A stretch of DNA of 64,000 nt, taken from contig NZ_JABWTA010000001.1 of the NCBI RefSeq assembly GCF_013371495.1, forward strand, positions 2,020,693 through 2,084,692, in the 5' to 3' direction. This DNA is from Altererythrobacter lutimaris. Its GTDB lineage: Bacteria > Pseudomonadota > Alphaproteobacteria > Sphingomonadales > Sphingomonadaceae. Numbering within the stretch: position 1 is the stretch's first letter; the number at the start of each line of letters is the position of its first letter. The position numbers and the translations under genes were made by a program. Below are positions 1 to 64,000 of this stretch, piece by piece. Below the pieces are notes generated by a model, which was given only the letters and a program-made list of their open reading frames with translations, had not been told where the DNA came from and made no database searches.

Positions 1-126
1 GCTCCGGCTCGGGTTCAGGCTCCGGCTCGGGTTCAGGCTCCGGCTCGGGTTCAGGCTCCGGCTCGGGTTCAGGCTCCGGCTCGGGTTCAGGCTCCGGCTC
101 GGGTTCAGGCTCCGGCTCGGGTTCAG
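1..126. repeat. Tandem array, 18-bp unit, 7 copies
   Basis: Seven exact copies of an 18-bp unit fill positions 1-126 and the array may continue beyond the edge. On the minus strand each unit encodes Glu-Pro three times, using codons GAA-CCC-GAG-CCG-GAG-CCT. The unit is a multiple of three, so copy-number change keeps the frame. Confidence 0.95.
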
Positions 127-742
127 GGTGCAATTCCGCCTGAATTTCTGCGTCAAGCGCTTGAAGCGCCTTTTCGTCCACAGGATCGGGCGGCGTCAGA
201 ATGATGGGGAGATCATCTTCCTCTTCCTCGACGGTATCCTCACCCTGAGTGACGTCTGCATCCACCTCTGTGTCGATCGCGTCGGTTTCTTCTGCGTCAG
301 TATCGTCATCAAGCGGACCCTCCTCTTCCTCGCGGGTCGCTTGAGGTTCTGGCTCAGGTTCTGGCTCAGGTTCTGGCTCAGGTTCTGGCTCAGGTTCTGG
401 CTCAGGTTCTGGCTCAGGTTCTGGCTCAGGTTCTGGCTCAGGTTCTGGCTCAGGTTCTGGCTCAGGTTCTGGCTCAGGTTCTGGCTCAGCCTTCAAGGGG
501 GCATCATCTTCGAGGGCCGGCAAGTCAACCGGCTTTTTGCTGAGCGCAAACTCTACTTTGAAGTTGTCCGAATTGCCTACTGCATCGACCACGTCCGCAG
601 GCGCATCCTCCGGATCGAGCAGCTTCAGACGCGGGCGCCAGACGCCCTCGCCATCCTCTAGGCTGTCTGTGCCTGCTGCTTGCGCGTCACGGCGTAAAGC
701 GTGACAATCAACCCTATCAAGAACATCGGTAGTGTTAGCCAT
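1..742 (-). CDS. Incomplete acidic protein with Glu-Pro repeat tracts
   Basis: An open frame runs from about 742 off the left edge, so the C-terminus is missing. I do not recognise the family. From an in-frame ATG at 742 it reads about 50 ordinary residues, then a segment with [13 protein letters not shown], a 48-residue EPEP tract, a very acidic linker containing [10 protein letters not shown], then a second EP tract that reaches the edge. No signal peptide or membrane helix is seen. The ATG at 742 would overlap the end of lgt by 85 nt and has no clear ribosome site. A non-ATG start nearer 650 is equally possible. The strand is inferred because it gives an acidic Glu-Pro protein, whereas the other strand gives an implausible Phe-Trp-Leu-Arg repeat. 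The product could be an envelope spacer or scaffold, but this is unsupported. Confidence 0.5.
345..488. repeat. Tandem array, 12-bp unit, 12 copies
   Basis: Twelve exact copies of GGTTCTGGCTCA occupy 345-488. On the minus strand each encodes Glu-Pro-Glu-Pro, giving 48 residues in the same frame as the 18-bp array at 1-126. Codons (CCT, CCA) differ from the other array, so the two expanded independently. Confidence 0.95.
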
Positions 743-1506
743 TGACCCATCGACAAGCCGGAACTCTCTGCGAAGGCGCTGAGATGTACATCAGGTTCCC
801 GGAAAAATTCGTTAAAAAAGCGCGCTGCAGCCATGCCTAATATGAAGATACCGGTAAGCAAACCCGGCTTGTAGCGAGCATTGGTCTTCCAGAAGAGCAG
901 CATGAGGATAATCAGCAAGGCAAGACCTTCGAGTCCCGCTTGATACAATTGGCTGGGATGGCGCGCTTGCGCGTCTGCGGCCGGAAACACCATGGCCCAA
1001 GGCACATCGGCAGGGCGCCCCCAAAGCTCGCCATTGTTGAAATTCGCCAGCCGCCCCAACAACATGCCCATGGGCACAGACACAGAGACATAGTCGCACA
1101 CCCGCAGGAAATTGAGCTTGCCGCGCCAGCTGACCCAGATCATCGCCAGCGTGACGCCGATCAGTCCGCCGTGGAAGCTCATCCCGCCACCCCAGACCTT
1201 CAGCACTTCAATTGGCGTGAGCCAAAGCTCGGGCTTGTAGAAAGTGACATAGCCGATGCGTCCGCCGAGAATCACGCCAAGCGTGGCGTAGAAAAAGAGA
1301 TCGTCGGCATGCCTCTGTGCCATCGGCGCGCCCGGCTGCTTGATCATCTTGGACACATGCCAATAAGCGAAGATCACGCCGATCAGGTAAGCGAGCGAGT
1401 AATATCTCAGCTCGAACCCGGCAATGCTGAACAGGGCAGGGCCCAGACTGTAGTCTTCCCAATAGAGCGGCTCCATCGCGCCCGTTGCAGCAAGTAGTGA
1501 CAGCAA
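658..1506 (-). CDS. lgt: Prolipoprotein diacylglyceryl transferase
   Basis: Lgt moves a diacylglyceryl group from phosphatidylglycerol onto the lipobox cysteine of prelipoproteins, the first step of lipoprotein maturation, in the inner membrane. The 282-residue protein has the expected multiple membrane helices, the HGGL motif near residue 114 and the family signature [14 protein letters not shown] near 150, including the Arg and Asn typical of the active site. The start is TTG at 1506. AAAAGGA lies 7 nt upstream, whereas the in-frame ATG at 1476 has no ribosome site. Typical length supports an intact gene. It probably shares a transcript with the Glu-Pro protein that follows it. Confidence 0.96.
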
Positions 1507-1519
1507 GTCGATATCCTTT

Positions 1520-1533
1520 TAGAGACGTCTCTA
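1520..1533. promoter_or_regulatory. Perfect 14-bp palindrome upstream of lgt
   Basis: TAGAGACGTCTCTA is a perfect inverted repeat immediately upstream of the lgt ribosome site, in the 169-bp gap shared with the divergent acyl-CoA synthetase gene. It could be an operator for a dimeric repressor or a chance palindrome. No regulator family is recognised. Confidence 0.3.
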
Positions 1534-1675
1534 CAGTCGCTTCCGGCGACCCATCGGGATCGGCCTTTTGGCATAGCAGGAGTTTGGGGGAAAGCCTGTG
1601 TCGCATGCCGTCACCATGCGCGTGGATTTCCGCGCGTTTTTTGCAAGGACCCTTGTGGAGAGGATCTGAAAAGAT

Positions 1676-3379
1676 ATGCCTACTGAACTCGACCGCGATA
1701 TCGAGCGTTTTACCGCGGCCGTCACCGCCGAAGGCGCGATGTTTGAAACCACAACCGTGACCCGTCGCGGTGTGGAAATGCCGGCCTTCAAGAATGCCCC
1801 GCCAAGCCTCGCGCATTACTTCGCGCATTTCTGCAACGAGCATAATGACACGCCCTTCCTGGTCGACGGCGACATCCGCATGACCTTTGGCGAGGTCTAT
1901 CACGCTGCAACGCATGTCGCGCATGGCCTCGTCACAAAGCAGGGCCTGAAGAAAGGCGACCGGGTCGGAATCGCTGCGCGCAATTCCGTCAACTGGATGC
2001 TCGCTTACATGGGCACACTCATGGCGGGTGGCTGTGCGACTTTGCTCAATGGCTGGTGGACCGGTGAAGAGCTCGCTTACGGCATTGATCTCTGCGAATG
2101 CTCACTGGTCCTTGCTGACGAGCAACGTGCGGCCCGCTTGGACGGGATCGACCACCCGGCCAAGATCGTGATCTTCGATCATGGCGATCCAGCAACCGGT
2201 CTCGCGCCGATCTGGGAAGCGGGTGACACTGCGATGAAAATGCTGGGCCAATTGGGCCCGGATGATCTCGCGACGATCTTGTATACTTCAGGCTCAACTG
2301 GCCATCCGAAGGGGGCATATAGCGATCATCTCGGGGTCATCTCCGGCACGATGAATTACGTCGCGCAGACCTTCATGATGCTGCAAATCCTGACCGAGCG
2401 CGGCGATGCGCCGACGGTTCAGCCAAGCGCATTGGTGGCAGTCCCGCTATTCCACGTGACCGGCGAAGTTCCCCTGTTTCTTCAAAGCTTTGCAATCGGG
2501 CGCAAGCTGGTGCTGATGCCCAAATGGGATGCCTATGAAGCGCTGAGATTGATGGATCAGGAAAAGATTACATACTTCGTTGGCGTGCCGCTGATGAGCT
2601 ATGAAATGGCGATGCATCCCGAACGCGGCAACTTCGATCTGTCGCAATGCAAGAGCTTCGCCGCCGGCGGTTCTCCCCGTCCGCCTGAACACGTCAAGCG
2701 CATCAAAGATGCGTTTCCAGATGGCTTCCCGCTGCTCGGCTATGGCCTCACAGAAACGAATGCCGTGGGCTGCGGCAATGTAAACGAGAACTACATCGCC
2801 AAGCCCGGCTCAACCGGGCAAGCCTCCAAGCCATTGGTTGACCTCGCTATTCTTGATGATGACGGCAATCCACTGGATCAGGGCGATGTGGGTGAAGTAT
2901 CAATCCGTTCGGTCTGCAACTTCCTCGGCTATTGGCGCAATGAAGAAGCCACTGCAGGCGCTTACACGGACGATGCTTACTTCCGCACCGGCGACTTGGG
3001 TTATGTCGATGAAGACGGATATCTGTTCATCGTCGATCGCAAGAAAGACATCATCATTCGCGGCGGCGAGAATATCTCCTGCATCGAAGTCGAGGAAGCG
3101 ATCTACGCGCACCCTGATGTCGCGGAATGCTCTGTGTTCGGCATTGCAGATGAACGCATGGGCGAGATCCCTGCTGCCGTGTTCTATCTCAAGGAAGGAT
3201 GCGGCAACCTCAGCGCAGAAGACCTGCGCAGCTTCCTGCTCGAGCATATCGCTCCGTTCAAGGTCCCGCTTGAGAAGCACATCGTGTGCTCCAACGAAGC
3301 TTTGCCGCGCTTAGGCACTCAGAAAGTTGACAAGCGCGCACTCAAGGCACGCTATGGCGAGGAGCTTGCGAGCGCTTGA
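1676..3379 (+). CDS. Acyl-CoA synthetase (AMP-forming, class I adenylating enzyme)
   Basis: Activates a carboxylic acid, probably a fatty or aryl acid, to its CoA thioester through an acyl-adenylate. The 567-residue length fits the family. The AMP/ATP loop TILYTSGSTGHPKGA lies near residues 200-214. The second motif GYGLTETNAVG is near 360, the YFRTGDLGYVDEDGYLFIVDR region near 438, and the C-terminal lysine region (LPRLGTQKVDKRALK) near 543. The start has a GGAGAGGAT ribosome region upstream. It overlaps glnD by 4 nt (TTGA), so the two are probably translationally coupled although their functions are unrelated. The substrate cannot be told from the sequence. Confidence 0.93.
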   Translation: MPTELDRDIERFTAAVTAEGAMFETTTVTRRGVEMPAFKNAPPSLAHYFAHFCNEHNDTPFLVDGDIRMTFGEVYHAATHVAHGLVTKQGLKKGDRVGIAARNSVNWMLAYMGTLMAGGCATLLNGWWTGEELAYGIDLCECSLVLADEQRAARLDGIDHPAKIVIFDHGDPATGLAPIWEAGDTAMKMLGQLGPDDLATILYTSGSTGHPKGAYSDHLGVISGTMNYVAQTFMMLQILTERGDAPTVQPSALVAVPLFHVTGEVPLFLQSFAIGRKLVLMPKWDAYEALRLMDQEKITYFVGVPLMSYEMAMHPERGNFDLSQCKSFAAGGSPRPPEHVKRIKDAFPDGFPLLGYGLTETNAVGCGNVNENYIAKPGSTGQASKPLVDLAILDDDGNPLDQGDVGEVSIRSVCNFLGYWRNEEATAGAYTDDAYFRTGDLGYVDEDGYLFIVDRKKDIIIRGGENISCIEVEEAIYAHPDVAECSVFGIADERMGEIPAAVFYLKEGCGNLSAEDLRSFLLEHIAPFKVPLEKHIVCSNEALPRLGTQKVDKRALKARYGEELASA

Positions 3380-6135
3380 ACAGCCAGCGGATTTCGAACC
3401 AGCGTGCAATCATCGACCGGCGAAAGCTGGCCGGCGAGATTGCTGCGCTGGTCGAATCCAAAGGCGAGAAAGCGCGCGGTGAGATTGTCGCAAGCCTTCG
3501 CTCAGCACTCGAAGCGGGCAAAGCCGAGATCGCGAAACGGCTGACTGAAAAGCCGTCCGCCGGATATGAATGCACCGCCGCGCAGGCATTTCTGGTTGAT
3601 CAATTACTGCGCATCATCCACGATCATGTGGTCGCGCATGTCTATCCGGTGGCCAATCGCAGCTCAGCAGAGCGGCTCGCGATCCTCGCTGTTGGTGGAT
3701 ATGGCCGAGCAGAGATGGCCCCGCATTCGGATGTAGATATCGCATTCATTACGCCGATGAAGCGCGCGCCGTGGTGCGAGCAAGTCATTGAGGCGATGCT
3801 CTATTTCCTATGGGATTTGGGCCTGAAAGTCGGTCATTCCAGTCGGACTGTCGAAGACACCTTGCGGATGGCGCGTGAAGATCTGACCATCCGCACGGCA
3901 TTGCTCGAAAGCCGTTTCGTGTGGGGTGATGAGGGGCTTTACGAAGAGGCGCGCAATCGCTTCTGGAGTGATGTCGCTAAAGGTACAGAGCGCCAGTTCT
4001 TGTCGGAGAAACTGGTTGAACGTGAAGAACGGCACAAGCGGATGGGCGACAGTCGTTATGTCGTTGAGCCCAATGTTAAAGACGGCAAAGGCGGCTTGCG
4101 CGACCTTCAGACTCTTTATTGGATCGGCAAGTATATACACCAGGTCCGAAGCGGCTCAGAACTGGTCGATGTCGGATTGCTGACAAAGACAGAATATCGC
4201 AGCTTCCGACGCGCGGAAGGTTTTCTGCTGGCCGTCCGATGTCACTTGCACATGATCACCAACCGCGCGGAAGACCGGCTGACCTTCGATCTGCAACGCG
4301 AAGTTGCTGCGCGAATGAATTTTGCGGATCGTCCAGGCAAAAGCGCTGTCGAGCGCTTCATGCAGTTCTATTTCCTGCAAGTAAAGCGCGTCGGCAGCCT
4401 GACTGGCGTGTTCCTCGCGCATATCGACGAACAGCTCGCCAAGAAACGCGAACGCCGAGGGTTCTTTGCGACATGGAACCAGAAGCCTCGCATGGTCAAA
4501 GGCTATCGCGTTTTTGGCGGCAGGATCGAAGCGACGGGAGAAGACTGGTTCAAGCAGGATCCGGTCAGGCTGATCGAAATCTTCCAGATCGCTGAAGTCG
4601 AAGGGCTTGAAATCCACCCTGACACCATGCGCCAGATTGATCGCGAAAGCGCTTTGATCAAGCACGAGGTTCGCCATGATCCGCGCGCAAATGCCCTGTT
4701 TATCGACTTGCTTTCGGGTAGGCGCGATCCGGAGATGGTGCTGCGCTGGATGAATGAAGCCGGCGTCTTTGGCCGTTTTGTGCCGGACTTCGGCAAGGTC
4801 AACGCTCAAATGCAGTTCGATATGTATCACCACTATACGGTCGATGAGCACACCATCCGGGCAATTGGCCTGCTTAGCCAGATTGAGCGGGGCTTGCTCA
4901 AAGGCGACCATCCGCGCGCAAGCAAATACATCCATCATGTCGCCTCGCGCCGTGCACTTTATGTCGCTGTGTTGCTACACGATATCGCTAAAGGGCGCGG
5001 CGGCGATCATTCCGTGCTTGGTGCGGAAGTCGCGCATGAATTGTGTCCGCGTTTTGGCTTGGACGAGCAGGAAACCGAGCTCGTCGCATGGCTGGTGCTT
5101 CAGCATCTCCTGATGAGCTCGACCGCGCAGAAACGCGATTTGACCGACCCAAAAACCATCGAAGACTTCGTGGGCGAAGTCCAAAGCCTCGAACGCCTGC
5201 GCAACCTCGCCATCCTCACTTGCGTGGATATTCGCGCAGTCGGTCCGGGAACATGGAACAGCTGGAAAGGCCAGCTGCTTGGCGAATTGTTCGATGCAGC
5301 CGAAGAACGCTTGCGCCTGGGTCACATGAAACATGGCCGCAAGGAACGGGTCACTGCAAAGAAACAGCTGGTGTCCGAAAGGCTCGGCGAACGCGCTGAC
5401 CTTGTCGGCAAGGTAGGGAAGCTGTTCGCTGACTCTTATTGGATTGCGGAAAGCGAGGATGTGATTGCGCTCAATCTCGTCCAATATGATGCTGCGCGGG
5501 AGCTGGATGAAAGCCTCTCGATCCACTGCCAATATGACGAGGAACGCGGCGCTACCTTCGTCAATGTAATCGCTGCCGACCATCCCGGATTATTCTATCG
5601 CATAGCCGGTGGGATCGCTTTGGCTGGCGCGAACATTATCGACGCCCGGATCCACACTGCCAGGAATGGCTGGGCCGTCGACAACTTCTTGGTCCAGGAT
5701 CCGCATGGCCGACCGTTCAAGGAAGAGCGGCAGCTGGAGCGGCTCAAGACTGCCATTGCCGATGCTCTTGCCAATCGCGGAGAATTGGTCCCGAAATTGG
5801 CTGCGCGCCCTCTGCCGAAAAGTCGCGCAGGAGCTTTCAATATCGCGCCGAGGGTCAGCTTCGACAACAACGCCTCCGGACGATTCACTGTCATTGAAGT
5901 GAGCGCACGCGATCGCACCGCGCTGCTCAACCGCTTGGCAAGAGCGCTATTTGAAGCCAACCTCGTCGTGCAGTCCGCGCATATTACTCACTATGGCGAA
6001 CGCGCTGCCGATACATTCTATGTGACTGATCTGATGGGACAGAAGATCACGTCGGATAAGCGCCTTAAGGAGATCACAGAGCGTCTCCTACAGGCGGCAA
6101 GTGATGAACTTCAGCAACAGCTCGAAGAAGCCTGA
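3376..6135 (+). CDS. glnD: [Protein-PII] uridylyltransferase / uridylyl-removing enzyme
   Basis: GlnD senses glutamine and uridylylates or deuridylylates PII, controlling glutamine synthetase and Ntr genes. At 919 residues it has the full architecture: nucleotidyltransferase motif GGYGRAEMAPHSDVD (107-121), an HD hydrolase domain with LLHDIAKGRGGDH near 534, and two ACT domains after about 740. The start is TTG within the stop of the preceding gene. The N-terminal stretch SNQRAIIDRRKLA matches the usual start region of sphingomonad GlnD, which supports this choice over a later ATG. It fits with gltBD elsewhere in the window as part of nitrogen assimilation. Confidence 0.95.
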   Translation: MNSQRISNQRAIIDRRKLAGEIAALVESKGEKARGEIVASLRSALEAGKAEIAKRLTEKPSAGYECTAAQAFLVDQLLRIIHDHVVAHVYPVANRSSAERLAILAVGGYGRAEMAPHSDVDIAFITPMKRAPWCEQVIEAMLYFLWDLGLKVGHSSRTVEDTLRMAREDLTIRTALLESRFVWGDEGLYEEARNRFWSDVAKGTERQFLSEKLVEREERHKRMGDSRYVVEPNVKDGKGGLRDLQTLYWIGKYIHQVRSGSELVDVGLLTKTEYRSFRRAEGFLLAVRCHLHMITNRAEDRLTFDLQREVAARMNFADRPGKSAVERFMQFYFLQVKRVGSLTGVFLAHIDEQLAKKRERRGFFATWNQKPRMVKGYRVFGGRIEATGEDWFKQDPVRLIEIFQIAEVEGLEIHPDTMRQIDRESALIKHEVRHDPRANALFIDLLSGRRDPEMVLRWMNEAGVFGRFVPDFGKVNAQMQFDMYHHYTVDEHTIRAIGLLSQIERGLLKGDHPRASKYIHHVASRRALYVAVLLHDIAKGRGGDHSVLGAEVAHELCPRFGLDEQETELVAWLVLQHLLMSSTAQKRDLTDPKTIEDFVGEVQSLERLRNLAILTCVDIRAVGPGTWNSWKGQLLGELFDAAEERLRLGHMKHGRKERVTAKKQLVSERLGERADLVGKVGKLFADSYWIAESEDVIALNLVQYDAARELDESLSIHCQYDEERGATFVNVIAADHPGLFYRIAGGIALAGANIIDARIHTARNGWAVDNFLVQDPHGRPFKEERQLERLKTAIADALANRGELVPKLAARPLPKSRAGAFNIAPRVSFDNNASGRFTVIEVSARDRTALLNRLARALFEANLVVQSAHITHYGERAADTFYVTDLMGQKITSDKRLKEITERLLQAASDELQQQLEEA

Positions 6136-6211
6136 TTGTCGTTTGTCCGGATTAGGTTGCATTTAAGAAACCTATTGATATGGGCGTCCTCCCCATTGAG
6201 AGGAGAAATCA

Positions 6212-8563
6212 ATGACGTTCCCCCAATTCGCGCGCGGCAGCGCCGCTGCGCTTCTTGCAAGTTGCGCACTCGCACCGTTCACTGCTTACGCTCAAGATAC
6301 TGCTGAGGAAGCAACCGCTGACCAAGAAGATGGCAGCGCGCTTGATGCGTTCAACACAATCGTTGTGACCGGCACGAAAACGCAGAATGCCGAAAACGTC
6401 CAGGACGTTCCTCTGGCTGTGACCGCGTTTAATGCGGAAAGCCTTGAAGCACTGAAGGTTCGCGACATTCAGTCTCTCAGCTATTCCGCACCTAACGTAT
6501 CGCTCGACCAGATCGGTACGGCACGTGGTACTGCGAACTTCTCGATCCGTGGCTTGGGCATCAACAGTTCAATCCCGTCGATCGATCCGACCGTCGGCGT
6601 TTTCGTCGATGGCGTATATCTCGGCTTTAACGGCGGCGTCGTGTTCGACTTGTTCGATCTTGAGAGCGTGGAAATCCTGCGCGGCCCTCAAGGCGTTCTT
6701 TTCGGCCGCAACGTAACCGGCGGCGCAGTTGTCATCAACACCGGCAACCCGACTGACTACCTCACCGGCAAGTTCCGCGCATCTGTTGACGGCCCATGGC
6801 TCGATGGCGGTCGTGGTGGTTCAAACTACACCGTTTCCGGCGTCGTTTCCGGTCCGATCGTCGAAGACACGCTGCTTTTCAAGGTCGGCGCGTATTACAA
6901 CGAGGATCAGGGTTACTTCACCAACCTGTTCGACAACTCGAACCACGGCGCAGCTGAAACGCTGATCCTGCGCGGCGCGTTGGAAGCTCGCCTTGGCGAC
7001 GTCACCGTGACAGGTAAGCTCGACTATTTCGAAAGCGAAGGCGATGGACCATCGGCGCAAAACCGCGGCCAGTTCTCTCGTGACACTTTCGATTTCGCGA
7101 TCGATTTTCCGGGCTTTTATGACAATGAAATCTGGACCAGCTCGATCACAACCGAGTGGGATGTCGGTCCGGGTACGCTGACGAACATCTTTGGCTACCG
7201 GACCTACGAAGCAACCACTGGCGGCGACATCGATGCGCTTCCAGTATTTGTATTCCACTCCGACACTGAAACCGATCAAGACCAGATTTCGAACGAAATC
7301 CGCTATGCTGTGTCGACCGACAACTTCGACCTGACTGTTGGCGGTTTCTATTTCGATCAGTCGATCGCCTACACTGAGATCCGCGACATCGCGAGCATCG
7401 CTCCGCTTGGTCTCGCATTCTATGGTGGCGGCGCTCAGGATCACGAAGTGCTTGGTGCATTCGCTTCAGGTCAGTACTATCTGACCGACGCAATCAGCCT
7501 CATTGCCGGTATCCGCTGGAGCCGCGAAGAGAAGGACGCAGCGATCACTTACGTTCGTCCACGCGATCCCTGCTCTGTCGTTGACGGTACTTGCCCAACT
7601 TCTGGCGTGAACCCGACCAGCGTTGCACTTGCCGGATCGCCGGTCTTCCCGGGTGGCGAAGAAAATAACGGCTTCACTGAAAAGGAAAGCTGGAAGAACC
7701 TATCACCAAAGCTTGGTGTCCAGGTCGAGTTCGACAACGGTCAGATCTACGCACACTGGTCACGCGGCTATCGTAGCGGCGGCTACAACTTCCGCATCAC
7801 CAACGCGCTTGCATTTGAAGATGTTGTTGGCGTCAACGGACCATTCGCGTTCGATGAAGAGAAAGTCGACAACTACGAGCTTGGCGGCAAGTTCGAGAGC
7901 GATGACGGCAGCTTCACGCTGAACTCAGCGGTTTACCTGACGAAGATCTCGAACATGCAGCGTGAAATCAACCAGGCGTCTGAAAGCGCCGGTGTTGCAC
8001 AATCGATCTTCAACACTGCTGATGCGACGATCCTCGGGTTTGAAGCGGAAGCTCGTTATCGCTTCTCTGATTCATTGCTGTTCACAGCCAATGTCGGTGT
8101 CATCGACGATGACTATGATGAAATCCTGTTCGACATCTCAGGCGACGGCGTAATCGATGGTACTGACTTGGATCTGCGCTTGCCACGTGTTCCGGAAGTG
8201 ACCTGGGGCGTTGGCCTCATCCACGAGCTGGACCTTGGCTCCAGCGAGATCCTCACACGGATCAACTATCAGTATCGTGACGAGTTTGCGTATACCGACA
8301 ACAACTTCGGCTTCATTCAGCAGGCTGACAATCTCGATGCGAACATCACTTGGAACACGCCTGTCGATGGTCTGAGCCTGTCGCTCTACGGCAAGAACCT
8401 GCTCGATCAGGTGCAGGCTGGCGGTGACACGCAACTGCCATTCGGAGGAGGCCCGTTCTCCAACGGTGTCAACGCACCGTTCGATCCTTCACCAAACGCG
8501 GGCACGTTCTCGCCATTGTCGAAGGGCCGTCAAATCGGTGTCGAAGCCGCATTTGAATTCTGA
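6212..8563 (+). CDS. TonB-dependent outer-membrane receptor
   Basis: A 783-residue outer-membrane receptor for TonB-energised uptake. It has a signal peptide ending near AYAQD, a TonB-box-like TIVVTGTKTQ segment, a plug domain (about 55-170) with the FSIRGLG and RGPQGVLFGRN motifs, and a long beta-barrel ending in FEF. The terminal Phe is typical of barrel proteins. The ribosome site GAGAGGAG precedes the ATG. The gene stands alone with its own terminator. The substrate is unknown: the plug resembles the large sphingomonad class that imports glycans, aromatics or siderophores, and no neighbour narrows this. Confidence 0.93.
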   Translation: MTFPQFARGSAAALLASCALAPFTAYAQDTAEEATADQEDGSALDAFNTIVVTGTKTQNAENVQDVPLAVTAFNAESLEALKVRDIQSLSYSAPNVSLDQIGTARGTANFSIRGLGINSSIPSIDPTVGVFVDGVYLGFNGGVVFDLFDLESVEILRGPQGVLFGRNVTGGAVVINTGNPTDYLTGKFRASVDGPWLDGGRGGSNYTVSGVVSGPIVEDTLLFKVGAYYNEDQGYFTNLFDNSNHGAAETLILRGALEARLGDVTVTGKLDYFESEGDGPSAQNRGQFSRDTFDFAIDFPGFYDNEIWTSSITTEWDVGPGTLTNIFGYRTYEATTGGDIDALPVFVFHSDTETDQDQISNEIRYAVSTDNFDLTVGGFYFDQSIAYTEIRDIASIAPLGLAFYGGGAQDHEVLGAFASGQYYLTDAISLIAGIRWSREEKDAAITYVRPRDPCSVVDGTCPTSGVNPTSVALAGSPVFPGGEENNGFTEKESWKNLSPKLGVQVEFDNGQIYAHWSRGYRSGGYNFRITNALAFEDVVGVNGPFAFDEEKVDNYELGGKFESDDGSFTLNSAVYLTKISNMQREINQASESAGVAQSIFNTADATILGFEAEARYRFSDSLLFTANVGVIDDDYDEILFDISGDGVIDGTDLDLRLPRVPEVTWGVGLIHELDLGSSEILTRINYQYRDEFAYTDNNFGFIQQADNLDANITWNTPVDGLSLSLYGKNLLDQVQAGGDTQLPFGGGPFSNGVNAPFDPSPNAGTFSPLSKGRQIGVEAAFEF

Positions 8564-8592
8564 TCCACAGGATCTATTCAGAACACATGAAA

Positions 8593-8620
8593 GGGCGTCT
8601 CTTCGGAGGCGCCCTTTTTT
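8593..8620 (+). terminator. Rho-independent terminator with UUCG loop
   Basis: A 9-bp stem (8593-8601 with 8606-8614) closes on a C(TTCG)G tetraloop and is followed by six T. It ends the TonB receptor transcript. Confidence 0.9.
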
Positions 8621-8651
8621 GTTCCGAGTTCTCAGAATACCAAGCGTCCCT

Positions 8652-9326
8652 CTAACTCCGCGCCCCAAACAGCGCAGTGCCGACCCGAACATGTGTCGCG
8701 CCGAGCATTACCGCAGTTGCATAATCACCGCTCATGCCCATTGAGAGCCCGGCAGCATCTCCTGAGAGACCGTTGTCTTGCGACAGCTTCGCCAGCAAAG
8801 CGAAGAATGGAGCCGCTTCGATATCAGCAGGGGGTAGGCACATCAGCCCTGCAATCGGAATATCCGCGCTTCGCACTTCGGACAGCAGTTCGGGCAAGGC
8901 CTCGATCGCGCACCCGCCTTTCTGCTCCTCACTGCCAATGTTGACCTGCACGAAGCACGGCACCCGCTTGTTCAGCCTGTCCATCGCTTTGCCGAGCGCT
9001 TTGACCAAGCTCGTCCGGTCGAGCGCATGAATGCAGTCGAACAATGCGACAGCATCTTCGGCTTTGTTGGATTGCAATTGACCAATCCCGTGGAGTTCTA
9101 CGTCCGGGTAGCGCTCGCGCAATTGAGGCCATTTGTCCTGCGCTTCCTGAACACGGTTCTCGCCGAACACGCGGTGACTCGCTTCCAACAGTGGATCAAT
9201 CCGCTCAATCGGATGCGTCTTGCTGACAGCGATGAGCGTGACATCTTGCGGCTTGCGGCGAGAGGCCTTGCAAGCCTTGGCGATCTCCGCATGTACAGCG
9301 TCGAGGCGTTCAAGTGGCGTTTCCAT
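8652..9326 (-). CDS. yggS: YggS-family PLP-binding homeostasis protein
   Basis: A 224-residue protein of the YggS/PLPBP family, which binds pyridoxal 5'-phosphate without known catalysis and buffers free PLP. The PLP lysine is in LIAVSKTHP near residue 36. The family motifs HGIGQLQSNK (near 85), VNIGSEEQKGG and LSMGMSGDYATAV (near 195) are present. It starts 22 nt from the divergent thiE-like gene, so both promoters must reach into neighbouring coding sequence. Confidence 0.94.
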   Translation of the reverse strand: METPLERLDAVHAEIAKACKASRRKPQDVTLIAVSKTHPIERIDPLLEASHRVFGENRVQEAQDKWPQLRERYPDVELHGIGQLQSNKAEDAVALFDCIHALDRTSLVKALGKAMDRLNKRVPCFVQVNIGSEEQKGGCAIEALPELLSEVRSADIPIAGLMCLPPADIEAAPFFALLAKLSQDNGLSGDAAGLSMGMSGDYATAVMLGATHVRVGTALFGARS

Positions 9327-9348
9327 CGCGCGTCGCTATAGCGCTGTT

Positions 9349-9885
9349 ATGGCGAAGCTCCAGCCCCTTCCCGATCTCTGGCTGTTGTCCGATGCGCGCA
9401 ATAATGCTCGGCTTGAGTTGGCTCTGCGACGGCTGCCCCGTGGGTCCGCCTTCGTGTACCGACATTATCATTTGACCGATGCCGAGCGGTACACGCGATT
9501 TCGTGAGCTCCGACGCATCGCCCGATCAATGGCTCATTGGGTGATTCTTTCGGATAGCGCGCTTACGGCACGAGAATGGGGGGCAGACGGCATTTATGGC
9601 GCGCCCAAAGCGCTTTATCCGCGTCGGCGCGATATGATCCATGTCGCCACAGCCCATGATATGCGCGAAGTGGCGCAAGCGAACGCGAATGGCGCGGATT
9701 GCGTCATGATCTCTCCGGTCTTCGCAACGCGGAGCCATCCGGGAGCGGATATGCTTGGATCAACCCGATTTCGGACGCTCGCCGCACGTGCAAGAATGCC
9801 CGTGATTGCACTTGGAGGCATGACCGCGACCACCGCATGGCGCCTCTGCTGGTCCAGATGGGCCGCGATTGACGGGTTAAGCTGA
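9349..9885 (+). CDS. Divergent thiamine-phosphate synthase (ThiE/TenI family)
   Basis: A 178-residue TIM-barrel protein of the ThiE/TenI family. ThiE joins the thiazole and pyrimidine phosphates to make thiamine phosphate. The phosphate-loop region MISPVFATRSHPG and VIALGGM are clear. The usual QLRxK motif is replaced by VYRHYHL, the IND motif by LSD, and GVHLGQ by GIYGAP, so canonical pyrophosphate and magnesium binding is doubtful. I chose ATG 9349 because homology begins at LPDLWLLSD. The frame stays open further upstream but only over the yggS start. It may be a non-canonical ThiE or a TenI-like relative. Confidence 0.78.
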   Translation: MAKLQPLPDLWLLSDARNNARLELALRRLPRGSAFVYRHYHLTDAERYTRFRELRRIARSMAHWVILSDSALTAREWGADGIYGAPKALYPRRRDMIHVATAHDMREVAQANANGADCVMISPVFATRSHPGADMLGSTRFRTLAARARMPVIALGGMTATTAWRLCWSRWAAIDGLS

Positions 9886-9991
9886 ATTCTTGAGCGGCGG
9901 CCAAGCCATCCGCCCCCTAACAATTGAACGAAAACAATTTGACCCCGAGTCCGTGAAGATTCATGGTGTGTTCCAACGAGGAGGACCCGCT

Positions 9992-12352
9992 GTGGCAAGC
10001 CGCGCGATCAACACGAAAAAGAAAGCTCCGACCGACTGGAGAGCGGCATTTCGGCGTTCGATGAGCCGTGCTGCGCAAATCACAGGCGCAGGTGTGCTGT
10101 TTGCGGGCATGATCTTCCTGGGGCTGGCGCTCGCCAGTTACACGCAAACCGACCCTTCAGGATCGACCGCAGCCTCTGGCGCAGACATCCAGAACTGGAT
10201 GGGCGCGAGCGGCGCATGGGTTGCGGACAAAGTGCTGAGCGCATTCGGCCTGACCAGCATTTTGCTGCTGCCGCTGCTTTACATCGCATCGCGACGGCTT
10301 TGGCGCGATATTGAAGACGAAGATGCGCCTGAAACGCGGTGGTGGTCTCCATTCTTCATGCTGCTGCTTGCGATGATGCTGCTGTCGAGCGTCCTCGCGC
10401 TTGCCTTTGAAGGTGTGCAAGGCAGTCTGCCTGCACAGACCGGGGGCGTCTCCGGACTTCTGGGTGCATCAGCGATTGAAGCTATTGCCGCGCGCTTTGG
10501 TGAAGGGTCATCGGGATGGATCATCCTCGGTCTTGCTGCGCTATGCCTTGCTGGAGGTGTTGGTCTCCTAACGCGCATTTTCGCTATCGACTGGCGCGTC
10601 TTACTGACCCTGCCCAACTTTGCCGCCCGCTTGATCGCGCCACTGTTTGGCGAGCGCGTTATAGACGAAGATGAAGACGCAATGGCCGCTGCACCACGTG
10701 CCAAGCGCGTTCGCAAGAAAGAGGCTGCTGAGGCTCGGCCCGAACCAGCACCACGCCGCGCGCCTGAAATCACCGACCCGACAGCACCGCCCAAGCCTGC
10801 CAAGCAAGCCAAGCCAAAACAGCGCGACATGTTCGCGACTTTTGAACTGCCGACGCTCGAACTCCTGGCAGACCCGCCCGTCGACAAGGCTCCGAAACTC
10901 GACAAGATGGCATTGGAACGCAATGCGCGGCTGCTTGAGAACGTACTCGACGACTTCAACGTCAAAGGCGAGATCACTGCGGTTCGCACCGGCCCCGTCG
11001 TGACGATGTACGAGCTGGAGCCGGCGCCCGGTATCAAGGCGAGCCGGGTGGTGGGCCTTGCTGAAGACATTGCGCGCAACATGTCTGCCATTTCCGCCCG
11101 TGTCAGCCCGATCCCTGGCAAGACCGTTATGGGCATAGAATTGCCGAATACCGACCGGCAGATGGTATCTTACAAGGAGCTTGCCGCTTGCGAGGCCTTT
11201 GCTGCTTCCAAGGGCACGCTCCCGATTATTCTCGGCAAGGACATCGCGGGCGAACCAATTGTCGCTGACCTTGCCGCCATGCCGCACTTGCTGGTCGCGG
11301 GTACTACAGGATCGGGTAAGTCAGTTGGCCTCAACGCGATTTTGCTGTCGCTGCTCTATCGCTTCACGCCAGCGGAGTGTCGTCTGATCCTGATCGATCC
11401 TAAGGTGCTGGAATTAAAGAGTTATGACGATATTCCCCACCTTCTCGCTCAGGTGGTGACAGAGCCGCACAAGTCCGTGCGCGCGCTCAAATGGGCGGTC
11501 GAGGAAATGGAGCGACGCTATCGCATGATGTCGTCGATCAATTCGCGCAATATCGGCAGTTTCAATGACAAGGTGCGTGCGGCGGCTGCGAAGGGCAAAC
11601 CGCTTGGAAGGCGCGTTTCCACCGGATTTGATCCCGATACTGGCGAAGAGCTCTACGAAGAAGAGCAGCTCGACTACGAACCACTACCGATGATCGTTCT
11701 GATCGTGGACGAGCTGGCTGACTTGATGGTGACGGTCGGCAAGGAAATCGAAGTCTTGATCCAGCGGCTTAGCCAGAAATCGCGCGCCGCGGGCATCCAC
11801 CTGATCATGGCAACGCAGCGTCCATCGGTGGACGTCATTACAGGTGTGATCAAAGCCAACCTGCCCACGCGGATCAGCTTCAAAGTCACGAGCCGTATCG
11901 ACAGCCGGACTATCCTGGGTGAGCAAGGCGCCGAGCAGCTGCTCGGCAAAGGCGACATGCTCTACAAACCCAACACTGGCGCGACTATTCGCGTCCACGG
12001 ACCGTTTGTGTCCGATGATGAAGTCGAGCGCGTAGCCGACTTTTGGCGCGCGCAAGGCAAACCTGAATATATCGACGCGGTCACTGAAGAGCCGGAAGAT
12101 GGCGGAGGCCTCTCTTTTGAAGATGAGCTCACCGCATCCGACAGCCCGGAAGAGCGCAAATATCGTCAGGCCTGTCAGATCGTTATCGAGAACCAGAAGG
12201 CTTCAGGTTCATGGCTCCAGCGACAAATGGGCGTCGGCTATAATACAGCAGCAAAATGGATCGAGCGCATGGAAAGCGAAGGCTTGGTTGGCCCCGCAAA
12301 CCATGTCGGACGGCGTGAGATCTTCCGCGATCAGGACGGCAATCCGATTTAG
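9992..12352 (+). CDS. ftsK: DNA translocase FtsK
   Basis: Septum-anchored hexameric ATPase that pumps chromosome ends apart before division. The 786-residue form has four N-terminal membrane helices (about 25-200), a basic and Pro-rich linker, Walker A GTTGSGKS near 438, Walker B MIVLIVDELADLM near 566, and a C-terminal winged-helix gamma domain (AAKWIERMESEGLVG) that reads KOPS sites. The start is GTG at 9992, placed 7 nt after GAGGAGG. An open extension to a TTG at 9890 has no ribosome site. Confidence 0.95.
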   Translation: MASRAINTKKKAPTDWRAAFRRSMSRAAQITGAGVLFAGMIFLGLALASYTQTDPSGSTAASGADIQNWMGASGAWVADKVLSAFGLTSILLLPLLYIASRRLWRDIEDEDAPETRWWSPFFMLLLAMMLLSSVLALAFEGVQGSLPAQTGGVSGLLGASAIEAIAARFGEGSSGWIILGLAALCLAGGVGLLTRIFAIDWRVLLTLPNFAARLIAPLFGERVIDEDEDAMAAAPRAKRVRKKEAAEARPEPAPRRAPEITDPTAPPKPAKQAKPKQRDMFATFELPTLELLADPPVDKAPKLDKMALERNARLLENVLDDFNVKGEITAVRTGPVVTMYELEPAPGIKASRVVGLAEDIARNMSAISARVSPIPGKTVMGIELPNTDRQMVSYKELAACEAFAASKGTLPIILGKDIAGEPIVADLAAMPHLLVAGTTGSGKSVGLNAILLSLLYRFTPAECRLILIDPKVLELKSYDDIPHLLAQVVTEPHKSVRALKWAVEEMERRYRMMSSINSRNIGSFNDKVRAAAAKGKPLGRRVSTGFDPDTGEELYEEEQLDYEPLPMIVLIVDELADLMVTVGKEIEVLIQRLSQKSRAAGIHLIMATQRPSVDVITGVIKANLPTRISFKVTSRIDSRTILGEQGAEQLLGKGDMLYKPNTGATIRVHGPFVSDDEVERVADFWRAQGKPEYIDAVTEEPEDGGGLSFEDELTASDSPEERKYRQACQIVIENQKASGSWLQRQMGVGYNTAAKWIERMESEGLVGPANHVGRREIFRDQDGNPI

Positions 12353-12522
12353 TCGCGGTCGCTGTACAAATCTGCCTGCAAGACCCCGTGACCAAGTGGT
12401 AACTTCAGGGGTCGTTGCCCGCACATAAGATTCATCCAACGGCCAGATTATGTCCTGAAAAGCGTGGTTTAAATTCAGGGTTAGGAATTTCTAAATCCCC
12501 TTTGCGTATTCGTACGCGTGTT

Positions 12523-13458
12523 ATGATTAACGCATTGTCCTTTGGCTGGTCGCGCCGAGGTATCGTGCACGCGTTAGCCGCTGGCTTCGCTGCACTTTTT
12601 TCCTCACCTGCCGCTGCGCAGCAGATCAGTACATGGTCGCTTCAACCCGATGCTCGGGTAGAAATCGGCGTGGTAAGCGCGGAAACTGCCACACGCGACG
12701 AGCAAATTGTCGTCAACGGCGATGCCCTCACATTTCGCGGCCAAGTTGGGCTCGATCTGGAGGACGAGAATACGCGTTTCCGCCTTGAAGCTGACCGGAT
12801 TGAAGTGGTCCGCTTAGGCGAAGGGCGCCGCGACACAAATCGTGATCGTATCACAATGCTTGTCGACCAGGAATTCGGCGACGATTGGGAAGTGCAGGTT
12901 CGCGGGCGATACTACGACGATCTCGTTACCGCAGAATCGAGCGATACCGACGAGATCCAGGGCTCTGTCCGCGTGACGTATGAACCCGTACGCGCCCATC
13001 GCCTTCGTGTTCGTGGCACGTGGCGCGAACGCGAATACGACAATCGCGCTGATCCGCAGACGACTGGCAGCGGCCTCCGCGTGGATGTCGGTTATCGCCA
13101 CCGGATCGACCGCTATCATTACATCAATTTCGACTTACGCGCTGAATCGATCGATTCAGCTGATCCTGAATGCGGATATTCCCGCGAGTCAGCGAAAGTC
13201 TCTTACACGCGGCCAATTACCCGCGATCTGCGGATAAGGCCGGCACTGGAGGTATTAGAAACACGGTTTGACGGGCGACTGACGCCTGACGGGGATCGGC
13301 GCAAGGATCGCTTGATCGTCCCCGAACTTGAATTGCATTGGTGGCCAAAGCGTTGGCGCGTGGAAGCTGAAGCGAAGTATATTTTCTCTGACAGCAACCT
13401 CGCAACCCGCCAGCGCGAAGGGTACCGCCTCACTTTGACGGTGGGGTATGTCTTCTGA
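12523..13458 (+). CDS. Predicted outer-membrane beta-barrel of the ATP-grasp/7TM cluster
   Basis: A 311-residue protein I do not recognise by family. It begins with a basic N-terminus, a hydrophobic segment and a cleavage-like SPAAAQQ, so it is exported. The rest is rich in alternating polar/aromatic strands (VQVRGRYYDDLV, LRVRGTWREREY, VDVGYRHRIDRYHYINF) and ends in LTLTVGYVF. The terminal aromatic residue is typical of outer-membrane barrels. The strands suggest roughly 10-12 crossings. It overlaps the following 7TM gene by 11 nt, so the two are almost certainly co-translated and work together. A longer reading from 12415 is possible but would place the signal peptide internally. Confidence 0.75.
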   Translation: MINALSFGWSRRGIVHALAAGFAALFSSPAAAQQISTWSLQPDARVEIGVVSAETATRDEQIVVNGDALTFRGQVGLDLEDENTRFRLEADRIEVVRLGEGRRDTNRDRITMLVDQEFGDDWEVQVRGRYYDDLVTAESSDTDEIQGSVRVTYEPVRAHRLRVRGTWREREYDNRADPQTTGSGLRVDVGYRHRIDRYHYINFDLRAESIDSADPECGYSRESAKVSYTRPITRDLRIRPALEVLETRFDGRLTPDGDRRKDRLIVPELELHWWPKRWRVEAEAKYIFSDSNLATRQREGYRLTLTVGYVF

Positions 13459-14503
13459 GCTGATCAATAAGCTCAAACGCATACGGGAGCGCGCGACTCC
13501 ACAAGTCAGGCGCCCCTTCTACATCGGACTTGTCGTTGGGCTCGCCCTGGCGATTCTTGTCGTGCTCGGCTTCTGGAACACCGGGAGCTTCTTCGCACTG
13601 CCCTCCACATTCGAGGGAACCGCCACTTCATACGCCATTTGGGGTCTCAAACCATCAAACCTCCTGATGGTACTGCCATTGGGCGCTTTCCTCGTCGTTC
13701 TAGTCCGCAGCTTTGTCGGCTTGAAAGCCTTCGGGCTGTTTACGCCGATGCTCATCGCGCTCGCCTTCCTTCAAATTGGCCCGGTGATGGGGCCGATCGT
13801 GCTTGGCACATCGGTCTTGGTCGGAATGATCCTGGCACCTAGCTTGCTTAAGCTGCGCATGACACGTGTGGGCTTCCTCGGCGTACTGATTTCACTGATC
13901 GTGTTGGTGCTTGTCGGCCTGCAGATCGCTCTCGACACTCAGCTGCAAGTCGATGCCTTCCCGGTTGTTGTTTGCGCATTGGTGGTCGAACGTTGGTGGA
14001 AGCAGTGGGAGAAGGACGGCCCGAAAGAGGCTGCGCATATCGCCTTCAACACGTTCATGATCGCGATCGTCATTCAGTTCGTAATGGTGTCGAACCTTGC
14101 CTTGGCCTTCATCGAAGCCTCGCCTTTGCTGATGCCGGCGTTCACCGCGATCGCCATCGCGGTTCTTGGGCGGTATCGCGGGCTGCGTCTCACAGAGCTC
14201 AAACGGTTTGCCCCGATATGGCTCGAGCGACGACGACTGGCCCGCGAAGACCAAGAGCTGGAAGATCAGGAGGTCGAGGATTTCCTTGCTGGACGAAGTA
14301 CCACCGAACTCGCCAAGGAGCGTGCCCCACCGCTCGGCGGCATGTGGGTGATCGAAAAACCAGAGGATTTCGACCCGTCAGCAAAACGGCGCGTTCCTCA
14401 ACCGAGAAACGCACGCGAGGCGCAAGATGCGGCTCGCATTGGCGCGTCTGAGCGCCCGGCAAAGCACAACGCCTGGATCATCCGTTCCAAGGAGGACGTC
14501 TGA
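13448..14503 (+). CDS. 7TM membrane protein of the inactive-transglutaminase (UUP1-like) family
   Basis: A 351-residue integral membrane protein: one helix near 24-46, then about seven more between 70 and 245, then a charged cytoplasmic tail of about 100 residues. The core (VGLKAFGLFTPMLIALAF, MTRVGFLGVLISL) resembles the 7TM domain usually fused to a catalytically dead periplasmic transglutaminase. Here the first helix is followed by only about 25 residues before the 7TM core, so the transglutaminase domain is absent. It overlaps the barrel gene upstream and ends 1 nt before the ATP-grasp gene, which has its ribosome site GGAGGA within this gene's end. Confidence 0.8.
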   Translation: MSSELINKLKRIRERATPQVRRPFYIGLVVGLALAILVVLGFWNTGSFFALPSTFEGTATSYAIWGLKPSNLLMVLPLGAFLVVLVRSFVGLKAFGLFTPMLIALAFLQIGPVMGPIVLGTSVLVGMILAPSLLKLRMTRVGFLGVLISLIVLVLVGLQIALDTQLQVDAFPVVVCALVVERWWKQWEKDGPKEAAHIAFNTFMIAIVIQFVMVSNLALAFIEASPLLMPAFTAIAIAVLGRYRGLRLTELKRFAPIWLERRRLAREDQELEDQEVEDFLAGRSTTELAKERAPPLGGMWVIEKPEDFDPSAKRRVPQPRNAREAQDAARIGASERPAKHNAWIIRSKEDV

Positions 14504-14504
14504 C

Positions 14505-15485
14505 ATGCGGATCGATATTCGCAAGATCGTCGCTGAAAGCCAAGTCGAGCGCGGTGTGAGGCAGGAGATTGTCGCTCAAGCACCGCAGGAAATGCGTCGG
14601 CCCGGCGGAGCGCCGCCGCGCCCGCTTGATGAGATACTCGGCATCAATATGCGCAACGCGCTGATTGCTAAATACAATCCGCGCAAAGCGATTGAACGTG
14701 CACGCGACAAAGTGGCCGCCAAGGTCGCATTGGAGGCAGCAGGAATTGCTTGTACCGGCACTGTTGCCGTCATCGATGATCACCAGAAATTGATGGCTTT
14801 CAAACCAACTCGTGACATGCCTGACAGCTGGGCGATCAAGCCGGCGCGCGGCTCGCAAGGCGATGGCATTCTGCTCGCTGTGCGGCGCGAAGGTGACATC
14901 TGGTACAAAGGCTCAGGCATGCCGATGGATGAGGACTACGTCCTCAACCACATCCGCAAGGTTGTCGATGGCGGGTTTTCTGGTGACGCAACAGCAGAAG
15001 ATGCGGCATTGATTGAGCCGCTCATTCGCGCTGACCCAGCTCTTGCAGACCTGGTGCCGGAAGGCTTGCCCGATCTGCGCGTGATCTGCCTGAAAGACGA
15101 GCCTCTCATGGCAATGGTTCGCCTTCCCACCAATGAGTCTGACGGCAAAGCCAATTTGCACCAGCGCGCGATTGGCGCCGGCGTTTCGCTTGAAACAGGG
15201 CGCATCACCCGCGCGCTAGTCAAAGGTACGCCCATCACGCATCATCCCGACACAGGCGTCAATCTGATCGGGTTTGAAATACCGGGCTGGGATCGCGTGC
15301 TGGAGCTCGCCAGCAAATGCGGTCCGGCAATCGGGCTTGGTTATTCCGGTTCAGATATCGTACTCGACGTCAATGACGGGCCGCTCATTATCGAAGTGAA
15401 TGCACACCCGGGCATCGAAATCCAGAATATCAACCAGCTTGGCTTGAAGGCCCAGATGGAAGTTCTCGGTGAAGTGCTGAAATAG
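14505..15485 (+). CDS. ATP-grasp ligase, alpha-L-glutamate ligase-like
   Basis: A 326-residue cytoplasmic ATP-grasp enzyme of the RimK-related glutamate-ligase-like type, predicted to form an amide bond through an acyl-phosphate. ATP-binding elements are WAIKPARGSQGDGI near 110 and the metal-binding strand IIEVNAHPGIEIQN near 302. LGINMRNALIAKYNPRKAIERA near residue 45 matches this subfamily. It is the last gene of the barrel-7TM-ligase set. In relatives the ligase and 7TM-transglutaminase are paired, often with a retropepsin-like protease. No such protease is found here. The substrate is unknown. Confidence 0.88.
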   Translation: MRIDIRKIVAESQVERGVRQEIVAQAPQEMRRPGGAPPRPLDEILGINMRNALIAKYNPRKAIERARDKVAAKVALEAAGIACTGTVAVIDDHQKLMAFKPTRDMPDSWAIKPARGSQGDGILLAVRREGDIWYKGSGMPMDEDYVLNHIRKVVDGGFSGDATAEDAALIEPLIRADPALADLVPEGLPDLRVICLKDEPLMAMVRLPTNESDGKANLHQRAIGAGVSLETGRITRALVKGTPITHHPDTGVNLIGFEIPGWDRVLELASKCGPAIGLGYSGSDIVLDVNDGPLIIEVNAHPGIEIQNINQLGLKAQMEVLGEVLK

Positions 15486-15498
15486 CCAGCGACGCAAA

Positions 15499-16776
15499 TC
15501 AGCCAGCCGCGCGCCAAGCGCGGTAAGCCTTGGCTCGCTTGGCGGCGCGATACTGGTCCGCGACCAAAGCCAAGGTCGCTGAGCCGCCATCACCCGGCGT
15601 CTTTCCTTTCGCCATCCGCTCCAGCTGGGCTTTGGTCAGCGCCATCGTCGCAAGCCCCTTGAGCGTCGCGCTGGAGAAACCCGCCTCGGGCAAACCAACC
15701 TGCTGATTGAGCCCTTCCTGCCAGTGCTTCGTCAAATGCGGGTCGGCGGCCAGTGCGCGCGCAATGCCGAGAAGTTCGACACCAAAGCCGTTCACGTCTT
15801 TAGCAATCGCGGCCTCTGCCGTTTCGAACTTGGTAATGCCGCCTGTGACCATGATCGGCATATCAGCAACAGCCGCGATCTGGCGTGCAAAATCGATGAA
15901 ATAGGCTTCGCGCTGAACTGTCGAACTGGCAGCGCCGCCGCTCGCATCGTCAGGATTGCCTTGCATGGCGGGGCTTTCATAGCTGCCACCTGATAGCTCG
16001 ACGAAATCGAGCCCATGGCCGTTGAGCCATTCGACAACTTGCTTGGCATCCTCAAAGGCAAAACCGCCGCGCTGGAAGTCTGCCGAGTTCAGCTTGAGGC
16101 CAACGCCGAAGCTCAGTTTCACGCGCTGACGCACAGCCGTCACGATTTCCAGCAGGAAGCGCGCGCGGTTTTCTAGGCCCCCACCCCATTCATCATCGCG
16201 CTTGTTCGTAAGCGGGGAAAGAAACTGGCTGACAAGATAGCCATGCGCACCGTGAATCTGGACGCCATCAAAGCCTGCTTCCTGTGCCAGCTCTGCTGTA
16301 TCTGCAAAGCGCGTGATGATTTTTCGGATTTCACCTTCATCGAGCGCGCGCACCGGCGCGAAGAGTTTGGAAAATTTGCCAAGGTTGAGTTCGACGCCGG
16401 ATGGAGACACAGCTGTCTCGCCAAGGCTCTTGTAGAGCTGGCGCCCCGGATGGCTGATCTGAAGCCAGAATTGACCGCCGCTTGACTTGCCAATTTGCGC
16501 CCATTCGCGGAACGGCGTGAGGTCCGTGCCTTTCTCCAGCACCACTCCGCCGGGGCCAGTCAGCGCGGACGGATCGACCATGACATTGCCGGACAAGAGC
16601 AGCCCTGTGCCGCCCTCTGCCCATTGGCGATAGAGCGCAAAGAGCTTCTGCCCCGGATATTGGCCAGGCTGAACCGCGAGGTTTTCTTCCATCGCCGCTT
16701 TGCAGATGCGGTTGGGAAGCGTGCTGCCGTTTGGCAGCGCCAAAGGCTGGAACAGCGGGCTGGATGTGTTTGTCAT
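15499..16776 (-). CDS. NADH:flavin oxidoreductase (old yellow enzyme family)
   Basis: A 425-residue FMN-dependent TIM-barrel reductase. The FMN-site sequence ICKAAMEENLA is near 25 and the substrate signature HGAHGYLVSQFLSP near 175. A C-terminal FMN phosphate region contains MVTGGITKFETAE. Such enzymes reduce activated alkenes of enones or unsaturated acyl compounds. I start at ATG 16776, since the homology begins with LFQPLALPNGSTLPNR. That start overlaps the thioesterase stop by 4 nt. It is the third gene of a tightly packed minus-strand set beginning with the S9 peptidase. Confidence 0.92.
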   Translation of the reverse strand: MTNTSSPLFQPLALPNGSTLPNRICKAAMEENLAVQPGQYPGQKLFALYRQWAEGGTGLLLSGNVMVDPSALTGPGGVVLEKGTDLTPFREWAQIGKSSGGQFWLQISHPGRQLYKSLGETAVSPSGVELNLGKFSKLFAPVRALDEGEIRKIITRFADTAELAQEAGFDGVQIHGAHGYLVSQFLSPLTNKRDDEWGGGLENRARFLLEIVTAVRQRVKLSFGVGLKLNSADFQRGGFAFEDAKQVVEWLNGHGLDFVELSGGSYESPAMQGNPDDASGGAASSTVQREAYFIDFARQIAAVADMPIMVTGGITKFETAEAAIAKDVNGFGVELLGIARALAADPHLTKHWQEGLNQQVGLPEAGFSSATLKGLATMALTKAQLERMAKGKTPGDGGSATLALVADQYRAAKRAKAYRAWRAAG

Positions 16777-17180
16777 TGAGGCTCTTGTAACTGGAACGGG
16801 GCGACCACTTCTGGCCGCACCCTTACAAGCCGCTGCGTTTCCTTGTCCAGCATCGCCCAAGTCGTGCGGGCAGAGACAATCACTTTGCCGCCCGCATGGC
16901 GGAAATCGACCCGGCGATCGGACTTTGCACCCTTTGGTGCGCCGTCGATCCAGGTCTCCGCCTTCACACTTTCACCCGCTACAATATTGCCGCGATAGTC
17001 GATCTCATGCCGGACGACGACCCAGATGAATTGTGCGACATCATCAGGTCTCGCCGCTGCATCCCAGTGCGCACCGGCGAGTTCCTGAATCCATTGCACC
17101 CACACCGCATTGTTGACGTGACCGAGCTCGTCAATGTGGTGCGGTTCAGCGGTGAAGGAGCGCGTGAAGCGTCCCGTCAC
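16773..17180 (-). CDS. Acyl-CoA thioesterase, 4HBT hot-dog fold
   Basis: A 135-residue single hot-dog-fold thioesterase (YbgC/FadM-like). DELGHVNNAVWVQWIQE near residues 17-33 carries the conserved Asp/His/Asn region of the 4-hydroxybenzoyl-CoA thioesterase family. The start is GTG, overlapping the preceding peptidase stop by 4 nt (GTGA). Its own stop overlaps the next start, so all three genes are translationally linked. The acyl group is unknown. Confidence 0.9.
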   Translation of the reverse strand: MTGRFTRSFTAEPHHIDELGHVNNAVWVQWIQELAGAHWDAAARPDDVAQFIWVVVRHEIDYRGNIVAGESVKAETWIDGAPKGAKSDRRVDFRHAGGKVIVSARTTWAMLDKETQRLVRVRPEVVAPFQLQEPQ

Positions 17181-19354
17181 TCGCCGTCCTGCGTGTCGGT
17201 CATGCCCATCTGCCAGAGAAAGAAAGTGAATTCTTCCGCTGTTTCATAAAGCGAGTTCCAACGGCCGGACTTGCCGCCATGGCCTGCACCCATATTGGTC
17301 TTGAGAAGCAGCGTATTGTCGTCAGTCTTCACATCGCGCAGCTTGGCGACCCATTTCGCTGGCTCCCAATAGGTGACGCGCGGATCATTAAGACCGGCAG
17401 TAACCAGCAGCGGCGGATAATCCTGCGCAGTCACCTGATCGTAAGGCGAGTAGCTGAGGATATAAGCAAAGGCCTGCTTGCTCTCGATTGGGTTGCCCCA
17501 TTCCTGCCATTCGCCCGGAGTGAGCGGCAAGCTGTCATCGAGCATAGTGTTCAGCACATCGACAAAAGGCACATGCGATGCGACTGCGCCGAACAGCTTG
17601 GGGTCCTGATTGATGACGGCGCCCATCAGCTCGCCGCCAGCAGAACCGCCAGATGCCGTAACCTTGCCTTCAGCGGTGTAGCCTTTGGCAACGAGCCCGC
17701 GGCCGACATCGACGAAGTCGTTGAAGGTGTTGGTCCGCTCGTTCATTTTACCCTGCAGGTACCAGCGCCGGCCAAGATCATCGCCGCCGCGAATATGCGC
17801 GATGGCATAAGCAAAGCCGCGATCAATCAAGCTGAGGCGCGTGGTCGAGAAGCTCGGCGGTACAGCATAGCCATAAGCGCCATAGGCATAGAGATGCAGC
17901 GGTCCGCCCATTTCGCGGTCCTTGCGATAGACAACGCTGACCGGAACCATTGTGCCGTCGCGCGCTTCGATTTCCAGACGCTCGGTCGTGTAAAGCGATG
18001 CATCATAACCGCTCGGGATTTCCTGCTGCTTCAAGAGCTCGAGCGATCCGGTCGCGACGTCATAATCATAGACCGAATCCGGCGTGACCATGCTTTCATA
18101 TGCGAGCCGCAGCTTGGCTTGGTCATACTCTGGATTGTTCGACAAGCCAGTGTTGTAGCTCGCTTCGGGGAAGGAAATGGGTTTGGCTTCCAGCGGCGCG
18201 TCATAGGAACGGATCTGGATCTGATCGAGACCGTTCAAACGCCCTTCGGTAACGAAGAAGTCCTTGAACAGCTCAAAACCGGTGAGATAAAACTCGTTCG
18301 AGCCTGCGAGCACTGTTTCCCATTCACTCGGATTATCGAGCGAGGCTTTAGCCAAGCGGAAGTTGATGTGATCGTCATTGGTCCAGATGAACAGCTCGTC
18401 ACCGCGCACATCGACGGAATATTCCCGCCCTTTTTGGCGCGGGCTGATAAGGATTTGCTCGCCGGTCGGGTCATCAGCACGAACCAGCCGCACTTCAGTC
18501 GTCTCATTGTCGCCGGTCGCGATGATCAACCAGTCATCCTGCGCGGACAGTCCAGCCCGGACAGCAAAAGTAATATCGTCCTCTTTATAGATCTCGACAT
18601 CTTGGTCGGAAGAGGTCCCAACCTTGTGCAAGCGGACATTGTCTACGCGCCAGTTGGCATTCGCCTTGCCGTAAACAAGCATGGTGTCGTTCGCGACCCA
18701 GTTAAGGCCGGACAATGTCTCTGGGATCACATCGTCAAGCAGTTCGCCCGTTTCCAGATCCTTGATCCGCGCTGTAAAGCGCTCTGAACCGTTATCGTCG
18801 TAAGAATAGGCGAGATAGCGACCGCTATCGCTCACAGACATCGCGCCCAAGCGGAAATATTCGAGACCTTCCGCAAGCTCGTTCTCGTCCAGCATCAACT
18901 GCGGTTCGCCGCCCGTCACTGGCTTGCGATAATGCTTGCGATATTGCGCGCCCTCTTCGAATTCGACCCAATAGAGGTAGTCGCCATCCTTTTGCGGCAC
19001 TGAGCTGTCATCTTCCTTGATGCGCGCGCGCATCTCGGCAAACAGCTCATCCGTCAGCGCCTTGTGAGGTTCCATCTGCGCTTCAAACCAGGCGTTCTCG
19101 GCTTTGAGATAATCCAGCACATCTTCATCATCGATGGTCGGATAAGACTGGTCTTTCAGCCAGTTATACGGATCAGAGATCGTGATCCCGTGGTGAGTGT
19201 AACTGTGTTCGCGCTTTTCAGCGACGGGAGGTGCAGTCGGGGCCGTTTGGCTCACTGTTGTGTTGTCCTTGTGGTCATCCGCCAATGCCGGGCTCGCTGA
19301 CAGGGCAGTAAGGCAAGCAGCAAGCGAAAGAGAGGTCAGTTTGACGGGTTTCAT
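17177..19354 (-). CDS. S9 prolyl-oligopeptidase family peptidase (oligopeptidase B-like), exported
   Basis: A 725-residue serine peptidase: signal peptide ending near PALADDH, an N-terminal seven-bladed propeller (about 50-470), and a C-terminal alpha/beta-hydrolase domain. The triad is visible as Ser in SGGSAGGELMG (near 570), Asp in TAGLNDPRV (near 656) and His in NMGAGHGGKSG (near 690). NDPRVTYWEPAKWVAKLR is typical of oligopeptidase B, which cuts short peptides after basic residues. The signal peptide places it in the periplasm. It leads the three-gene overlapping set. Confidence 0.94.
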   Translation of the reverse strand: MKPVKLTSLSLAACLTALSASPALADDHKDNTTVSQTAPTAPPVAEKREHSYTHHGITISDPYNWLKDQSYPTIDDEDVLDYLKAENAWFEAQMEPHKALTDELFAEMRARIKEDDSSVPQKDGDYLYWVEFEEGAQYRKHYRKPVTGGEPQLMLDENELAEGLEYFRLGAMSVSDSGRYLAYSYDDNGSERFTARIKDLETGELLDDVIPETLSGLNWVANDTMLVYGKANANWRVDNVRLHKVGTSSDQDVEIYKEDDITFAVRAGLSAQDDWLIIATGDNETTEVRLVRADDPTGEQILISPRQKGREYSVDVRGDELFIWTNDDHINFRLAKASLDNPSEWETVLAGSNEFYLTGFELFKDFFVTEGRLNGLDQIQIRSYDAPLEAKPISFPEASYNTGLSNNPEYDQAKLRLAYESMVTPDSVYDYDVATGSLELLKQQEIPSGYDASLYTTERLEIEARDGTMVPVSVVYRKDREMGGPLHLYAYGAYGYAVPPSFSTTRLSLIDRGFAYAIAHIRGGDDLGRRWYLQGKMNERTNTFNDFVDVGRGLVAKGYTAEGKVTASGGSAGGELMGAVINQDPKLFGAVASHVPFVDVLNTMLDDSLPLTPGEWQEWGNPIESKQAFAYILSYSPYDQVTAQDYPPLLVTAGLNDPRVTYWEPAKWVAKLRDVKTDDNTLLLKTNMGAGHGGKSGRWNSLYETAEEFTFFLWQMGMTDTQDGE

Positions 19355-19482
19355 GGTTGAGGGTCCTCAAATTGGCGATAGCGCGCTGACTGGAAAGCCA
19401 GCCGCAAGCGGCCTATGTGTGTCTACATAAACATTCACCATCGCGCGGCAAGACACTGCGCGCCAAGGCAGGAATCGACAAG

Positions 19483-21288
19483 ATGCTGATGCAAACCCAT
19501 GAAGCGCGGCTGGATGCGCTCCGCAAGGAATTGAAGCGGCAAGAGCTTGATGGATTTGTCGTGCCGATCAGCGACGAACATGTAAGCGAATATGTCGGCG
19601 CTTATGCCCAGCGGCTCGCATGGCTAACCGGATTCGGCGGCAGCGCAGGAAACGCGGTGGTGCTGGCGGATACGGCCGCGATGTTCACTGACGGACGCTA
19701 CACTGTTCAGGTGCGCGAGCAAGTGGATGGCAATCTCTATGAGTATCGTTCTGTCCCACAAGATACGGTCGGCGCTTGGCTGACTGACAAAGCGAGCGAA
19801 GGCGCGCGGATCGGCTATGATCCCTGGCTGCACACGCGCAAATGGGTTCGTGGGGTTGAAAAGCAGCTCGGCAATTCGGGCGTCACGCTGGTGCCAGTCG
19901 AAACCAATCCCATCGATGCGGTTTGGCAGGACCAACCCGCCCCCTCCGATGCAATCGCCTTTGTCCATGAAGACAAACATGCCGGACGTTCATCGGCTGA
20001 GAAGCGCGCACAGATAGCTGATGCGCTCAAAGCCCAAGGGCACGACACAGCCATTGTCTCGGCGCTCGACTCGATCGCATGGCTGCTCAACATTCGCGGC
20101 GCTGATGTAGACCATACGCCAGTCTCTTTGTCTTATGTTGTTGCGAAGGATGACGGCACGGCAGAGCTGTTCATTGCGCCTGAAAAGGTCACACCTGAAC
20201 TCAAGCAGCATCTCGGGAATGCCATCACGATCCGCGACCGCAGTGAATTCTCAAGCGCGCTTGCTGAGCTTTCAGGCAAAACCGTGACGGTTGATCCCGA
20301 CTACGGAGTCGCTGCCATCCCGCAGCTGCTGGAAAGTGCAGGCGCGACAGTGAGCTTCAATCGCTGCCCGACGATCCTGCCGAAAGCGATCAAGAATTCG
20401 GTCGAACAACAGGGCCACCGCGATGCGCAAGCGCGCGATGGCGCAGCGGTCACGCGCTTCCTGCATTGGCTTCAGCGCGAAGGCCCCTCTGGCGAAGTGG
20501 ACGAACTGGCTGCCGCCGCGAAACTCAAGGCCTTCCGCGAAGAGCATGGCGATTTGCGCGATCTTTCTTTCGATACGATCTCTGCAGCAGGGCCACATGC
20601 CGCTTTGCCGCATTACCGCGTGGACGAAGACAGCAATATTCCGATTCCGCCTTCCAGCATCTATCTGGTCGATTCAGGCGGGCAATATGCTGACGGGACC
20701 ACCGACATCACACGCACAGTCTGGATTGGTCCTGGCGAGCCGACTGCGGAGATGAAAGACCGCAATACGCGCGTGCTCAAAGGGCATATTGCGATTGCAC
20801 AGGCGATCTTCCCGCGCGGCACTGCCGGCAGCCAGCTCGATAGCTTCGCACGGCAGTTCCTTTGGCAGGCAGGCGTAGACTTTGCCCACGGCACAGGCCA
20901 CGGCGTCGGCAGCTTCCTCGCTGTGCATGAAGGTCCGCAGCGCATCTCGAAGCCTGCGGGCGGTCAAGCGGGCACGGATCAGGAGCTGATGGCGGGAATG
21001 ATCCTCTCCAACGAACCGGGCTACTATAAGCAAGGCCATTTCGGCATCCGGATCGAGAACCTTGTTCTGATCGAGCCGCGCGCAATTGACGGCGCGGAAG
21101 ACGATTACTTCGGTTTTGAAACGCTGACTTTCGTGCCGCTGGACCGTCGTTTGATCGAAAAAAGCCTCCTGACAGCGGACGAAATCGCATGGGTTGATAA
21201 CTATCACGTTCAGGTACGCGAACTCCTGGCACCGCAACTTTCCGGCGATGATCTGGCGTGGCTCGAACAGGAATGTGCCCCGCTTTGA
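19483..21288 (+). CDS. Xaa-Pro aminopeptidase, M24B family
   Basis: A cytoplasmic metallopeptidase of about 601 residues that removes the N-terminal residue before proline. It has two creatinase-like N-terminal domains and a C-terminal pita-bread domain. Metal ligands are visible in LVDSGGQYADGTTDITRT, HGTGHGVGSFLAVHEGP, NEPGYYKQGHFGIRIEN and the final FETLTFVPLD. The start at ATG 19483 follows AGGA by 9 nt. The open frame extends 66 nt further upstream without a ribosome site. It is divergent from the S9 peptidase, so two peptide-processing genes share the 128-bp gap. Confidence 0.94.
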   Translation: MLMQTHEARLDALRKELKRQELDGFVVPISDEHVSEYVGAYAQRLAWLTGFGGSAGNAVVLADTAAMFTDGRYTVQVREQVDGNLYEYRSVPQDTVGAWLTDKASEGARIGYDPWLHTRKWVRGVEKQLGNSGVTLVPVETNPIDAVWQDQPAPSDAIAFVHEDKHAGRSSAEKRAQIADALKAQGHDTAIVSALDSIAWLLNIRGADVDHTPVSLSYVVAKDDGTAELFIAPEKVTPELKQHLGNAITIRDRSEFSSALAELSGKTVTVDPDYGVAAIPQLLESAGATVSFNRCPTILPKAIKNSVEQQGHRDAQARDGAAVTRFLHWLQREGPSGEVDELAAAAKLKAFREEHGDLRDLSFDTISAAGPHAALPHYRVDEDSNIPIPPSSIYLVDSGGQYADGTTDITRTVWIGPGEPTAEMKDRNTRVLKGHIAIAQAIFPRGTAGSQLDSFARQFLWQAGVDFAHGTGHGVGSFLAVHEGPQRISKPAGGQAGTDQELMAGMILSNEPGYYKQGHFGIRIENLVLIEPRAIDGAEDDYFGFETLTFVPLDRRLIEKSLLTADEIAWVDNYHVQVRELLAPQLSGDDLAWLEQECAPL

Positions 21289-21371
21289 AGGACTTGCATG
21301 GCGCGCTTGTAGAACTCCGTATGTTCACGTAATGTTCCCGCTCGGCCCGAGTCGATAAAGGAGATTCTGCA

Positions 21372-21752
21372 ATGATTGGTTACGTAACTTTGGGCACGAA
21401 TGATTTGCCGCGTGCAGCCACTTTCTATGATGCGATCGCGAAGGAATTCGGCGTTGGCCGGATGATGGAATTCGATACGTTTATCGCCTGGGGTGCAATG
21501 GGCGGCGCACCCGGTGTCGCTGCAACCAAGCCGTTTGACGAACAGCCCGCAACCGTCGGCAACGGCACAATGGTTGCCTTGCAAGTAGGCAATCCAGAAA
21601 AGGTGCAAGCGGTTTATGATGTTGCGCTCGCTAACGGCGGTTCGGATGAAGGTGCTCCGGGCCCGCGCGGGGACGACGGCTTCTATGCAGGCTATTTCCG
21701 AGATCCGGATGGCAACAAGCTCAATGTTTTCTGCATGACAGGCGCTGGCTGA
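21372..21752 (+). CDS. VOC-family (glyoxalase/bleomycin-resistance fold) protein
   Basis: A 126-residue protein with the paired beta-alpha-beta-beta-beta units of the vicinal-oxygen-chelate fold: MIGYVTLGTNDLPRAATFYD at the start and GYFRDPDGNKLNVF at the end. The catalytic role is unknown. Relatives include lyases, dioxygenases and binding proteins. AAAGGAG precedes the ATG. One nucleotide separates its stop from the following cupin start, so they are likely one operon. Confidence 0.9.
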   Translation: MIGYVTLGTNDLPRAATFYDAIAKEFGVGRMMEFDTFIAWGAMGGAPGVAATKPFDEQPATVGNGTMVALQVGNPEKVQAVYDVALANGGSDEGAPGPRGDDGFYAGYFRDPDGNKLNVFCMTGAG

Positions 21753-21753
21753 C

Positions 21754-22170
21754 ATGTCCGGTGTCCGGCGTCTTGAAGACAGTTTCATCCACTTGGGCCT
21801 TGGCGCACGCGCCATTCCCCTGCCCGAATTTGACGGCATGAACTGGTATGAGCGTTATGGCGCTGAACATGGCAAGGATGGAGCAGAAGGTAGACTGGTC
21901 TCGCTCCATTCGTTCAGCGAAGGTTGGTCAACCTGGGAAATGCATCCCAACGGTGAAGAGGTTGTGCTGTGTATCGAAGGTAGCATGACGCTGACTCAGG
22001 AATTTCCCGATGGCCGACGTGAGACCCTTCATCTCGCCGCTGGCGAATATGCGATCAACCCACCCAAGGTCTGGCACATCGCGGATGTCGATGCGCAGGC
22101 AACTGCGCTGTTCATTACATCGGGAGAAGGCACTGAGATGCGCGAACGAAGCGCATTTCCGGTCGATTAA
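21754..22170 (+). CDS. Cupin-domain protein
   Basis: A 138-residue single-cupin protein. Metal-site motifs are WEMHPNGEEVVLCIEG near 67 and GEYAINPPKVWHIADV near 104, although the first motif has one His rather than two. It follows the VOC gene by one base. Cupins of this size bind small ligands or act as simple isomerases or dioxygenases. The function cannot be fixed. Confidence 0.88.
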   Translation: MSGVRRLEDSFIHLGLGARAIPLPEFDGMNWYERYGAEHGKDGAEGRLVSLHSFSEGWSTWEMHPNGEEVVLCIEGSMTLTQEFPDGRRETLHLAAGEYAINPPKVWHIADVDAQATALFITSGEGTEMRERSAFPVD

Positions 22171-22349
22171 TAGGCATGTTAGCCTGATACAATTCGCGAC
22201 AATTCATGAGCATCACGGCATAATCCTGCGACAGGCGATGCTTAGAACTTAGTTCCAAGAGCAGTGGCCCGCACCCGGGTCCCTCCAGTCCCCCTCACCC
22301 ACTTGGGTCCGGCGCTGCTGCTCATTCGATACTCACTTGGAGCTAAGAC

Positions 22350-23015
22350 ATGAAGAAACGTACCCTTACTCTCTCTGTAGCCGCGCTGGCTTTGATCGGC
22401 GCAGGAGCTGCCGTTGCACACAATCACAGCATGCGCGGCAACCCTGATCTCGATGGCGATGGCGTTGTGACGCTTGAAGAAGCCTCGACCCATGGCGCCC
22501 GGATGTTCGACCGCATGGATGCCAACGGCGACGGCGTACTGAACGCTGAAGACCGCGAGGCCAAGCAGGCTGAACGCTTTGTCCAAATGGATGCCGACGG
22601 TAGCGGCGAAGTGACCCAAGCTGAAATGCAGTCAGCTCGTGAAGCACGCGAAGCCAAGCGGGCAGAGCGCCGCGAAGGCCGTGCAGAAGCGATGTTCGCA
22701 CGGCTTGATACCGACGGCAGTGGCGGCATTTCCGAAGCCGAATTTGCCGCAGCGCGGGAAGCACGCGGCCAGCGCGGCGGGAAAGGCATGCGCGGCGGGC
22801 GCGGCGGACCGATGGCAATGCTGCGTCAGGCGGACACCAACGGTGATGAAGCGATCAGCCGCGCAGAGTTCGACGCCGCGATGGAAGCACGCTTTACCCG
22901 CATGGACACTGACGGTTCTGGCTCAATCACCGCCGATGAACGCGAAGCTGCCAAAGAGGCCCGCCAAAGCCGCCGCGGCGAGCGCCGGATGGAGCGTCGT
23001 GGGCAAGGCTCATAA
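22350..23015 (+). CDS. Exported EF-hand calcium-binding protein with six loops
   Basis: A 221-residue protein with a signal peptide (MKKRTLTLSVAALALIGAG) and six EF-hand-type loops: DLDGDGVVTLEE, DANGDGVLNAED, DADGSGEVTQAE, DTDGSGGISEAE, DTNGDEAISRAE and DTDGSGSITADE. Five have the usual D-x-D/N-x-D/S-G pattern. The fifth lacks the central Gly. Linkers are rich in Arg, Ala and Glu. It is predicted to be a periplasmic calcium sensor or buffer. The two-component genes begin 90 bp later on the same strand. Confidence 0.9.
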   Translation: MKKRTLTLSVAALALIGAGAAVAHNHSMRGNPDLDGDGVVTLEEASTHGARMFDRMDANGDGVLNAEDREAKQAERFVQMDADGSGEVTQAEMQSAREAREAKRAERREGRAEAMFARLDTDGSGGISEAEFAAAREARGQRGGKGMRGGRGGPMAMLRQADTNGDEAISRAEFDAAMEARFTRMDTDGSGSITADEREAAKEARQSRRGERRMERRGQGS

Positions 23016-23046
23016 GGCCACCAATTGATCCACCGATCAGCCTGTT

Positions 23047-23077
23047 GGGGCTCAAGCTCTCTCCCTGCTTGAGCCCC
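23047..23077 (+). promoter_or_regulatory. 11-bp hairpin between EF-hand gene and response regulator
   Basis: GGGGCTCAAGC (23047-23057) pairs perfectly with GCTTGAGCCCC (23067-23077) around a 9-nt loop. There is no T-run, so it is either a weak or partial terminator or an mRNA processing and stability element that sets different levels for the EF-hand protein and the two-component genes. Confidence 0.55.
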
Positions 23078-23105
23078 GCTTGGCATTACGGCACAACACA
23101 TCGCG

Positions 23106-23852
23106 ATGTCTGACACTCACACCGATACCATCCTGCTTGTTGATGATGAGCCCAGCTTGAGAGAACCGCTCGCAGAGTATCTCTCAGGTCAGGGCTTTGC
23201 CGTCCACGAAGCAGATAGCGCCGCGAAAGCGCGCGGTCTGCTGCTGGAGTTAAAGCCCGACCTCGTCCTTGCCGACATCATGATGCCAGGTGAAGATGGA
23301 CTTTCGCTGACGCGCCACCTGGTTGAGACGCGTGACTTGCCGGTGATTCTCATCACTGCGCGTGGAGAATCCACCGACCGGATCGTAGGTCTTGAAATGG
23401 GGGCTGACGATTATGTCGTGAAGCCGTTCGAACCCCGCGAGCTTGTTGCCCGCATCCGCAGCGTATTGCGGCGCGCGCGGCGCGATGTGTCTGCCTCGCG
23501 TGTCGTGGAAGAGCACGCGCATTACCAGTTCGAAGGCTGGCGCCTTGATCCGCTCAAACAGCATCTAAGCGATCCCGAAGGTGTCTCTGTCCCGATCTCT
23601 ACGGCTGAGTTTCGAATGCTTTGCGCCTTCCTTGATCATCCCAATCAAGTGCTCGACCGAGATCGCTTGCTGGATATGGTGCAGGGCCGCGAAGCTCATC
23701 TGTTCGACCGCGCAGTCGACAATCAGGTGAGCCGGTTGCGGCGCAAAATCGAAGCGGACACCAAGAACCCGCAATTGATCCTGACGGTGCGCGGAGGCGG
23801 CTATCGCTTTGCCGCTGACGTCACCCGCATTCGCCCGGATGCCTCGGCTTGA
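23106..23852 (+). CDS. OmpR/PhoB-family response regulator
   Basis: A 248-residue regulator. The receiver domain has acidic residues in ILLVDDEPS, the phospho-acceptor Asp in LVLADIMMPGEDG near 57, Thr in ILITARGE and Lys in YVVKPFEP. A winged-helix DNA-binding domain follows (LLDMVQGREAHLFDRAVDNQ, RGGGYRFAADV). Its stop overlaps the kinase TTG start by 4 nt. The location after the EF-hand gene suggests an envelope or cation-related target, which is inference only. Confidence 0.95.
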   Translation: MSDTHTDTILLVDDEPSLREPLAEYLSGQGFAVHEADSAAKARGLLLELKPDLVLADIMMPGEDGLSLTRHLVETRDLPVILITARGESTDRIVGLEMGADDYVVKPFEPRELVARIRSVLRRARRDVSASRVVEEHAHYQFEGWRLDPLKQHLSDPEGVSVPISTAEFRMLCAFLDHPNQVLDRDRLLDMVQGREAHLFDRAVDNQVSRLRRKIEADTKNPQLILTVRGGGYRFAADVTRIRPDASA

Positions 23853-25249
23853 AACGACTGCTGCCTCAAAGCCTGCTTGGCCAGGTCATGCTCCTGCTCG
23901 CGCTTGGATTGCTGATCGCGCAGGTCATAACCGTCACCTTGCTGTTCAGGGCCAATGAAGAGCGCCGATCCGAAGCGCTGGTAAACGCGGTCGCCTTACG
24001 CGTCGTGATGGCCCGCGAGACACCGCGCGCAGACAGGCTTCGCGCCAGGCCAGAGGCACGACGTGCAGCCCGGGAACTGGCTGCTCAAGGTGGGCGCTTC
24101 CGCTTGCCAATCGAGCGTCGCGTGGATACGCCTTCTATTGCTCCCAATCGACGTCTGACTCGTTTTGAAGAGCCATTGCGCCAAGTCCTCGAAGAACAGG
24201 GCATTGCGCCAGGCATTATCGCAGTGACACGGGTGCGTGCGGCGGACGATGAATTCATCCGCGAACGTATCGCGCGCTTTCCTCGCTTCAGTATTGAGAA
24301 CTGGCAAGATCGCCGACTGATCGTGGCTGCGATTGAACGACCCGAGCTTGGCCGTTGGCAAGTCATCCGAGTGCCAGAGCCGCGCCGCGATCACGGCGTC
24401 ATAGGCGGGATCATAGTGCAGACACTGGTTATTTTCGCGATCCTGTTCGCAGCGCTCTATTTCGCATTGCGGCGGCTCACTCGCCCGCTTGCGCAGCTCA
24501 CCACACGGGTTGACGACTTCGCGCAGCGTCCAGGTGACACGCAGATTCTTGCAGAGGAAGGTCCCGCCGACATGCGCCGACTCATTGCGGCGCATAATGC
24601 TATGGAAGAACGCATTTCATCCTTGCTCGATGAAAAGGACGTTATGCTGGGCGCCATTGGACATGACTTGAAGACACCGCTCGCCGCCCTGCGCGTGCGG
24701 ATTGAGAGCGTACCTGACGAAGCACAACGGACGAAAATGGTGCAGAGTATTGAAGAGCTCACCACGTCGCTCGACGACATTCTCAACCTCGCCCGCGTCG
24801 GCCGCGCCAATGAGCCGGCTGAACCCACCGACTGCACGGCCCTCGCCGCATCATTGGTGGCCGAATATGAAGATTTGGGCCAGCCGGTGGCGCTCGCTGA
24901 GGGCGATCGCATTGTCGCATCTGTGCGCGTCACATGGCTCAGGCGAGCGCTCCGCAACCTAATCGGCAATGCCTTGCGCTATGCCGGCACGGCAGACGTA
25001 GAAGTCCTGCAAGGTGATGGCCGCGTGATCTTCCGGGTCGAAGACAATGGCCCCGGTATCGCCGAAGACCGGATTGAAAGCTTGCTTGAGCCATTTGCTC
25101 GCGGGGAAGAAAGCCGAAGCCGTGCCACCGGTGGTGCAGGGCTAGGGCTTACGCTAGCGCGTGCGGTGGCTGAGTTACACGGCGGTACGCTGTCTCTCTC
25201 AAACCGCGCTGAAGGCGGCTTGAGAGCGGACATCAGAATTCCGGCTTGA
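23849..25249 (+). CDS. Sensor histidine kinase
   Basis: A 466-residue membrane kinase partnered with the regulator upstream. It has one helix near 10-30, an Arg-rich periplasmic domain (about 35-185), a second helix near 190-210, and a HAMP region. The phospho-His is in AIGHDLKTPLAALR near 272. N, G1 and G2 boxes are LRNLIGNALRYAG, VEDNGPGIAED and GGAGLGLTLARAVAELHGG. The start is TTG inside the regulator's stop. The strongly basic periplasmic domain could bind anionic ligands. Confidence 0.93.
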   Translation: MKRLLPQSLLGQVMLLLALGLLIAQVITVTLLFRANEERRSEALVNAVALRVVMARETPRADRLRARPEARRAARELAAQGGRFRLPIERRVDTPSIAPNRRLTRFEEPLRQVLEEQGIAPGIIAVTRVRAADDEFIRERIARFPRFSIENWQDRRLIVAAIERPELGRWQVIRVPEPRRDHGVIGGIIVQTLVIFAILFAALYFALRRLTRPLAQLTTRVDDFAQRPGDTQILAEEGPADMRRLIAAHNAMEERISSLLDEKDVMLGAIGHDLKTPLAALRVRIESVPDEAQRTKMVQSIEELTTSLDDILNLARVGRANEPAEPTDCTALAASLVAEYEDLGQPVALAEGDRIVASVRVTWLRRALRNLIGNALRYAGTADVEVLQGDGRVIFRVEDNGPGIAEDRIESLLEPFARGEESRSRATGGAGLGLTLARAVAELHGGTLSLSNRAEGGLRADIRIPA

Positions 25250-25278
25250 ATCCGCGGCTCAAATGCTCGGCCGAGAGC

Positions 25279-26853
25279 CTAGCGCATTAAACCGCCGATC
25301 AAATTCCTGACAAAGCGTCCCGCAACTGGCCCTGCTAGATCGGTCGCAATGGAGCCTACCGCTGAAGTTACGCCTGACTTCATCGGGTTGGCGCGGCTTT
25401 TCTTGCCGAGCACAGCTGCCGCAGCCGCACCGGCCATGGAGCCAGCCGCCACCTTGGTGCCGCGCGACAAGGCCTTTTCCCACATGCTCTTGGTCTTGCG
25501 TGAACGCTTGCCGACTTCTTCTTCGCCTTTCTCAGCAACTTCCTCGGCCGTCTCGGCAGCATCTGCTGCTTTTTGAGCGAGAACTTCCTCTGCGCTCTCT
25601 CTATCAACGCGCTCGTCATATTTGCCTTCGACTGGGCTAATTGACTGAATAATAGCGCGTTCTTTCTTCGTGACAGGCCCAAGGCGTGAACGTGGCGGTT
25701 TGATCAGCGTGCGCTGGACAACAGTCGGCGCGCCATCGTCGTCCAGCGTCGAAACCAGCGCTTCACCGACCTTCAGCTCTGTGATCGCTTTTTCGACATC
25801 GAGGTCAGGATTGATGCGAAATGTCTCGGCTGCCGCCTTGATAGCGCGTTGATCTCGAGGGGTAAAAGCACGCAAAGCATGCTGTACGCGGTTGCCCAGT
25901 TGGCCCGCGACCTCTTCGGGAATATCAATCGGATTTTGTGTCACGAAGAACACGCCAACGCCCTTGGACCGGATCAGGCGAACGACCTGCTCGATCTTCT
26001 CTTCAAGCGCTTTGGGCGCATCATCAAACAGCAAGTGGGCTTCATCGAAGAAGAACACGAGCTTGGGCTTTTCCGGATCGCCCACTTCCGGCAGGCTTTC
26101 AAACAGCTCAGCCAGCAGCCACAAAAGGAACGTCGCATAGAGCTTGGGGCTACGCATGAGTTTGTCAGCCGCGAGCACATTGACGATGCCCCGCCCTTGC
26201 TCGTCTGACTTCAAGAAGTCATCGATTTCCAGCGCGGGCTCGCCGAAGAACAGGTTTGCGCCTTGCGACTCAAAGCTCAGCAGCTGGCGCTGGATTGCGC
26301 CAACCGATTGCTTGGAGACGTTGCCGTATTTGCCTGAGAGTTCCTTCGCATTCTCTGCTGCCCAGACCAAAACAGCTTGCAAGTCTTCAAAGTCGAGCAG
26401 CAACAGGCCGTTGTCGTCTGCGTGGCGGAAGACAATTTGCAGCACGCCTTCCTGCGTGTCGTTCAGATCGAGCAAACGCGCAAGCAGCAGCGGACCCATT
26501 TCCGACACCGTCGTACGGATCGGATGGCCTTGCTCACCATAAAGGTCCCAGAACACGACAGGATTGTCGGAATAGCCATAGTCATCCATGCCGAGTTCCT
26601 TGGCGCGTCCTTCAAGCTTGTCCGCATGCTTGAACGTCGGCGAACCGGGCATGCCAACACCGGACAGATCGCCTTTGACGTCTGCGACAAAGACCGGAAC
26701 GCCATGCGCAGAGAAGCTTTCCGCCATACCCTGCAAGGTCACAGTCTTACCGGTGCCGGTCGCGCCTGCAATCAGGCCGTGCCGGTTGGCTCTGCCAAGG
26801 TCGAGATATTGCTTCTCGCCATTGCCGGCGAGGCCAAGGAAAATCTGGCTCAT
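25279..26853 (-). CDS. HerA-like ATPase (DUF853/YjgR family)
   Basis: A 524-residue P-loop ATPase of the HerA/FtsK superfamily. Walker [14 protein letters not shown] is near 31 and Walker [16 protein letters not shown] near 265. A sensor region [15 protein letters not shown] and the arginine-rich [13 protein letters not shown] follow. The C-terminal 100 residues are Lys/Glu and then Ala/Gly rich, typical of this family. Its cellular role is not established. It ends 30 bp from the convergent kinase and is divergent from pabB-pabC. Confidence 0.9.
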
Positions 26854-26957
26854 GGGTTTGATGTTCTCCGCCCTCTTAGTTGTTTTGCTTACTGAAACAC
26901 ACCGGGGAGGCGGTCAAGTTCTCGACTTGTGGCGCGAAGTGGCTAAGGCGGAAGCTT

Positions 26958-28772
26958 ATGCGGAAGAACACGCCTTTTGTCCTGCTGGATGATGCGCGCC
27001 AAACCGGCGCTGCGGATGCGCAGCTCTTTACTGAGCCGAGCGCTGTATTCGTTGCGCGCAGAGCGGGCGAGGTGGAGACAGTGCTGGCAGCTGCAGACGC
27101 GGCGCGGCGTGAAAGGGGCGGATCACTCGCAGGCTATATCGCCTATGAAGCGGGGCTCGCGCTGGAACCCAAGCTAGCCGGGCTGGCTGACGAGCGCTCA
27201 GGCGCGGAAGGCCCACTGGTGTGGCTGGGGCTGTTTGATGCACCGCAAATCATTGCAGCAGGTGATGTCGGTAAATGGCTGGAAGAGCACGGTGGTGGCG
27301 AGGCTGCGAGCCTCGGGCCGATGACCCCGCAGCTTTCCACTGGCGGCTACGAAGCGGGCTTTGCTGCGCTGCAGGATGCGATCCGCGCCGGCGATATCTA
27401 TCAGGTCAACTACACTTACCGGCTGGCAGGTTCCTACAAAGGCGATCCGCTGGCACTTTATGCAGCGCTCCGACCATCCGCGCAGGCCGGATATGGCGGC
27501 ATGCTGTTCGATGGCTCTCACTGCCTGTTAAGCCTTTCGCCTGAGTTGTTTGTCTCGCTGCAAGCAAGCCAAGCGCGCGTTAAGCCGATGAAAGGTACGC
27601 GACCGCGCGGGCGCGATGCTGCCGAGGACGCGGCGCTGGCTGAAGACCTTGCTTCATCGGAGAAAGACAAAGCCGAAAATCTCATGATCGTTGACCTCAT
27701 GCGCAACGATCTCAGCCGCGTCGCAGTGGCCGGCAGCGTAAATGTCGATGCGCCTTTTGCCGTCGAAAGCTATCCGACAGTCCATCAGATGGTTTCGACG
27801 GTCAGTGCGACACTGGCCGAAGGAAAAGGCGCGATGGATCTGTTGCGCGCGATCTTCCCTTGCGGCTCGATCACGGGTGCACCGAAAATTCGCGCTATGG
27901 AGCTCATCGCTGAGCACGAAAGCGCGGCGCGCGGCCCCTATTGCGGCGCGCTGGGACGGATTGATGCGAGCGGAAACGCGGCGCTAAATGTGGCGATCCG
28001 GACCTTGCGACTGACGCCGATTGAGAATGCGCAAGGCTCAGCGGTACTTGGAGTTGGTTCTGCTATCGTCGCAGACAGCGATGCACTTGCAGAACGGCGC
28101 GAGAGCGAAGTCAAAGCTGGTTTCGCTCGGCGTTCGTCACCCGATCACCGCGCGGCGCAATTCGATCTGATTGAGACCATGCGGTTCGATCCGGAAAACG
28201 GCATCGAACTGCTCGAGCTTCATCTGGAGCGGATTAAGGCAAGCGCTGCGACACTGGGCTTTGCATTTGACCGCCATGCGGCGCGCAATCAGATACAGGC
28301 GCTGTGCTTCGATCTCGAGGATGCGCGCAAAGTTCGGATGATGGTGTCGCGCCGGGGGGAGGTAGCGTTGGAAGCCTCGTCTTTGCCAAAGGCTGCCAGC
28401 GATCCGATCAAAGCCATCGCGCTGCCGCTACCGGTGGACGAAGGCGATTGGCGCCTGCGCCACAAGACCACTGACCGCGCTTTCTATGAAGAGGCGCTTG
28501 AAGCGGCCAAACAGCAAGGCGCCGGCGAAGCCATTCTGGTGCGGCCTGACGGGCTGGTGACAGAAGGCAGCTACACCAACATATTCGTGCGAAGTGAAAG
28601 CGGCATCCTGCTTACACCGCCAGCCTCTCTTGGCTTGCTCCCCGGCGTATTCCAGCGCTCACTCATCGAGAATGGCGAGGCACGCGAAGCTGAGCTGACA
28701 TTGGATGACCTTGCGGATGGCTTCTTGCTCGGAAATGCCGTTAGAGGCCTCACGGAAGCCAAACTGATTTAA
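26958..28772 (+). CDS. pabB: Fused aminodeoxychorismate synthase component I and aminodeoxychorismate lyase
   Basis: A 604-residue fusion for p-aminobenzoate, hence folate. Residues about 1-400 are PabB: chorismate-binding motifs KPMKGTRPRGRDA, ENLMIVDLMRNDLSRV and IFPCGSITGAPKIRAME. Residues about 410-604 are PabC, a fold-type IV PLP enzyme with the lysine in RHKTTDRAFYEEA and the cofactor region EGSYTNIFV. The start at ATG 26958 is chosen because homology begins at PFVLLDDAR. The frame is open upstream to 26880. The glutaminase subunit PabA is not in the window. Confidence 0.94.
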   Translation: MRKNTPFVLLDDARQTGAADAQLFTEPSAVFVARRAGEVETVLAAADAARRERGGSLAGYIAYEAGLALEPKLAGLADERSGAEGPLVWLGLFDAPQIIAAGDVGKWLEEHGGGEAASLGPMTPQLSTGGYEAGFAALQDAIRAGDIYQVNYTYRLAGSYKGDPLALYAALRPSAQAGYGGMLFDGSHCLLSLSPELFVSLQASQARVKPMKGTRPRGRDAAEDAALAEDLASSEKDKAENLMIVDLMRNDLSRVAVAGSVNVDAPFAVESYPTVHQMVSTVSATLAEGKGAMDLLRAIFPCGSITGAPKIRAMELIAEHESAARGPYCGALGRIDASGNAALNVAIRTLRLTPIENAQGSAVLGVGSAIVADSDALAERRESEVKAGFARRSSPDHRAAQFDLIETMRFDPENGIELLELHLERIKASAATLGFAFDRHAARNQIQALCFDLEDARKVRMMVSRRGEVALEASSLPKAASDPIKAIALPLPVDEGDWRLRHKTTDRAFYEEALEAAKQQGAGEAILVRPDGLVTEGSYTNIFVRSESGILLTPPASLGLLPGVFQRSLIENGEAREAELTLDDLADGFLLGNAVRGLTEAKLI

Positions 28773-28780
28773 TGCCGATG

Positions 28781-28856
28781 CCACCCGCGCCCTCCACCCT
28801 TCGACCCGGAGCCTACCGGGATACCATCCGGGTGGAAGGGTGGAGGGCGCGGGTGG
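28781..28856. repeat. 76-bp intergenic palindrome, copy 1 of 3
   Basis: Arms 28781-28810 and 28827-28856 are 30-nt inverted repeats with one mismatch. They enclose a 16-nt loop containing TACCGGGATA. It lies between the pabBC stop and the RluA-family start, ending 25 nt before the ATG. The same element recurs at 35712 and 42140. Confidence 0.95.
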
Positions 28857-28881
28857 CTCGGCCAACACGAGAACAACGACA

Positions 28882-29604
28882 ATGACCATCGAGATTCTCT
28901 ACGAAGACGGCGAAGCGCTTGTCATCAACAAGCCCGCTGGTCTTCCCGTCGATCGCCCCAAGCGCGGTGGCCCTGCGCTATGGGATCATATCGAAGAGCT
29001 GAAACTCGGCTTTCAACGTCCGCCCGTCGCGGTGCACAGGCTGGATACCGATACAAGCGGTTGCCTGATCCTCGCGCGCAATCCCAAGGCCTTGAAGCGT
29101 TTCAACAAGGCGTTCGAGGATCGGCTGGTCGGCAAGACTTATCTCGCCGTGATCGATCTAGAGCCTGCAGAACAATCAGGCACGATTTCACTCAATCTCT
29201 CGAAGATTAGTTCAGCTGAAAAGGGCTGGCGGATGATTGCAGCAAAGAAAGGCAAGCCTGCCGTTTCGCATTGGGAATTGCTGGAAACCATTGGAGAAGG
29301 AGATCGCAAACGCTCGCTGATCCGGTTCCGTCCTGAAACCGGCCGCACGCACCAGCTCCGGGTTCACGCGTTGCAAGGCCTCGGTGCACCACTGCTCGGC
29401 GATCCGGTATACGGCCCTGTACGCGGGCAAAACAAAGGCGCGCCGCGCACCATGCTGCATGCCGAAGCGATCCATATGGCCCGCCCCGGAAAGTCTCCTG
29501 TAAGCGCTTATGCGCCCTTCCCTGAAGACTTCGCGCGCACCGGACTCAGTGCCCCCGAACCCCCTGCACCGCCCGAACGCATACCCACTGAAGACAATGC
29601 ATGA
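28882..29604 (+). CDS. RluA-family RNA pseudouridine synthase
   Basis: A 240-residue enzyme that isomerises uridine to pseudouridine in rRNA or tRNA. The catalytic Asp is in VHRLDTDTSGCLILARN near residue 55, and the RPETGRTHQLRVHA motif lies near 155. No S4 domain is present, so it is closer to RluA/TruC types than RluC/D. The ATG lies just after the palindrome, and the open frame beginning within the palindrome is discounted. It overlaps arfB by 8 nt. Confidence 0.92.
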   Translation: MTIEILYEDGEALVINKPAGLPVDRPKRGGPALWDHIEELKLGFQRPPVAVHRLDTDTSGCLILARNPKALKRFNKAFEDRLVGKTYLAVIDLEPAEQSGTISLNLSKISSAEKGWRMIAAKKGKPAVSHWELLETIGEGDRKRSLIRFRPETGRTHQLRVHALQGLGAPLLGDPVYGPVRGQNKGAPRTMLHAEAIHMARPGKSPVSAYAPFPEDFARTGLSAPEPPAPPERIPTEDNA

Positions 29605-30013
29605 GGAACTGATCAGCCGCGCCAATGCGATTGCAGAGGAGAGCTTCCTTGCAGGCTCCGGGCCGGGTGGTCAGAATGCCAACAAGGTCGCCACAGAAGT
29701 CCAGCTGCGAGTTAATGTCTACCAACTGCGATTGCCACCGCCGGTCCTCGCACGGTTGCGGGCCATCGCTGGCAGCAAGCTGACTTCAGCGGGCGATTTG
29801 CTGATCACAGCGCGTGCCCATCGGACGCAGGACGCCAATCGGCAGGCTGCACGCGAGAAACTCGGCGACTTGCTGGAGGATGCCCACAAAGCGCCGAAGA
29901 AACGCGCAAAAACCCGCGTGAATCGGGTGGGCAAGATAAAGCGCTTGAAGTCCAAGAAAGCGCGCGGCGAAGTGAAAGCCAATCGCGGAAAGGTCAGCCG
30001 CTCGGATTGGTAA
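29597..30013 (+). CDS. arfB: Peptidyl-tRNA hydrolase ArfB (alternative ribosome rescue)
   Basis: A 138-residue ribosome-rescue factor that releases stalled peptidyl-tRNA. The catalytic GGQ lies in AGSGPGGQNANKVATE near residues 20-35, and the basic C-terminal tail (KKRAKTRVNRVGKIKRLKSK) is the part that enters the empty mRNA channel. The start at 29597 sits inside the RluA stop (ATGCATGA). Length and tail match the family. Confidence 0.94.
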   Translation: MHEELISRANAIAEESFLAGSGPGGQNANKVATEVQLRVNVYQLRLPPPVLARLRAIAGSKLTSAGDLLITARAHRTQDANRQAAREKLGDLLEDAHKAPKKRAKTRVNRVGKIKRLKSKKARGEVKANRGKVSRSDW

Positions 30014-30088
30014 GGCGATTGCGTAGCCGGAAGTGACTCTCTCAGCTTGACTTTTCGCCGTGAATCGACCAGTTGCGCGCGCTGAAAG

Positions 30089-30129
30089 GCGGTACGCCAA
30101 CTTCTGGCTGTACCGCTTGTTTATTTTTC
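30089..30129 (+). terminator. Probable terminator after arfB
   Basis: GCGGTACGCCA (30089-30099) pairs with TGGC and GTACCGC (30105-30116, one bulged T), followed by TTGTTTATTTTT. It lies in the 157-bp gap before rpmG. Confidence 0.65.
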
Positions 30130-30170
30130 AGGCTCACCATGAGCCCACCAAAAAGCATTAGGATACCGCC

Positions 30171-30338
30171 ATGGCGAAGCCAGCAACCGTCAAGATCAAG
30201 CTCGTCTCGACCGCAGACACGGGCTTCTACTATGTGACGAAGAAGAACCCTCGCAACATCACGGAAAAGATGACTTTCCGTAAGTACGACCCTGTCGTGC
30301 GCAAGCATGTCGAGTTCAAGGAAGCCAAGATCAAGTGA
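30171..30338 (+). CDS. rpmG: 50S ribosomal protein L33
   Basis: A 55-residue ribosomal protein of the large subunit: [20 protein letters not shown], then [18 protein letters not shown] and an [10 protein letters not shown] end. It is the zinc-free L33 type, with no CxxC pair. A terminator-like hairpin precedes it and lolA follows at 81 bp. Confidence 0.96.
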
Positions 30339-30418
30339 TCTTGCGCTCTACTGTTGTGAACAGTGGAGGCCTTTCGAATTCAGTTGCGGTTCAACGCTTC
30401 GCCGGTAAGGCTCGAAGC

Positions 30419-31102
30419 ATGAAGAACAGCCTTAAAACCAAACGCGTGACGCTGACAGCTCTTGCTGGCGCAGGCCTTTGCATGGTTCCTGTCAGTGGCG
30501 CGCTGGACCAGGCGCACTCGGCAGCGGCTCAGGCGCAAACTGCGGATGCGCAGCAGCGCGATCTCGACCGTGCGGTCAACGCCTTGCGCGCGATCTCCAC
30601 GATGAAGGCGGATTTCACGCAAACCGACCGGATGGGCAACTCGGTGACCGGAGAGCTGACTTTGAAGCGCCCGGGCAAGATCCGCTTTCAGTATCAGGAA
30701 GACACGCAGTTGCTGGTCGTGTCGAACGGCCGATCGCTTTACGTGCTCGATTACGAAGTAGGGCAACAGCAGCGCTGGCCGATCCGCAAATCTCCGCTCG
30801 GCGCGTTGCTCGATCCTGAGCGTGACATGAGCAGATATGGCAAGCTCGTACCGACCAACAATCCCGACGTTGTCAGCATCGAAGTGCGCGATCCCAAACG
30901 CGCAGAGTTCGGCACCATCACGATGATTTTTGTGCGCAGCGCCACTGCACCTGGCGGCCTACAGCTGACAAACTGGGTTGCGCTTGATGCGCAAAACAAC
31001 CGGACGACTGTGCGGCTAAGGAATCACCGCTATGGAGTCGCGGTCAGCGATGACGCTTTCAAATTCCGCGATCCGCGCCGCTCATCTCGTCGCCCGCGGT
31101 AA
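30419..31102 (+). CDS. lolA: Outer-membrane lipoprotein carrier protein LolA
   Basis: A 227-residue periplasmic chaperone that carries mature lipoproteins from LolCDE to the outer membrane. The N-terminal export signal runs to about AAAQAQ. The body has the LolA half-barrel sequence: MKADFTQTDRMGNSVTGELT, KRPGKIRFQY, LLVVSNGRSLYVLDYE. I start at ATG 30419, because the upstream open frame to 30335 would bury the signal peptide and overlap rpmG. It pairs functionally with lgt at the start of the window. Confidence 0.92.
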   Translation: MKNSLKTKRVTLTALAGAGLCMVPVSGALDQAHSAAAQAQTADAQQRDLDRAVNALRAISTMKADFTQTDRMGNSVTGELTLKRPGKIRFQYQEDTQLLVVSNGRSLYVLDYEVGQQQRWPIRKSPLGALLDPERDMSRYGKLVPTNNPDVVSIEVRDPKRAEFGTITMIFVRSATAPGGLQLTNWVALDAQNNRTTVRLRNHRYGVAVSDDAFKFRDPRRSSRRPR

Positions 31103-31155
31103 ACGCTTGAGCGGCAGCTTGTTGTAGGAATACGACAGAATTTGCGACATATTCA

Positions 31156-31184
31156 TTTACGCGAAAGCCGTTTCAGCGTAATTT
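31156..31184 (+). promoter_or_regulatory. Candidate sigma-70 promoter in lolA-xth gap
   Basis: TTTACG (31156-31161) and TAATTT (31179-31184) are spaced by exactly 17 nt, with 4/6 and 3/6 matches to the consensus. It could start the candidate small RNA ending at 31311, or an xth transcript. Confidence 0.35.
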
Positions 31185-31190
31185 ATGTCC

Positions 31191-31311
31191 ACAAGTCAAA
31201 AGGAAAGCGGGTTTCCCCCCTGTTGCCCGTCATCCAAGTTCATGACTTGCTCAAGCGTGACGAACGCTCAAAAGAACCCTCGTTCCAATGCCCCCGGGAC
31301 GAGGGTTTTTT
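31191..31311 (+). ncRNA. Candidate small RNA between lolA and xth
   Basis: A strong terminator ends at 31311, more than 170 bp after the lolA stop and before the xth start. The gap carries a promoter-like pair at 31156-31184 and a pyrimidine-rich GTTTCCCCCCTGTTGCCC segment of the kind found in anti-Shine-Dalgarno loops of alphaproteobacterial sRNAs. No open reading frame is evident. The alternative is a long lolA 3' UTR. The 5' end is estimated. Confidence 0.33.
31276..31311 (+). terminator. Rho-independent terminator
   Basis: ACCCTCGTTCC (31276-31286) pairs with GGGACGAGGGT (31296-31306) with one G-T pair, and a T-run follows. It ends either lolA or an independent small RNA. Confidence 0.9.
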
Positions 31312-31376
31312 AGTGAGTTGAATAGAGCAATAGCGACGGGTTGCCGCTCGCACGCAACCAACCTAAAGCCGCCATC

Positions 31377-32171
31377 ATGGTTTCTATCGCTACCTGGAAT
31401 ATCAACTCCGCACGCTTGCGCCTCCCGATTATCGAGCGCTTTCTACAAGAAGAGCAGCCCGATGTGCTGTGCTTGCAGGAGATCAAATGCCAGGAGCAAC
31501 AATTCCCTGCAGAAGCGCTGGCAAAGCTTGGATACGAACATCAGGCGATCCACGGGCAGAAGGGTTATCACGGTGTCGCGACAATCAGCCGCCTTCCGCT
31601 GAAGGAATTCAGCCGCCACGATTGGCAAGACAATGGCGAGGCACGCCACGTCGGTGTCGAGCTGCTCGGTCCCGGTCAGGGCATGGTGTTGGAAAATGTT
31701 TATGTCCCTGCGGGCGGCGATGAGCCGGACCGGACGAAAAATCCGAAGTTCGGCCAGAAGCTGGATTTCCTTGAGCGTATGACGCGCTGGGCTGATGCAA
31801 TTGACCGCCCAACGATGATCGTCGGCGATTTCAATATCGCGCCGCTTGAAAGCGATGTGTGGAGCCACAAGCAGCTCTTGAAAGTTGTCAGCCACACACC
31901 GCTCGAAGTCGATACGCTGCAGCGATTCAAAGACGCGCATGGCTGGGTTGATCTGGGCCGCGAGTTCATCCGCGATCCGGAGCGCTATTTCAGCTGGTGG
32001 AGCTATCGCTCAAAAGACTGGAAAGTGAATGATCGCGGGCGCAGGCTTGATCATATGTGGGCCAGCCCTGATCTTGCAAAACAGGCCAAGAGCCACCGTC
32101 TGCGCGAAGATGCGCGCGACTGGGAAAAGCCAAGCGATCATATACCGCTGATCACGGAGTTCGATCTCTGA
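31377..32171 (+). CDS. xth: Exodeoxyribonuclease III
   Basis: A 264-residue AP endonuclease and 3'-5' exonuclease in base-excision repair. Motifs are ATWNINSARLR at the start, LCLQEIKCQEQQFP near 31, GDFNIAPLESDVW near 150 and the C-terminal catalytic region PSDHIPLITEFDL. The start is ATG 31377, where homology begins (MVSIATWN). The ribA frame begins within its stop codon region. Confidence 0.95.
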   Translation: MVSIATWNINSARLRLPIIERFLQEEQPDVLCLQEIKCQEQQFPAEALAKLGYEHQAIHGQKGYHGVATISRLPLKEFSRHDWQDNGEARHVGVELLGPGQGMVLENVYVPAGGDEPDRTKNPKFGQKLDFLERMTRWADAIDRPTMIVGDFNIAPLESDVWSHKQLLKVVSHTPLEVDTLQRFKDAHGWVDLGREFIRDPERYFSWWSYRSKDWKVNDRGRRLDHMWASPDLAKQAKSHRLREDARDWEKPSDHIPLITEFDL

Positions 32172-33250
32172 ACCCGAGTTCGCCATCCCCCGCGCGCCGA
32201 GCGGCGCTGGCGGTAGATGCGCTCCGGCATGGCTGGCCGCTGCGCTTCCTCAACGAAGGTGGCGAGGCCATCACTTTGCTACCGGTTGAGACTGCAATTG
32301 CGACCGATGCCACAAGCGGTAATATGCTCATCTCTGCCGCGCGCGCCGCGACACTAAAGCTGGCGAACCAGATCGAAGCCGCGGTGCCGCATGCGCCTGT
32401 GCTTATTCGTGGCGGCGATCCTTTTTCACTCAGCGAAGCCTTACCAATCGCAGACCCAGCGCTGGATTTGAGGCACCCGTTCAAAGGCCCATTCCGCGCA
32501 GAAGCGCTCGATTGGGCTGATACTGCGCAGGCCGCATTAGAGCTTGCCCGAATAGCCGGTATTCTGCCAGCATTTCTCGTTGATCCGGACCAGGGCGGCG
32601 AAGCTCAGGAGTTACTCGCGGGCGATGTTGAGGCGCGCGCGGATACTGGCCTGTTAAAGATTGCATCGCGTGCAAGGCTTCCTGTCCACGCGACAGAGGA
32701 AGCGGAACTGGTTGCGTTTCGCAGCACCGAGGATATGCGCGAGCATGTTGCGCTCGTGATTGGCCGCAATGAGGGGTCGGGCACTCCACTGGTGCGGCTG
32801 CATTCCGAATGCCTTACTGGTGACGTACTCGGCAGCCTCAAATGCGATTGCGGACCGCAATTGGATGCGGCGCTGCATGCCATGGCCGAGGAGGCCAAGA
32901 AGGGTGGTTGGGGCGTGCTCCTTTACATGCGCCAGGAAGGGCGCGGCATCGGCCTCATCAACAAGATGCGCGCTTACAGCCTGCAGGATCAGGGCTTTGA
33001 TACTGTCGAAGCCAATCAACGGCTGGGCCTGCCCGATGAAGCGCGCGATTTTCCAGTTGCTGCTCGGATGCTTGGACTTCTCGGTGTCGATACGATTCGG
33101 CTGATGACGAACAATCCGGCGAAGGTCGATGCGCTGGAAAACGCAGGCGTCAGTGTTGCTGAGCGTGTCCAACACCAACTGCCTGACAATCCCTTCAACG
33201 CCCGCTATCTCGCTACCAAACGCGATAAGTCAGGGCATTTGCTCAAATGA
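32168..33250 (+). CDS. ribA: GTP cyclohydrolase II with a degenerate RibB-like N-terminal half
   Basis: Opens GTP to the first pyrimidine intermediate of riboflavin. The C-terminal half is canonical: zinc cysteines in ECLTGDVLGSLKCDCG, the RQEGRGIGLINKMRAY motif and TNNPAKV. The first 150 residues (ALAVDALRHGWPL, LLPVETAIATD, ARIAGILPAFLVDPD) align in order with dihydroxybutanone-phosphate synthase but lack its acidic DDEDRENEGD site, so that half is probably inactive. The frame has no ATG or GTG near the start of homology. A CTG at 32168 lies 8 nt after GGAG and overlaps the xth stop (CTGA). The alternative is TTG at 32276, which would cut into the conserved N-terminus. Confidence 0.9.
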   Translation: MNPSSPSPARRAALAVDALRHGWPLRFLNEGGEAITLLPVETAIATDATSGNMLISAARAATLKLANQIEAAVPHAPVLIRGGDPFSLSEALPIADPALDLRHPFKGPFRAEALDWADTAQAALELARIAGILPAFLVDPDQGGEAQELLAGDVEARADTGLLKIASRARLPVHATEEAELVAFRSTEDMREHVALVIGRNEGSGTPLVRLHSECLTGDVLGSLKCDCGPQLDAALHAMAEEAKKGGWGVLLYMRQEGRGIGLINKMRAYSLQDQGFDTVEANQRLGLPDEARDFPVAARMLGLLGVDTIRLMTNNPAKVDALENAGVSVAERVQHQLPDNPFNARYLATKRDKSGHLLK

Positions 33251-33762
33251 CTGGGCCGCAGCATGCGATCACCATCCGCCCCGAAGCGGCGGGCGATGAA
33301 CCCGTAATCCACTCCCTGACGGAAGCGGCATTTCGCGATATGCCCTTTTCCGATGGCGACGAGCCGGACTTGGTTGACCATTTGCGCGCGGCTGGCGATC
33401 TCACACTTTCGCTCGTGGCAGAGGATGCGGACCGGATTGTCGGACATATCGCTTTTTCGCCAGTGACGATCAGCGACGGAACGAAAGACTGGTTCGGAAT
33501 TGGTCCGGTCTCGGTCCGGCCAGAACTGCACAGTCAAGGAATTGGCGGAGCGCTGATCCGGCGCGGGATTGCCGACATGCGCACAAGTGGCGCCAAGGGC
33601 ATAATCTTGCTCGGAAGCCCTGAGTATTACAGCCGCTTTGGCTTCGAGCATGACCCGAAGCTCACCTATCCAGGCCCGCCACCGGAGTATTTCCAACGCT
33701 TGGTCTTGGATGGTCGCGAGCCGAGCGGCATCGTGCGTTATTCACCTGCCTTCGAGAACTGA
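33247..33762 (+). CDS. GNAT-family N-acetyltransferase
   Basis: A 171-residue acetyltransferase. The acetyl-CoA loop is VRPELHSQGIGGALIRRGI near 96-114, and YYSRFGFEHDPKL is the usual C-terminal motif of the YhbS-like subgroup. The substrate is unknown. The ATG overlaps the ribA stop by 4 nt, so it is co-translated with ribA. A link to flavin synthesis is not otherwise supported. Confidence 0.9.
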   Translation: MTGPQHAITIRPEAAGDEPVIHSLTEAAFRDMPFSDGDEPDLVDHLRAAGDLTLSLVAEDADRIVGHIAFSPVTISDGTKDWFGIGPVSVRPELHSQGIGGALIRRGIADMRTSGAKGIILLGSPEYYSRFGFEHDPKLTYPGPPPEYFQRLVLDGREPSGIVRYSPAFEN

Positions 33763-33913
33763 GACACGGGATTGAGCCGGATTTCAGCCGAGCGGTGGCT
33801 CCGGCATGACGCTCGGCAAACGCTGCTCATTTGGCAGTTGGATTGAACTGCAGCCACGGCTACACTCATGAAGACCGCTCAATCGCGGCACGATATTTCA
33901 GGAGGACAATCCC

Positions 33914-34240
33914 ATGAAGAAATTCACTCAATTCGCTGTCGTTTCAGGCGCAGCTCTGGCGCTCGCGGCCTGCGGCAGCTCAGACGATGCATCATCGGAA
34001 GCTGATGCTGAAAGCGTCGAAATGCCGGCTGAAGAGGCGATGGCGGATGTGACAGAAGAACCCGTAATGGACGAAGAGGCAGCGATGCCCGATGCGCCTG
34101 CGCCCGCTCCAGTGACGGAAGAAGAAGCCAACAGCGCAGCAGACGACGCTGAAGATGTCATCGCTGCAGCAGAAGCGGCGGCAGATGCTGCCGGCGATGC
34201 TGCAGATGCTGCTGAAGCAATGGCGGACGCAGTCGAGTAA
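33914..34240 (+). CDS. Small acidic Ala-rich lipoprotein
   Basis: A 108-residue predicted lipoprotein with lipobox LAAC (Cys near 20). The mature part is Ala, Glu and Asp rich, with AAEAAADAAGDAADAAEAMADA at the end, and is likely helical and anionic. AGGAGG lies just ahead of the ATG. No family is recognised. Composition alone suggests an envelope structural or charge role. It is followed 4 nt later by another lipoprotein gene. Confidence 0.8.
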   Translation: MKKFTQFAVVSGAALALAACGSSDDASSEADAESVEMPAEEAMADVTEEPVMDEEAAMPDAPAPAPVTEEEANSAADDAEDVIAAAEAAADAAGDAADAAEAMADAVE

Positions 34241-34244
34241 CAGC

Positions 34245-34427
34245 GTGATCCTTGACGACATCATAAGGGCGGGCCTTTGCGGGCTCGCCCTTTTGCTTGG
34301 TGCTTGCGGTGCAGAAAACACCTCGCCCCAACCACCTTCTGCGGAGGAAGAGCAAGCACTAGCGGAGGCTGAAGCGATGATCGAAGCTGGACGCCCGCCT
34401 GCCGACTTGCCAGCTGAGGAAGAATAG
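34245..34427 (+). CDS. Small lipoprotein, 60 residues
   Basis: A short lipoprotein gene starting at GTG 34245, four nt after the previous stop. It reads MILDDIIRAGLCGLALLLGAC with a lipobox Cys near residue 21, then an acidic tail (AEEEQALAEAEAMIEAGRPP). No ATG start is available. It is probably a translationally coupled partner of the lipoprotein upstream, and it matches no family I know. Confidence 0.6.
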   Translation: MILDDIIRAGLCGLALLLGACGAENTSPQPPSAEEEQALAEAEAMIEAGRPPADLPAEEE

Positions 34428-34508
34428 TTTCATCGCGCCACCCATTGCGCTCACTAGGTTTGCACGGCACAGATGCCGAACGCGATACAAGCAGGGAGAG
34501 CGAGCGCT

Positions 34509-35693
34509 ATGACAGCTTCGGCTGAAGCCATAACCGATCGTCACGGGATGGACGCAGAGACCTTCGATCAGTTTCGCACCCAGCTTGACCGCTATGTGCA
34601 CGAGCGCCTGATCCCTGCCGAGCCGCACGTGCTTGAGCAGAATGGCGTGCCGTCGGACATCCTTGATGAAATGCGCGCAATGGGCATGTTTGGCCTCACC
34701 ACGCCGGAAGAATTCGGCGGCGCGGGTATGAACATCCCGCAATATGTCGAAGCGATCCGCACGCTTGCGCAGGCTCACCCGGCGTTTCGCTCGATCATCT
34801 CGATCAATCTCGGCATGGTCTGCAGCGCGATCAAGAATAGCGGGACTGAAGCCCAAAAGGCGCATTGGTTGCCGCGTATTGCCAGCGGAGAGATCGCGTG
34901 TTTCGGGCTAACGGAACCGGGCTCTGGCAGTGACAGTGCGGCAATGGCGACTACCGCCAAGCCTTCAGGCAATGGCTATGTCTTGAACGGTTCCAAGCGC
35001 TACATCACCAATGCCGGGCAAGCAAAGCTCGCCTTGATCATGGCGCGCACCAATGACAAGGCTTTACCGAAGAACGCGCATGTAAGCGCCTTCCTTGTGC
35101 CGATGGACGCTCAAGGAATTTCCGTCGGAAAGCCGGACAAGAAGATGGGTCAGGATGGCTCCAATATCTGCGACATTTACATGGACGATGTGCAAGTCGA
35201 TGGCGATGCGCTGCTCGGCGGCGAGGAAGGCAGAGGCTTTGCGACCGCCATGCAGAGCTTGGATAACGGACGACTATCGGTAGCGGCAGCAAGCTGCGGC
35301 TATGCCAGCCGTATACTCAAGACAGCGACACGCTATGCGACAGAGCGCAAGGCGTTCGGCGAGCCGATTGCCAACTTCCAGCTGATTCAGGCGATGCTCG
35401 CTGACAGCCAGGCTGAGCTCTATGCGGCAGAATGCATGCTGCGCGATGCTGCGGCCAAGGCCAATGAAGGCAAAGCGATCATCGAATGCGCGAGCGCCAA
35501 GATGTTCGCGAGCGAGATGTGCGGACGGGTGGCCGACCGCTGTGTCCAGATCCATGGCGGCGCCGGGTATTTGGCCGAGTACGAAGCGGAGCGCTTCTAT
35601 CGGGACTCCCGTATTTACCGCATCTATGAAGGCACGACGCAGATCATGCAGCTGGTGATTGCGAAGCAAATGCTGCGGAATTTTGAAGTTTGA
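34509..35693 (+). CDS. Acyl-CoA dehydrogenase
   Basis: A 394-residue FAD-dependent acyl-CoA dehydrogenase. The FAD/substrate motif is CFGLTEPGSGSDSAA near 140, the helical QLIQAMLADSQAELYAAECM lies near 295, and the catalytic Glu is in YRIYEGTTQIMQLVIAKQ near 370. I use ATG 34509, preceded by AGGGAGAG. An upstream ATG at 34473 is also in frame. It is the first gene of an acyl-CoA catabolic set that continues to 39123, interrupted by the 76-bp palindrome copy 2. Confidence 0.93.
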   Translation: MTASAEAITDRHGMDAETFDQFRTQLDRYVHERLIPAEPHVLEQNGVPSDILDEMRAMGMFGLTTPEEFGGAGMNIPQYVEAIRTLAQAHPAFRSIISINLGMVCSAIKNSGTEAQKAHWLPRIASGEIACFGLTEPGSGSDSAAMATTAKPSGNGYVLNGSKRYITNAGQAKLALIMARTNDKALPKNAHVSAFLVPMDAQGISVGKPDKKMGQDGSNICDIYMDDVQVDGDALLGGEEGRGFATAMQSLDNGRLSVAAASCGYASRILKTATRYATERKAFGEPIANFQLIQAMLADSQAELYAAECMLRDAAAKANEGKAIIECASAKMFASEMCGRVADRCVQIHGGAGYLAEYEAERFYRDSRIYRIYEGTTQIMQLVIAKQMLRNFEV

Positions 35694-35711
35694 ATTTTGG
35701 TTAGTACCTAG

Positions 35712-35787
35712 CCACCCGCTTCCTCCACCCTTCCACCCGGAACCTACCGGGATAAAATCCGGGTGGAAGGGTGGAGGGAGCGGGTGG
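35712..35787. repeat. 76-bp intergenic palindrome, copy 2 of 3
   Basis: Arms 35712-35741 and 35758-35787 with a 16-nt loop (TACCGGGATA core). Arm position 9 is T paired with A, where copy 1 has G paired with C. Position 10 is a G-T wobble. It lies between the dehydrogenase stop and the CoA-transferase start, ending 26 nt before the ATG. Confidence 0.95.
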
Positions 35788-35813
35788 CAATGGCACAACA
35801 ACAAAGGACCTAA

Positions 35814-37058
35814 ATGTACCAGCTCCTTTCCAGCCTATCGCTGATCGAAGTATCAAGCTTTGTCGCCTCGCCCACTGTAGGCCTTTATTGCGCGCAAATG
35901 GGCGCTGAAGTGATCCGCGTCGACCACAAGGCTGGCGGGCTCGATTACGACCGCTTCATGCTGACAGAAGAGGGCCGCTCGCTAAGCTGGGAGAACCTCA
36001 ATCGCGCGAAGAAATCTGTCGCGCTTGACTTGCGCTCAGCTGAGGGACGCGAGCTGTGCGTCGAGCTGGCCCGCAAGACCGGACAGCTGGTTACCAATCT
36101 GCCTGAGCAGAGCTTCCTCAAGCATTCCGTCCTGGAAGACGGTCGCCCGGACATGGTGAGCGTGCGGATCATGGGTTGGCATGACGGGCGCCAGGCAATG
36201 GACTTCACAGTCAACGCGGCGAGCGGATACCCCCTGATGACCGGACCTGAGGAATGGCCAGAGGGATTAGACTCGGAAACCGCACCGCCGATCAATCAGG
36301 TCATGCCCGCATGGGATTTCATCACCGGCGCGTACTCCGCTTTCGCGCTGCTCGCGGCATTGCGCCACCGCGATGCAACCGGTGAAGGCAGCGAAGTGCG
36401 CATACCTTTGGGCGATGTCGCTATCGGCACGCTCGCCAACTCCGGCGGCATGGCGGAGATGCTTTACCGAGGTGCGGACCGCGAGCGGCTCGGCAATGCA
36501 ATCTGGGGCGCATTTGGAAGAGACTTCCGCGCCAAAGATGGCACCCGTTTCATGGTGGCAGCTCTGACACCCAAACAATGGAGCGGGCTCGTCGAAGCGT
36601 TCAAACTTGCTGACGAGATCGCAAAGCTCGAAGCTGAAATCGGGGTAGACTTCTCGTCCGGCGACGAGCCGCGCTTCACACATCGCGCCCGGTTGTTCGA
36701 GCTCTTCCAAACGGTCGCAGAGCAGCATGACTACTCTGAGCTGGCCAAACGCATGGCCGCTCAAGGCTGCACGTTCGAGCGCTATCGCACCGCATTTGAA
36801 GCGGCGAATGATCCTGAGCTGGTCGCAAACAATCCGCTTTTCGGTCCCTCGCCTGCCAACCCGTCTGGGTTCGAATATCCCGCGACACGCAGCTTTGCGA
36901 ACATGCCGGCTCGCGAGGCAGGCGACCCCAAGCCAGCGCCTTATCTGGGTGAGCATAGCGAGGAAGTGCTCAGCGAAAGACTGGGCCTTTCCTCCGGCGC
37001 AATCGGCAAGCTGATCGATGCGGGGATTGTGGAACTGAGTGACAAGGACAAGAGATGA
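35814..37058 (+). CDS. CaiB/BaiF-type CoA transferase
   Basis: A 414-residue family III CoA transferase that moves CoA between carboxylates through an enzyme-bound anhydride. The expected catalytic Asp is in PAWDFITGAYSAFALLAAL near 168. The N-terminal VSSFVASPTVGLYCAQMGAE resembles the usual glycine/alanine strand, and NLNRAKKSVALDLRSAEGRE is the family motif. Its stop overlaps the thiolase start by 4 nt. The acid partner is unknown. The MaoC-type hydratase downstream makes an unsaturated or dicarboxylic acyl-CoA plausible. Confidence 0.92.
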   Translation: MYQLLSSLSLIEVSSFVASPTVGLYCAQMGAEVIRVDHKAGGLDYDRFMLTEEGRSLSWENLNRAKKSVALDLRSAEGRELCVELARKTGQLVTNLPEQSFLKHSVLEDGRPDMVSVRIMGWHDGRQAMDFTVNAASGYPLMTGPEEWPEGLDSETAPPINQVMPAWDFITGAYSAFALLAALRHRDATGEGSEVRIPLGDVAIGTLANSGGMAEMLYRGADRERLGNAIWGAFGRDFRAKDGTRFMVAALTPKQWSGLVEAFKLADEIAKLEAEIGVDFSSGDEPRFTHRARLFELFQTVAEQHDYSELAKRMAAQGCTFERYRTAFEAANDPELVANNPLFGPSPANPSGFEYPATRSFANMPAREAGDPKPAPYLGEHSEEVLSERLGLSSGAIGKLIDAGIVELSDKDKR

Positions 37059-38281
37059 CCAGAAGAGCCGCTATCGTATCGCCGATCCGCACGCCCGTCG
37101 GGCGTTTTCTTGGAACGCTCGCGCCACTGAATGCAGGCGAGCTTGGCGCGATCATCCTGAAAGCCCTGGTTGAGCGCAGCGGGATCGATCCCGAACGGGT
37201 CGACGATGTCGTTTTCAGTCAGGGATATGGCAATGCGGAAGCGCCCGCCATCGGTCACTGGAGCTGGCTCGCCGCAGGACTGCCTTTGGAAGTGCCCGGC
37301 TATCAATTGGATCGCCGCTGCGGCTCCGGGCTCCAAGCGGTCGCCAATGCCGCAATGATGGTCGAAACCGGAATGGCCGATGTTGTGGTCGCAGGCGGCT
37401 GTGAAAGCATGTCCAGTGTCGAGCATTACACAACCGACCTACGCAGAGGTGTGCGCATGGGCGACATGACGCTGCATGATCGTCTGTCGCGCGGCCGCTT
37501 GATGAGCCAGCCGATCGAGCGCTTTGGTGTCATCACCGGGATGATCGAGACCGCAGAGAACCTCGCGAAGGATTATCACATTAGCCGCGAACAGGCAGAT
37601 GAATATGCGGTGCGCTCGCATCAAAACGCCGCAGCGGCATGGGATGCGGGCAAGTTTGATGCGCAGCTCGTTTCGGTCGAAGTCCCACAGCGACGCAAGG
37701 ACCCGATCATCTTTGGGCGCGACGAAGGCTACCGCAGCGATGCGTCTATGGAGACGCTGGGGGCTCTGCGCCCGATTGACGGGAAGCGCGATCCGGAAGC
37801 GATCGTCACTGCCGGCAATGCAAGCCAGCAAAACGATGCGGCTGCGGCCTGCCTGGTGGTCGCGGAGGACAAGCTCGAAGAACTGTGCCTTGAACCCATG
37901 CTGTGGTTTGGCGGCTGGGCAGCGGCGGGCTGCGACCCCTCGCGCATGGGCATCGGGCCGGTTCCAGCCGTCGAGCGCTTGTTCGAGCGGCGCGGCGTCA
38001 GCTGGGACGATATCGGACTGGTTGAACTCAATGAGGCTTTCGCGCCGCAGGTGCTTGCCGTGCTGAAGGGTTGGGGCTGGTCGGACGATGACAGCCGCCG
38101 TGATATCCTCAATGTCAACGGCTCGGGCATCTCGCTGGGCCACCCGATTGGCGCGACCGGCGGCCGCATCCTCGCAGACATGGCGCATGAAATGCACCGC
38201 CGCGAGGTTCGTTACGGGCTTGAGACGATGTGCATTGGTGGCGGGCAAGGCATTGCAGCTGTATTCGAGCGCGCCACATGA
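37055..38281 (+). CDS. Thiolase (acetyl-CoA C-acyltransferase)
   Basis: A 408-residue thiolase. The nucleophile Cys is in YQLDRRCGSGLQAV near 91, GHPIGATGGRI near 353 supplies the catalytic His, and CIGGGQG near 391 the second Cys. It cleaves or forms a beta-ketoacyl-CoA. ATGA overlaps link it to both neighbours, so CoA transferase, thiolase and hydratase are one translational unit. Confidence 0.94.
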   Translation: MTRRAAIVSPIRTPVGRFLGTLAPLNAGELGAIILKALVERSGIDPERVDDVVFSQGYGNAEAPAIGHWSWLAAGLPLEVPGYQLDRRCGSGLQAVANAAMMVETGMADVVVAGGCESMSSVEHYTTDLRRGVRMGDMTLHDRLSRGRLMSQPIERFGVITGMIETAENLAKDYHISREQADEYAVRSHQNAAAAWDAGKFDAQLVSVEVPQRRKDPIIFGRDEGYRSDASMETLGALRPIDGKRDPEAIVTAGNASQQNDAAAACLVVAEDKLEELCLEPMLWFGGWAAAGCDPSRMGIGPVPAVERLFERRGVSWDDIGLVELNEAFAPQVLAVLKGWGWSDDDSRRDILNVNGSGISLGHPIGATGGRILADMAHEMHRREVRYGLETMCIGGGQGIAAVFERAT

Positions 38282-39123
38282 GCGCATGGGACACGTGGAT
38301 CGGGCGTGAAACTCGCTCAAGCGATGTTCTCACCGCCTCTTTGGCGGCGCGCTGGCTGGGCATGTTTGATTTGGATCCGTCTGAACCGCTTCCTCAGGGC
38401 ATCCATCTCTGTCTTTGCGTGCCAGACGCGGCCCAAGCTGCATTGGGAGAAGATGGACATCCCGCGCGCGATGCTAGCGAAGCGAGCTTCTTCCCGCCGC
38501 TCCCGCTCCCGCGCCGGATGTGGGCGGCAAGCGAGATCGAATTCCTACACCCAACAAGCGTCGGGGCGCTGATCGGCAGGTCAAGCCGCATCGTTTCGGT
38601 TACGGAGAAGGAAGGCTCGACCGGCAAGCTCGGCTTTGTCGAGGTTGAACACGTGACAAGTGCAGACGGTGTTGAAGCCATACGCGAAGTGCAAACGCTG
38701 GTCTATCGCGATGCCGTGGCCGCTGATGCGCCCCTGTCGCCGCCCAAGCCAATTAGCGGAGCCTTTGATCCCACCGGCTGGGATGCTCACGAGACTCTGA
38801 CCCCCGATCCGCGCTTGCTGTTTCGCTATTCCGCGCTGACCTTCAACACGCACCGCATTCATTATGATTTGCCTTATGCACGCGACGTCGAGCGCTATCG
38901 TGGTCTCGTCGTCCATGGCCCCTTGATGGCGAGCTTGCTGCTGCAAACGGCAGCGCGCGAATATGGCGAGAACAGCCTCAAGTCTTTCACTTTTCGAGCG
39001 GTCAGCCCGGCGATCGCGGACGAGCCGCTACACCTGGCTATGCGTGAAACCGGGGATGGCTTGGAGCTCGGCACATTCGCTTCCGACGGACGTCAGTGCG
39101 TGAAGGCCAGCGCGACGCTTTAG
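38278..39123 (+). CDS. MaoC-type acyl-CoA hydratase (mesaconyl/itaconyl-C4-CoA hydratase-like)
   Basis: A 281-residue double-hot-dog protein: an N-terminal FAS1-like dehydratase domain (about 1-150) and a C-terminal MaoC domain with the hydratase region SALTFNTHRIHYDLPYA near 195 and VVHGPLMASLLLQ near 223. This layout matches hydratases acting on mesaconyl- or itaconyl-type CoA esters. It starts inside the thiolase stop and closes the operon that begins with the dehydrogenase. The whole set could degrade a short branched or dicarboxylic acid, but the substrate is inference. Confidence 0.88.
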   Translation: MSAWDTWIGRETRSSDVLTASLAARWLGMFDLDPSEPLPQGIHLCLCVPDAAQAALGEDGHPARDASEASFFPPLPLPRRMWAASEIEFLHPTSVGALIGRSSRIVSVTEKEGSTGKLGFVEVEHVTSADGVEAIREVQTLVYRDAVAADAPLSPPKPISGAFDPTGWDAHETLTPDPRLLFRYSALTFNTHRIHYDLPYARDVERYRGLVVHGPLMASLLLQTAAREYGENSLKSFTFRAVSPAIADEPLHLAMRETGDGLELGTFASDGRQCVKASATL

Positions 39124-39145
39124 TTTTTCGGCCATCGCCACCCAC

Positions 39146-39943
39146 TCAATCCATCGAATAGTTCGGGATAGGCCGAAGCACCCCATATTCTTCCTCAAAC
39201 GGCTCATGGTCCAACTCGGGAAAATCCAGTTCCGGTGGATCGATATGCGTATCCGGCAGACGGTCGAGCAAATCGCGCACCAGCGTAAGCCGTCCCCGCT
39301 TCTGATCGTTGAAATCAACCAGCGTCCACGGCGCGTGATCAGTGTGGGTCGCCGCCAGCATCTCCTCGCGCGCGTCAGTGTAGGCCTGGTACTTGTCGCG
39401 CGCAGCCAGATCGATAGGTGAGAGTTTCCAGCGCTTCAGCGGGTCTTCCAGGCGTTCGCGCAGCCGCTCTTCCTGATTGTCCTGATCAGTCGTTAGCCAG
39501 TATTTGAACAGCAGGAATCCGTCATCGACGAGCTGTTTTTCAAATACCGGCGCCTGCTGGAGAAACGCCTCAACCTGTGCGTCGTCCGCAAACCCCATGA
39601 CTTTCTCGACCCCGGCGCGGTTATACCAGCTGCGGTCGAACAGCACGATCTCGCCAGCGTTCGGCAGATGCTTGATATAGCGCTGGAAATACCACTGCGT
39701 TTGCTCATCCTCGGAAGGTTTGGAAAGCGCAACGATGTGACATTGACGCGGGTTCAAGCGCTGACTGACCGCGCGGATAGCGCCGCCTTTGCCCGCAGTA
39801 TCCCGGCCTTCAAACAGGACAACGATGCGCACGCCCGTCGCTCTTGCCCACCGCGCCATCGCGACAAGCTCCAGCTCCAATGGCTCCAGCAGCTCTTCGT
39901 ATTCCTTGCGCTTCAGTTTGCCTTTGCGGCCGCCATTCCCCAT
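39146..39943 (-). CDS. ppk2: Polyphosphate kinase 2
   Basis: A 265-residue PPK2-family kinase that transfers phosphate between polyphosphate and nucleotides. Walker A is LFEGRDTAGKGGAIRAV near 46, the lid/Walker B region is VLFDRSWYNRAGVEKVMGF near 108, and KYWLTTDQDNQEERL near 150 is typical of the single-domain class. I start at ATG 39943, with GAGAGGA 7 nt upstream, rather than at 39964. It is divergent from phhA. Confidence 0.92.
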   Translation of the reverse strand: MGNGGRKGKLKRKEYEELLEPLELELVAMARWARATGVRIVVLFEGRDTAGKGGAIRAVSQRLNPRQCHIVALSKPSEDEQTQWYFQRYIKHLPNAGEIVLFDRSWYNRAGVEKVMGFADDAQVEAFLQQAPVFEKQLVDDGFLLFKYWLTTDQDNQEERLRERLEDPLKRWKLSPIDLAARDKYQAYTDAREEMLAATHTDHAPWTLVDFNDQKRGRLTLVRDLLDRLPDTHIDPPELDFPELDHEPFEEEYGVLRPIPNYSMD

Positions 39944-39983
39944 TCGCAATTCCTCTCTGGTCACTGAGCTTCACGCTTGGTAT

Positions 39984-39993
39984 AGTTGCAACT
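39984..39993. promoter_or_regulatory. Palindrome upstream of phhA
   Basis: AGTTGCAACT is a perfect 10-bp inverted repeat, set in a larger imperfect one (ATAGTT...AACTAT), ending 6 nt before the phhA ATG and in the 56-bp divergent gap with ppk2. It could be an operator for a phenylalanine-responsive regulator. None is encoded nearby. Confidence 0.3.
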
Positions 39994-39999
39994 GTAACT

Positions 40000-40941
40000 A
40001 TGGCTACAATGACAACCGATACGCTGGATTACACAGTCCTGCCCGATTTGCCGGCGGATGTCTTTACTGCGCCGCTGCAAAAACCTGCGCATGTCAGCGA
40101 TGACTGGCTTGAACCTGCACAAACGCAATATTCCTCTGAAGACGATGCAATCTGGAACGATTTGTTCGCACGCCAGATGGAAGTGTTGCCGGGCCGCGCG
40201 GCAAGTGCCTTCATGGCGGGGCTGGAAAAGCTGGATTTAGGGCGCGGCGGTGTGCCTGACTTTGGCAAAATGTCGGAAGAGCTCACCGCTCTGACCGGCT
40301 GGAGCGTGGTGCCGGTGCCGATGCTGATCCCGGACCACGTCTTCTTCTGGCACTTGGCCAATCGCCGCTTCCCTGCGGGCAATTTCATCCGCACGCGAGA
40401 AACCTTCGACTACATTCAGGAACCCGACGTCTTCCACGACGTGTTCGGCCATGTGCCCATGCTCACTGATCCGGTGTTTGCCGATTACATGCAGGAGTAT
40501 GGCCGAGCGGGATGGAAAGCGATGCGTTACAACCGGCTGAAAGCGCTCGGCTCGCTCTATTGGTATACGGTCGAATTCGGGCTCATCGAAGAGGCCCCTG
40601 ACGACATCCGCGCTTATGGCGCGGGCATTCTCTCAGGCCCCACTGAAGTTATCTTCGCCACCGAGGCCGAAAGCCCCAATCGCATCATGCTCAATGTCGA
40701 TCGCGTCATGCGCACCGACTATGTCATCAGCGATCTGCAGCCGACCTATTTTGTCATCGAGAGCTTTGAGGATCTGTACCGTCAGACCGTCGAGCGGGAC
40801 TTCGACCGACTTTATCGCAATCTCTCGCCGGCTTTCACTTACGCGAATTCAGCGGTTATCGACGTTGACAATGTCCTTCATCGCGGCACGCAAGAGTATC
40901 TACTGCGCGGCGGACGCGGATCAGGTGCGAAACCGGTTTGA
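40000..40941 (+). CDS. phhA: Phenylalanine 4-monooxygenase
   Basis: A 313-residue pterin- and iron-dependent enzyme converting phenylalanine to tyrosine. The iron ligands are in PDVFHDVFGHVPML (two His, near 150) and YTVEFGLIEE (Glu, near 198). FFWHLANRRFPAGNFIRTRE is the conserved lead-in. The bacterial catalytic domain is complete and no ACT regulatory domain is present. The start may be ATG 40000 or 40009. The 4a-carbinolamine dehydratase partner is not in the window. Confidence 0.94.
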   Translation: MATMTTDTLDYTVLPDLPADVFTAPLQKPAHVSDDWLEPAQTQYSSEDDAIWNDLFARQMEVLPGRAASAFMAGLEKLDLGRGGVPDFGKMSEELTALTGWSVVPVPMLIPDHVFFWHLANRRFPAGNFIRTRETFDYIQEPDVFHDVFGHVPMLTDPVFADYMQEYGRAGWKAMRYNRLKALGSLYWYTVEFGLIEEAPDDIRAYGAGILSGPTEVIFATEAESPNRIMLNVDRVMRTDYVISDLQPTYFVIESFEDLYRQTVERDFDRLYRNLSPAFTYANSAVIDVDNVLHRGTQEYLLRGGRGSGAKPV

Positions 40942-40945
40942 TCTT

Positions 40946-41203
40946 TTAGTCTGAAAGACGGCTCTGACGCAGGTACACGACACCTGCAAGTACAGCGCTG
41001 GCGCTGACAAGAGCGGCGATGCAGGCAAGAGCGCTCAGCCCGCCGATAAACGATCCGCTATTCGCAAGAATGCCGGAGATCACAGCAACGACCGCGCCGA
41101 TACCGACATGCTTCAGCACACCGCCACGGTCTTCGATCCGCGCGATGATTGTCGCGATCCAACCGAGCAATGCGCCCAAAAATGTCAGCACGAGAAGTGC
41201 CAT
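40946..41203 (-). CDS. Small membrane protein, GlsB/YeaQ/YmgE-like
   Basis: An 85-residue protein with three hydrophobic helices and Gly-rich GALLGWIATIIARIED and GIGAVVAVISGILA segments, resembling the transglycosylase-associated YeaQ/YmgE stress-protein family. A GGAAC-N17-TGTT promoter of the general-stress sigma type precedes it, which fits a stress role. It ends 4 bp from the phhA stop. Confidence 0.7.
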   Translation of the reverse strand: MALLVLTFLGALLGWIATIIARIEDRGGVLKHVGIGAVVAVISGILANSGSFIGGLSALACIAALVSASAVLAGVVYLRQSRLSD

Positions 41204-41235
41204 GCGATAATCGTCCTTGTGTGTCCTAATTTCGT

Positions 41236-41261
41236 AACACGCCGCGCTGCGGTTTGGTTCC
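41236..41261 (-). promoter_or_regulatory. Candidate EcfG (general stress sigma) promoter
   Basis: On the minus strand GGAAC (41261-41257) is followed after 17 nt by TGTT (41239-41236), 33 nt before the ATG at 41203. Alphaproteobacterial EcfG promoters read GGAAC, 16-17 nt, CGTT. Only the first -10 base differs. Confidence 0.5.
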
Positions 41262-41285
41262 GACAGAGTTGATCGCGCGTTTACT

Positions 41286-42080
41286 TTACATAAAGATCAG
41301 CAATCCTGCACCCAGCAAAACACGATAGATCACAAAGACCATCATCGAGGCTTTCTTGAGGAAATTCATAAGGAAAGCCATGGTAAGGAACGCGGAAACA
41401 AAGGTCAGACCGCCAGCGATCAAGGCATCGGCCTGCATCTGCGCGGAAGCCTCTGCCAGGTCGAACGCGATGAGAATACCTGCACCTGCAACCGCTGGCA
41501 TCGACAAAAGGAACGAGAATCGCGCAGCCTCGACCCGCTGGTATCCAAGGAAGCGCGCCATCGTCATTGTCACACCCGACCGGCTGGTGCCCGGTATCAA
41601 CGCCATCGCCTGTGCGAGACCGACGAGGACAGCATCGCGCAAAGTGAGTTGCTCGTAAGTCTTCTCTTGTTTGCCCAAGTGGTCTGCAACGCCCAGAAAA
41701 ATGCCGAATACGATCAGATTAATGCCCACCAGTGTGGTTGATCGGAAACTGTCGAGCACATCGAGCGCATAGAATGCGCCGCCGAGCAGAACGGCAGGGA
41801 TCGTCCCGATAACGATCCACCAGAACAGGCTCTTTTGATGCGGATCGTCGGCGAGACCAACATTGGAGAGTCCGCCACGCACGAGGCCCAGCGCGTCGCG
41901 CCAGAAATACATGATGATCGCAAGCAGCGATCCCACATGCACCGCCACATCGATTAGTGGACCTTGATCGCGGAATTCGGTCAGTTTCGGGATCAGGATC
42001 AGGTGCCCTGACGAAGAAATCGGCAGGAATTCCGTGATGCCTTGAACAATGGCGATGATGAGGAGCTGTAGCAGGTCCAT
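41286..42080 (-). CDS. uppP: Undecaprenyl-diphosphate phosphatase
   Basis: A 264-residue inner-membrane phosphatase recycling the lipid carrier for peptidoglycan and other glycans (BacA family). The signature motifs are GITEFLPISSSGHLILIPK near 15-33 and ALIPGTSRSGVTMTMARFLG near 160. About eight helices are visible. Palindrome copy 3 lies 59 nt upstream of its start. Confidence 0.96.
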   Translation of the reverse strand: MDLLQLLIIAIVQGITEFLPISSSGHLILIPKLTEFRDQGPLIDVAVHVGSLLAIIMYFWRDALGLVRGGLSNVGLADDPHQKSLFWWIVIGTIPAVLLGGAFYALDVLDSFRSTTLVGINLIVFGIFLGVADHLGKQEKTYEQLTLRDAVLVGLAQAMALIPGTSRSGVTMTMARFLGYQRVEAARFSFLLSMPAVAGAGILIAFDLAEASAQMQADALIAGGLTFVSAFLTMAFLMNFLKKASMMVFVIYRVLLGAGLLIFM

Positions 42081-42139
42081 GGCGCGCAGCCTGTCATGCT
42101 TGCAGGCGAGTAAGTCAATTCATAATTTGGACGACCTAG

Positions 42140-42215
42140 CCACCCGCGCCCTCCGCCCTTCCACCCGGAGCGTACCGGGATATCATCCGGGTGGAAGGGC
42201 GGAGGGCGCGGGCGA
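42140..42215. repeat. 76-bp intergenic palindrome, copy 3 of 3
   Basis: Arms 42140-42169 and 42186-42215, 16-nt loop with TACCGGGATA. Compared with copy 1, an A-T pair in the stem is G-C here (CTCCGCCC with GGGCGGAG). The outermost three positions are frayed. It lies upstream of uppP, between two minus-strand genes. Confidence 0.92.
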
Positions 42216-42229
42216 CTGGGTTTGTGGCC

Positions 42230-42263
42230 AAAAAAGAAACGGGCCGCTCTCTCGAGCGACCCG
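42230..42263 (-). terminator. Terminator of the M13 peptidase gene
   Basis: On the minus strand CGGGTCGCTC (42263-42254) pairs with GAGCGGCCCG (42249-42240) around GAGA, followed by TTTCTTTTTT. It lies 24 nt past the stop codon. Confidence 0.85.
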
Positions 42264-42286
42264 CTGCTTTCATCCAAGCCTCAGTA

Positions 42287-44500
42287 TTACCAGATCCGGA
42301 TGCGTTCTTCCGGCGGCAGGTAAAGCTCGTGCTCCTCTGTCACATTGAACGCTTCATACCATGCATCCAGATGACGGACCGCATTGTTCACGCGGAATTC
42401 CCCGGGTGGATGGTTTGCAGTCATCACACGGTTGCGCAGACTCTCTTCACGCTCCATGCCGCGCCAGATCTGCCCAAAGCCGAGCAGGAAGCGCTGGTCG
42501 CCAGTTAGACCATCAATGACCGGTGCTTCTTCGCCATTCAGAGACAAGCGATAAGCCCGGTAGGCCATTTGCAGGCCGACCACGTCGCCGAGGGTTTCGC
42601 CCATGGATTGCGGGCCGCGCAAGCAGACCGGCCCTTCTACGCTGTCGACGGGGCAGTAGGCTTCGATGAATTCCGCCATGCGCGAAGCGAAGGCTTCAAA
42701 CCCCTTGCGGTCTTCATCCTGCCACCAATTGCGCAGCGCACCTTTGGCATCAAAGCGCGAGCCTTGATCGTCATAGCCATGACCGATTTCATGGCCGATC
42801 ACAGCACCGATCCCGCCATAATTGACCGCAGGGTCCGCGCTTGCATTGAAGAAAGGCGGCTGAAGGATCGCAGCCGGGAAGACAATGCGATTGGTCAGCG
42901 GCGAATAGTACGCGTTCACCGTTTGCGGCAACATGCCCCACTCGCTTGGATCAACCGGGGTGCCCAGCTTTGAGCGCGCATCTTCAAGCGCCCAACCGAT
43001 CGTCGCCATGCGGTTGGCGAGCGGGTTTTCCGGTGTGATGTCCAAGCCTTCATAGGTCTCGAACTCGTCGGGATAGCCGATCATCGCGACAAACCCGTCG
43101 AGCTTATCTTTGGCTTCCGCCAGAGTGGCATCTGTCATCCACTCATTCTCTTCGAGCGATGCAGCCATCGCAACGCGGAGATTGGTGACAAGCTCGTCCA
43201 TCTGCGCTTTGCTTGCCGGCGGGAAGTAGCGCTCGACATACAGCGCGCCCAATTGCTCGCCGAGTTGAGTTTCCACTTCGCCTATGCCGCGCTTCCATCG
43301 TTCACGCTGCTCTTCGCGCCCGGCAATAGTCCTCCCGGCAAACTCAAAATTCGCTGCATCGAGCTCGCTGGTCAGGACGTCCGCATTGCCTGAAAGGAAA
43401 CGCGCCGCCATGTAGGCCTTGATCGTTGCAAGCGGAGTTTCCGTCAGCAGTTCCATCATTGCAGGCAAGCCACCGCCCATCATACCGAGCTGCTTTTCCG
43501 TAAGGCCAAGCTGCTCGATTTCCTCAGGCGTTGGCGGCAATTGTGGTGCGAGGAAGCGTTCTTGCGTATCAAACTTCCCTGAAGCGAGAACGCTTTCAAT
43601 CGGGAAATCGCCTGCAAGTTCAACCAGCTCTTCCGGGCTCAGCACGTTGTAGCGCAGATCAGGGATGCGCATCATCTGACGCGCCCATTCCAGTTCAGCG
43701 ACCTTGTGTTCAAAGGCGTAAACCGCTTCAGCGGCACTGCGCGGCTCCTCGTATCCCGCTGCGGTGAGGAGCGTCGTGAGATAGTCGAGATAGGCCGCGC
43801 GAATTTTGAGATTGTTTTCTGAGTCGACGAGATAATAATCGCGATCAGGCAGGCCCATGCCGCTGAACCCGATGGAAACGGCATGCTCGGTCGGGTTGCG
43901 TGCATCAATCGTGACGCCAGCGCTAATCAAAGCAGGATAGCCCGGTGCTGAAAACAATTCTGCAAGACGTGCGAGATCGGGCGCCGTAAAAATTTCAGTC
44001 AAGTATGGCCGGGCTGGCGCAAGGCCGGTCGCGTCAATCGCGTCCATATCGACATAGGCGTTATACGCGTCGACGATACGGCGCGCAGCTGTGCCTGGGG
44101 CAGGATCGGAAGCAACAAGATCAGAGATCAGCGTTTCAACGTCGACTACAGATTTCTCGCGCAACAGATCAAAGGCGCCAAAGCGCTGGCGATCAGCCGG
44201 GATTTCGTTAGCAGCAATCCACTTGCCATTGACGTAGGCATTGAAATCGTCGCCCGGCGCGACTGAGCCATCGATCATGTCGAGGCCCACACCCCAAGTG
44301 CCGAAATCCATCGTCGGCACTGCAGTCGCACCTGCCGCTTCCGTCTCCGATGCGCCGGCCTTGCTTTCAATCCAGCTTGCATCGCTGTGATCGTGGCTGT
44401 GTGCATGGCCATCACCATGATCCGGCCCAGCTGCGATAGCGGGGCTTGCAAGCATCAACGCAAGCGCGCTCGTGCAGGCAGAAAGAAGAGGTTTTTTCAC
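42287..44500 (-). CDS. M13-family zinc metallopeptidase, exported
   Basis: A 737-residue neprilysin-type peptidase (PepO/M13). The start is GTG. A signal peptide ends near AIAAG, and a His/Asp-rich stretch (GPDHGDGHAHSHDHSD, residues 25-40) follows. The N-terminal M13 domain is long. The zinc site is AVIGHEIGHGYDDQGS near 565, and the third ligand region is MGETLGDVVGLQMAY near 625. It would act in the periplasm. The protein ends in RIRIW rather than the CxxW common in the family. Its terminator is clear. Confidence 0.94.
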   Translation of the reverse strand: MKKPLLSACTSALALMLASPAIAAGPDHGDGHAHSHDHSDASWIESKAGASETEAAGATAVPTMDFGTWGVGLDMIDGSVAPGDDFNAYVNGKWIAANEIPADRQRFGAFDLLREKSVVDVETLISDLVASDPAPGTAARRIVDAYNAYVDMDAIDATGLAPARPYLTEIFTAPDLARLAELFSAPGYPALISAGVTIDARNPTEHAVSIGFSGMGLPDRDYYLVDSENNLKIRAAYLDYLTTLLTAAGYEEPRSAAEAVYAFEHKVAELEWARQMMRIPDLRYNVLSPEELVELAGDFPIESVLASGKFDTQERFLAPQLPPTPEEIEQLGLTEKQLGMMGGGLPAMMELLTETPLATIKAYMAARFLSGNADVLTSELDAANFEFAGRTIAGREEQRERWKRGIGEVETQLGEQLGALYVERYFPPASKAQMDELVTNLRVAMAASLEENEWMTDATLAEAKDKLDGFVAMIGYPDEFETYEGLDITPENPLANRMATIGWALEDARSKLGTPVDPSEWGMLPQTVNAYYSPLTNRIVFPAAILQPPFFNASADPAVNYGGIGAVIGHEIGHGYDDQGSRFDAKGALRNWWQDEDRKGFEAFASRMAEFIEAYCPVDSVEGPVCLRGPQSMGETLGDVVGLQMAYRAYRLSLNGEEAPVIDGLTGDQRFLLGFGQIWRGMEREESLRNRVMTANHPPGEFRVNNAVRHLDAWYEAFNVTEEHELYLPPEERIRIW

Positions 44501-44653
44501 AGTTGAAAGTCCCGTTGATTAAGTGGCTTGCAGCGCTGAAACGCTGTGCATGAGGCGCTGCTTAGCGCGAGCCGACGCAAAACGGCACCCCTTCGTCGGA
44601 AATTCCTGCAGTTCATCGATAAACCGGCGCTGAACGTCGCGCTTTCAGCCTTT

Positions 44654-46582
44654 TCAGGCAGCCTCGCTGGATGCGAACTGCAAAGAGGCAAGCCGCGCAT
44701 AGAGCCCGCCAGCTTCGCTCAATTGCGCATGCGTGCCTTGCTCTACAATCGCGCCGTCCTCCAGCACGATAATCCGGTCAGCTTTGCGCACCGTGGCAAG
44801 CCGGTGCGCGATCACCAGCGTCGTGCGTTCTGTCATCAGCCGATCAAGCGCTTGCTGGACCAGCTGCTCGCTTTCCGCATCAAGCGCGCTGGTTGCTTCA
44901 TCGAGCAGCAGGATGGGCGTGTCGCGCAAGAGAGCGCGCGCAATCGCGATACGTTGCTGCTGGCCGCCTGAAAGCCGCGTGCCGCTTTCGCCGAGATAGG
45001 TGTCGAGACCTTCCGGCAGGTCGCGCAGGAATGTTTCTGCATTGGCAGCGCGCGCTGCGTCCCAGATTTCCTCCTCGCTCGCATCCCATTTGCCGTAGCG
45101 CAGGTTGTCGCGCGCATTGGCGCTGAACAACAAGCCGTCTTGCGGCACGAATGCCATGCGGGCGCGGACTTCAGCGGGGTCCGCTTTTGTCAGCGGCACC
45201 CCATCCAAACGGATTGTGCCTGCCTGCGGATCGTAGAATCGCTCAGCCAGCTGGAAGATCGTCGACTTGCCTGCTCCTGAAGGCCCGACGATTGCGACGG
45301 TTTCGCCCGGCTCAATCTCCAGCGAGAAGTTCTTCAGCGCAGGCACTTCGGGCCGTGTCGGATAGCGGAACGTCACATTGCGAAATGACAGGCTGCCGCG
45401 CGGTGGGTGAGGCAATTTCTCAGGCCGCGGCGGGGCTGCAATCGTGGGCATTGCGCTTAACAGCTCGTCCAAACGGCTTGCCGCCCCCGCACCGCGCAAC
45501 AGATCGCCATAAACTTCCGTCAGAGCGCCAAATGCTCCGGCGACCAAGCCGCCAGTGAGCACGAATGCAGCGATTGTACCGCCGGTTATTGTTCCTTCGC
45601 TGACTGCAATCGCACCGCGCCACATAACCAGCGTGATCCCGCCGAAGATCAGGAAAATCACAATCGACGTCATCGCAGCGCGCAGCAATATGCGCTTGCG
45701 AGCTGTCTCGAAGGTTGCTTCGACTGCATCGCCAAAGCGGCCAGCCTCACGGCTTTCCTGGTTGAAGCTCTGCACGATCTTCATGCCAGAAAGCACTTCT
45801 GTCACCATCGCGCCGACATCCGCCACCCGGTCCTGGCTTGAGCGCGAGACCGAGCGGATACGCCGCCCAAAGAATACAATCGGCAAGATGACAATCGGAA
45901 TGCCGATCAAAAGACCCAGCGTCAGCGTTGGCGCGAGCACCAGCAGCATGATAGTGCCGCCAATCGCCATCAGCGTGTTGCGCAAGGCAATAGAGACCGT
46001 TGTGCCGACAACCTGCTCGATAATAGCCGTGTCCGACGTCATCCGGCTGGAGATTTCCTTGGGGCTGTTCTCTTCGTAGAAACCGGGGGCGAGCCGCAGA
46101 AGATTGGTCTGCACCTGGCGGCGGATATCGGCCACGACACGCTCGCCGATCCAGCTGACGAAATAGAACCGCAATGCAGTACTGATCCCCAGTACGACCA
46201 CGATCATCAGCAGGTACTGAAACGCCTCCGCAATCTGTGCGGGGTCGGCCGAGCCGCCAAACGCATCATCGATGATCACTTTAAAGCGCCACGGAATCGC
46301 CAGCGTTGCGCCGGCGGTCACCAGCAATGCGGCAAAAGCGAGCATGATCTGCGTGGGATATTGCGCAGCTGCTGAAAAGATCATCTTCAGCGGACCAAGC
46401 GTCTTGGCCTTGGGAGCGTCATCCTCTTCACTGTCAATGGCGCTGTCCGGCTCATCATCGCCAGTAAGCAGGTTCACGGCATCTGCCGCGCCTTTAAGAG
46501 CTTCCTCGCCAGTGAGCGACGGATTGCTTTCCGCCTCGTTTTGCCCATGCGCCCCGACCATTTTATCCGATTTCCCGTCCAT
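44654..46582 (-). CDS. ABC exporter, fused permease and ATPase (MsbA-like)
   Basis: A 642-residue half-transporter working as a dimer. An acidic cytoplasmic leader of about 75 residues is followed by six membrane helices (about 80-370). The ATPase has Walker A VGPSGAGKST near 438, signature RLSGGQQQRIAIARALL near 540, and Walker B ILLLDEATSALD. The core sequence resembles lipid A and multidrug exporters. The substrate is unknown. The leader is unusual for MsbA. Confidence 0.93.
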   Translation of the reverse strand: MDGKSDKMVGAHGQNEAESNPSLTGEEALKGAADAVNLLTGDDEPDSAIDSEEDDAPKAKTLGPLKMIFSAAAQYPTQIMLAFAALLVTAGATLAIPWRFKVIIDDAFGGSADPAQIAEAFQYLLMIVVVLGISTALRFYFVSWIGERVVADIRRQVQTNLLRLAPGFYEENSPKEISSRMTSDTAIIEQVVGTTVSIALRNTLMAIGGTIMLLVLAPTLTLGLLIGIPIVILPIVFFGRRIRSVSRSSQDRVADVGAMVTEVLSGMKIVQSFNQESREAGRFGDAVEATFETARKRILLRAAMTSIVIFLIFGGITLVMWRGAIAVSEGTITGGTIAAFVLTGGLVAGAFGALTEVYGDLLRGAGAASRLDELLSAMPTIAAPPRPEKLPHPPRGSLSFRNVTFRYPTRPEVPALKNFSLEIEPGETVAIVGPSGAGKSTIFQLAERFYDPQAGTIRLDGVPLTKADPAEVRARMAFVPQDGLLFSANARDNLRYGKWDASEEEIWDAARAANAETFLRDLPEGLDTYLGESGTRLSGGQQQRIAIARALLRDTPILLLDEATSALDAESEQLVQQALDRLMTERTTLVIAHRLATVRKADRIIVLEDGAIVEQGTHAQLSEAGGLYARLASLQFASSEAA

Positions 46583-46682
46583 TGCTTAACGGACCTAGCG
46601 ATTTGCCCAGCGAATTACACCTGCAAAATCAGCAACAGATATGCATCACCTTTGTGCTGTTTTGGCCCATATTCAGCTATTG

Positions 46683-46691
46683 TGCATTGCA
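46683..46691. promoter_or_regulatory. Candidate PhaR-type operator upstream of phaZ
   Basis: TGCATTGCA (TGC-N3-GCA) sits in TTGTGCATTGCAACATAA, resembling the TGC/GCA boxes bound by the PHB-responsive repressor PhaR near phasin genes of alphaproteobacteria. It lies 83 nt before the phaZ start, in the divergent gap with the ABC exporter. Confidence 0.4.
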
Positions 46692-46774
46692 ACATAAGCA
46701 TAAAAGGGCCACGTAAGATCAGAAATCGCCCGCAATGAGGCGCAAGAACGGGAAAAACAGCAGGGGAATTCGCA

Positions 46775-48031
46775 TTGCTTTACCACGCCTATGAACTCCA
46801 GCGCAGCTGGCTCAACTCCGCGAGCGCCTGGGCCTCTATCAGTGCAGAGGTGCTAAGCAATCCGGCCAATCCCTGGGGTTATACCGGCATTGGACCCATG
46901 GCAGCGAGCGCGCTCGACGTCTTCGCGCATGCAACGGCCAACTACGAAAAGCCGGCTTTCGGCATTACAGAAGTCGAAGTTGACGGCCAATTGCTCCCTG
47001 TCATCGAATCGACTGTGCTCAACCGCCCCTTTGGCGATTTGAAGCGTTTCAAAGTCGATGGCGTAGACGTGGTCGACGGGCAACGCACCCATGCACGTCC
47101 GAAACTCCTGATCGTTGCGCCAATGAGCGGCCACTATGCGACACTGCTGCGCGGAACGGTCCGCCGCATGCTTCAAAGCGCGGAAGTCTACATTACCGAC
47201 TGGGCCGATGCGAAGACCGTGCCGGTCCATGAAGGGCATTTCGATCTCGATGACTATATCGATTACCTGATCGAGTTCCTGCAACATATCGAAGCGCAAG
47301 ACCCCGGCAGTCGTCCGCATATGATGGCGGTGTGCCAGCCTTCAGTGCCAGCCTTTGCCGCAACCGCGCTGATGAACCTGCACAAGGATCCGGCAACGCC
47401 GCTAACTCTCACAATGATGGGCGGCCCTATCGACACGCGCGAGAGCCCGACGACGGTCAATAACCTCGCGATGGAGCGTCCCATTGAATGGTTCCGCCAA
47501 TCCGTCATCGCAACCGTGCCGATGAACCATCGCGGCGCAGGCCGCAAAGTCTATCCCGGATTCCTGCAGCTTTCAGGTTTCATGAGCATGAATCTCGGCA
47601 GCCACATGATGAGCCATTATGAGATGTTCAAGCATCTCAATGCGGGCGATGAGGAAAGCGCACAGGCGACCAAGGATTTCTACGACGAATATCGCGCGGT
47701 TTGCGACATGACAGCAGAGTTCTATCTCCAAACGGTCGAAGAAGTGTTCCAGACGCACTCGATCCCTAATGGCGAATTCCGCCACAAAGGCGAGCTGGTC
47801 GACATCACGAAGATCACCGATACCGCGCTGCTTGCGATTGAAGGCGAGCGCGACGATATTTCAGGCCTCGGCCAGACCAAGGCCGCGCTTGATCTGTGCC
47901 CTAAGCTGAAGGCTTCGCAAAAACGCTATTACATGGCGGAAGGCGCAGGCCATTACGGCATCTTCAACGGCAGCAAATGGCGGAGCAAAGTCGCACCGGT
48001 CGTCGAAGAATGGATGGCGAAGCACGGTTGA
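46775..48031 (+). CDS. phaZ: Intracellular poly(3-hydroxybutyrate) depolymerase
   Basis: A 418-residue alpha/beta-hydrolase that mobilises native PHB granules. MLYHAYELQRSWL is the typical N-terminus. The nucleophile region is MMAVCQPSVPAFA near 190 (Cys in place of Ser), with Asp in IEGERDDISGLGQT and His in EGAGHYGIFNGSKWR near the end. The start is TTG, preceded by AGGGGAA at good spacing. Products would feed the thiolases and hydratases in this window. Confidence 0.93.
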   Translation: MLYHAYELQRSWLNSASAWASISAEVLSNPANPWGYTGIGPMAASALDVFAHATANYEKPAFGITEVEVDGQLLPVIESTVLNRPFGDLKRFKVDGVDVVDGQRTHARPKLLIVAPMSGHYATLLRGTVRRMLQSAEVYITDWADAKTVPVHEGHFDLDDYIDYLIEFLQHIEAQDPGSRPHMMAVCQPSVPAFAATALMNLHKDPATPLTLTMMGGPIDTRESPTTVNNLAMERPIEWFRQSVIATVPMNHRGAGRKVYPGFLQLSGFMSMNLGSHMMSHYEMFKHLNAGDEESAQATKDFYDEYRAVCDMTAEFYLQTVEEVFQTHSIPNGEFRHKGELVDITKITDTALLAIEGERDDISGLGQTKAALDLCPKLKASQKRYYMAEGAGHYGIFNGSKWRSKVAPVVEEWMAKHG

Positions 48032-48109
48032 GTGCGTCCAAGTTGAAAGGTCAGCTAGCGACTCATTTGCGGACATTGACGCGAAGTCGCCTTTTGGCGA
48101 TCAAGCGGC

Positions 48110-48331
48110 ATGTATATCGACAAAGCCTACGACCAACGTGAGGAACTATCAGACCGTGATCTTGAGAGGCTTCTGGCTGCCTTGCGGGATGAAGTGGAGC
48201 GCTATCGATACGCTATACGTAACTACCCGCCTGATCGCATGGAGAAGCACGGTAAACCGTTTCTCGCGAAGCTAGAAAAGCGAGTGGCCATAGTGCAAAG
48301 AGTTGTCAAAAGCCGAGGCTTGCAATCCTGA
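48110..48331 (+). CDS. Small hypothetical protein, charged and helical
   Basis: A 73-residue protein of unknown family: MYIDKAYDQREELSDRDLE, then an Arg/Glu-rich helix (LAALRDEVERYRYAIRNY), then KPFLAKLEKRVAIVQRVV. It has no signal or membrane segment. Its codon use looks less GC-biased than its neighbours, it has no clear ribosome site and it stands alone. It lies in the likely accessory stretch. Confidence 0.5.
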   Translation: MYIDKAYDQREELSDRDLERLLAALRDEVERYRYAIRNYPPDRMEKHGKPFLAKLEKRVAIVQRVVKSRGLQS

Positions 48332-48348
48332 AGGCTCAATTGGCCGAC

Positions 48349-48375
48349 CGTCCGCTTTCCACCCAGAAACGGACG
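48349..48375. repeat. Short hairpin repeat, copy 1
   Basis: CGTCCG (48349-48354) pairs with CGGACG (48370-48375), extended by TTTC/GAAA. The core GTCCGCTTTCCACCC (48350-48364) recurs in the same orientation at 49406-49420, so the two copies bracket the PhyH gene. The 189-bp gap holds nothing else that I recognise. Confidence 0.7.
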
Positions 48376-48520
48376 TTCGACTGACGACCCAGTTGCAGAC
48401 TTAGCGAAGCGGTTACCGAAGAGCTGAAAGCAGCCATCATTACGTATTTGACCTCAGAGAAAGCGTGCTGCATCTCCGCAATCCGAATTCTTCAGTAATC
48501 TATAGCGCTGACTATCCAGC

Positions 48521-49303
48521 CTAGCCGTCAATTCGCTCGGCGACTTCCGCTCGCGGAAATCTGCATGTTGGCATCATCCGTGCTTTATTTGACGAATTCG
48601 GTGCCGGGGTGTGCAGTAAGCGCAAATCCATGAGGTATACGTCGCCGACACAACCTGTCAGTTCAATTACTTTCAGTTCGACTTCTCCCACTCGTCCCGC
48701 CGTCTCCGCTAGGTCAGTCATCGCAGGGGTCTCAGAGTGAAAGAGCCTAGCGAAGAACCCTTCTTGCCGGAGATGGTCCTTCACCTGTTTGGAAGACAAG
48801 ACAGAGTGCTCGCTCAACAATCGGTGTGAACCCTCGACCACAAGCGTCGCTCCGCCTTGCGGTTCGACATCGTCGAGGAAAGTAAATGCTTGTAATCCAG
48901 GTGTAGTTCGCTCTGCGAACTTGGGTAGGTCGGTGTGCCACACATCGCTTGGGATCGACCAACCCTCATGGCTTGGTAATGAGAAAAGAAGTTGTTGTCC
49001 TGGCGGCAATGGCGTCACTCGCGCACCAATCAGCTCTTCTATTATCGACGTGAGGCGATCACCGACCAACTCGGGAAATTCGTTCGATCTGTTCAGCTTG
49101 TTTAGCGCTTTGCGAAATGTTTTCGGCACGCCAAATTTGCCAGGCGCTTTGACCCACCCCTCAGCGGAGTAGAGGCTGTGTTCTTCAGCCAGCTCCAGCA
49201 CCATGCTGTGGGCAATTTGAGCCTGCTCAGGTGCAACTAGCCCCTCAAGCTTTGCTATGCCCTTCTGTCGAAGTGCACTTCGTATTTGATGCAAATTCTC
49301 CAT
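48521..49303 (-). CDS. PhyH-type Fe(II)/2-oxoglutarate dioxygenase
   Basis: A 260-residue putative dioxygenase of the phytanoyl-CoA dioxygenase family. Iron ligands are likely the HxD in VWHTDLPKF and the distal His in DLRLLHTPAPNSS, with the Arg of NKARMM about 10 residues later for 2-oxoglutarate. The substrate is unknown: relatives hydroxylate lipids, amino acids or natural products. I start at ATG 49303. An extension to 49423 would read through an intergenic repeat and looks spurious. Base composition appears more AT-rich than in neighbouring genes, suggesting transfer. Confidence 0.72.
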   Translation of the reverse strand: MENLHQIRSALRQKGIAKLEGLVAPEQAQIAHSMVLELAEEHSLYSAEGWVKAPGKFGVPKTFRKALNKLNRSNEFPELVGDRLTSIIEELIGARVTPLPPGQQLLFSLPSHEGWSIPSDVWHTDLPKFAERTTPGLQAFTFLDDVEPQGGATLVVEGSHRLLSEHSVLSSKQVKDHLRQEGFFARLFHSETPAMTDLAETAGRVGEVELKVIELTGCVGDVYLMDLRLLHTPAPNSSNKARMMPTCRFPRAEVAERIDG

Positions 49304-49427
49304 CAAAAGTAACCTACTATCGAGCTCGCATCTTCGCCAACAAGAAGGACAAATCAACGCCGTGACGTTCTGAAATGCAAAATCGAAAGGCTGAATTACA
49401 GCCATGTCCGCTTTCCACCCCATAATC

Positions 49428-49499
49428 CGTCATCCTGAACTTGTTTCAGGATAACAGCTTCAACGGCCAGGGTTATACTGAAACGAGTTCAGCATGACG
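49428..49499. repeat. 72-bp imperfect palindrome
   Basis: CGTCATCCTGAACTTGTTTCAG (49428-49449) is the near inverse of CTGAAACGAGTTCAGCATGACG (49478-49499), and the inner GATAAC/GTTAT also pair. It is of a REP-like intergenic type. Confidence 0.85.
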
Positions 49500-49650
49500 A
49501 CAGTTACAACCGCTCCGCATCCACCAACATTTCCTACATTGGCACTGCGCGCTAACCCGGCGCAGCTCTTTGAAACTGTCGATCTCCCTCTCGCGCTAGC
49601 CGAAAACCGCTCCTAGAACTGCCTCGCGAGTTTTGCAAAAATAGGAAAAG

Positions 49651-49749
49651 TGTCAACTTTGTTGGAAGGACCAAAAACGGCAGAATACTGGGGGTTTGAG
49701 GCCGATTTGACAAAGTTGACAGGTGTCAACTTCGTCAACTTTGTTGGAA
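49651..49749. repeat. GTCAACTTTGTTGGA direct and inverted repeats
   Basis: TGTCAACTTTGTTGGA at 49651-49666 is repeated at 49733-49748 (first base differs). Between them TTGACAAAGTTGAC is inverted, and GTTGAC-AGGT-GTCAAC (49715-49730) is a perfect palindrome. It lies just past the DUF4126 stop codon. Confidence 0.75.
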
Positions 49750-49773
49750 ATGCTTTTCGCCGCAAAAATCCGG

Positions 49774-50373
49774 CTAAGGCTCTGCTTTAGGCGTTCGGAA
49801 GAACAATCGCTTGATCACACGCCGCGCCCACATGAGCAGCAAAACCACCAGCACCAGCAGAACCAGCGCAATCCCGCCCGCTACGACCGGATATTCGTAC
49901 GCTAAGTAAAGCAAGCCAATCGTCGCGACATCCTCCACGCTAGACATTGCGACATTGCTGACCGGCTCTGGCGAGGTGTTCACGACTGCACGCGCGCTCG
50001 CTTTGCCGCCATGTGCAAGGAAGCTCGCCCCGCCGCCTAGCAGGAACGCGATAACCTGCATCGCCGGATCGGATGGATCGACAATGGCGAGGGCTAGCAA
50101 TGCGCCGCCAACCGGCCGCACCAGTGTGTGCACCGTGTCCCACGCGCTGTCGAGCCACATGACTTTGTCTGCGAAGAACTCCGCCAATGCTCCTATCGCT
50201 GCAATGCCGATGACCCAGGGATTGCCGAGGACAGCAAGGCTCTCCAGATGTTCGGGCAAAGGCAGGACGTCCGCCCGCATCGCGACACCGGTTGCAAAGA
50301 TGCACAAATAGAGCCGCCAGCCGCTCAACAAGCTGACACTTCCTGCGATCCCGATGATTTCCATGATCCCCAT
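49774..50373 (-). CDS. DUF4126-family membrane protein
   Basis: A 199-residue membrane protein of unknown function. It has about five hydrophobic helices, a Gly-rich SVSLLSGWRLYLCIFATGV N-terminus, the LAEFFADKVMWLDSAWDTVH segment near 75 that marks the family, and a basic C-terminal tail. The start could be ATG 50373 or 50364. A terminator upstream separates it from the thiolase gene. Confidence 0.85.
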   Translation of the reverse strand: MGIMEIIGIAGSVSLLSGWRLYLCIFATGVAMRADVLPLPEHLESLAVLGNPWVIGIAAIGALAEFFADKVMWLDSAWDTVHTLVRPVGGALLALAIVDPSDPAMQVIAFLLGGGASFLAHGGKASARAVVNTSPEPVSNVAMSSVEDVATIGLLYLAYEYPVVAGGIALVLLVLVVLLLMWARRVIKRLFFRTPKAEP

Positions 50374-50405
50374 GGCTGAGAGTGTAGCCACAAACGCTCG
50401 CAAAG

Positions 50406-50441
50406 AAAAAGGCGGCGCAAGAATCCTCCCGCACCGCCTTT
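50406..50441 (-). terminator. Terminator between thiolase and DUF4126 genes
   Basis: On the minus strand AAAGGCGGTGC (50441-50431) pairs with GCGCCGCCTTT (50418-50408), followed by TTTTTC. It is about 106 bp past the thiolase stop and upstream of the DUF4126 start. Confidence 0.75.
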
Positions 50442-50546
50442 GAATTCTTGATAACGGCAGTCAAAGCGCGACTGCGCGTCGGCCGTTAGGCCGCCCCCGC
50501 GGAGGTGGCGCGCCCTGCGCGCCTACCGCGAGCGCAAAAGACTCAA

Positions 50547-51728
50547 TCAAAACACCTCGAACAGGCCTGCTGCGCCCATGCCGCCACCGACACACATGGT
50601 GACAACAACGTATTTCGCGCCGCGACGCTTGCCTTCGATCAGCGCATGGCCGGTGCAGCGCGCGCCCGTCATGCCATAAGGGTGGCCGATTGAGATCGAA
50701 CCGCCATTGACGTTGAGGATGTCGTTATCGATGCCGAGCTTGTCGCGACAGTAGAGGACCTGCACAGCAAACGCTTCATTCAGTTCCCACAGGCCAATAT
50801 CGTCCATCTTCAGACCGGTCTGCTTCAGTAATTTGGGAATAGCGAAGACCGGGCCGATGCCCATTTCGTCGGGCTCTGTCCCAGCGACGGCCATGCCGAC
50901 ATAACGGCCCAGCGGCTGCAGACCCTTTTGCTCAGCGAGCTTGGCTTCCATGACAACGGAGGCCGAAGAACCGTCCGACAACTGCGACGCGTTACCGGCA
51001 GTGATGACTTTGTCCGGGCCCATCACGGGGTTGAGACTCTGCAATCCTTCGAGCGTCGTCGACGGACGGTTGCCTTCATCCTTGGTGATCGTCGTCTCGA
51101 CCTGGCTGATCTCGCCGCTTTCCTTGTCCTTCACCATCATAGTGGTGGTCACCGGCACGATCTCGTCGTCGAACTTGCCAGCTTCCTGAGCAGCGGCAGT
51201 GCGCTGCTGCGACTGAAGTGCATACTCGTCCTGCGCTTCGCGGCTGATATTGTAGCGTGCAGCAACCGTCTCTGCCGTGCCGAGCATCGGCATGTAAACG
51301 TCTTTGTGCATCGCGATCAGCGAAGGATCGGGCGCGACGCGCATTTCAGGCGTCTGGACCATCGAGATCGAGTCCTGACCGCCGCCAACAACGATATCCA
51401 TATTGTCGACGATGACCTGCTTGGCTGCCGTCGCAATCGCCATCAGGCCGGATGAGCACTGACGGTCAATTGTCTGTGCAGCCACGCTTACCGGAGCTCC
51501 GCCGCGCAGAGCGACCTGGCGGCCAATATTGCCCGCTTGCGTGCCTTGTGTGAGGACTGCGCCCCAGACGACATCGTCGATTTCGGCTGCGTCAATACCA
51601 GCACGCTCGACAGCGGGTGCGAAAGAGAGCGCACCCAGCGTTGCGCCAGGAGTTGCGTTGAAACCGCCTTTGTAAGCGCGCCCAATGGGCGTGCGAGCGG
51701 TGGAGACGATGACTGCGTCACGTGACAT
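50547..51728 (-). CDS. Acetyl-CoA C-acetyltransferase (thiolase)
   Basis: A 393-residue thiolase. The nucleophile Cys is in [14 protein letters not shown] near 89, the His motif is [15 protein letters not shown] near 347, and the second Cys is in [16 protein letters not shown] near the end. It may serve fatty-acid degradation or supply acetoacetyl-CoA for PHB. An adjacent MaoC hydratase gene on the same strand, 74 nt upstream, favours lipid or PHB metabolism. Confidence 0.94.
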
Positions 51729-51802
51729 GTTGGTGTCCTTTCAAGGGTAATACGATCCAGCCCCGCCGAGCGGAGCAGTGTAAATGTGATTTGCGACAGA
51801 AC

Positions 51803-52252
51803 TTAGACGAAGAACTGCGTGATCCACTCGCAGATCAGAGCCGGCTTGTCCTCGCCTTCGATTTCGATGGTGATTTCGCAAGTCTGCTGCCACTGGCCGG
51901 GGCGCTTCTCGACCATTTCGGTAAGCTTCCAATGACCGCGAATACGCTTGCCAACTCGCACAGGCGAAATGAACCGCGTTTTGTTGCCGCCATAGTTGAC
52001 CGCCATCTTGATGCCCTCGAGGCGCGGCATGTCGCTGTTGGCAGACAGGTAAGGGATCATAGACAGCGTCATAAAGCCGTGGACGATGGTTCCGCCGAAC
52101 GGTGTCATCTTGGCTTTTTCTTCGTCAATATGGATGAACTGGTGATCGCCGGTCGCATCAGCGAACATGTTGACCTTGTCCTGAGTCATTTCGACCCATT
52201 CGCTGGTGCCGATAACTTCGCCGGTTTTCGCTGCGATCTCTTGGGGGGTCAT
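51803..52252 (-). CDS. MaoC-family (R)-specific enoyl-CoA hydratase-like protein
   Basis: A 149-residue single-hot-dog hydratase. The hydratase-2 motif ADATGDHQFIHIDEEKA near 31-47 carries the catalytic Asp and His, and GTIVHGFMTLSMIPYL follows. It converts enoyl-CoA to (R)-3-hydroxyacyl-CoA, a route from beta-oxidation to PHA (PhaJ-like). The ATG at 52252 follows GAGGAG. A longer start at 52270 would cover the ribosome site. The thiolase downstream is likely co-transcribed. Confidence 0.9.
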   Translation of the reverse strand: MTPQEIAAKTGEVIGTSEWVEMTQDKVNMFADATGDHQFIHIDEEKAKMTPFGGTIVHGFMTLSMIPYLSANSDMPRLEGIKMAVNYGGNKTRFISPVRVGKRIRGHWKLTEMVEKRPGQWQQTCEITIEIEGEDKPALICEWITQFFV

Positions 52253-52693
52253 GGGTTTGTCTCCTCTCAAACTTGCGATGCCGCATCATTGCTGCAGTTG
52301 CGAAGCTTCATGGCCTATGGCGTCAGGCAAGGCAATGCGCGAGATGGCGCCGCTACGGCATGCTGGCGTTTACGTAAGCGGAAACTGATCCTATATGCCT
52401 ATCGAGACGCGATTTGGTGCTCATCACGCGATGATTCGCAGTTTGCTGCTGGAACCACTCGGCTTCAGACGCATAACAACAGGCGGAGTGCATAGTGCAT
52501 AGCTATGCCTTCCCCGTGTGAAAGATTGCTTCGCGCTCAGGCATTGCAAAATTGCGTTTGTGTCGCCATGAGAGCGGTCCGCGATGCAATTTGCTGCGTT
52601 TGCGAACGCATAACAGAGCACGCGCACACATGCCGGCCGAGCCGCTCAGCGGTGGTCGCAAACGGTCGGCACCTGACAGGATGGATTGGATAT
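52253..52693. other. 441-bp divergent gap upstream of gltB
   Basis: No gene, repeat family or tRNA is recognised. GCATAGCTATGC (52497-52508) is a perfect 12-bp palindrome. An open frame joined to gltB from 52505 reads a Cys- and Arg-rich, non-homologous sequence and is not considered coding. The gap presumably holds the promoters of gltB and the MaoC gene. Confidence 0.6.
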
Positions 52694-55600
52694 ATGGGAT
52701 ACCCAGCGCCCACGGGCTTGTATGACCCTCGCAATGAACATGACGCCTGTGGCGTCGGTTTTGTCGCGCATATCAAAGGCGCGAAAAGCCACACGATTGT
52801 CACACAGGCGCTGGAGATTCTGGAAAATATCGATCACCGCGGCGCGGTTGGCGCTGACCCTCTGCTGGGCGATGGTGCTGGAATCCTTCTGCAAATTCCT
52901 GATCCGCTGATCCGCGACTGGGCGACAGAGAAGGGCTACGACCTGCCTCAACCCGGTGATTATGCGGTCGCAATGTGCTTTATGCCACAGGACGAAGCAG
53001 CACGCGCTTTTGTAACAGAGCAGCTGGAGAAATTCGTCGCGAAGGAAGGGCAGCGCCTGATCGGCTGGCGCGAGGTACCCGTAACACTGGATGGGCTCGG
53101 CAAGGCTGTCATCGAATCGATGCCGGTCATGCAGCAAGCCATTATCGCGCGCGGAGAAAACTGCGCTGATGAAGACGCATTTGAGCGCAAGCTCGTCGTC
53201 ATTCGCAAGCAAACGCTCAATCCTTTGAAAAAGCTTGCTGAGAAACACAATCTGCCGGGTCTCACTCAGACTTATATGCCGAGCTTCTCGTGCCGAACGA
53301 TCGTCTACAAGGGCCTGCTTCTGGCAAACCAGGTAGGTAGTTTCTACGATGACCTGCGCGATGAACGCTGCGTCTCCGCACTCGGCCTCGTGCACCAACG
53401 CTTCTCTACCAACACTTTCCCAAGCTGGCGGCTTGCCCACCCTTATCGCCTGATCGCGCATAATGGCGAGATCAACACAGTTCGTGGCAATGTAAACTGG
53501 ATGAATGCGCGTCGCCGCACAATGGAATCGGACCTGCTTGGTCCCGATCTCGATAAGATGTGGCCGCTTATCCCGCATGGCCAATCCGATACCGCATGCT
53601 TGGATAATGCGCTCGAGCTGTTGCTCGCAGGCGGATACAGCCTCGCTCACGCGATGATGATGCTGATCCCTGAAGCGTGGTCGAAGAACGAGCTGATGGA
53701 TCCCGCCCGCCGTGCGTTCTACGAATATCATGCAGCGCTTATGGAGCCATGGGATGGCCCGGCAGCGGTAGCGTTCACTGACGGCCGCCAGATCGGCGCG
53801 ACGCTCGACCGCAATGGTCTACGCCCTGCGCGCTTCGTGGTGACCAAAGACGATATCGTGTGCTTGGCTTCGGAAAGCGGCGTGCTGCCTTTCCCCGAAG
53901 AAGACATCGTGCGCAAATGGCGTCTGCAGCCCGGCAAGATGCTGCTGATCGATTTCGAACAGGGCCGCATCATTGAAGATGAGGAACTGAAGAAAGACCT
54001 CGCTGAAGCGCAACCTTACGCCAAGTGGCTGGAGCAAGCGCAGTTCAAGCTCGACGACATCGAAGAGATTGATCCTGAATTTGCTGAGCTTCCGCAAGAC
54101 GAGAATCAGGAAACGCCAACTCTGCTGCAAGCACAGCAAGCCTTTGGTTACACGCAGGAGGACATCGTAAAGTTCCTGGAGCCGATGGCGGTGAAGGGCG
54201 ATGATCCGATCGGGTCCATGGGAACGGACACGCCGATTGCTGTGCTCTCCAATCGCTCGCGTCTGCTGTATGACTATTTCAAGCAGAACTTTGCCCAGGT
54301 AACAAACCCGCCGATTGACCCGATCCGCGAAGAGCTGGTGATGAGCTTGCTTTCCATGATCGGTCCGCGCCCCAACCTGCTTGGACGCGATGCAGGCACG
54401 CACAAGCGTCTTGAAGTGATCCAGCCTATCCTCACCAATGATGATGTCGCGAAGATCCGCTCCGTGCAGACCGCTTTGGATGGCGCCTTCCATACTGAAA
54501 CCATCGACATCACCTGGGATGCGGAAAGCGGCGTTGAAGGGATTGAACTTGCGCTCAAAGAGATGTGCTGGGCGGCGACAGAAGCCGTGCTTGGCGATGC
54601 CAACATCCTGATCCTGTCGGATCGCGCGCAGGGGCCAGACCGTATCGCGATTCCTGCGTTGCTGGCGACTGCAGCGGTGCATCACCACTTGGTCCGCCAA
54701 GGGCTGCGCATGCAGACCGGCCTGGTTGTAGAGACCGGTGAAGCGCGCGAAGTGCATCACTATTGCGTGCTTGCAGGCTACGGGGCGGAAGCGATCAATC
54801 CCTATGTCGCCTTTGAGACGCTGGAGGATGTGCGCGCCAAGAAGCATCCTGAACTGACCGCAGAGCAAGTCCAGCAGAATTACATCAAAGCGGTTGGCAA
54901 AGGCATCCGAAAGGTCATGTCCAAAATGGGCATCTCGACCTATCAATCCTATTGCGGCGCGCAGATTTTCGACGCGGTGGGACTGAAGACGGACTTTATC
55001 GAGAAGTATTTCACTGGCACTGCGACGACCATCGAAGGCATTGGTCTGGAGCAGGTCGCAGAAGAGGCTGTGCGCCGTCACGCGCAGGCCTATGGCGATA
55101 ACCCACTCTACAAGAATATGCTCGATGTTGGCGGCATCTATCAGTACCGCCTTCGCGGTGAAGAACATGCTTGGACGCCGGAAAATGTCGCACAATTGCA
55201 GCACGCTGTGCGCGGCGACAAGCATGCGGACTATGACGCATTTGCGAAGTCGGTGAACGAACAGTCCGAGCGTCTGCTCACTATCCGCGGACTGATGGAA
55301 TTCAAGACAGCGGATGAACCCGTTCCGCTTGAGGAAGTTGAACCGGCCGCGGAAATCGTAAAGCGTTTCAGCACGGGCGCGATGAGCTTAGGCTCGATCA
55401 GCCACGAAGCGCATTCGACCATGGCTATCGCCATGAACCGCATTGGCGGCCGCTCCAACACAGGCGAAGGCGGCGAAGAACCGTTCCGCTTCAAGCCGAT
55501 GGAAAACGGCGATTCCATGCGCAGCCGGATCAAGCAGGTCGCAAGTGGCCGCTTCGGTGTGACGGCGGAATATCTTGCGAACTCCGACGATATCCAGATC

Positions 55601-57346
55601 AAGATGGCGCAAGGCGCAAAGCCAGGCGAAGGCGGTCAGTTGCCAGGCCACAAGGTCGACAAGCGGATTGGCGCAGTGCGTCATTCGACGCCGGGTGTTG
55701 GTCTAATCTCGCCTCCACCACACCATGATATCTATTCGATCGAGGACTTGGCGCAGTTGATCCATGACTTGAAGAACGTGCAGCCGGAAAGTCGGATTTC
55801 CGTAAAGCTGGTGTCCGAAGTCGGGGTCGGTACGGTTGCGGCTGGTGTATCCAAGGCGCGCGCAGACCATGTCACTATCTCCGGCTATGAAGGCGGAACG
55901 GGCGCATCACCGCTGACCAGCCTCACCCATGCTGGTTCTCCATGGGAAATCGGCTTGGCTGAGACTCAGCAAACGCTGCTGCTCAACGATCTGCGCAGCA
56001 GGATTGCCGTTCAGGTCGATGGCGGGCTTCGCACAGGCCGCGATGTGGCGGTTGGCGCGCTGCTCGGCGCGGACGAGTTCGGTTTCTCGACCGCTCCACT
56101 GATTGCAGCTGGCTGCATAATGATGCGCAAGTGTCACTTGAATACTTGCCCGGTTGGCGTCGCAACGCAGGACCCGGTCCTTCGCGCGCGTTTCACCGGT
56201 CAGCCAGAGCATGTCATCAATTACTTCTTCTTCGTCGCTGAAGAGCTCCGCCAGATCATGGCGGAGATGGGCTTCCGCACAATGGACGAAATGATTGGCC
56301 GGACTGACCGGATCGACATGCGCCGCGTGCACCGCCACTGGAAAGCGGATGGTGTGGACCTGTCGCGCTTGCTGCATACCGTGGAAATCCCCGAGGGCGC
56401 TGCCCGCTACCGTACAGAAGCGCAAGACCACGGCCTTGGCGGCGCGCTCGATAATGAGCTGATTGCGGCTTGCAAGGACGCGATTGCTGAAGGCAAGCCG
56501 GTCCAGCTCGACCGAGAAATCCGCAATGTGAACCGCACTGTCGGAACGATGCTGTCGGGGCGTATTGCAGAAGCGCATGGTCATGCTGGTCTCCCCGCTG
56601 ACACGATCCGCATTAACCTCACAGGCGTTGCGGGCCAAAGCTTCGGCGCATGGCTCGCCCATGGTGTGACACTCGACCTTACCGGCGATGCGAATGACTA
56701 TGTCGGCAAGGGCCTGTCAGGTGGCCGGATCATCGTGCGTCAGCCGGAAGACGTCTCGCGCGATCCGCTCAACAACATCATCGTCGGCAACACTGTGCTT
56801 TACGGCGCGATTGCAGGCGAGGCCTATTTCTCAGGCGTGGCAGGCGAACGTTTTGCAGTCCGCAATTCCGGTGCCATCGCAGTGGTAGAAGGCACTGGCG
56901 ATCATGGCTGCGAGTACATGACAGGCGGCGTTGTGGTTGTGCTCGGCGAAACCGGCCGCAACTTTGCTGCCGGCATGAGCGGCGGTCTTGCATACGTTTA
57001 TGATCCGGAAGGCAAGTTCAGTCGGCTCGTCAATCACGAGCAGGTTGATCTTGTACCGATCTCTACAGAACCGGATGCTGACGAAGGGACCGGGCGTCCG
57101 AGCCAGCGCGGCACCTCGGTCAACGATTTCGGCATGGGTGACATGCTGCGTCACGATGCCGAGCGGCTCCGGATCCTCGTCGAACGTCACAAGCTGCACA
57201 CCGGCTCTGCCCGGGCCAGCGAACTGCTCGACAATTGGGAAGAAGCCTTGAGCAAATTCGTGAAGGTCATGCCGCGCGATTACAAACGCGCGCTGGAACA
57301 ACTCGAGGCTGAGCGCCTTGAAGCAGAAGCCGTAGCAGCGGAATAA
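52694..57346 (+). CDS. gltB: Glutamate synthase (NADPH) large subunit
   Basis: A 1550-residue subunit making glutamate from glutamine and 2-oxoglutarate. The N-terminal amidotransferase nucleophile is the Cys of [13 protein letters not shown], at residue 19 after an 18-residue propeptide. The FMN synthase domain contains [16 protein letters not shown] near 920. The 3Fe-4S cysteines are in [15 protein letters not shown] near 1145. The C-terminal beta-helix is Gly-rich ([15 protein letters not shown]). I start at ATG 52694 because the propeptide should be short. It forms an operon with gltD, 21 nt downstream. Confidence 0.96.
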
Positions 57347-57367
57347 GGGACACAAGAGCAAACGATC

Positions 57368-58804
57368 ATGGGCAAGGACACAGGCTTCCTCGAACTCGAC
57401 CGACGGGAACGCGACTATCTCGATCCCAAGGAGCGGCTGAACAATTATCGCGAATTCATCGTCCAGCCGGACGATGAAACGCTGAAAAGCCAGGCGAGCC
57501 GCTGCATGGATTGCGGTATTCCGTACTGTCACAATGGCTGTCCGGTGAACAATATCATCCCGGACTGGAACCATCTGGTCTATGAAGGCGATTGGAAGAA
57601 TGCGCTCGACGTGCTGCATTCGACCAACAACTTCCCTGAATTTACCGGCCGCATTTGCCCAGCGCCTTGCGAAGCCAGTTGTACGCTCAACATCATCGAC
57701 CAGCCCGTGACGATCAAATCGATCGAATGCGCGATTGTCGATCGCGGCTGGAAAGAAGGCTGGGTTACGCCGCAAGTGCCGGAAAAGCGAACCGGCAAAT
57801 CGGTCGCCGTGGTCGGCTCTGGCCCGGCAGGCATGGCATGCGCACAGCAGCTCGCGCGTGCAGGTCACGCTGTCACCGTATTTGAAAAGAGCGACCGGAT
57901 CGGCGGATTGCTGCGCTACGGTATTCCTGATTTCAAGATGGAAAAGCATCTCATCAATCGCCGCGCGCAGCAGATGGAAGCGGAAGGCGTGACCTTCAAG
58001 ACGTCGAAGGAAGTCGGCGTTGATGTCTCCATGAAATCGCTCGATGAGAATTTCGATGCGATTGTCCTTGCCGGCGGGGCGGAGGACGCGCGCCAGCTCA
58101 CCATCCCGGGGGCGGAAATGCCTGGTGTGCGGCTCGCGATGGAATTTCTCACTCAACAGAACAAGCGCAATGCGGGCGATGATGAATTGCGCGCAGCACC
58201 GCGTGGCTCGCTGACCGCAACCGGCAAGAATGTTGTTGTGATCGGAGGCGGCGACACCGGCTCTGACTGTGTCGGCACCTCCAACCGCCAAGGCGCAAAG
58301 AGCGTTACTCAGCTTGAGATCATGCCGAAGCCGCCAGAAAAGGAAGACAAAGCGCTAACGTGGCCGGACTGGCCATTGAAACTGCGCACATCCTCCAGTC
58401 ACGAGGAAGGCGTCGAGCGCGACTGGGCGGTCCTCACCAAGCGCGTTGTCGGCGATGGCGAGAAAGTCACCGGCTTGGAATGCGTGCGGGTCGAATGGAA
58501 AGATGGCCAGATGCAGGAAGTCGAAGGCAGTGAATTCACCATCGAAGCCGATCTGATCCTGCTCGCCATGGGCTTTGTCGGTCCGATTAAGGCCGGCCTG
58601 CTCTCACAAGCCGAAGTTGAGTTGACGGAGCGCGGCAATGTGTCAGCGGACACAGAAACCTATGCGACCAGCGTCGACAAAGTGTTCGCTTGTGGCGACA
58701 TGCGTCGCGGGCAAAGCCTCGTCGTCTGGGCAATCCGCGAAGGCCGGCAATGCGCGCGCAGCGTGGATGAAGCTTTGATGGGTATGAGCGAGCTGCCGCG
58801 CTGA
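57368..58804 (+). CDS. gltD: Glutamate synthase (NADPH) small subunit
   Basis: A 478-residue flavoprotein that takes electrons from NADPH and passes them to GltB. 4Fe-4S cysteines are in [18 protein letters not shown] near 41 and [12 protein letters not shown] near 97. The FAD loop is [17 protein letters not shown] near 148, the NADPH loop [16 protein letters not shown] near 291, and the FAD C-terminal motif [18 protein letters not shown] near 445. It follows gltB directly. Confidence 0.96.
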
Positions 58805-58836
58805 AGAACGTGGCACTCGCGATGCGCGGCTAGCTG

Positions 58837-59190
58837 TTAGAACAGGCTCATTGTGCGAAGCATGTTTGCAAAGCGGCCGCGCGGGCGCTGCGGCGCGGCT
58901 TCTGCTGGGACAGCATCGTTTTCAGGCGCATTCTGATCAAGCTTGACGCGGAGCGCTTCTGAGATTTCACCATCGTCAAGCGCGACAGCTTTTGCGAATG
59001 CACGCGCAAAACCGAAAGTGTGCACACGGCTTGGCAAGCGATGAAAAGCTTCGCTTTCGAGAGCTTTCAGATAATGGCAGGAAACCTTCGTGCGTTCAGC
59101 CACATCGGCGACGCTCAGACCCGCGTCGCGCCTGGCCATAGCAAGCCGCTCGCCGACACAGTCGAGTGCTAAACCGCTCGAATGATTCAT
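58837..59190 (-). CDS. RodZ-like helix-turn-helix protein
   Basis: A 117-residue protein with an N-terminal HTH_25-type domain: GERLAMARRDAGLSVADVAE, then YLKALESEAFHRLPSRVHTFGFARAFAKAV, which is the typical RodZ N-terminus. The transmembrane helix and periplasmic domain of full RodZ are missing. The C-terminal 40 residues are a Pro/Ala-rich tail. It may be a stand-alone regulator or a shortened paralogue. Confidence 0.85.
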   Translation of the reverse strand: MNHSSGLALDCVGERLAMARRDAGLSVADVAERTKVSCHYLKALESEAFHRLPSRVHTFGFARAFAKAVALDDGEISEALRVKLDQNAPENDAVPAEAAPQRPRGRFANMLRTMSLF

Positions 59191-59379
59191 ACCCTAGTCC
59201 CCGTGGATATGTTGTACCCAAGTGCAGCGAGTCGCGTTTCTGGACCCCTCCAAACGAATCACTACAGCAAGAGATTTACCAAACCTTATCCACAAGGTCG
59301 AATCATGTGTCGTTTCCGTACAAATCTGGCCGCGAGCATAAGGCGGGCTGTCGAAATATAGAGGAAAAGGTCTTGCTCG

Positions 59380-59706
59380 TTAGCCTGTACAGCCGACGCA
59401 AGTCGCAACGCTCGGATCGTGCCGCAGGCGTTTCTCCGCAATTTCCTCGCCGCAGGTCACGCACCAGCCCCACTCGTCCTCATCGAGCCGCTTAAGCGCA
59501 GCTGCAATCCGCGCTTTCTCGGCGGTCCGGCGCCGCTCCTGTGCTTGAGCCATTGCTTGCTGCTGCATAGCATCCATCCGGCTGAGGCGCCCGACACTAT
59601 CCTGTTGCAGCTCGACCGTATCGCGCGAATCCGCATTAGAGCTTGCTTCCGCTTCAAGCGCCTCGCGGCGCGCGAGCAAAGCAGTTCGGGCTTCGGCTTC
59701 CGTCAT
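59380..59706 (-). CDS. DksA/TraR-family zinc-finger protein
   Basis: A 108-residue member of the DksA/TraR family, which binds the RNA polymerase secondary channel. A coiled-coil region with Ala/Gln/Arg-rich helices (about 1-75) is followed by the finger WGWCVTCGEEIAEKRL...CVGC. The four cysteines fit one zinc site. I start at ATG 59706. An extension to 59847 is non-homologous. DksA proper has an Asp pair at the coiled-coil tip (DxxDxA), which is not obvious here, so it may be a non-canonical paralogue. Confidence 0.88.
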   Translation of the reverse strand: MTEAEARTALLARREALEAEASSNADSRDTVELQQDSVGRLSRMDAMQQQAMAQAQERRRTAEKARIAAALKRLDEDEWGWCVTCGEEIAEKRLRHDPSVATCVGCTG

Positions 59707-59938
59707 GTTTTGTCCATACTTGCCAGCGACTTTCCTACCGCAAGCCTCGTAAGGCAAGCCATGGCAAATGAGATATGCCACTTCATTCAGGCAACCGTAT
59801 ACGCCGTTGAACCCCGATCGCGCAAAGTCACACTTTTTGCGCGCCATTGGAAGATTACGCTCTGTTTTTCAGGCAGTTGACGGGGTGGCAGCTTTTTCGA
59901 AAAGCGCAGTGAGCGTATCGCCCGGGCGCATCATCCGT

Positions 59939-60625
59939 TCAGGCCGACCAGTCAACCACGCCGCGACCATGCCGTTCCAAAAACGCATTCGCCTGGCTGA
60001 AAGGGCGCGTCCCAAAAAAGCCACTATGCGCGGAAAGAGGGCTGGGATGCGCGCTCGTCAGCACAAGATGATGTTCGCCAGCGCCAAGACCCTTCACCCG
60101 GCTCGCTTTCTTGCGCGCATGGCTGCCCCACAGGATGAAAACCGTTGGATCACCGCGATCGACAACCGCTTGCACGACTGCATCGGTGATCGCGTCCCAG
60201 CCGCGTCCGGCATGGCTGCCTGCTTGCCCGGCTTCGACTGTCAGCGTGTTGTTCAGAAGGAGCACGCCCTGTTCGGCCCAGCCCGACAAATCGCCGTGAT
60301 CGCGGCGCGGAATACCGCAATCACTCTCCAGCTCCTTGTAGATGTTGACCAGCGATGGCGGCGTTTTGACCCCGTGCGCAACGGAAAAGCACAGCCCGTG
60401 CGCTTGCCCCGCTCCGTGATACGGGTCTTGCCCGAGGATCACGACGCGCACCTGGTTGAGCGGCGTCATCGCGAGCGCGGCAAGGCGTTGGCCGCGTGGA
60501 GGGTAAATGACCTTTCCGGCCTCCTCTTCTGCGCGCAGCCATCCGCCCAGCTTTCGCGCTTCCGGCGTTGCCAACACAGGCTCCAGCGCGTCCTTCCAGC
60601 TTTCAGGGATACTCTCAGCGGACAT
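59939..60625 (-). CDS. ung: Uracil-DNA glycosylase
   Basis: A 228-residue family 1 UDG that removes uracil from DNA. The catalytic motif VVILGQDPYHGAGQAHGL near 60-77 contains the general-base Asp, and LTSAHPSPLSAHSGFFG near 190 supplies the His and minor-groove loop. Length and motifs are complete. Confidence 0.96.
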   Translation of the reverse strand: MSAESIPESWKDALEPVLATPEARKLGGWLRAEEEAGKVIYPPRGQRLAALAMTPLNQVRVVILGQDPYHGAGQAHGLCFSVAHGVKTPPSLVNIYKELESDCGIPRRDHGDLSGWAEQGVLLLNNTLTVEAGQAGSHAGRGWDAITDAVVQAVVDRGDPTVFILWGSHARKKASRVKGLGAGEHHLVLTSAHPSPLSAHSGFFGTRPFSQANAFLERHGRGVVDWSA

Positions 60626-60705
60626 GGCTCAAGAATAGGCCTCTGCCGCCGCAACCTCCACCACCCCTTTCCCTCTTTCCCCAATCGGCCTAATGGACTG
60701 AGACA

Positions 60706-61326
60706 ATGACCGTACATTTTCATGAAGAAGACCTGCCAGCGGGCGTCCTTGAAGGCGACGCGCCGCTCGCTGTGGATACAGAAACCATGGGCCTCATCAC
60801 GCATCGCGACCGGCTTTGCGTGGTCCAGATAAGCGATGGCACAGGCGATGAGCATCTGGTGCGCTTTGGCCCGGAGAGCCACTATGCCGCGCCCAATCTG
60901 AAAGCCATTCTGGCAGACCCAAACAGGATCAAGCTCTATCATTTTGGCAGGTTCGATCTCGCGGCAATCGAGTACTATCTTGGCGTGATGGCGGCGCCGG
61001 TGTTCTGCACGAAGATCGCGAGCAAGCTGGTGCGCACCTATACAGATCGTCACGGTCTGAAGAATCTTGTCGAGGAATTGCTGGGTGAGAACCTCTCCAA
61101 GCAGCAGCAATCGTCTGACTGGGGCGGACCGGAATTGAACGATGCGCAGCGCGAATATGCAGCAAGCGATGTTCGCTATCTCCACCGTATGCGCGAAGAG
61201 CTGATCAAACGCCTGGAGCGCGAAGGGCGTATGGAGATCGCGCAGGCCTGCTTTGACTTCCTGCCTACCCGCGCACGGCTCGACATTGCAGGATGGGCAG
61301 ACCACGACATTTTCAGCCATTCATGA
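60706..61326 (+). CDS. rnd: Ribonuclease D, short form
   Basis: A 206-residue 3'-5' exonuclease of the DEDDy family: Exo I AVDTETMGLITHRDRLCVVQ near 23, Exo II YHFGRFDLAAIEYYLG near 80, and Exo III YAASDVRYLHRMREEL near 157. The C-terminal HRDC domains of enterobacterial RNase D are absent, a form common in alphaproteobacteria. It precedes lptC by 34 nt on the same strand. Confidence 0.92.
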   Translation: MTVHFHEEDLPAGVLEGDAPLAVDTETMGLITHRDRLCVVQISDGTGDEHLVRFGPESHYAAPNLKAILADPNRIKLYHFGRFDLAAIEYYLGVMAAPVFCTKIASKLVRTYTDRHGLKNLVEELLGENLSKQQQSSDWGGPELNDAQREYAASDVRYLHRMREELIKRLEREGRMEIAQACFDFLPTRARLDIAGWADHDIFSHS

Positions 61327-61360
61327 TGGCGTGAGCTTCAAGGAACTATAGTACAAAACC

Positions 61361-62026
61361 ATGGTTACTCAGCGGCGAATTGAAACCAGCGAAGCGAAGG
61401 AACTGCGCAGCCAGCGCCAGCACTTTGCCGCGCCTGGTGGTTCGCATGACAAGTTGGTGCGCTTCCTGGGCAAGGCACTGCCTGTCGGCGTGGGTATCTT
61501 GGCCGCATTCATGGTTATCACGCCGCTCAGTCCGCGCGGCGAAGTCAGTTTCCTGCTCGACCGGAATAAGGTGGCGATGATTGATGAGCGACTGTCGGTC
61601 GACAACGCAATGTATCGTGGTCAGGACAATCAAGGGCGTCCGTTTGCGCTGACCGCCGGCGAAGCAGTGCAACGCTCGAGCGCGGAAGGCATCGTCCGCA
61701 TGAAAGATCTGGTCGCCCGATTGACGCTGGCGGACGGCCCGGCAAGTCTTACAGCCGATGCAGGCGCTTATGATATCGACGCGGAGCGCGTCGATGTGAT
61801 TGGCCCCGTACGGCTGACCGCAGCGGACGGTTACTCCATGATGGCACGAGGTGTGACCGTCGATCTCGAATCGCGCATTATGGAAGGGACAGACGGCGTA
61901 GATGGGGTCGTCCCTGCAGGCAGCTTTTCGGCCCGACAGATCCGAACGGATATCGATGCGCGGACGGTAACATTGACCGGTGACGCACGGCTGACCATGG
62001 TCCCAGGCGAACTGCAGATGCCTTAG
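61361..62026 (+). CDS. lptC: LPS export protein LptC
   Basis: A 221-residue inner-membrane protein of the LPS export bridge. One helix near 40-62 (GVGILAAFMVITPL) anchors a periplasmic beta-jellyroll (AGAYDIDAERVDVIGPVRLTA). It takes LPS from LptBFG and hands it to LptA, which is encoded 14 nt later. Confidence 0.92.
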   Translation: MVTQRRIETSEAKELRSQRQHFAAPGGSHDKLVRFLGKALPVGVGILAAFMVITPLSPRGEVSFLLDRNKVAMIDERLSVDNAMYRGQDNQGRPFALTAGEAVQRSSAEGIVRMKDLVARLTLADGPASLTADAGAYDIDAERVDVIGPVRLTAADGYSMMARGVTVDLESRIMEGTDGVDGVVPAGSFSARQIRTDIDARTVTLTGDARLTMVPGELQMP

Positions 62027-62040
62027 GAAAGACGAGACGC

Positions 62041-62619
62041 ATGACCAATACCGCTTCCAACCTTCCTTCGCTCAAGCAAGCGAGCCAGCTGATGCTGGCG
62101 GGTTTTGCAGCGACGGCATTGCTGTTCGCTGGAATTGAACTGCAAGCGCAGGCGATTGCTGGCCACAATTCGAGCGCTCCGGTGACCTACTCAGCCGATC
62201 GCATTGAACTGCAGGATCGACAGAACCGCGTCGTGCTCTCTGGCGATGTGAGGATCGAGCAAGCAGGTCTTACCGTTCGCGCCGCGCGCACCTTGGTAAA
62301 TTATTCCGACTCTGGTGAGCTCAGCATTCAGCGCATCACAGCTGTCGGCGGGGTGGTGGTTACGCGGGGCAATGAAACAGCTCGCGGCGACACGGCGATC
62401 TATGACTTCAATCGCCGCATCATCACAATGGCTGGCAATGTGCGCATCAATCGCGGTGGCGATACGCTGAATGGCGGTCGCCTCGTGATTGATCTGGCTT
62501 CAGGGCTTTCAAGCGTGGATGGCCGCGGTGCACGCTCGTCGCCCGGTGCCGGAGGCGAGAATTCTAGCGGAAGAGTAAGCGGCCGCTTCGCTGTCCCGCA
62601 AAATACCGACAGCGAATAA
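62041..62619 (+). CDS. lptA: LPS export bridge protein LptA
   Basis: A 192-residue periplasmic protein with an N-terminal hydrophobic signal (to about AIAGHN), the OstA-like repeats YSADRIELQDRQNRVVLSGD and TAIYDFNRRIITMAGNVRIN, and a Ser/Gly-rich tail. LptA strands polymerise to carry LPS across the periplasm. Its stop is 16 bp from the convergent sugar transferase. Confidence 0.93.
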   Translation: MTNTASNLPSLKQASQLMLAGFAATALLFAGIELQAQAIAGHNSSAPVTYSADRIELQDRQNRVVLSGDVRIEQAGLTVRAARTLVNYSDSGELSIQRITAVGGVVVTRGNETARGDTAIYDFNRRIITMAGNVRINRGGDTLNGGRLVIDLASGLSSVDGRGARSSPGAGGENSSGRVSGRFAVPQNTDSE

Positions 62620-62635
62620 ATGAACGAGCCAGCGC

Positions 62636-64000
62636 CTAATAAGCGTTGGTGTGTGTGAGCACGCGCAAAGTTTGCAGTACGATCTGGGCATCGCGCGGTA
62701 GCGACCAATTGTTGAGATACTCGAGATCTGCTTGCAAGCGATCAGTCAGATCTTTCTCTTCCTCTGTGCTGCCGCGATGTCCACGAACCTGCGCCAATCC
62801 GGTAAGGCCCGGTTTCAAAGCATGACGCCGCCAGTAGCGGACATCGACTTCCCAGAAGAGCTTATTGTTGGCCCGGCTACCCAGTGCATGCGGACGCGGG
62901 CCGACGATAGACATCTCGCCTCGCAGGACATTGATGAGCTGAGGCAGTTCATCAAGACTAGTCGATCGCAACCAACGGCCAAGACGCGTCACGCGTGTAT
63001 CTTCACGCGCAGTTGAAGCAGCACCATCGTGGTCCAAGCTCTCTTCACGCATCGTGCGGAACTTGAGCATGTTGAAGAACGTATTGCCTCGGCCAAGTCT
63101 ACGCTGGACGAACAACACCTTGCCGCCATCTTCGAGTTTTACAAACAGCGCGACCAACGCCAGCAGCGGAGCGAGCATTATTAACGCAGAACCTGCGACA
63201 ACCACGTCGAAGCCCCGCTTCATGATTCTTGCTCGCATCCCCAGAGGCCCTGTCGAAACCACAAGAGAGCTGCGATCTTGCTGCGGGTAACGCATCACAC
63301 CAAGCGCACCCAGATCATGCACAGGTTCGCTAATGATCTCGCCCTGGATGCCGGTGGACTTTAGCAAGTACGCCCAGTCTTCGCGCCGCTCTTTAGGGCA
63401 CGAAACAACAACCTTATCCTGATTACGCATGACCTTGCCGAGGCGATCGCGCATGAAGGGATCGTGACGCTCAGGTGAGAGACCGGCTTCAGCGGTCGCG
63501 ACAACTTGCGCGCGGGGTAGCCAAAAGCTTGGTCCGCCGTCATCGATAACCAACTCGTTTCGCACCTTTCCGCCCCATGCCCGCTGAAGGAACAAGGACA
63601 AGGCTTTACGAGACGCGATGATCATGACGCCGCTAAGCATCAGACCAAGAGTAAAGGTCACACGAGAAAAGCTCGTATTGGTCTTCAGATAGAAGGCGAT
63701 GAAGTTCAGCAATGCAGCCCCAATCACTAAAGCGACTAATGCTTGCCGGACTGCAAAGCGCCAGTTTTCAAGCGCTCGGGTAGAATACGCCGCGTTATAA
63801 AACGCAATCGTATAAAATATGGGCAGGAGCAGCTGCGCTTGCATCATTGCACGCGCTTCCCACCACACGCCGTTGTAAGCAAAACCTGCTATCGCGTAGC
63901 CCAACAGAATAAGGCCCAGATCCGTGACGAGCATGGCGATATACGCTCGCAAACGACGCCGCTCTAACGAAGGCGCTGAGCGGATCTCTGCATGACTCTT
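62636..64000 (-). CDS. Polyprenyl-phosphate sugar transferase (5' end beyond window)
   Basis: Initiating sugar-1-phosphate transferase for exopolysaccharide or capsule. Five predicted membrane helices lie in the N-terminal half. The C-terminal domain has the family features: KRGFDVVVAGSALIMLAPLL, VLFVQRRLGRGNTFFNMLKFRTM, TSLDELPQLINVLRGEMSIVGPRP and LKPGLTGLAQV. The frame is open to the right edge (SHAEIRSAPSLERRRLRAY precedes the TTG at 63952), so the true start is probably outside. It supplies a lipid-linked sugar, which relates to uppP. Confidence 0.92.
   Translation of the reverse strand, partial: KSHAEIRSAPSLERRRLRAYIAMLVTDLGLILLGYAIAGFAYNGVWWEARAMMQAQLLLPIFYTIAFYNAAYSTRALENWRFAVRQALVALVIGAALLNFIAFYLKTNTSFSRVTFTLGLMLSGVMIIASRKALSLFLQRAWGGKVRNELVIDDGGPSFWLPRAQVVATAEAGLSPERHDPFMRDRLGKVMRNQDKVVVSCPKERREDWAYLLKSTGIQGEIISEPVHDLGALGVMRYPQQDRSSLVVSTGPLGMRARIMKRGFDVVVAGSALIMLAPLLALVALFVKLEDGGKVLFVQRRLGRGNTFFNMLKFRTMREESLDHDGAASTAREDTRVTRLGRWLRSTSLDELPQLINVLRGEMSIVGPRPHALGSRANNKLFWEVDVRYWRRHALKPGLTGLAQVRGHRGSTEEEKDLTDRLQADLEYLNNWSLPRDAQIVLQTLRVLTHTNAY

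Follow-up and report, generated by a model that had tools for sequence, protein, structure and literature searches.

The window, the whole stretch of 64,000 nucleotides that was analysed, carries three adjacent genes on its forward strand. The first (12523..13458, ATG start) encodes an arginine-rich protein of 311 residues that ends in YVF and is predicted to form an outer-membrane beta-barrel of 14 strands. The second (13448..14503, ATG at 13448) encodes a membrane protein with seven transmembrane helices (7TM) that resembles the C-terminal part of RloB, and the third (14505..15485, ATG at 14505) an ATP-grasp amide ligase resembling RloC and RimK. The end of the barrel gene overlaps the 7TM start by 11 nt (13448..13458), and the 7TM stop at 14503 is separated from the ligase by a 1-nt gap. 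A first-pass annotation had proposed these genes, coordinates, overlap and gap, all of which are confirmed by the positions of the open reading frames (ORFs). Longer alternative starts exist for the barrel (TTG at 12415) and the ligase (ATG at 14427).

In 38 of the 52 Erythrobacteraceae-type loci that have both the barrel and the 7TM gene, a start codon in the 7TM frame produces precisely the 11-nt overlap, while the remaining 14 have their nearest 7TM start after a 1-nt gap; given this comparison, the junction is not due to chance. The FtsK-like upstream neighbour (9890..12352, forward strand) serves as context only and lies outside the system. A promoter scan returned three promoter-like sites (1.4 expected), none directly 5' of the operon, and terminators were no more frequent than chance in the terminator scan.

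Predicted features of the three proteins

The AlphaFold model of the first protein has 14 long strands (mean pLDDT 89.1, pTM 0.78), preceded by a signal-peptide-like helix at residues 8-26. With the low-confidence stretch up to residue 34, this helix marks a probable signal peptide at residues 1-34 (12523..12624, forward strand); signal peptides and the cleavage site were judged by eye and from the model helix, without SignalP. The closest folds are CymA (Z 22.6, 3.1 A over 266 residues) and OmpG (Z 21.7, 2.9 A over 250 residues), with AlgE among the lower matches (Z 15.0). The strand pattern and the matches to solved 14-strand barrels lead us to predict a closed 14-strand barrel, in agreement with the first-pass annotation, which had expected a barrel fold. 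The protein has the features of an outer-membrane barrel: its long strands are even in number, a signal peptide is recognizable (by eye and from the model helix), and the C-terminal residue is aromatic. The last residue is phenylalanine in 52 of 52 Erythrobacteraceae-type loci, within the triplets YVF (25), YAF (18), HAF (5), HVF (3) and RVF (1). No sequence relative was found in the PDB at E up to 0.4, and the best Pfam match is DUF481 (E 1.2e-4, 22.6 bits against a cut-off of 21.1, over 60 residues).

The DUF481 match and the closeness of the fold to OmpG and CymA would also suit an anion or osmotic-stress porin that is co-regulated with the ligase and 7TM genes in a hypo-osmotic response and does not handle their product. 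The link of the corresponding Pseudomonas operon to hypo-osmotic tolerance, as given in the excerpted text of PMC12239564, points the same way, although we consider such a porin unlikely in view of its genomic distribution (see below).

Sixteen strand-located arginines are kept in at least 90% of 36 barrel sequences. Their orientation was assigned from hydrophobic alternation, not from coordinates, a procedure that favours polar residues inward; it places 15 of the 16 inward, a figure that is biased because the assignment itself used the hydrophobicity of charged residues. The assignment was hence repeated with charged residues excluded, and 14 of the 16 remain inward, the charge-blind inward and outward signals differing by less than 0.5 in five of the 14 strands and by less than 0.8 in two more. 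By alternation, the conserved strand arginines would mostly face the lumen. The mature barrel is net negative (mean -11), and 19% of its inward positions are also Glu or Asp.

The second protein matches PF14402 (E 7.3e-31, 108 bits against a cut-off of 25) and consists of an N-terminal helix (residues 18-44), a short loop, the 7TM block and a C-terminal tail. In its structure model (pLDDT 81), about 28 residues separate helix 18-44 from helix 73-90. NF052267 aligns only at its positions 315-503 of 508, and PF14400 gives no match; the periplasmic inactive-transglutaminase domain of RloB is missing. Searches of the PDB gave no clear fold match (best Foldseek E 1.3; best VIA-align Z 6.1 over 118 residues, which may reflect only a common helix arrangement) and no relative by sequence at E up to 0.4. 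Similar stretches seen by eye had suggested a distant PgsC/CapC protein; this idea was dropped for want of support from hhalign (0.7% and 0.3%), the CapC-like alignment containing only four close sequences.

The ligase matches PF14397 above its cut-off (E 1.9e-60), and TIGR02291 with E 1.5e-73, yet under its cut-off (247.5 against 314.2). Residues K69, K112, D284, E297 and N299, which we take to be the ATP-grasp catalytic and metal-binding residues, are invariant with a RimK-like protein encoded elsewhere in the host genome (locus L011). PgsB profiles from Pfam and NCBIfam do not match the ligase at E up to 1, and its nearest solved relatives are RimK-type ligases. These relatives point to glutamate chains, as do RloA's preference for polyglutamate (excerpt of PMC12239564) and the exchange with a PgsC-type cluster described below. 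All three argue against some other amide-linked molecule (a peptide, a lipid-like amide or a cell-wall modification) taking the same three-layer route, which we regard as very unlikely even though the name of PF14397 refers to an association with sugar transfer and the excerpted text of PMC12096838 reports more vesicles in Shewanella upon disruption of an inactive-transglutaminase-7TM gene.

Gene linkage and exchange of the synthase

The first-pass annotation had further asked whether linkage of the three genes is conserved, and a neighbourhood check finds that it is. In 114 genomes of the genus, a barrel gene is adjacent at 51 of the 54 places with a 7TM gene; two of the other three are split by contig ends and one lies beside an integrase-core ORF. 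Among Erythrobacteraceae-type loci that include the 7TM gene, whole or in part, the genes are linked in 52 of 55; in the remaining three a contig end cuts the 7TM gene. Each of the six genomes with two 7TM matches also has two barrel matches. Linkage of barrel, 7TM and ligase genes is thus strong. Related barrels accompany 7TM and ligase genes in three further proteobacterial families, two of them alphaproteobacterial, in one Nitrospirota record and in one Krumholzibacteriota record. More distant barrel types occur in four genomes of a set of 200 and in three of a set of 385, and every genome with such a barrel also has the 7TM gene. An Ilumatobacteraceae record (L065) has ligase and 7TM matches and no barrel in 2.8 kb of upstream sequence.

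CapC (PF14102), a PgsC-like protein of the poly-gamma-glutamate type that has no match in the window's genome, is found in nine of the 114 genus genomes. The barrel is matched in all nine (E 2e-51 to 1e-40) and none has the 7TM gene, so that the two synthases occur together in 0 of 114. The barrel and CapC genes lie on one contig, about 4.2-4.4 kb apart, in six of the nine. One such locus (L174) also encodes a PgsB-like protein (TIGR04012, E 2.6e-52, under the NCBI cut-off at 177.8 against 222.7), an enzyme whose product, judging from sequence, would be of the polyglutamate type. The 7TM-linked and PgsBC-linked barrels are homologous (hhalign 100%, E 1e-44, 281 columns). In a relative (L140, genome G233), the PgsBC-associated type directly follows the same FtsK-like gene. 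A protein of about 900 residues between barrel and CapC looked by eye like a histidine kinase, a candidate dropped after Pfam gave no match (L134); the only NCBIfam match of a relative (L139) is PhoR, at E 8e-4.

Counting either synthase, 55 genus genomes have barrel and '7TM or CapC', two a synthase only, two a barrel only and 55 neither (Fisher 3e-27, with genomes of one genus treated as independent and relatedness uncorrected). A general porin would be unlikely to be missing from 55 of the 57 synthase-less genomes, to accompany two unrelated synthases, or to be duplicated together with one of them (6/6 genomes). The same co-occurrence would be expected of an anchor or target, that is, of glutamyl chains tethered to an outer-membrane protein or envelope material and displayed by the barrel. 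A protein-linked product is plausible, since RimK glutamylates a protein C-terminus (excerpt of PMC12239564); the ligase, however, has no secretion signal by eye whereas the barrel is secreted, which makes direct modification hard, and the terminal phenylalanine conserved at 52 of 52 loci fits an assembly signal and not a glutamylated tail. We hold tethering to be unlikely. Because the barrel is kept with two unrelated amide ligases, it most likely handles their product, and the barrel family shared with PgsBC points more narrowly to a polyglutamate-like anion as that likely product.

In another family (f188), four of 200 genomes have the 7TM gene (G684, G715, G750, G782) and five of 299 have CapC (G676, G680, G753, G760, G828), with no overlap. 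The CapC stretches examined there (L196-L200) contain no barrel of the window-barrel family, so synthase exchange around a shared barrel is seen in one genus only.

Proposed export route

We propose that the cytosolic ligase would link an acidic amino acid, glutamate or one like it, through amide bonds; the 7TM protein would carry the chain over the inner membrane; and the arginine-rich barrel would be its exit, preventing periplasmic build-up. In the canonical operon, secreted RloA, which cuts polyglutamate, would clear the periplasm in place of the barrel. We give about an even chance to the reading of the locus as a barrel-bearing RloB/RloC variant whose ligase, 7TM protein and barrel make and export a polyglutamate-like anion, with product, direction and the function of the individual steps inferred. 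The layout across outer membrane, inner membrane and cytosol, and the amide-linked product moved over the envelope, both suggested in the first-pass annotation, fit this scheme, product and transport being the conjectural parts.

A broader proposal, which we advance more tentatively, is that a widespread and previously undescribed route exports a polymer that is anionic and amide-linked, with poly-alpha-glutamate as the likeliest candidate. One arginine-rich barrel family would serve as the exit for two unrelated synthases, RloBC-like and PgsBC-like, that replace each other between sister species, with RloA as the alternative to an exit. The barrel would name the compartment that the RloB/RloC-type product should reach, and the shared barrel family would tie that product to polyglutamate synthesis. 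If true, this supplies a missing outer-membrane exit for peptide-type polymers, offers an account of why RloA is retained in some lineages and the barrel in others, and means that Gram-negative bacteria make and export polyglutamate by a three-layer machine.

Comparison with known systems

The 14-strand pores OmpG and CymA share the fold of the window barrel (Z 20-23) at only 7-9% identity, and the window barrel differs in being arginine-rich and tied to a synthase. Polymer exporters that combine tetratricopeptide repeats (TPR) with a barrel include AlgK/AlgE, BcsC and PelB. The 7TM/ligase genes, a TPR protein and a barrel stand in a row in four relatives (L189, L190, L192, L170), whereas the window operon has no periplasmic TPR gene and no further gene at all; the polymer would also be a peptide, not a sugar. 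No description of a barrel with these genes was found at the level of titles and abstract beginnings among the best literature matches; a 2009 amidoligase survey (doi 10.1039/b917682a), outside that scope, may mention such neighbourhoods.

By sequence, the 7TM protein and ligase are the RloB/RloC pair of the published rloABC operon of Pseudomonas aeruginosa (PMC12239564, in excerpt), in a barrel-bearing variant. The first-pass annotation had recognized that the two families pair, and had not foreseen their match to RloB and RloC, the missing transglutaminase domain and RloA, or the barrel family shared with a PgsBC-type cluster. Shared features are the C-terminal 7TM part of RloB, the RloC-like ligase and the operon arrangement. 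The window differs in having the barrel gene first, no inactive-transglutaminase domain and no secreted retropepsin RloA, for which no gene lies between the neighbours at the locus. The sole PF05618 match in the window's genome is a 169-residue protein beside the RimK-like gene, with no signal peptide by eye. According to the same excerpt, which names no RloBC product, RloA cuts reporters carrying 8 or 10 glutamates, and deletion of rloB or rloC restores hypo-osmotic growth of a triple protease mutant. We searched 23 canonical loci (L145-L153, L156-L169) on the same strand within 4.5 kb with our own regular expression for the retropepsin motif, and 16 of them have an RloA-like ORF alongside; the other seven may have motif variants. 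None of the 23 has a barrel of the window-barrel family within 5 kb.

RimK makes poly-alpha-L-glutamate (PMC11957791, in excerpt), and the window ligase shares the ATP-grasp alpha-L-glutamate ligase fold and residues of the RimK/RimB system. The RimB-like and RimK-like genes of the host genome, in contrast, lie together elsewhere (L011), with no barrel or 7TM partners in the stretch examined. The sphingomonad Novosphingobium PP1Y is reported to carry polymerase genes for gamma-linked polyglutamate (PMC4059872, in excerpt). Compared with PgsBC(A)/CapBC(A), ATP-grasp and 7TM proteins take the place of PgsB and PgsC at the window locus, while a homologous barrel accompanies the PgsC/PgsB-like cluster in sister genomes and the proposed product is of the same class.

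Gene assignments and the predicted barrel

The first-pass annotation placed three genes on the forward strand at 12523-13458 (barrel), 13448-14503 (7TM protein) and 14505-15485 (ATP-grasp ligase), and these positions, with an 11-nt overlap and then a 1-nt gap, were borne out on the sequence. In Pfam searches, the second product matches 7TM_transglut (PF14402, E 7.3e-31) and the third ATPgrasp_ST (PF14397, E 1.9e-60); the nearest named NCBIfam models are RloB and TIGR02291, respectively, both scoring under the NCBI cut-offs. The aligned ligase retains residues in common with RimK, and RimK-type ligases account for all four solved relatives that it has at E up to 0.001. Its nearest named relatives come from Altererythrobacter and Erythrobacter records, which would place the organism in the Erythrobacteraceae. 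The first product is without a strong family in Pfam or NCBIfam (the best match, to DUF481, spans only 60 residues), and its profile finds only itself in its own genome, even at E up to 10.

The barrel fold suspected for this first product is upheld by structure prediction. The AlphaFold model, built with 36 homologues (mean pLDDT 89.1, pTM 0.78), has an N-terminal helix followed by 14 strands of 13-18 residues each. Its top Foldseek matches are OmpG (VIA-align Z 21.7, 2.9 A, 250 residues) and CymA (Z 22.6, 3.1 A, 266 residues); at 7-9% identity, the modelled likeness would be one of fold, not family.

Sixteen strand-located arginines are present in at least 90% of the 36 sequences, and 15 of them face the lumen when sides are assigned by alternation, with arginine making up 24% of inward and 6% of outward positions. 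If charged residues are left out of the assignment, 14 of 16 face inward and the shares become 21 and 8%, with several strands undecided. An arginine-rich interior would fit an anion path, a reading tempered by the 19% of inward positions that are Glu or Asp and by the net negative charge of the whole barrel (mean -11). Separately, the most arginine-rich of the 44 window ORFs over 200 aa is a 313-aa ORF at 59768-60709 (15.3%), which may be a chance frame.

Linkage in relatives

The linkage set comprised 76 loci from named genomes, 55 of them Erythrobacteraceae-type with the 7TM gene complete or in part. The barrel gene lies directly upstream of the 7TM gene in 52 of the 55 (one barrel cut, L027; one broken into two frames, L053), and the 11-nt overlap is identical in 38 of these; in the remaining three (L016, L022, L040) the contig ends inside the 7TM gene. 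One further locus, L081, is cut inside the ligase, and two of the 20 distant loci, some with short flanks, carry a wider-family barrel (L076, L077). Profile searches of the 114 genus genomes matched the barrel in 57 and the 7TM protein in 48, and 51 of 54 7TM places have a barrel match 182-209 bases off. In each of the six genomes that match the 7TM protein twice, the barrel is matched twice as well. The three genes, proposed to form one unit, are thus linked in relatives.

The three exceptions are a 7TM place at a contig end (G180, L155); a genome in which the barrel contig stops inside a 7TM gene and the 7TM match sits on another contig (G230, L115); and a barrel-less 7TM/ligase locus in G228 (L154 4304-6946). 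The last adjoins an integrase-core ORF, and its ligase frame matches the family at 11-125 of 317 only; it is apparently a decayed copy. In L045, the one locus given a family scan here, RimB-like and RimK-like genes (2559-3943) immediately precede the barrel gene, and L047, L048 and L066 have a similar arrangement.

A barrel family shared with PgsBC-type genomes

The barrel is matched in eleven genus genomes that lack a 7TM match. One match is weak (G179, E 5.8e-4) and another barrel adjoins an apparently broken 7TM frame (G225, L099); the other nine coincide exactly with the CapC (PF14102) genomes, which also number nine of 114. CapC and the barrel are ~4.2-4.4 kb apart on one contig in six of the nine. 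The interval holds a ~900-aa protein (the one scanned lacks a Pfam match) and, in five of these six genomes, also a receiver-type protein whose gene overlaps or abuts that of the barrel (Response_reg in the one scanned). CapC and the barrel are on separate contigs in G197, G199 and G233; the G197 barrel adjoins a PgsB-like fragment (E 9.9e-6).

In G091, the PgsBC-type cluster (L174 227-9048 and L134 5001-9627) has the barrel and receiver protein facing the unnamed ~900-aa protein, then a receiver, an 860-aa protein matching CapC twice (E 1.7e-40), two match-less proteins, one protein with a weak HEAT match and the PgsB-like ligase, a 721-aa protein matching PgsB under cut-off (E 2.6e-52). The window-type and second-type barrels are homologous (hhalign 100%, E 1e-44, 281 columns), and in G233 (L140) the second-type barrel occupies the same site as the window barrel, directly after the FtsK gene. 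None of the 48 7TM genomes has both synthases (Fisher 0.01, taking genomes of one genus as independent).

Because the product is what the two unrelated amide ligases have in common, a barrel retained alongside both most probably acts on that product. With a RimK-like synthase on one side and a PgsBC-like one on the other, the simplest product that both could share is a glutamate chain. The ligase would make poly-alpha-glutamate, the 7TM protein would carry it in the inner membrane, and the barrel may export, anchor or merely vent it. That the barrel is the product's exit we put at even chances, an estimate unmoved by the corrected arginine counts. The first-pass interpretation, an envelope set moving or attaching an amide-linked product, is partly supported, and is extended by a link to polyglutamate synthesis, which makes the product of the 7TM/ligase pair testable.

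The wider family and published systems

Families f8 and f123 have a single polypeptide that combines transglutaminase, 7TM and ligase domains, with a TPR protein and then a barrel after it (L189 4583-10096; also L190 and L192), a row resembling a polymer export operon. The order in f188 is TG-7TM, ligase, TPR, barrel. A Nitrospiraceae record (L077) has, in this order, a barrel, a retropepsin-7TM fusion (4887-5972) and a ligase, so RloA-like and RloB-like parts can share one chain; in a Krumholzibacteriota record (L076) the barrel follows a ligase-TPR fusion, and in a Dojkabacteria record an ATP-grasp ligase-retropepsin-like fusion (L073 5977-7428; PF05618 E 2.6e-6) adjoins a 7TM gene.

By profile comparison, these barrels are linked to the window barrel in a chain of similarity: window-type to f8/f123-type (hhalign 90%, E 1.5e-6, 172 columns) and f8/f123-type to f188/L077-type (99%, E 1.2e-20, 337 columns), with window-type to f188/L077-type directly at only 33% (E 4.5e-4) and TonB receptors, the control, at about 1%. 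The f188-type barrel was matched in 4 of 200 genomes, namely all four f188 genomes that match the 7TM protein, and the f8/f123-type in 3 of 385, each with a 7TM match (two f123 genomes, and a weak match, E 8.5e-4, to the window-type barrel of G012). Six of eight f8, f123 and f188 loci have a barrel, the other two ending early at contig ends (for one, G715, a barrel matched on another contig); none of the eight has the retropepsin motif. The motif is present at 16 of 23 canonical loci, and none of the 23 has a window-family barrel within 5 kb. No barrel of this family accompanies the 7TM/ligase pairs of nine records assigned to Dojkabacteria, other Patescibacteria, Woesearchaeota or Actinomycetes, groups that are not known to have an ordinary outer membrane. 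Within the f188 samples searched, CapC and 7TM genomes do not overlap, and the CapC stretches (L196-L200) have no barrel of the window family; some contain ORFs of exceptional length (1809 and 1873 aa).

Among published systems, PMC11957791 describes poly-alpha-L-glutamate made by RimK, PMC4059872 a sphingomonad with gamma-PGA polymerase genes, and PMC12096838 a Shewanella vesicle yield tied to an inactive-transglutaminase-7TM gene. For the Pseudomonas rloABC operon, PMC12239564 reports that triple loss of the RloA proteases abolishes growth without salt, and that deleting rloB, rloC or both fully restores this growth and partly relieves other defects. This rescue fits an RloBC product harmful in the periplasm and removed by RloA. 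Compared with RloB, the window 7TM protein covers only model positions 315-503 of 508 and lacks the transglutaminase domain; a single N-terminal helix and a ~28-residue loop precede its 7TM block. Unlike the operon, the window locus is without an RloA gene; the only PF05618 protein of the genome lies elsewhere, adjoining a RimK-like gene. The window system varies an already known kind, its new third part being the barrel.
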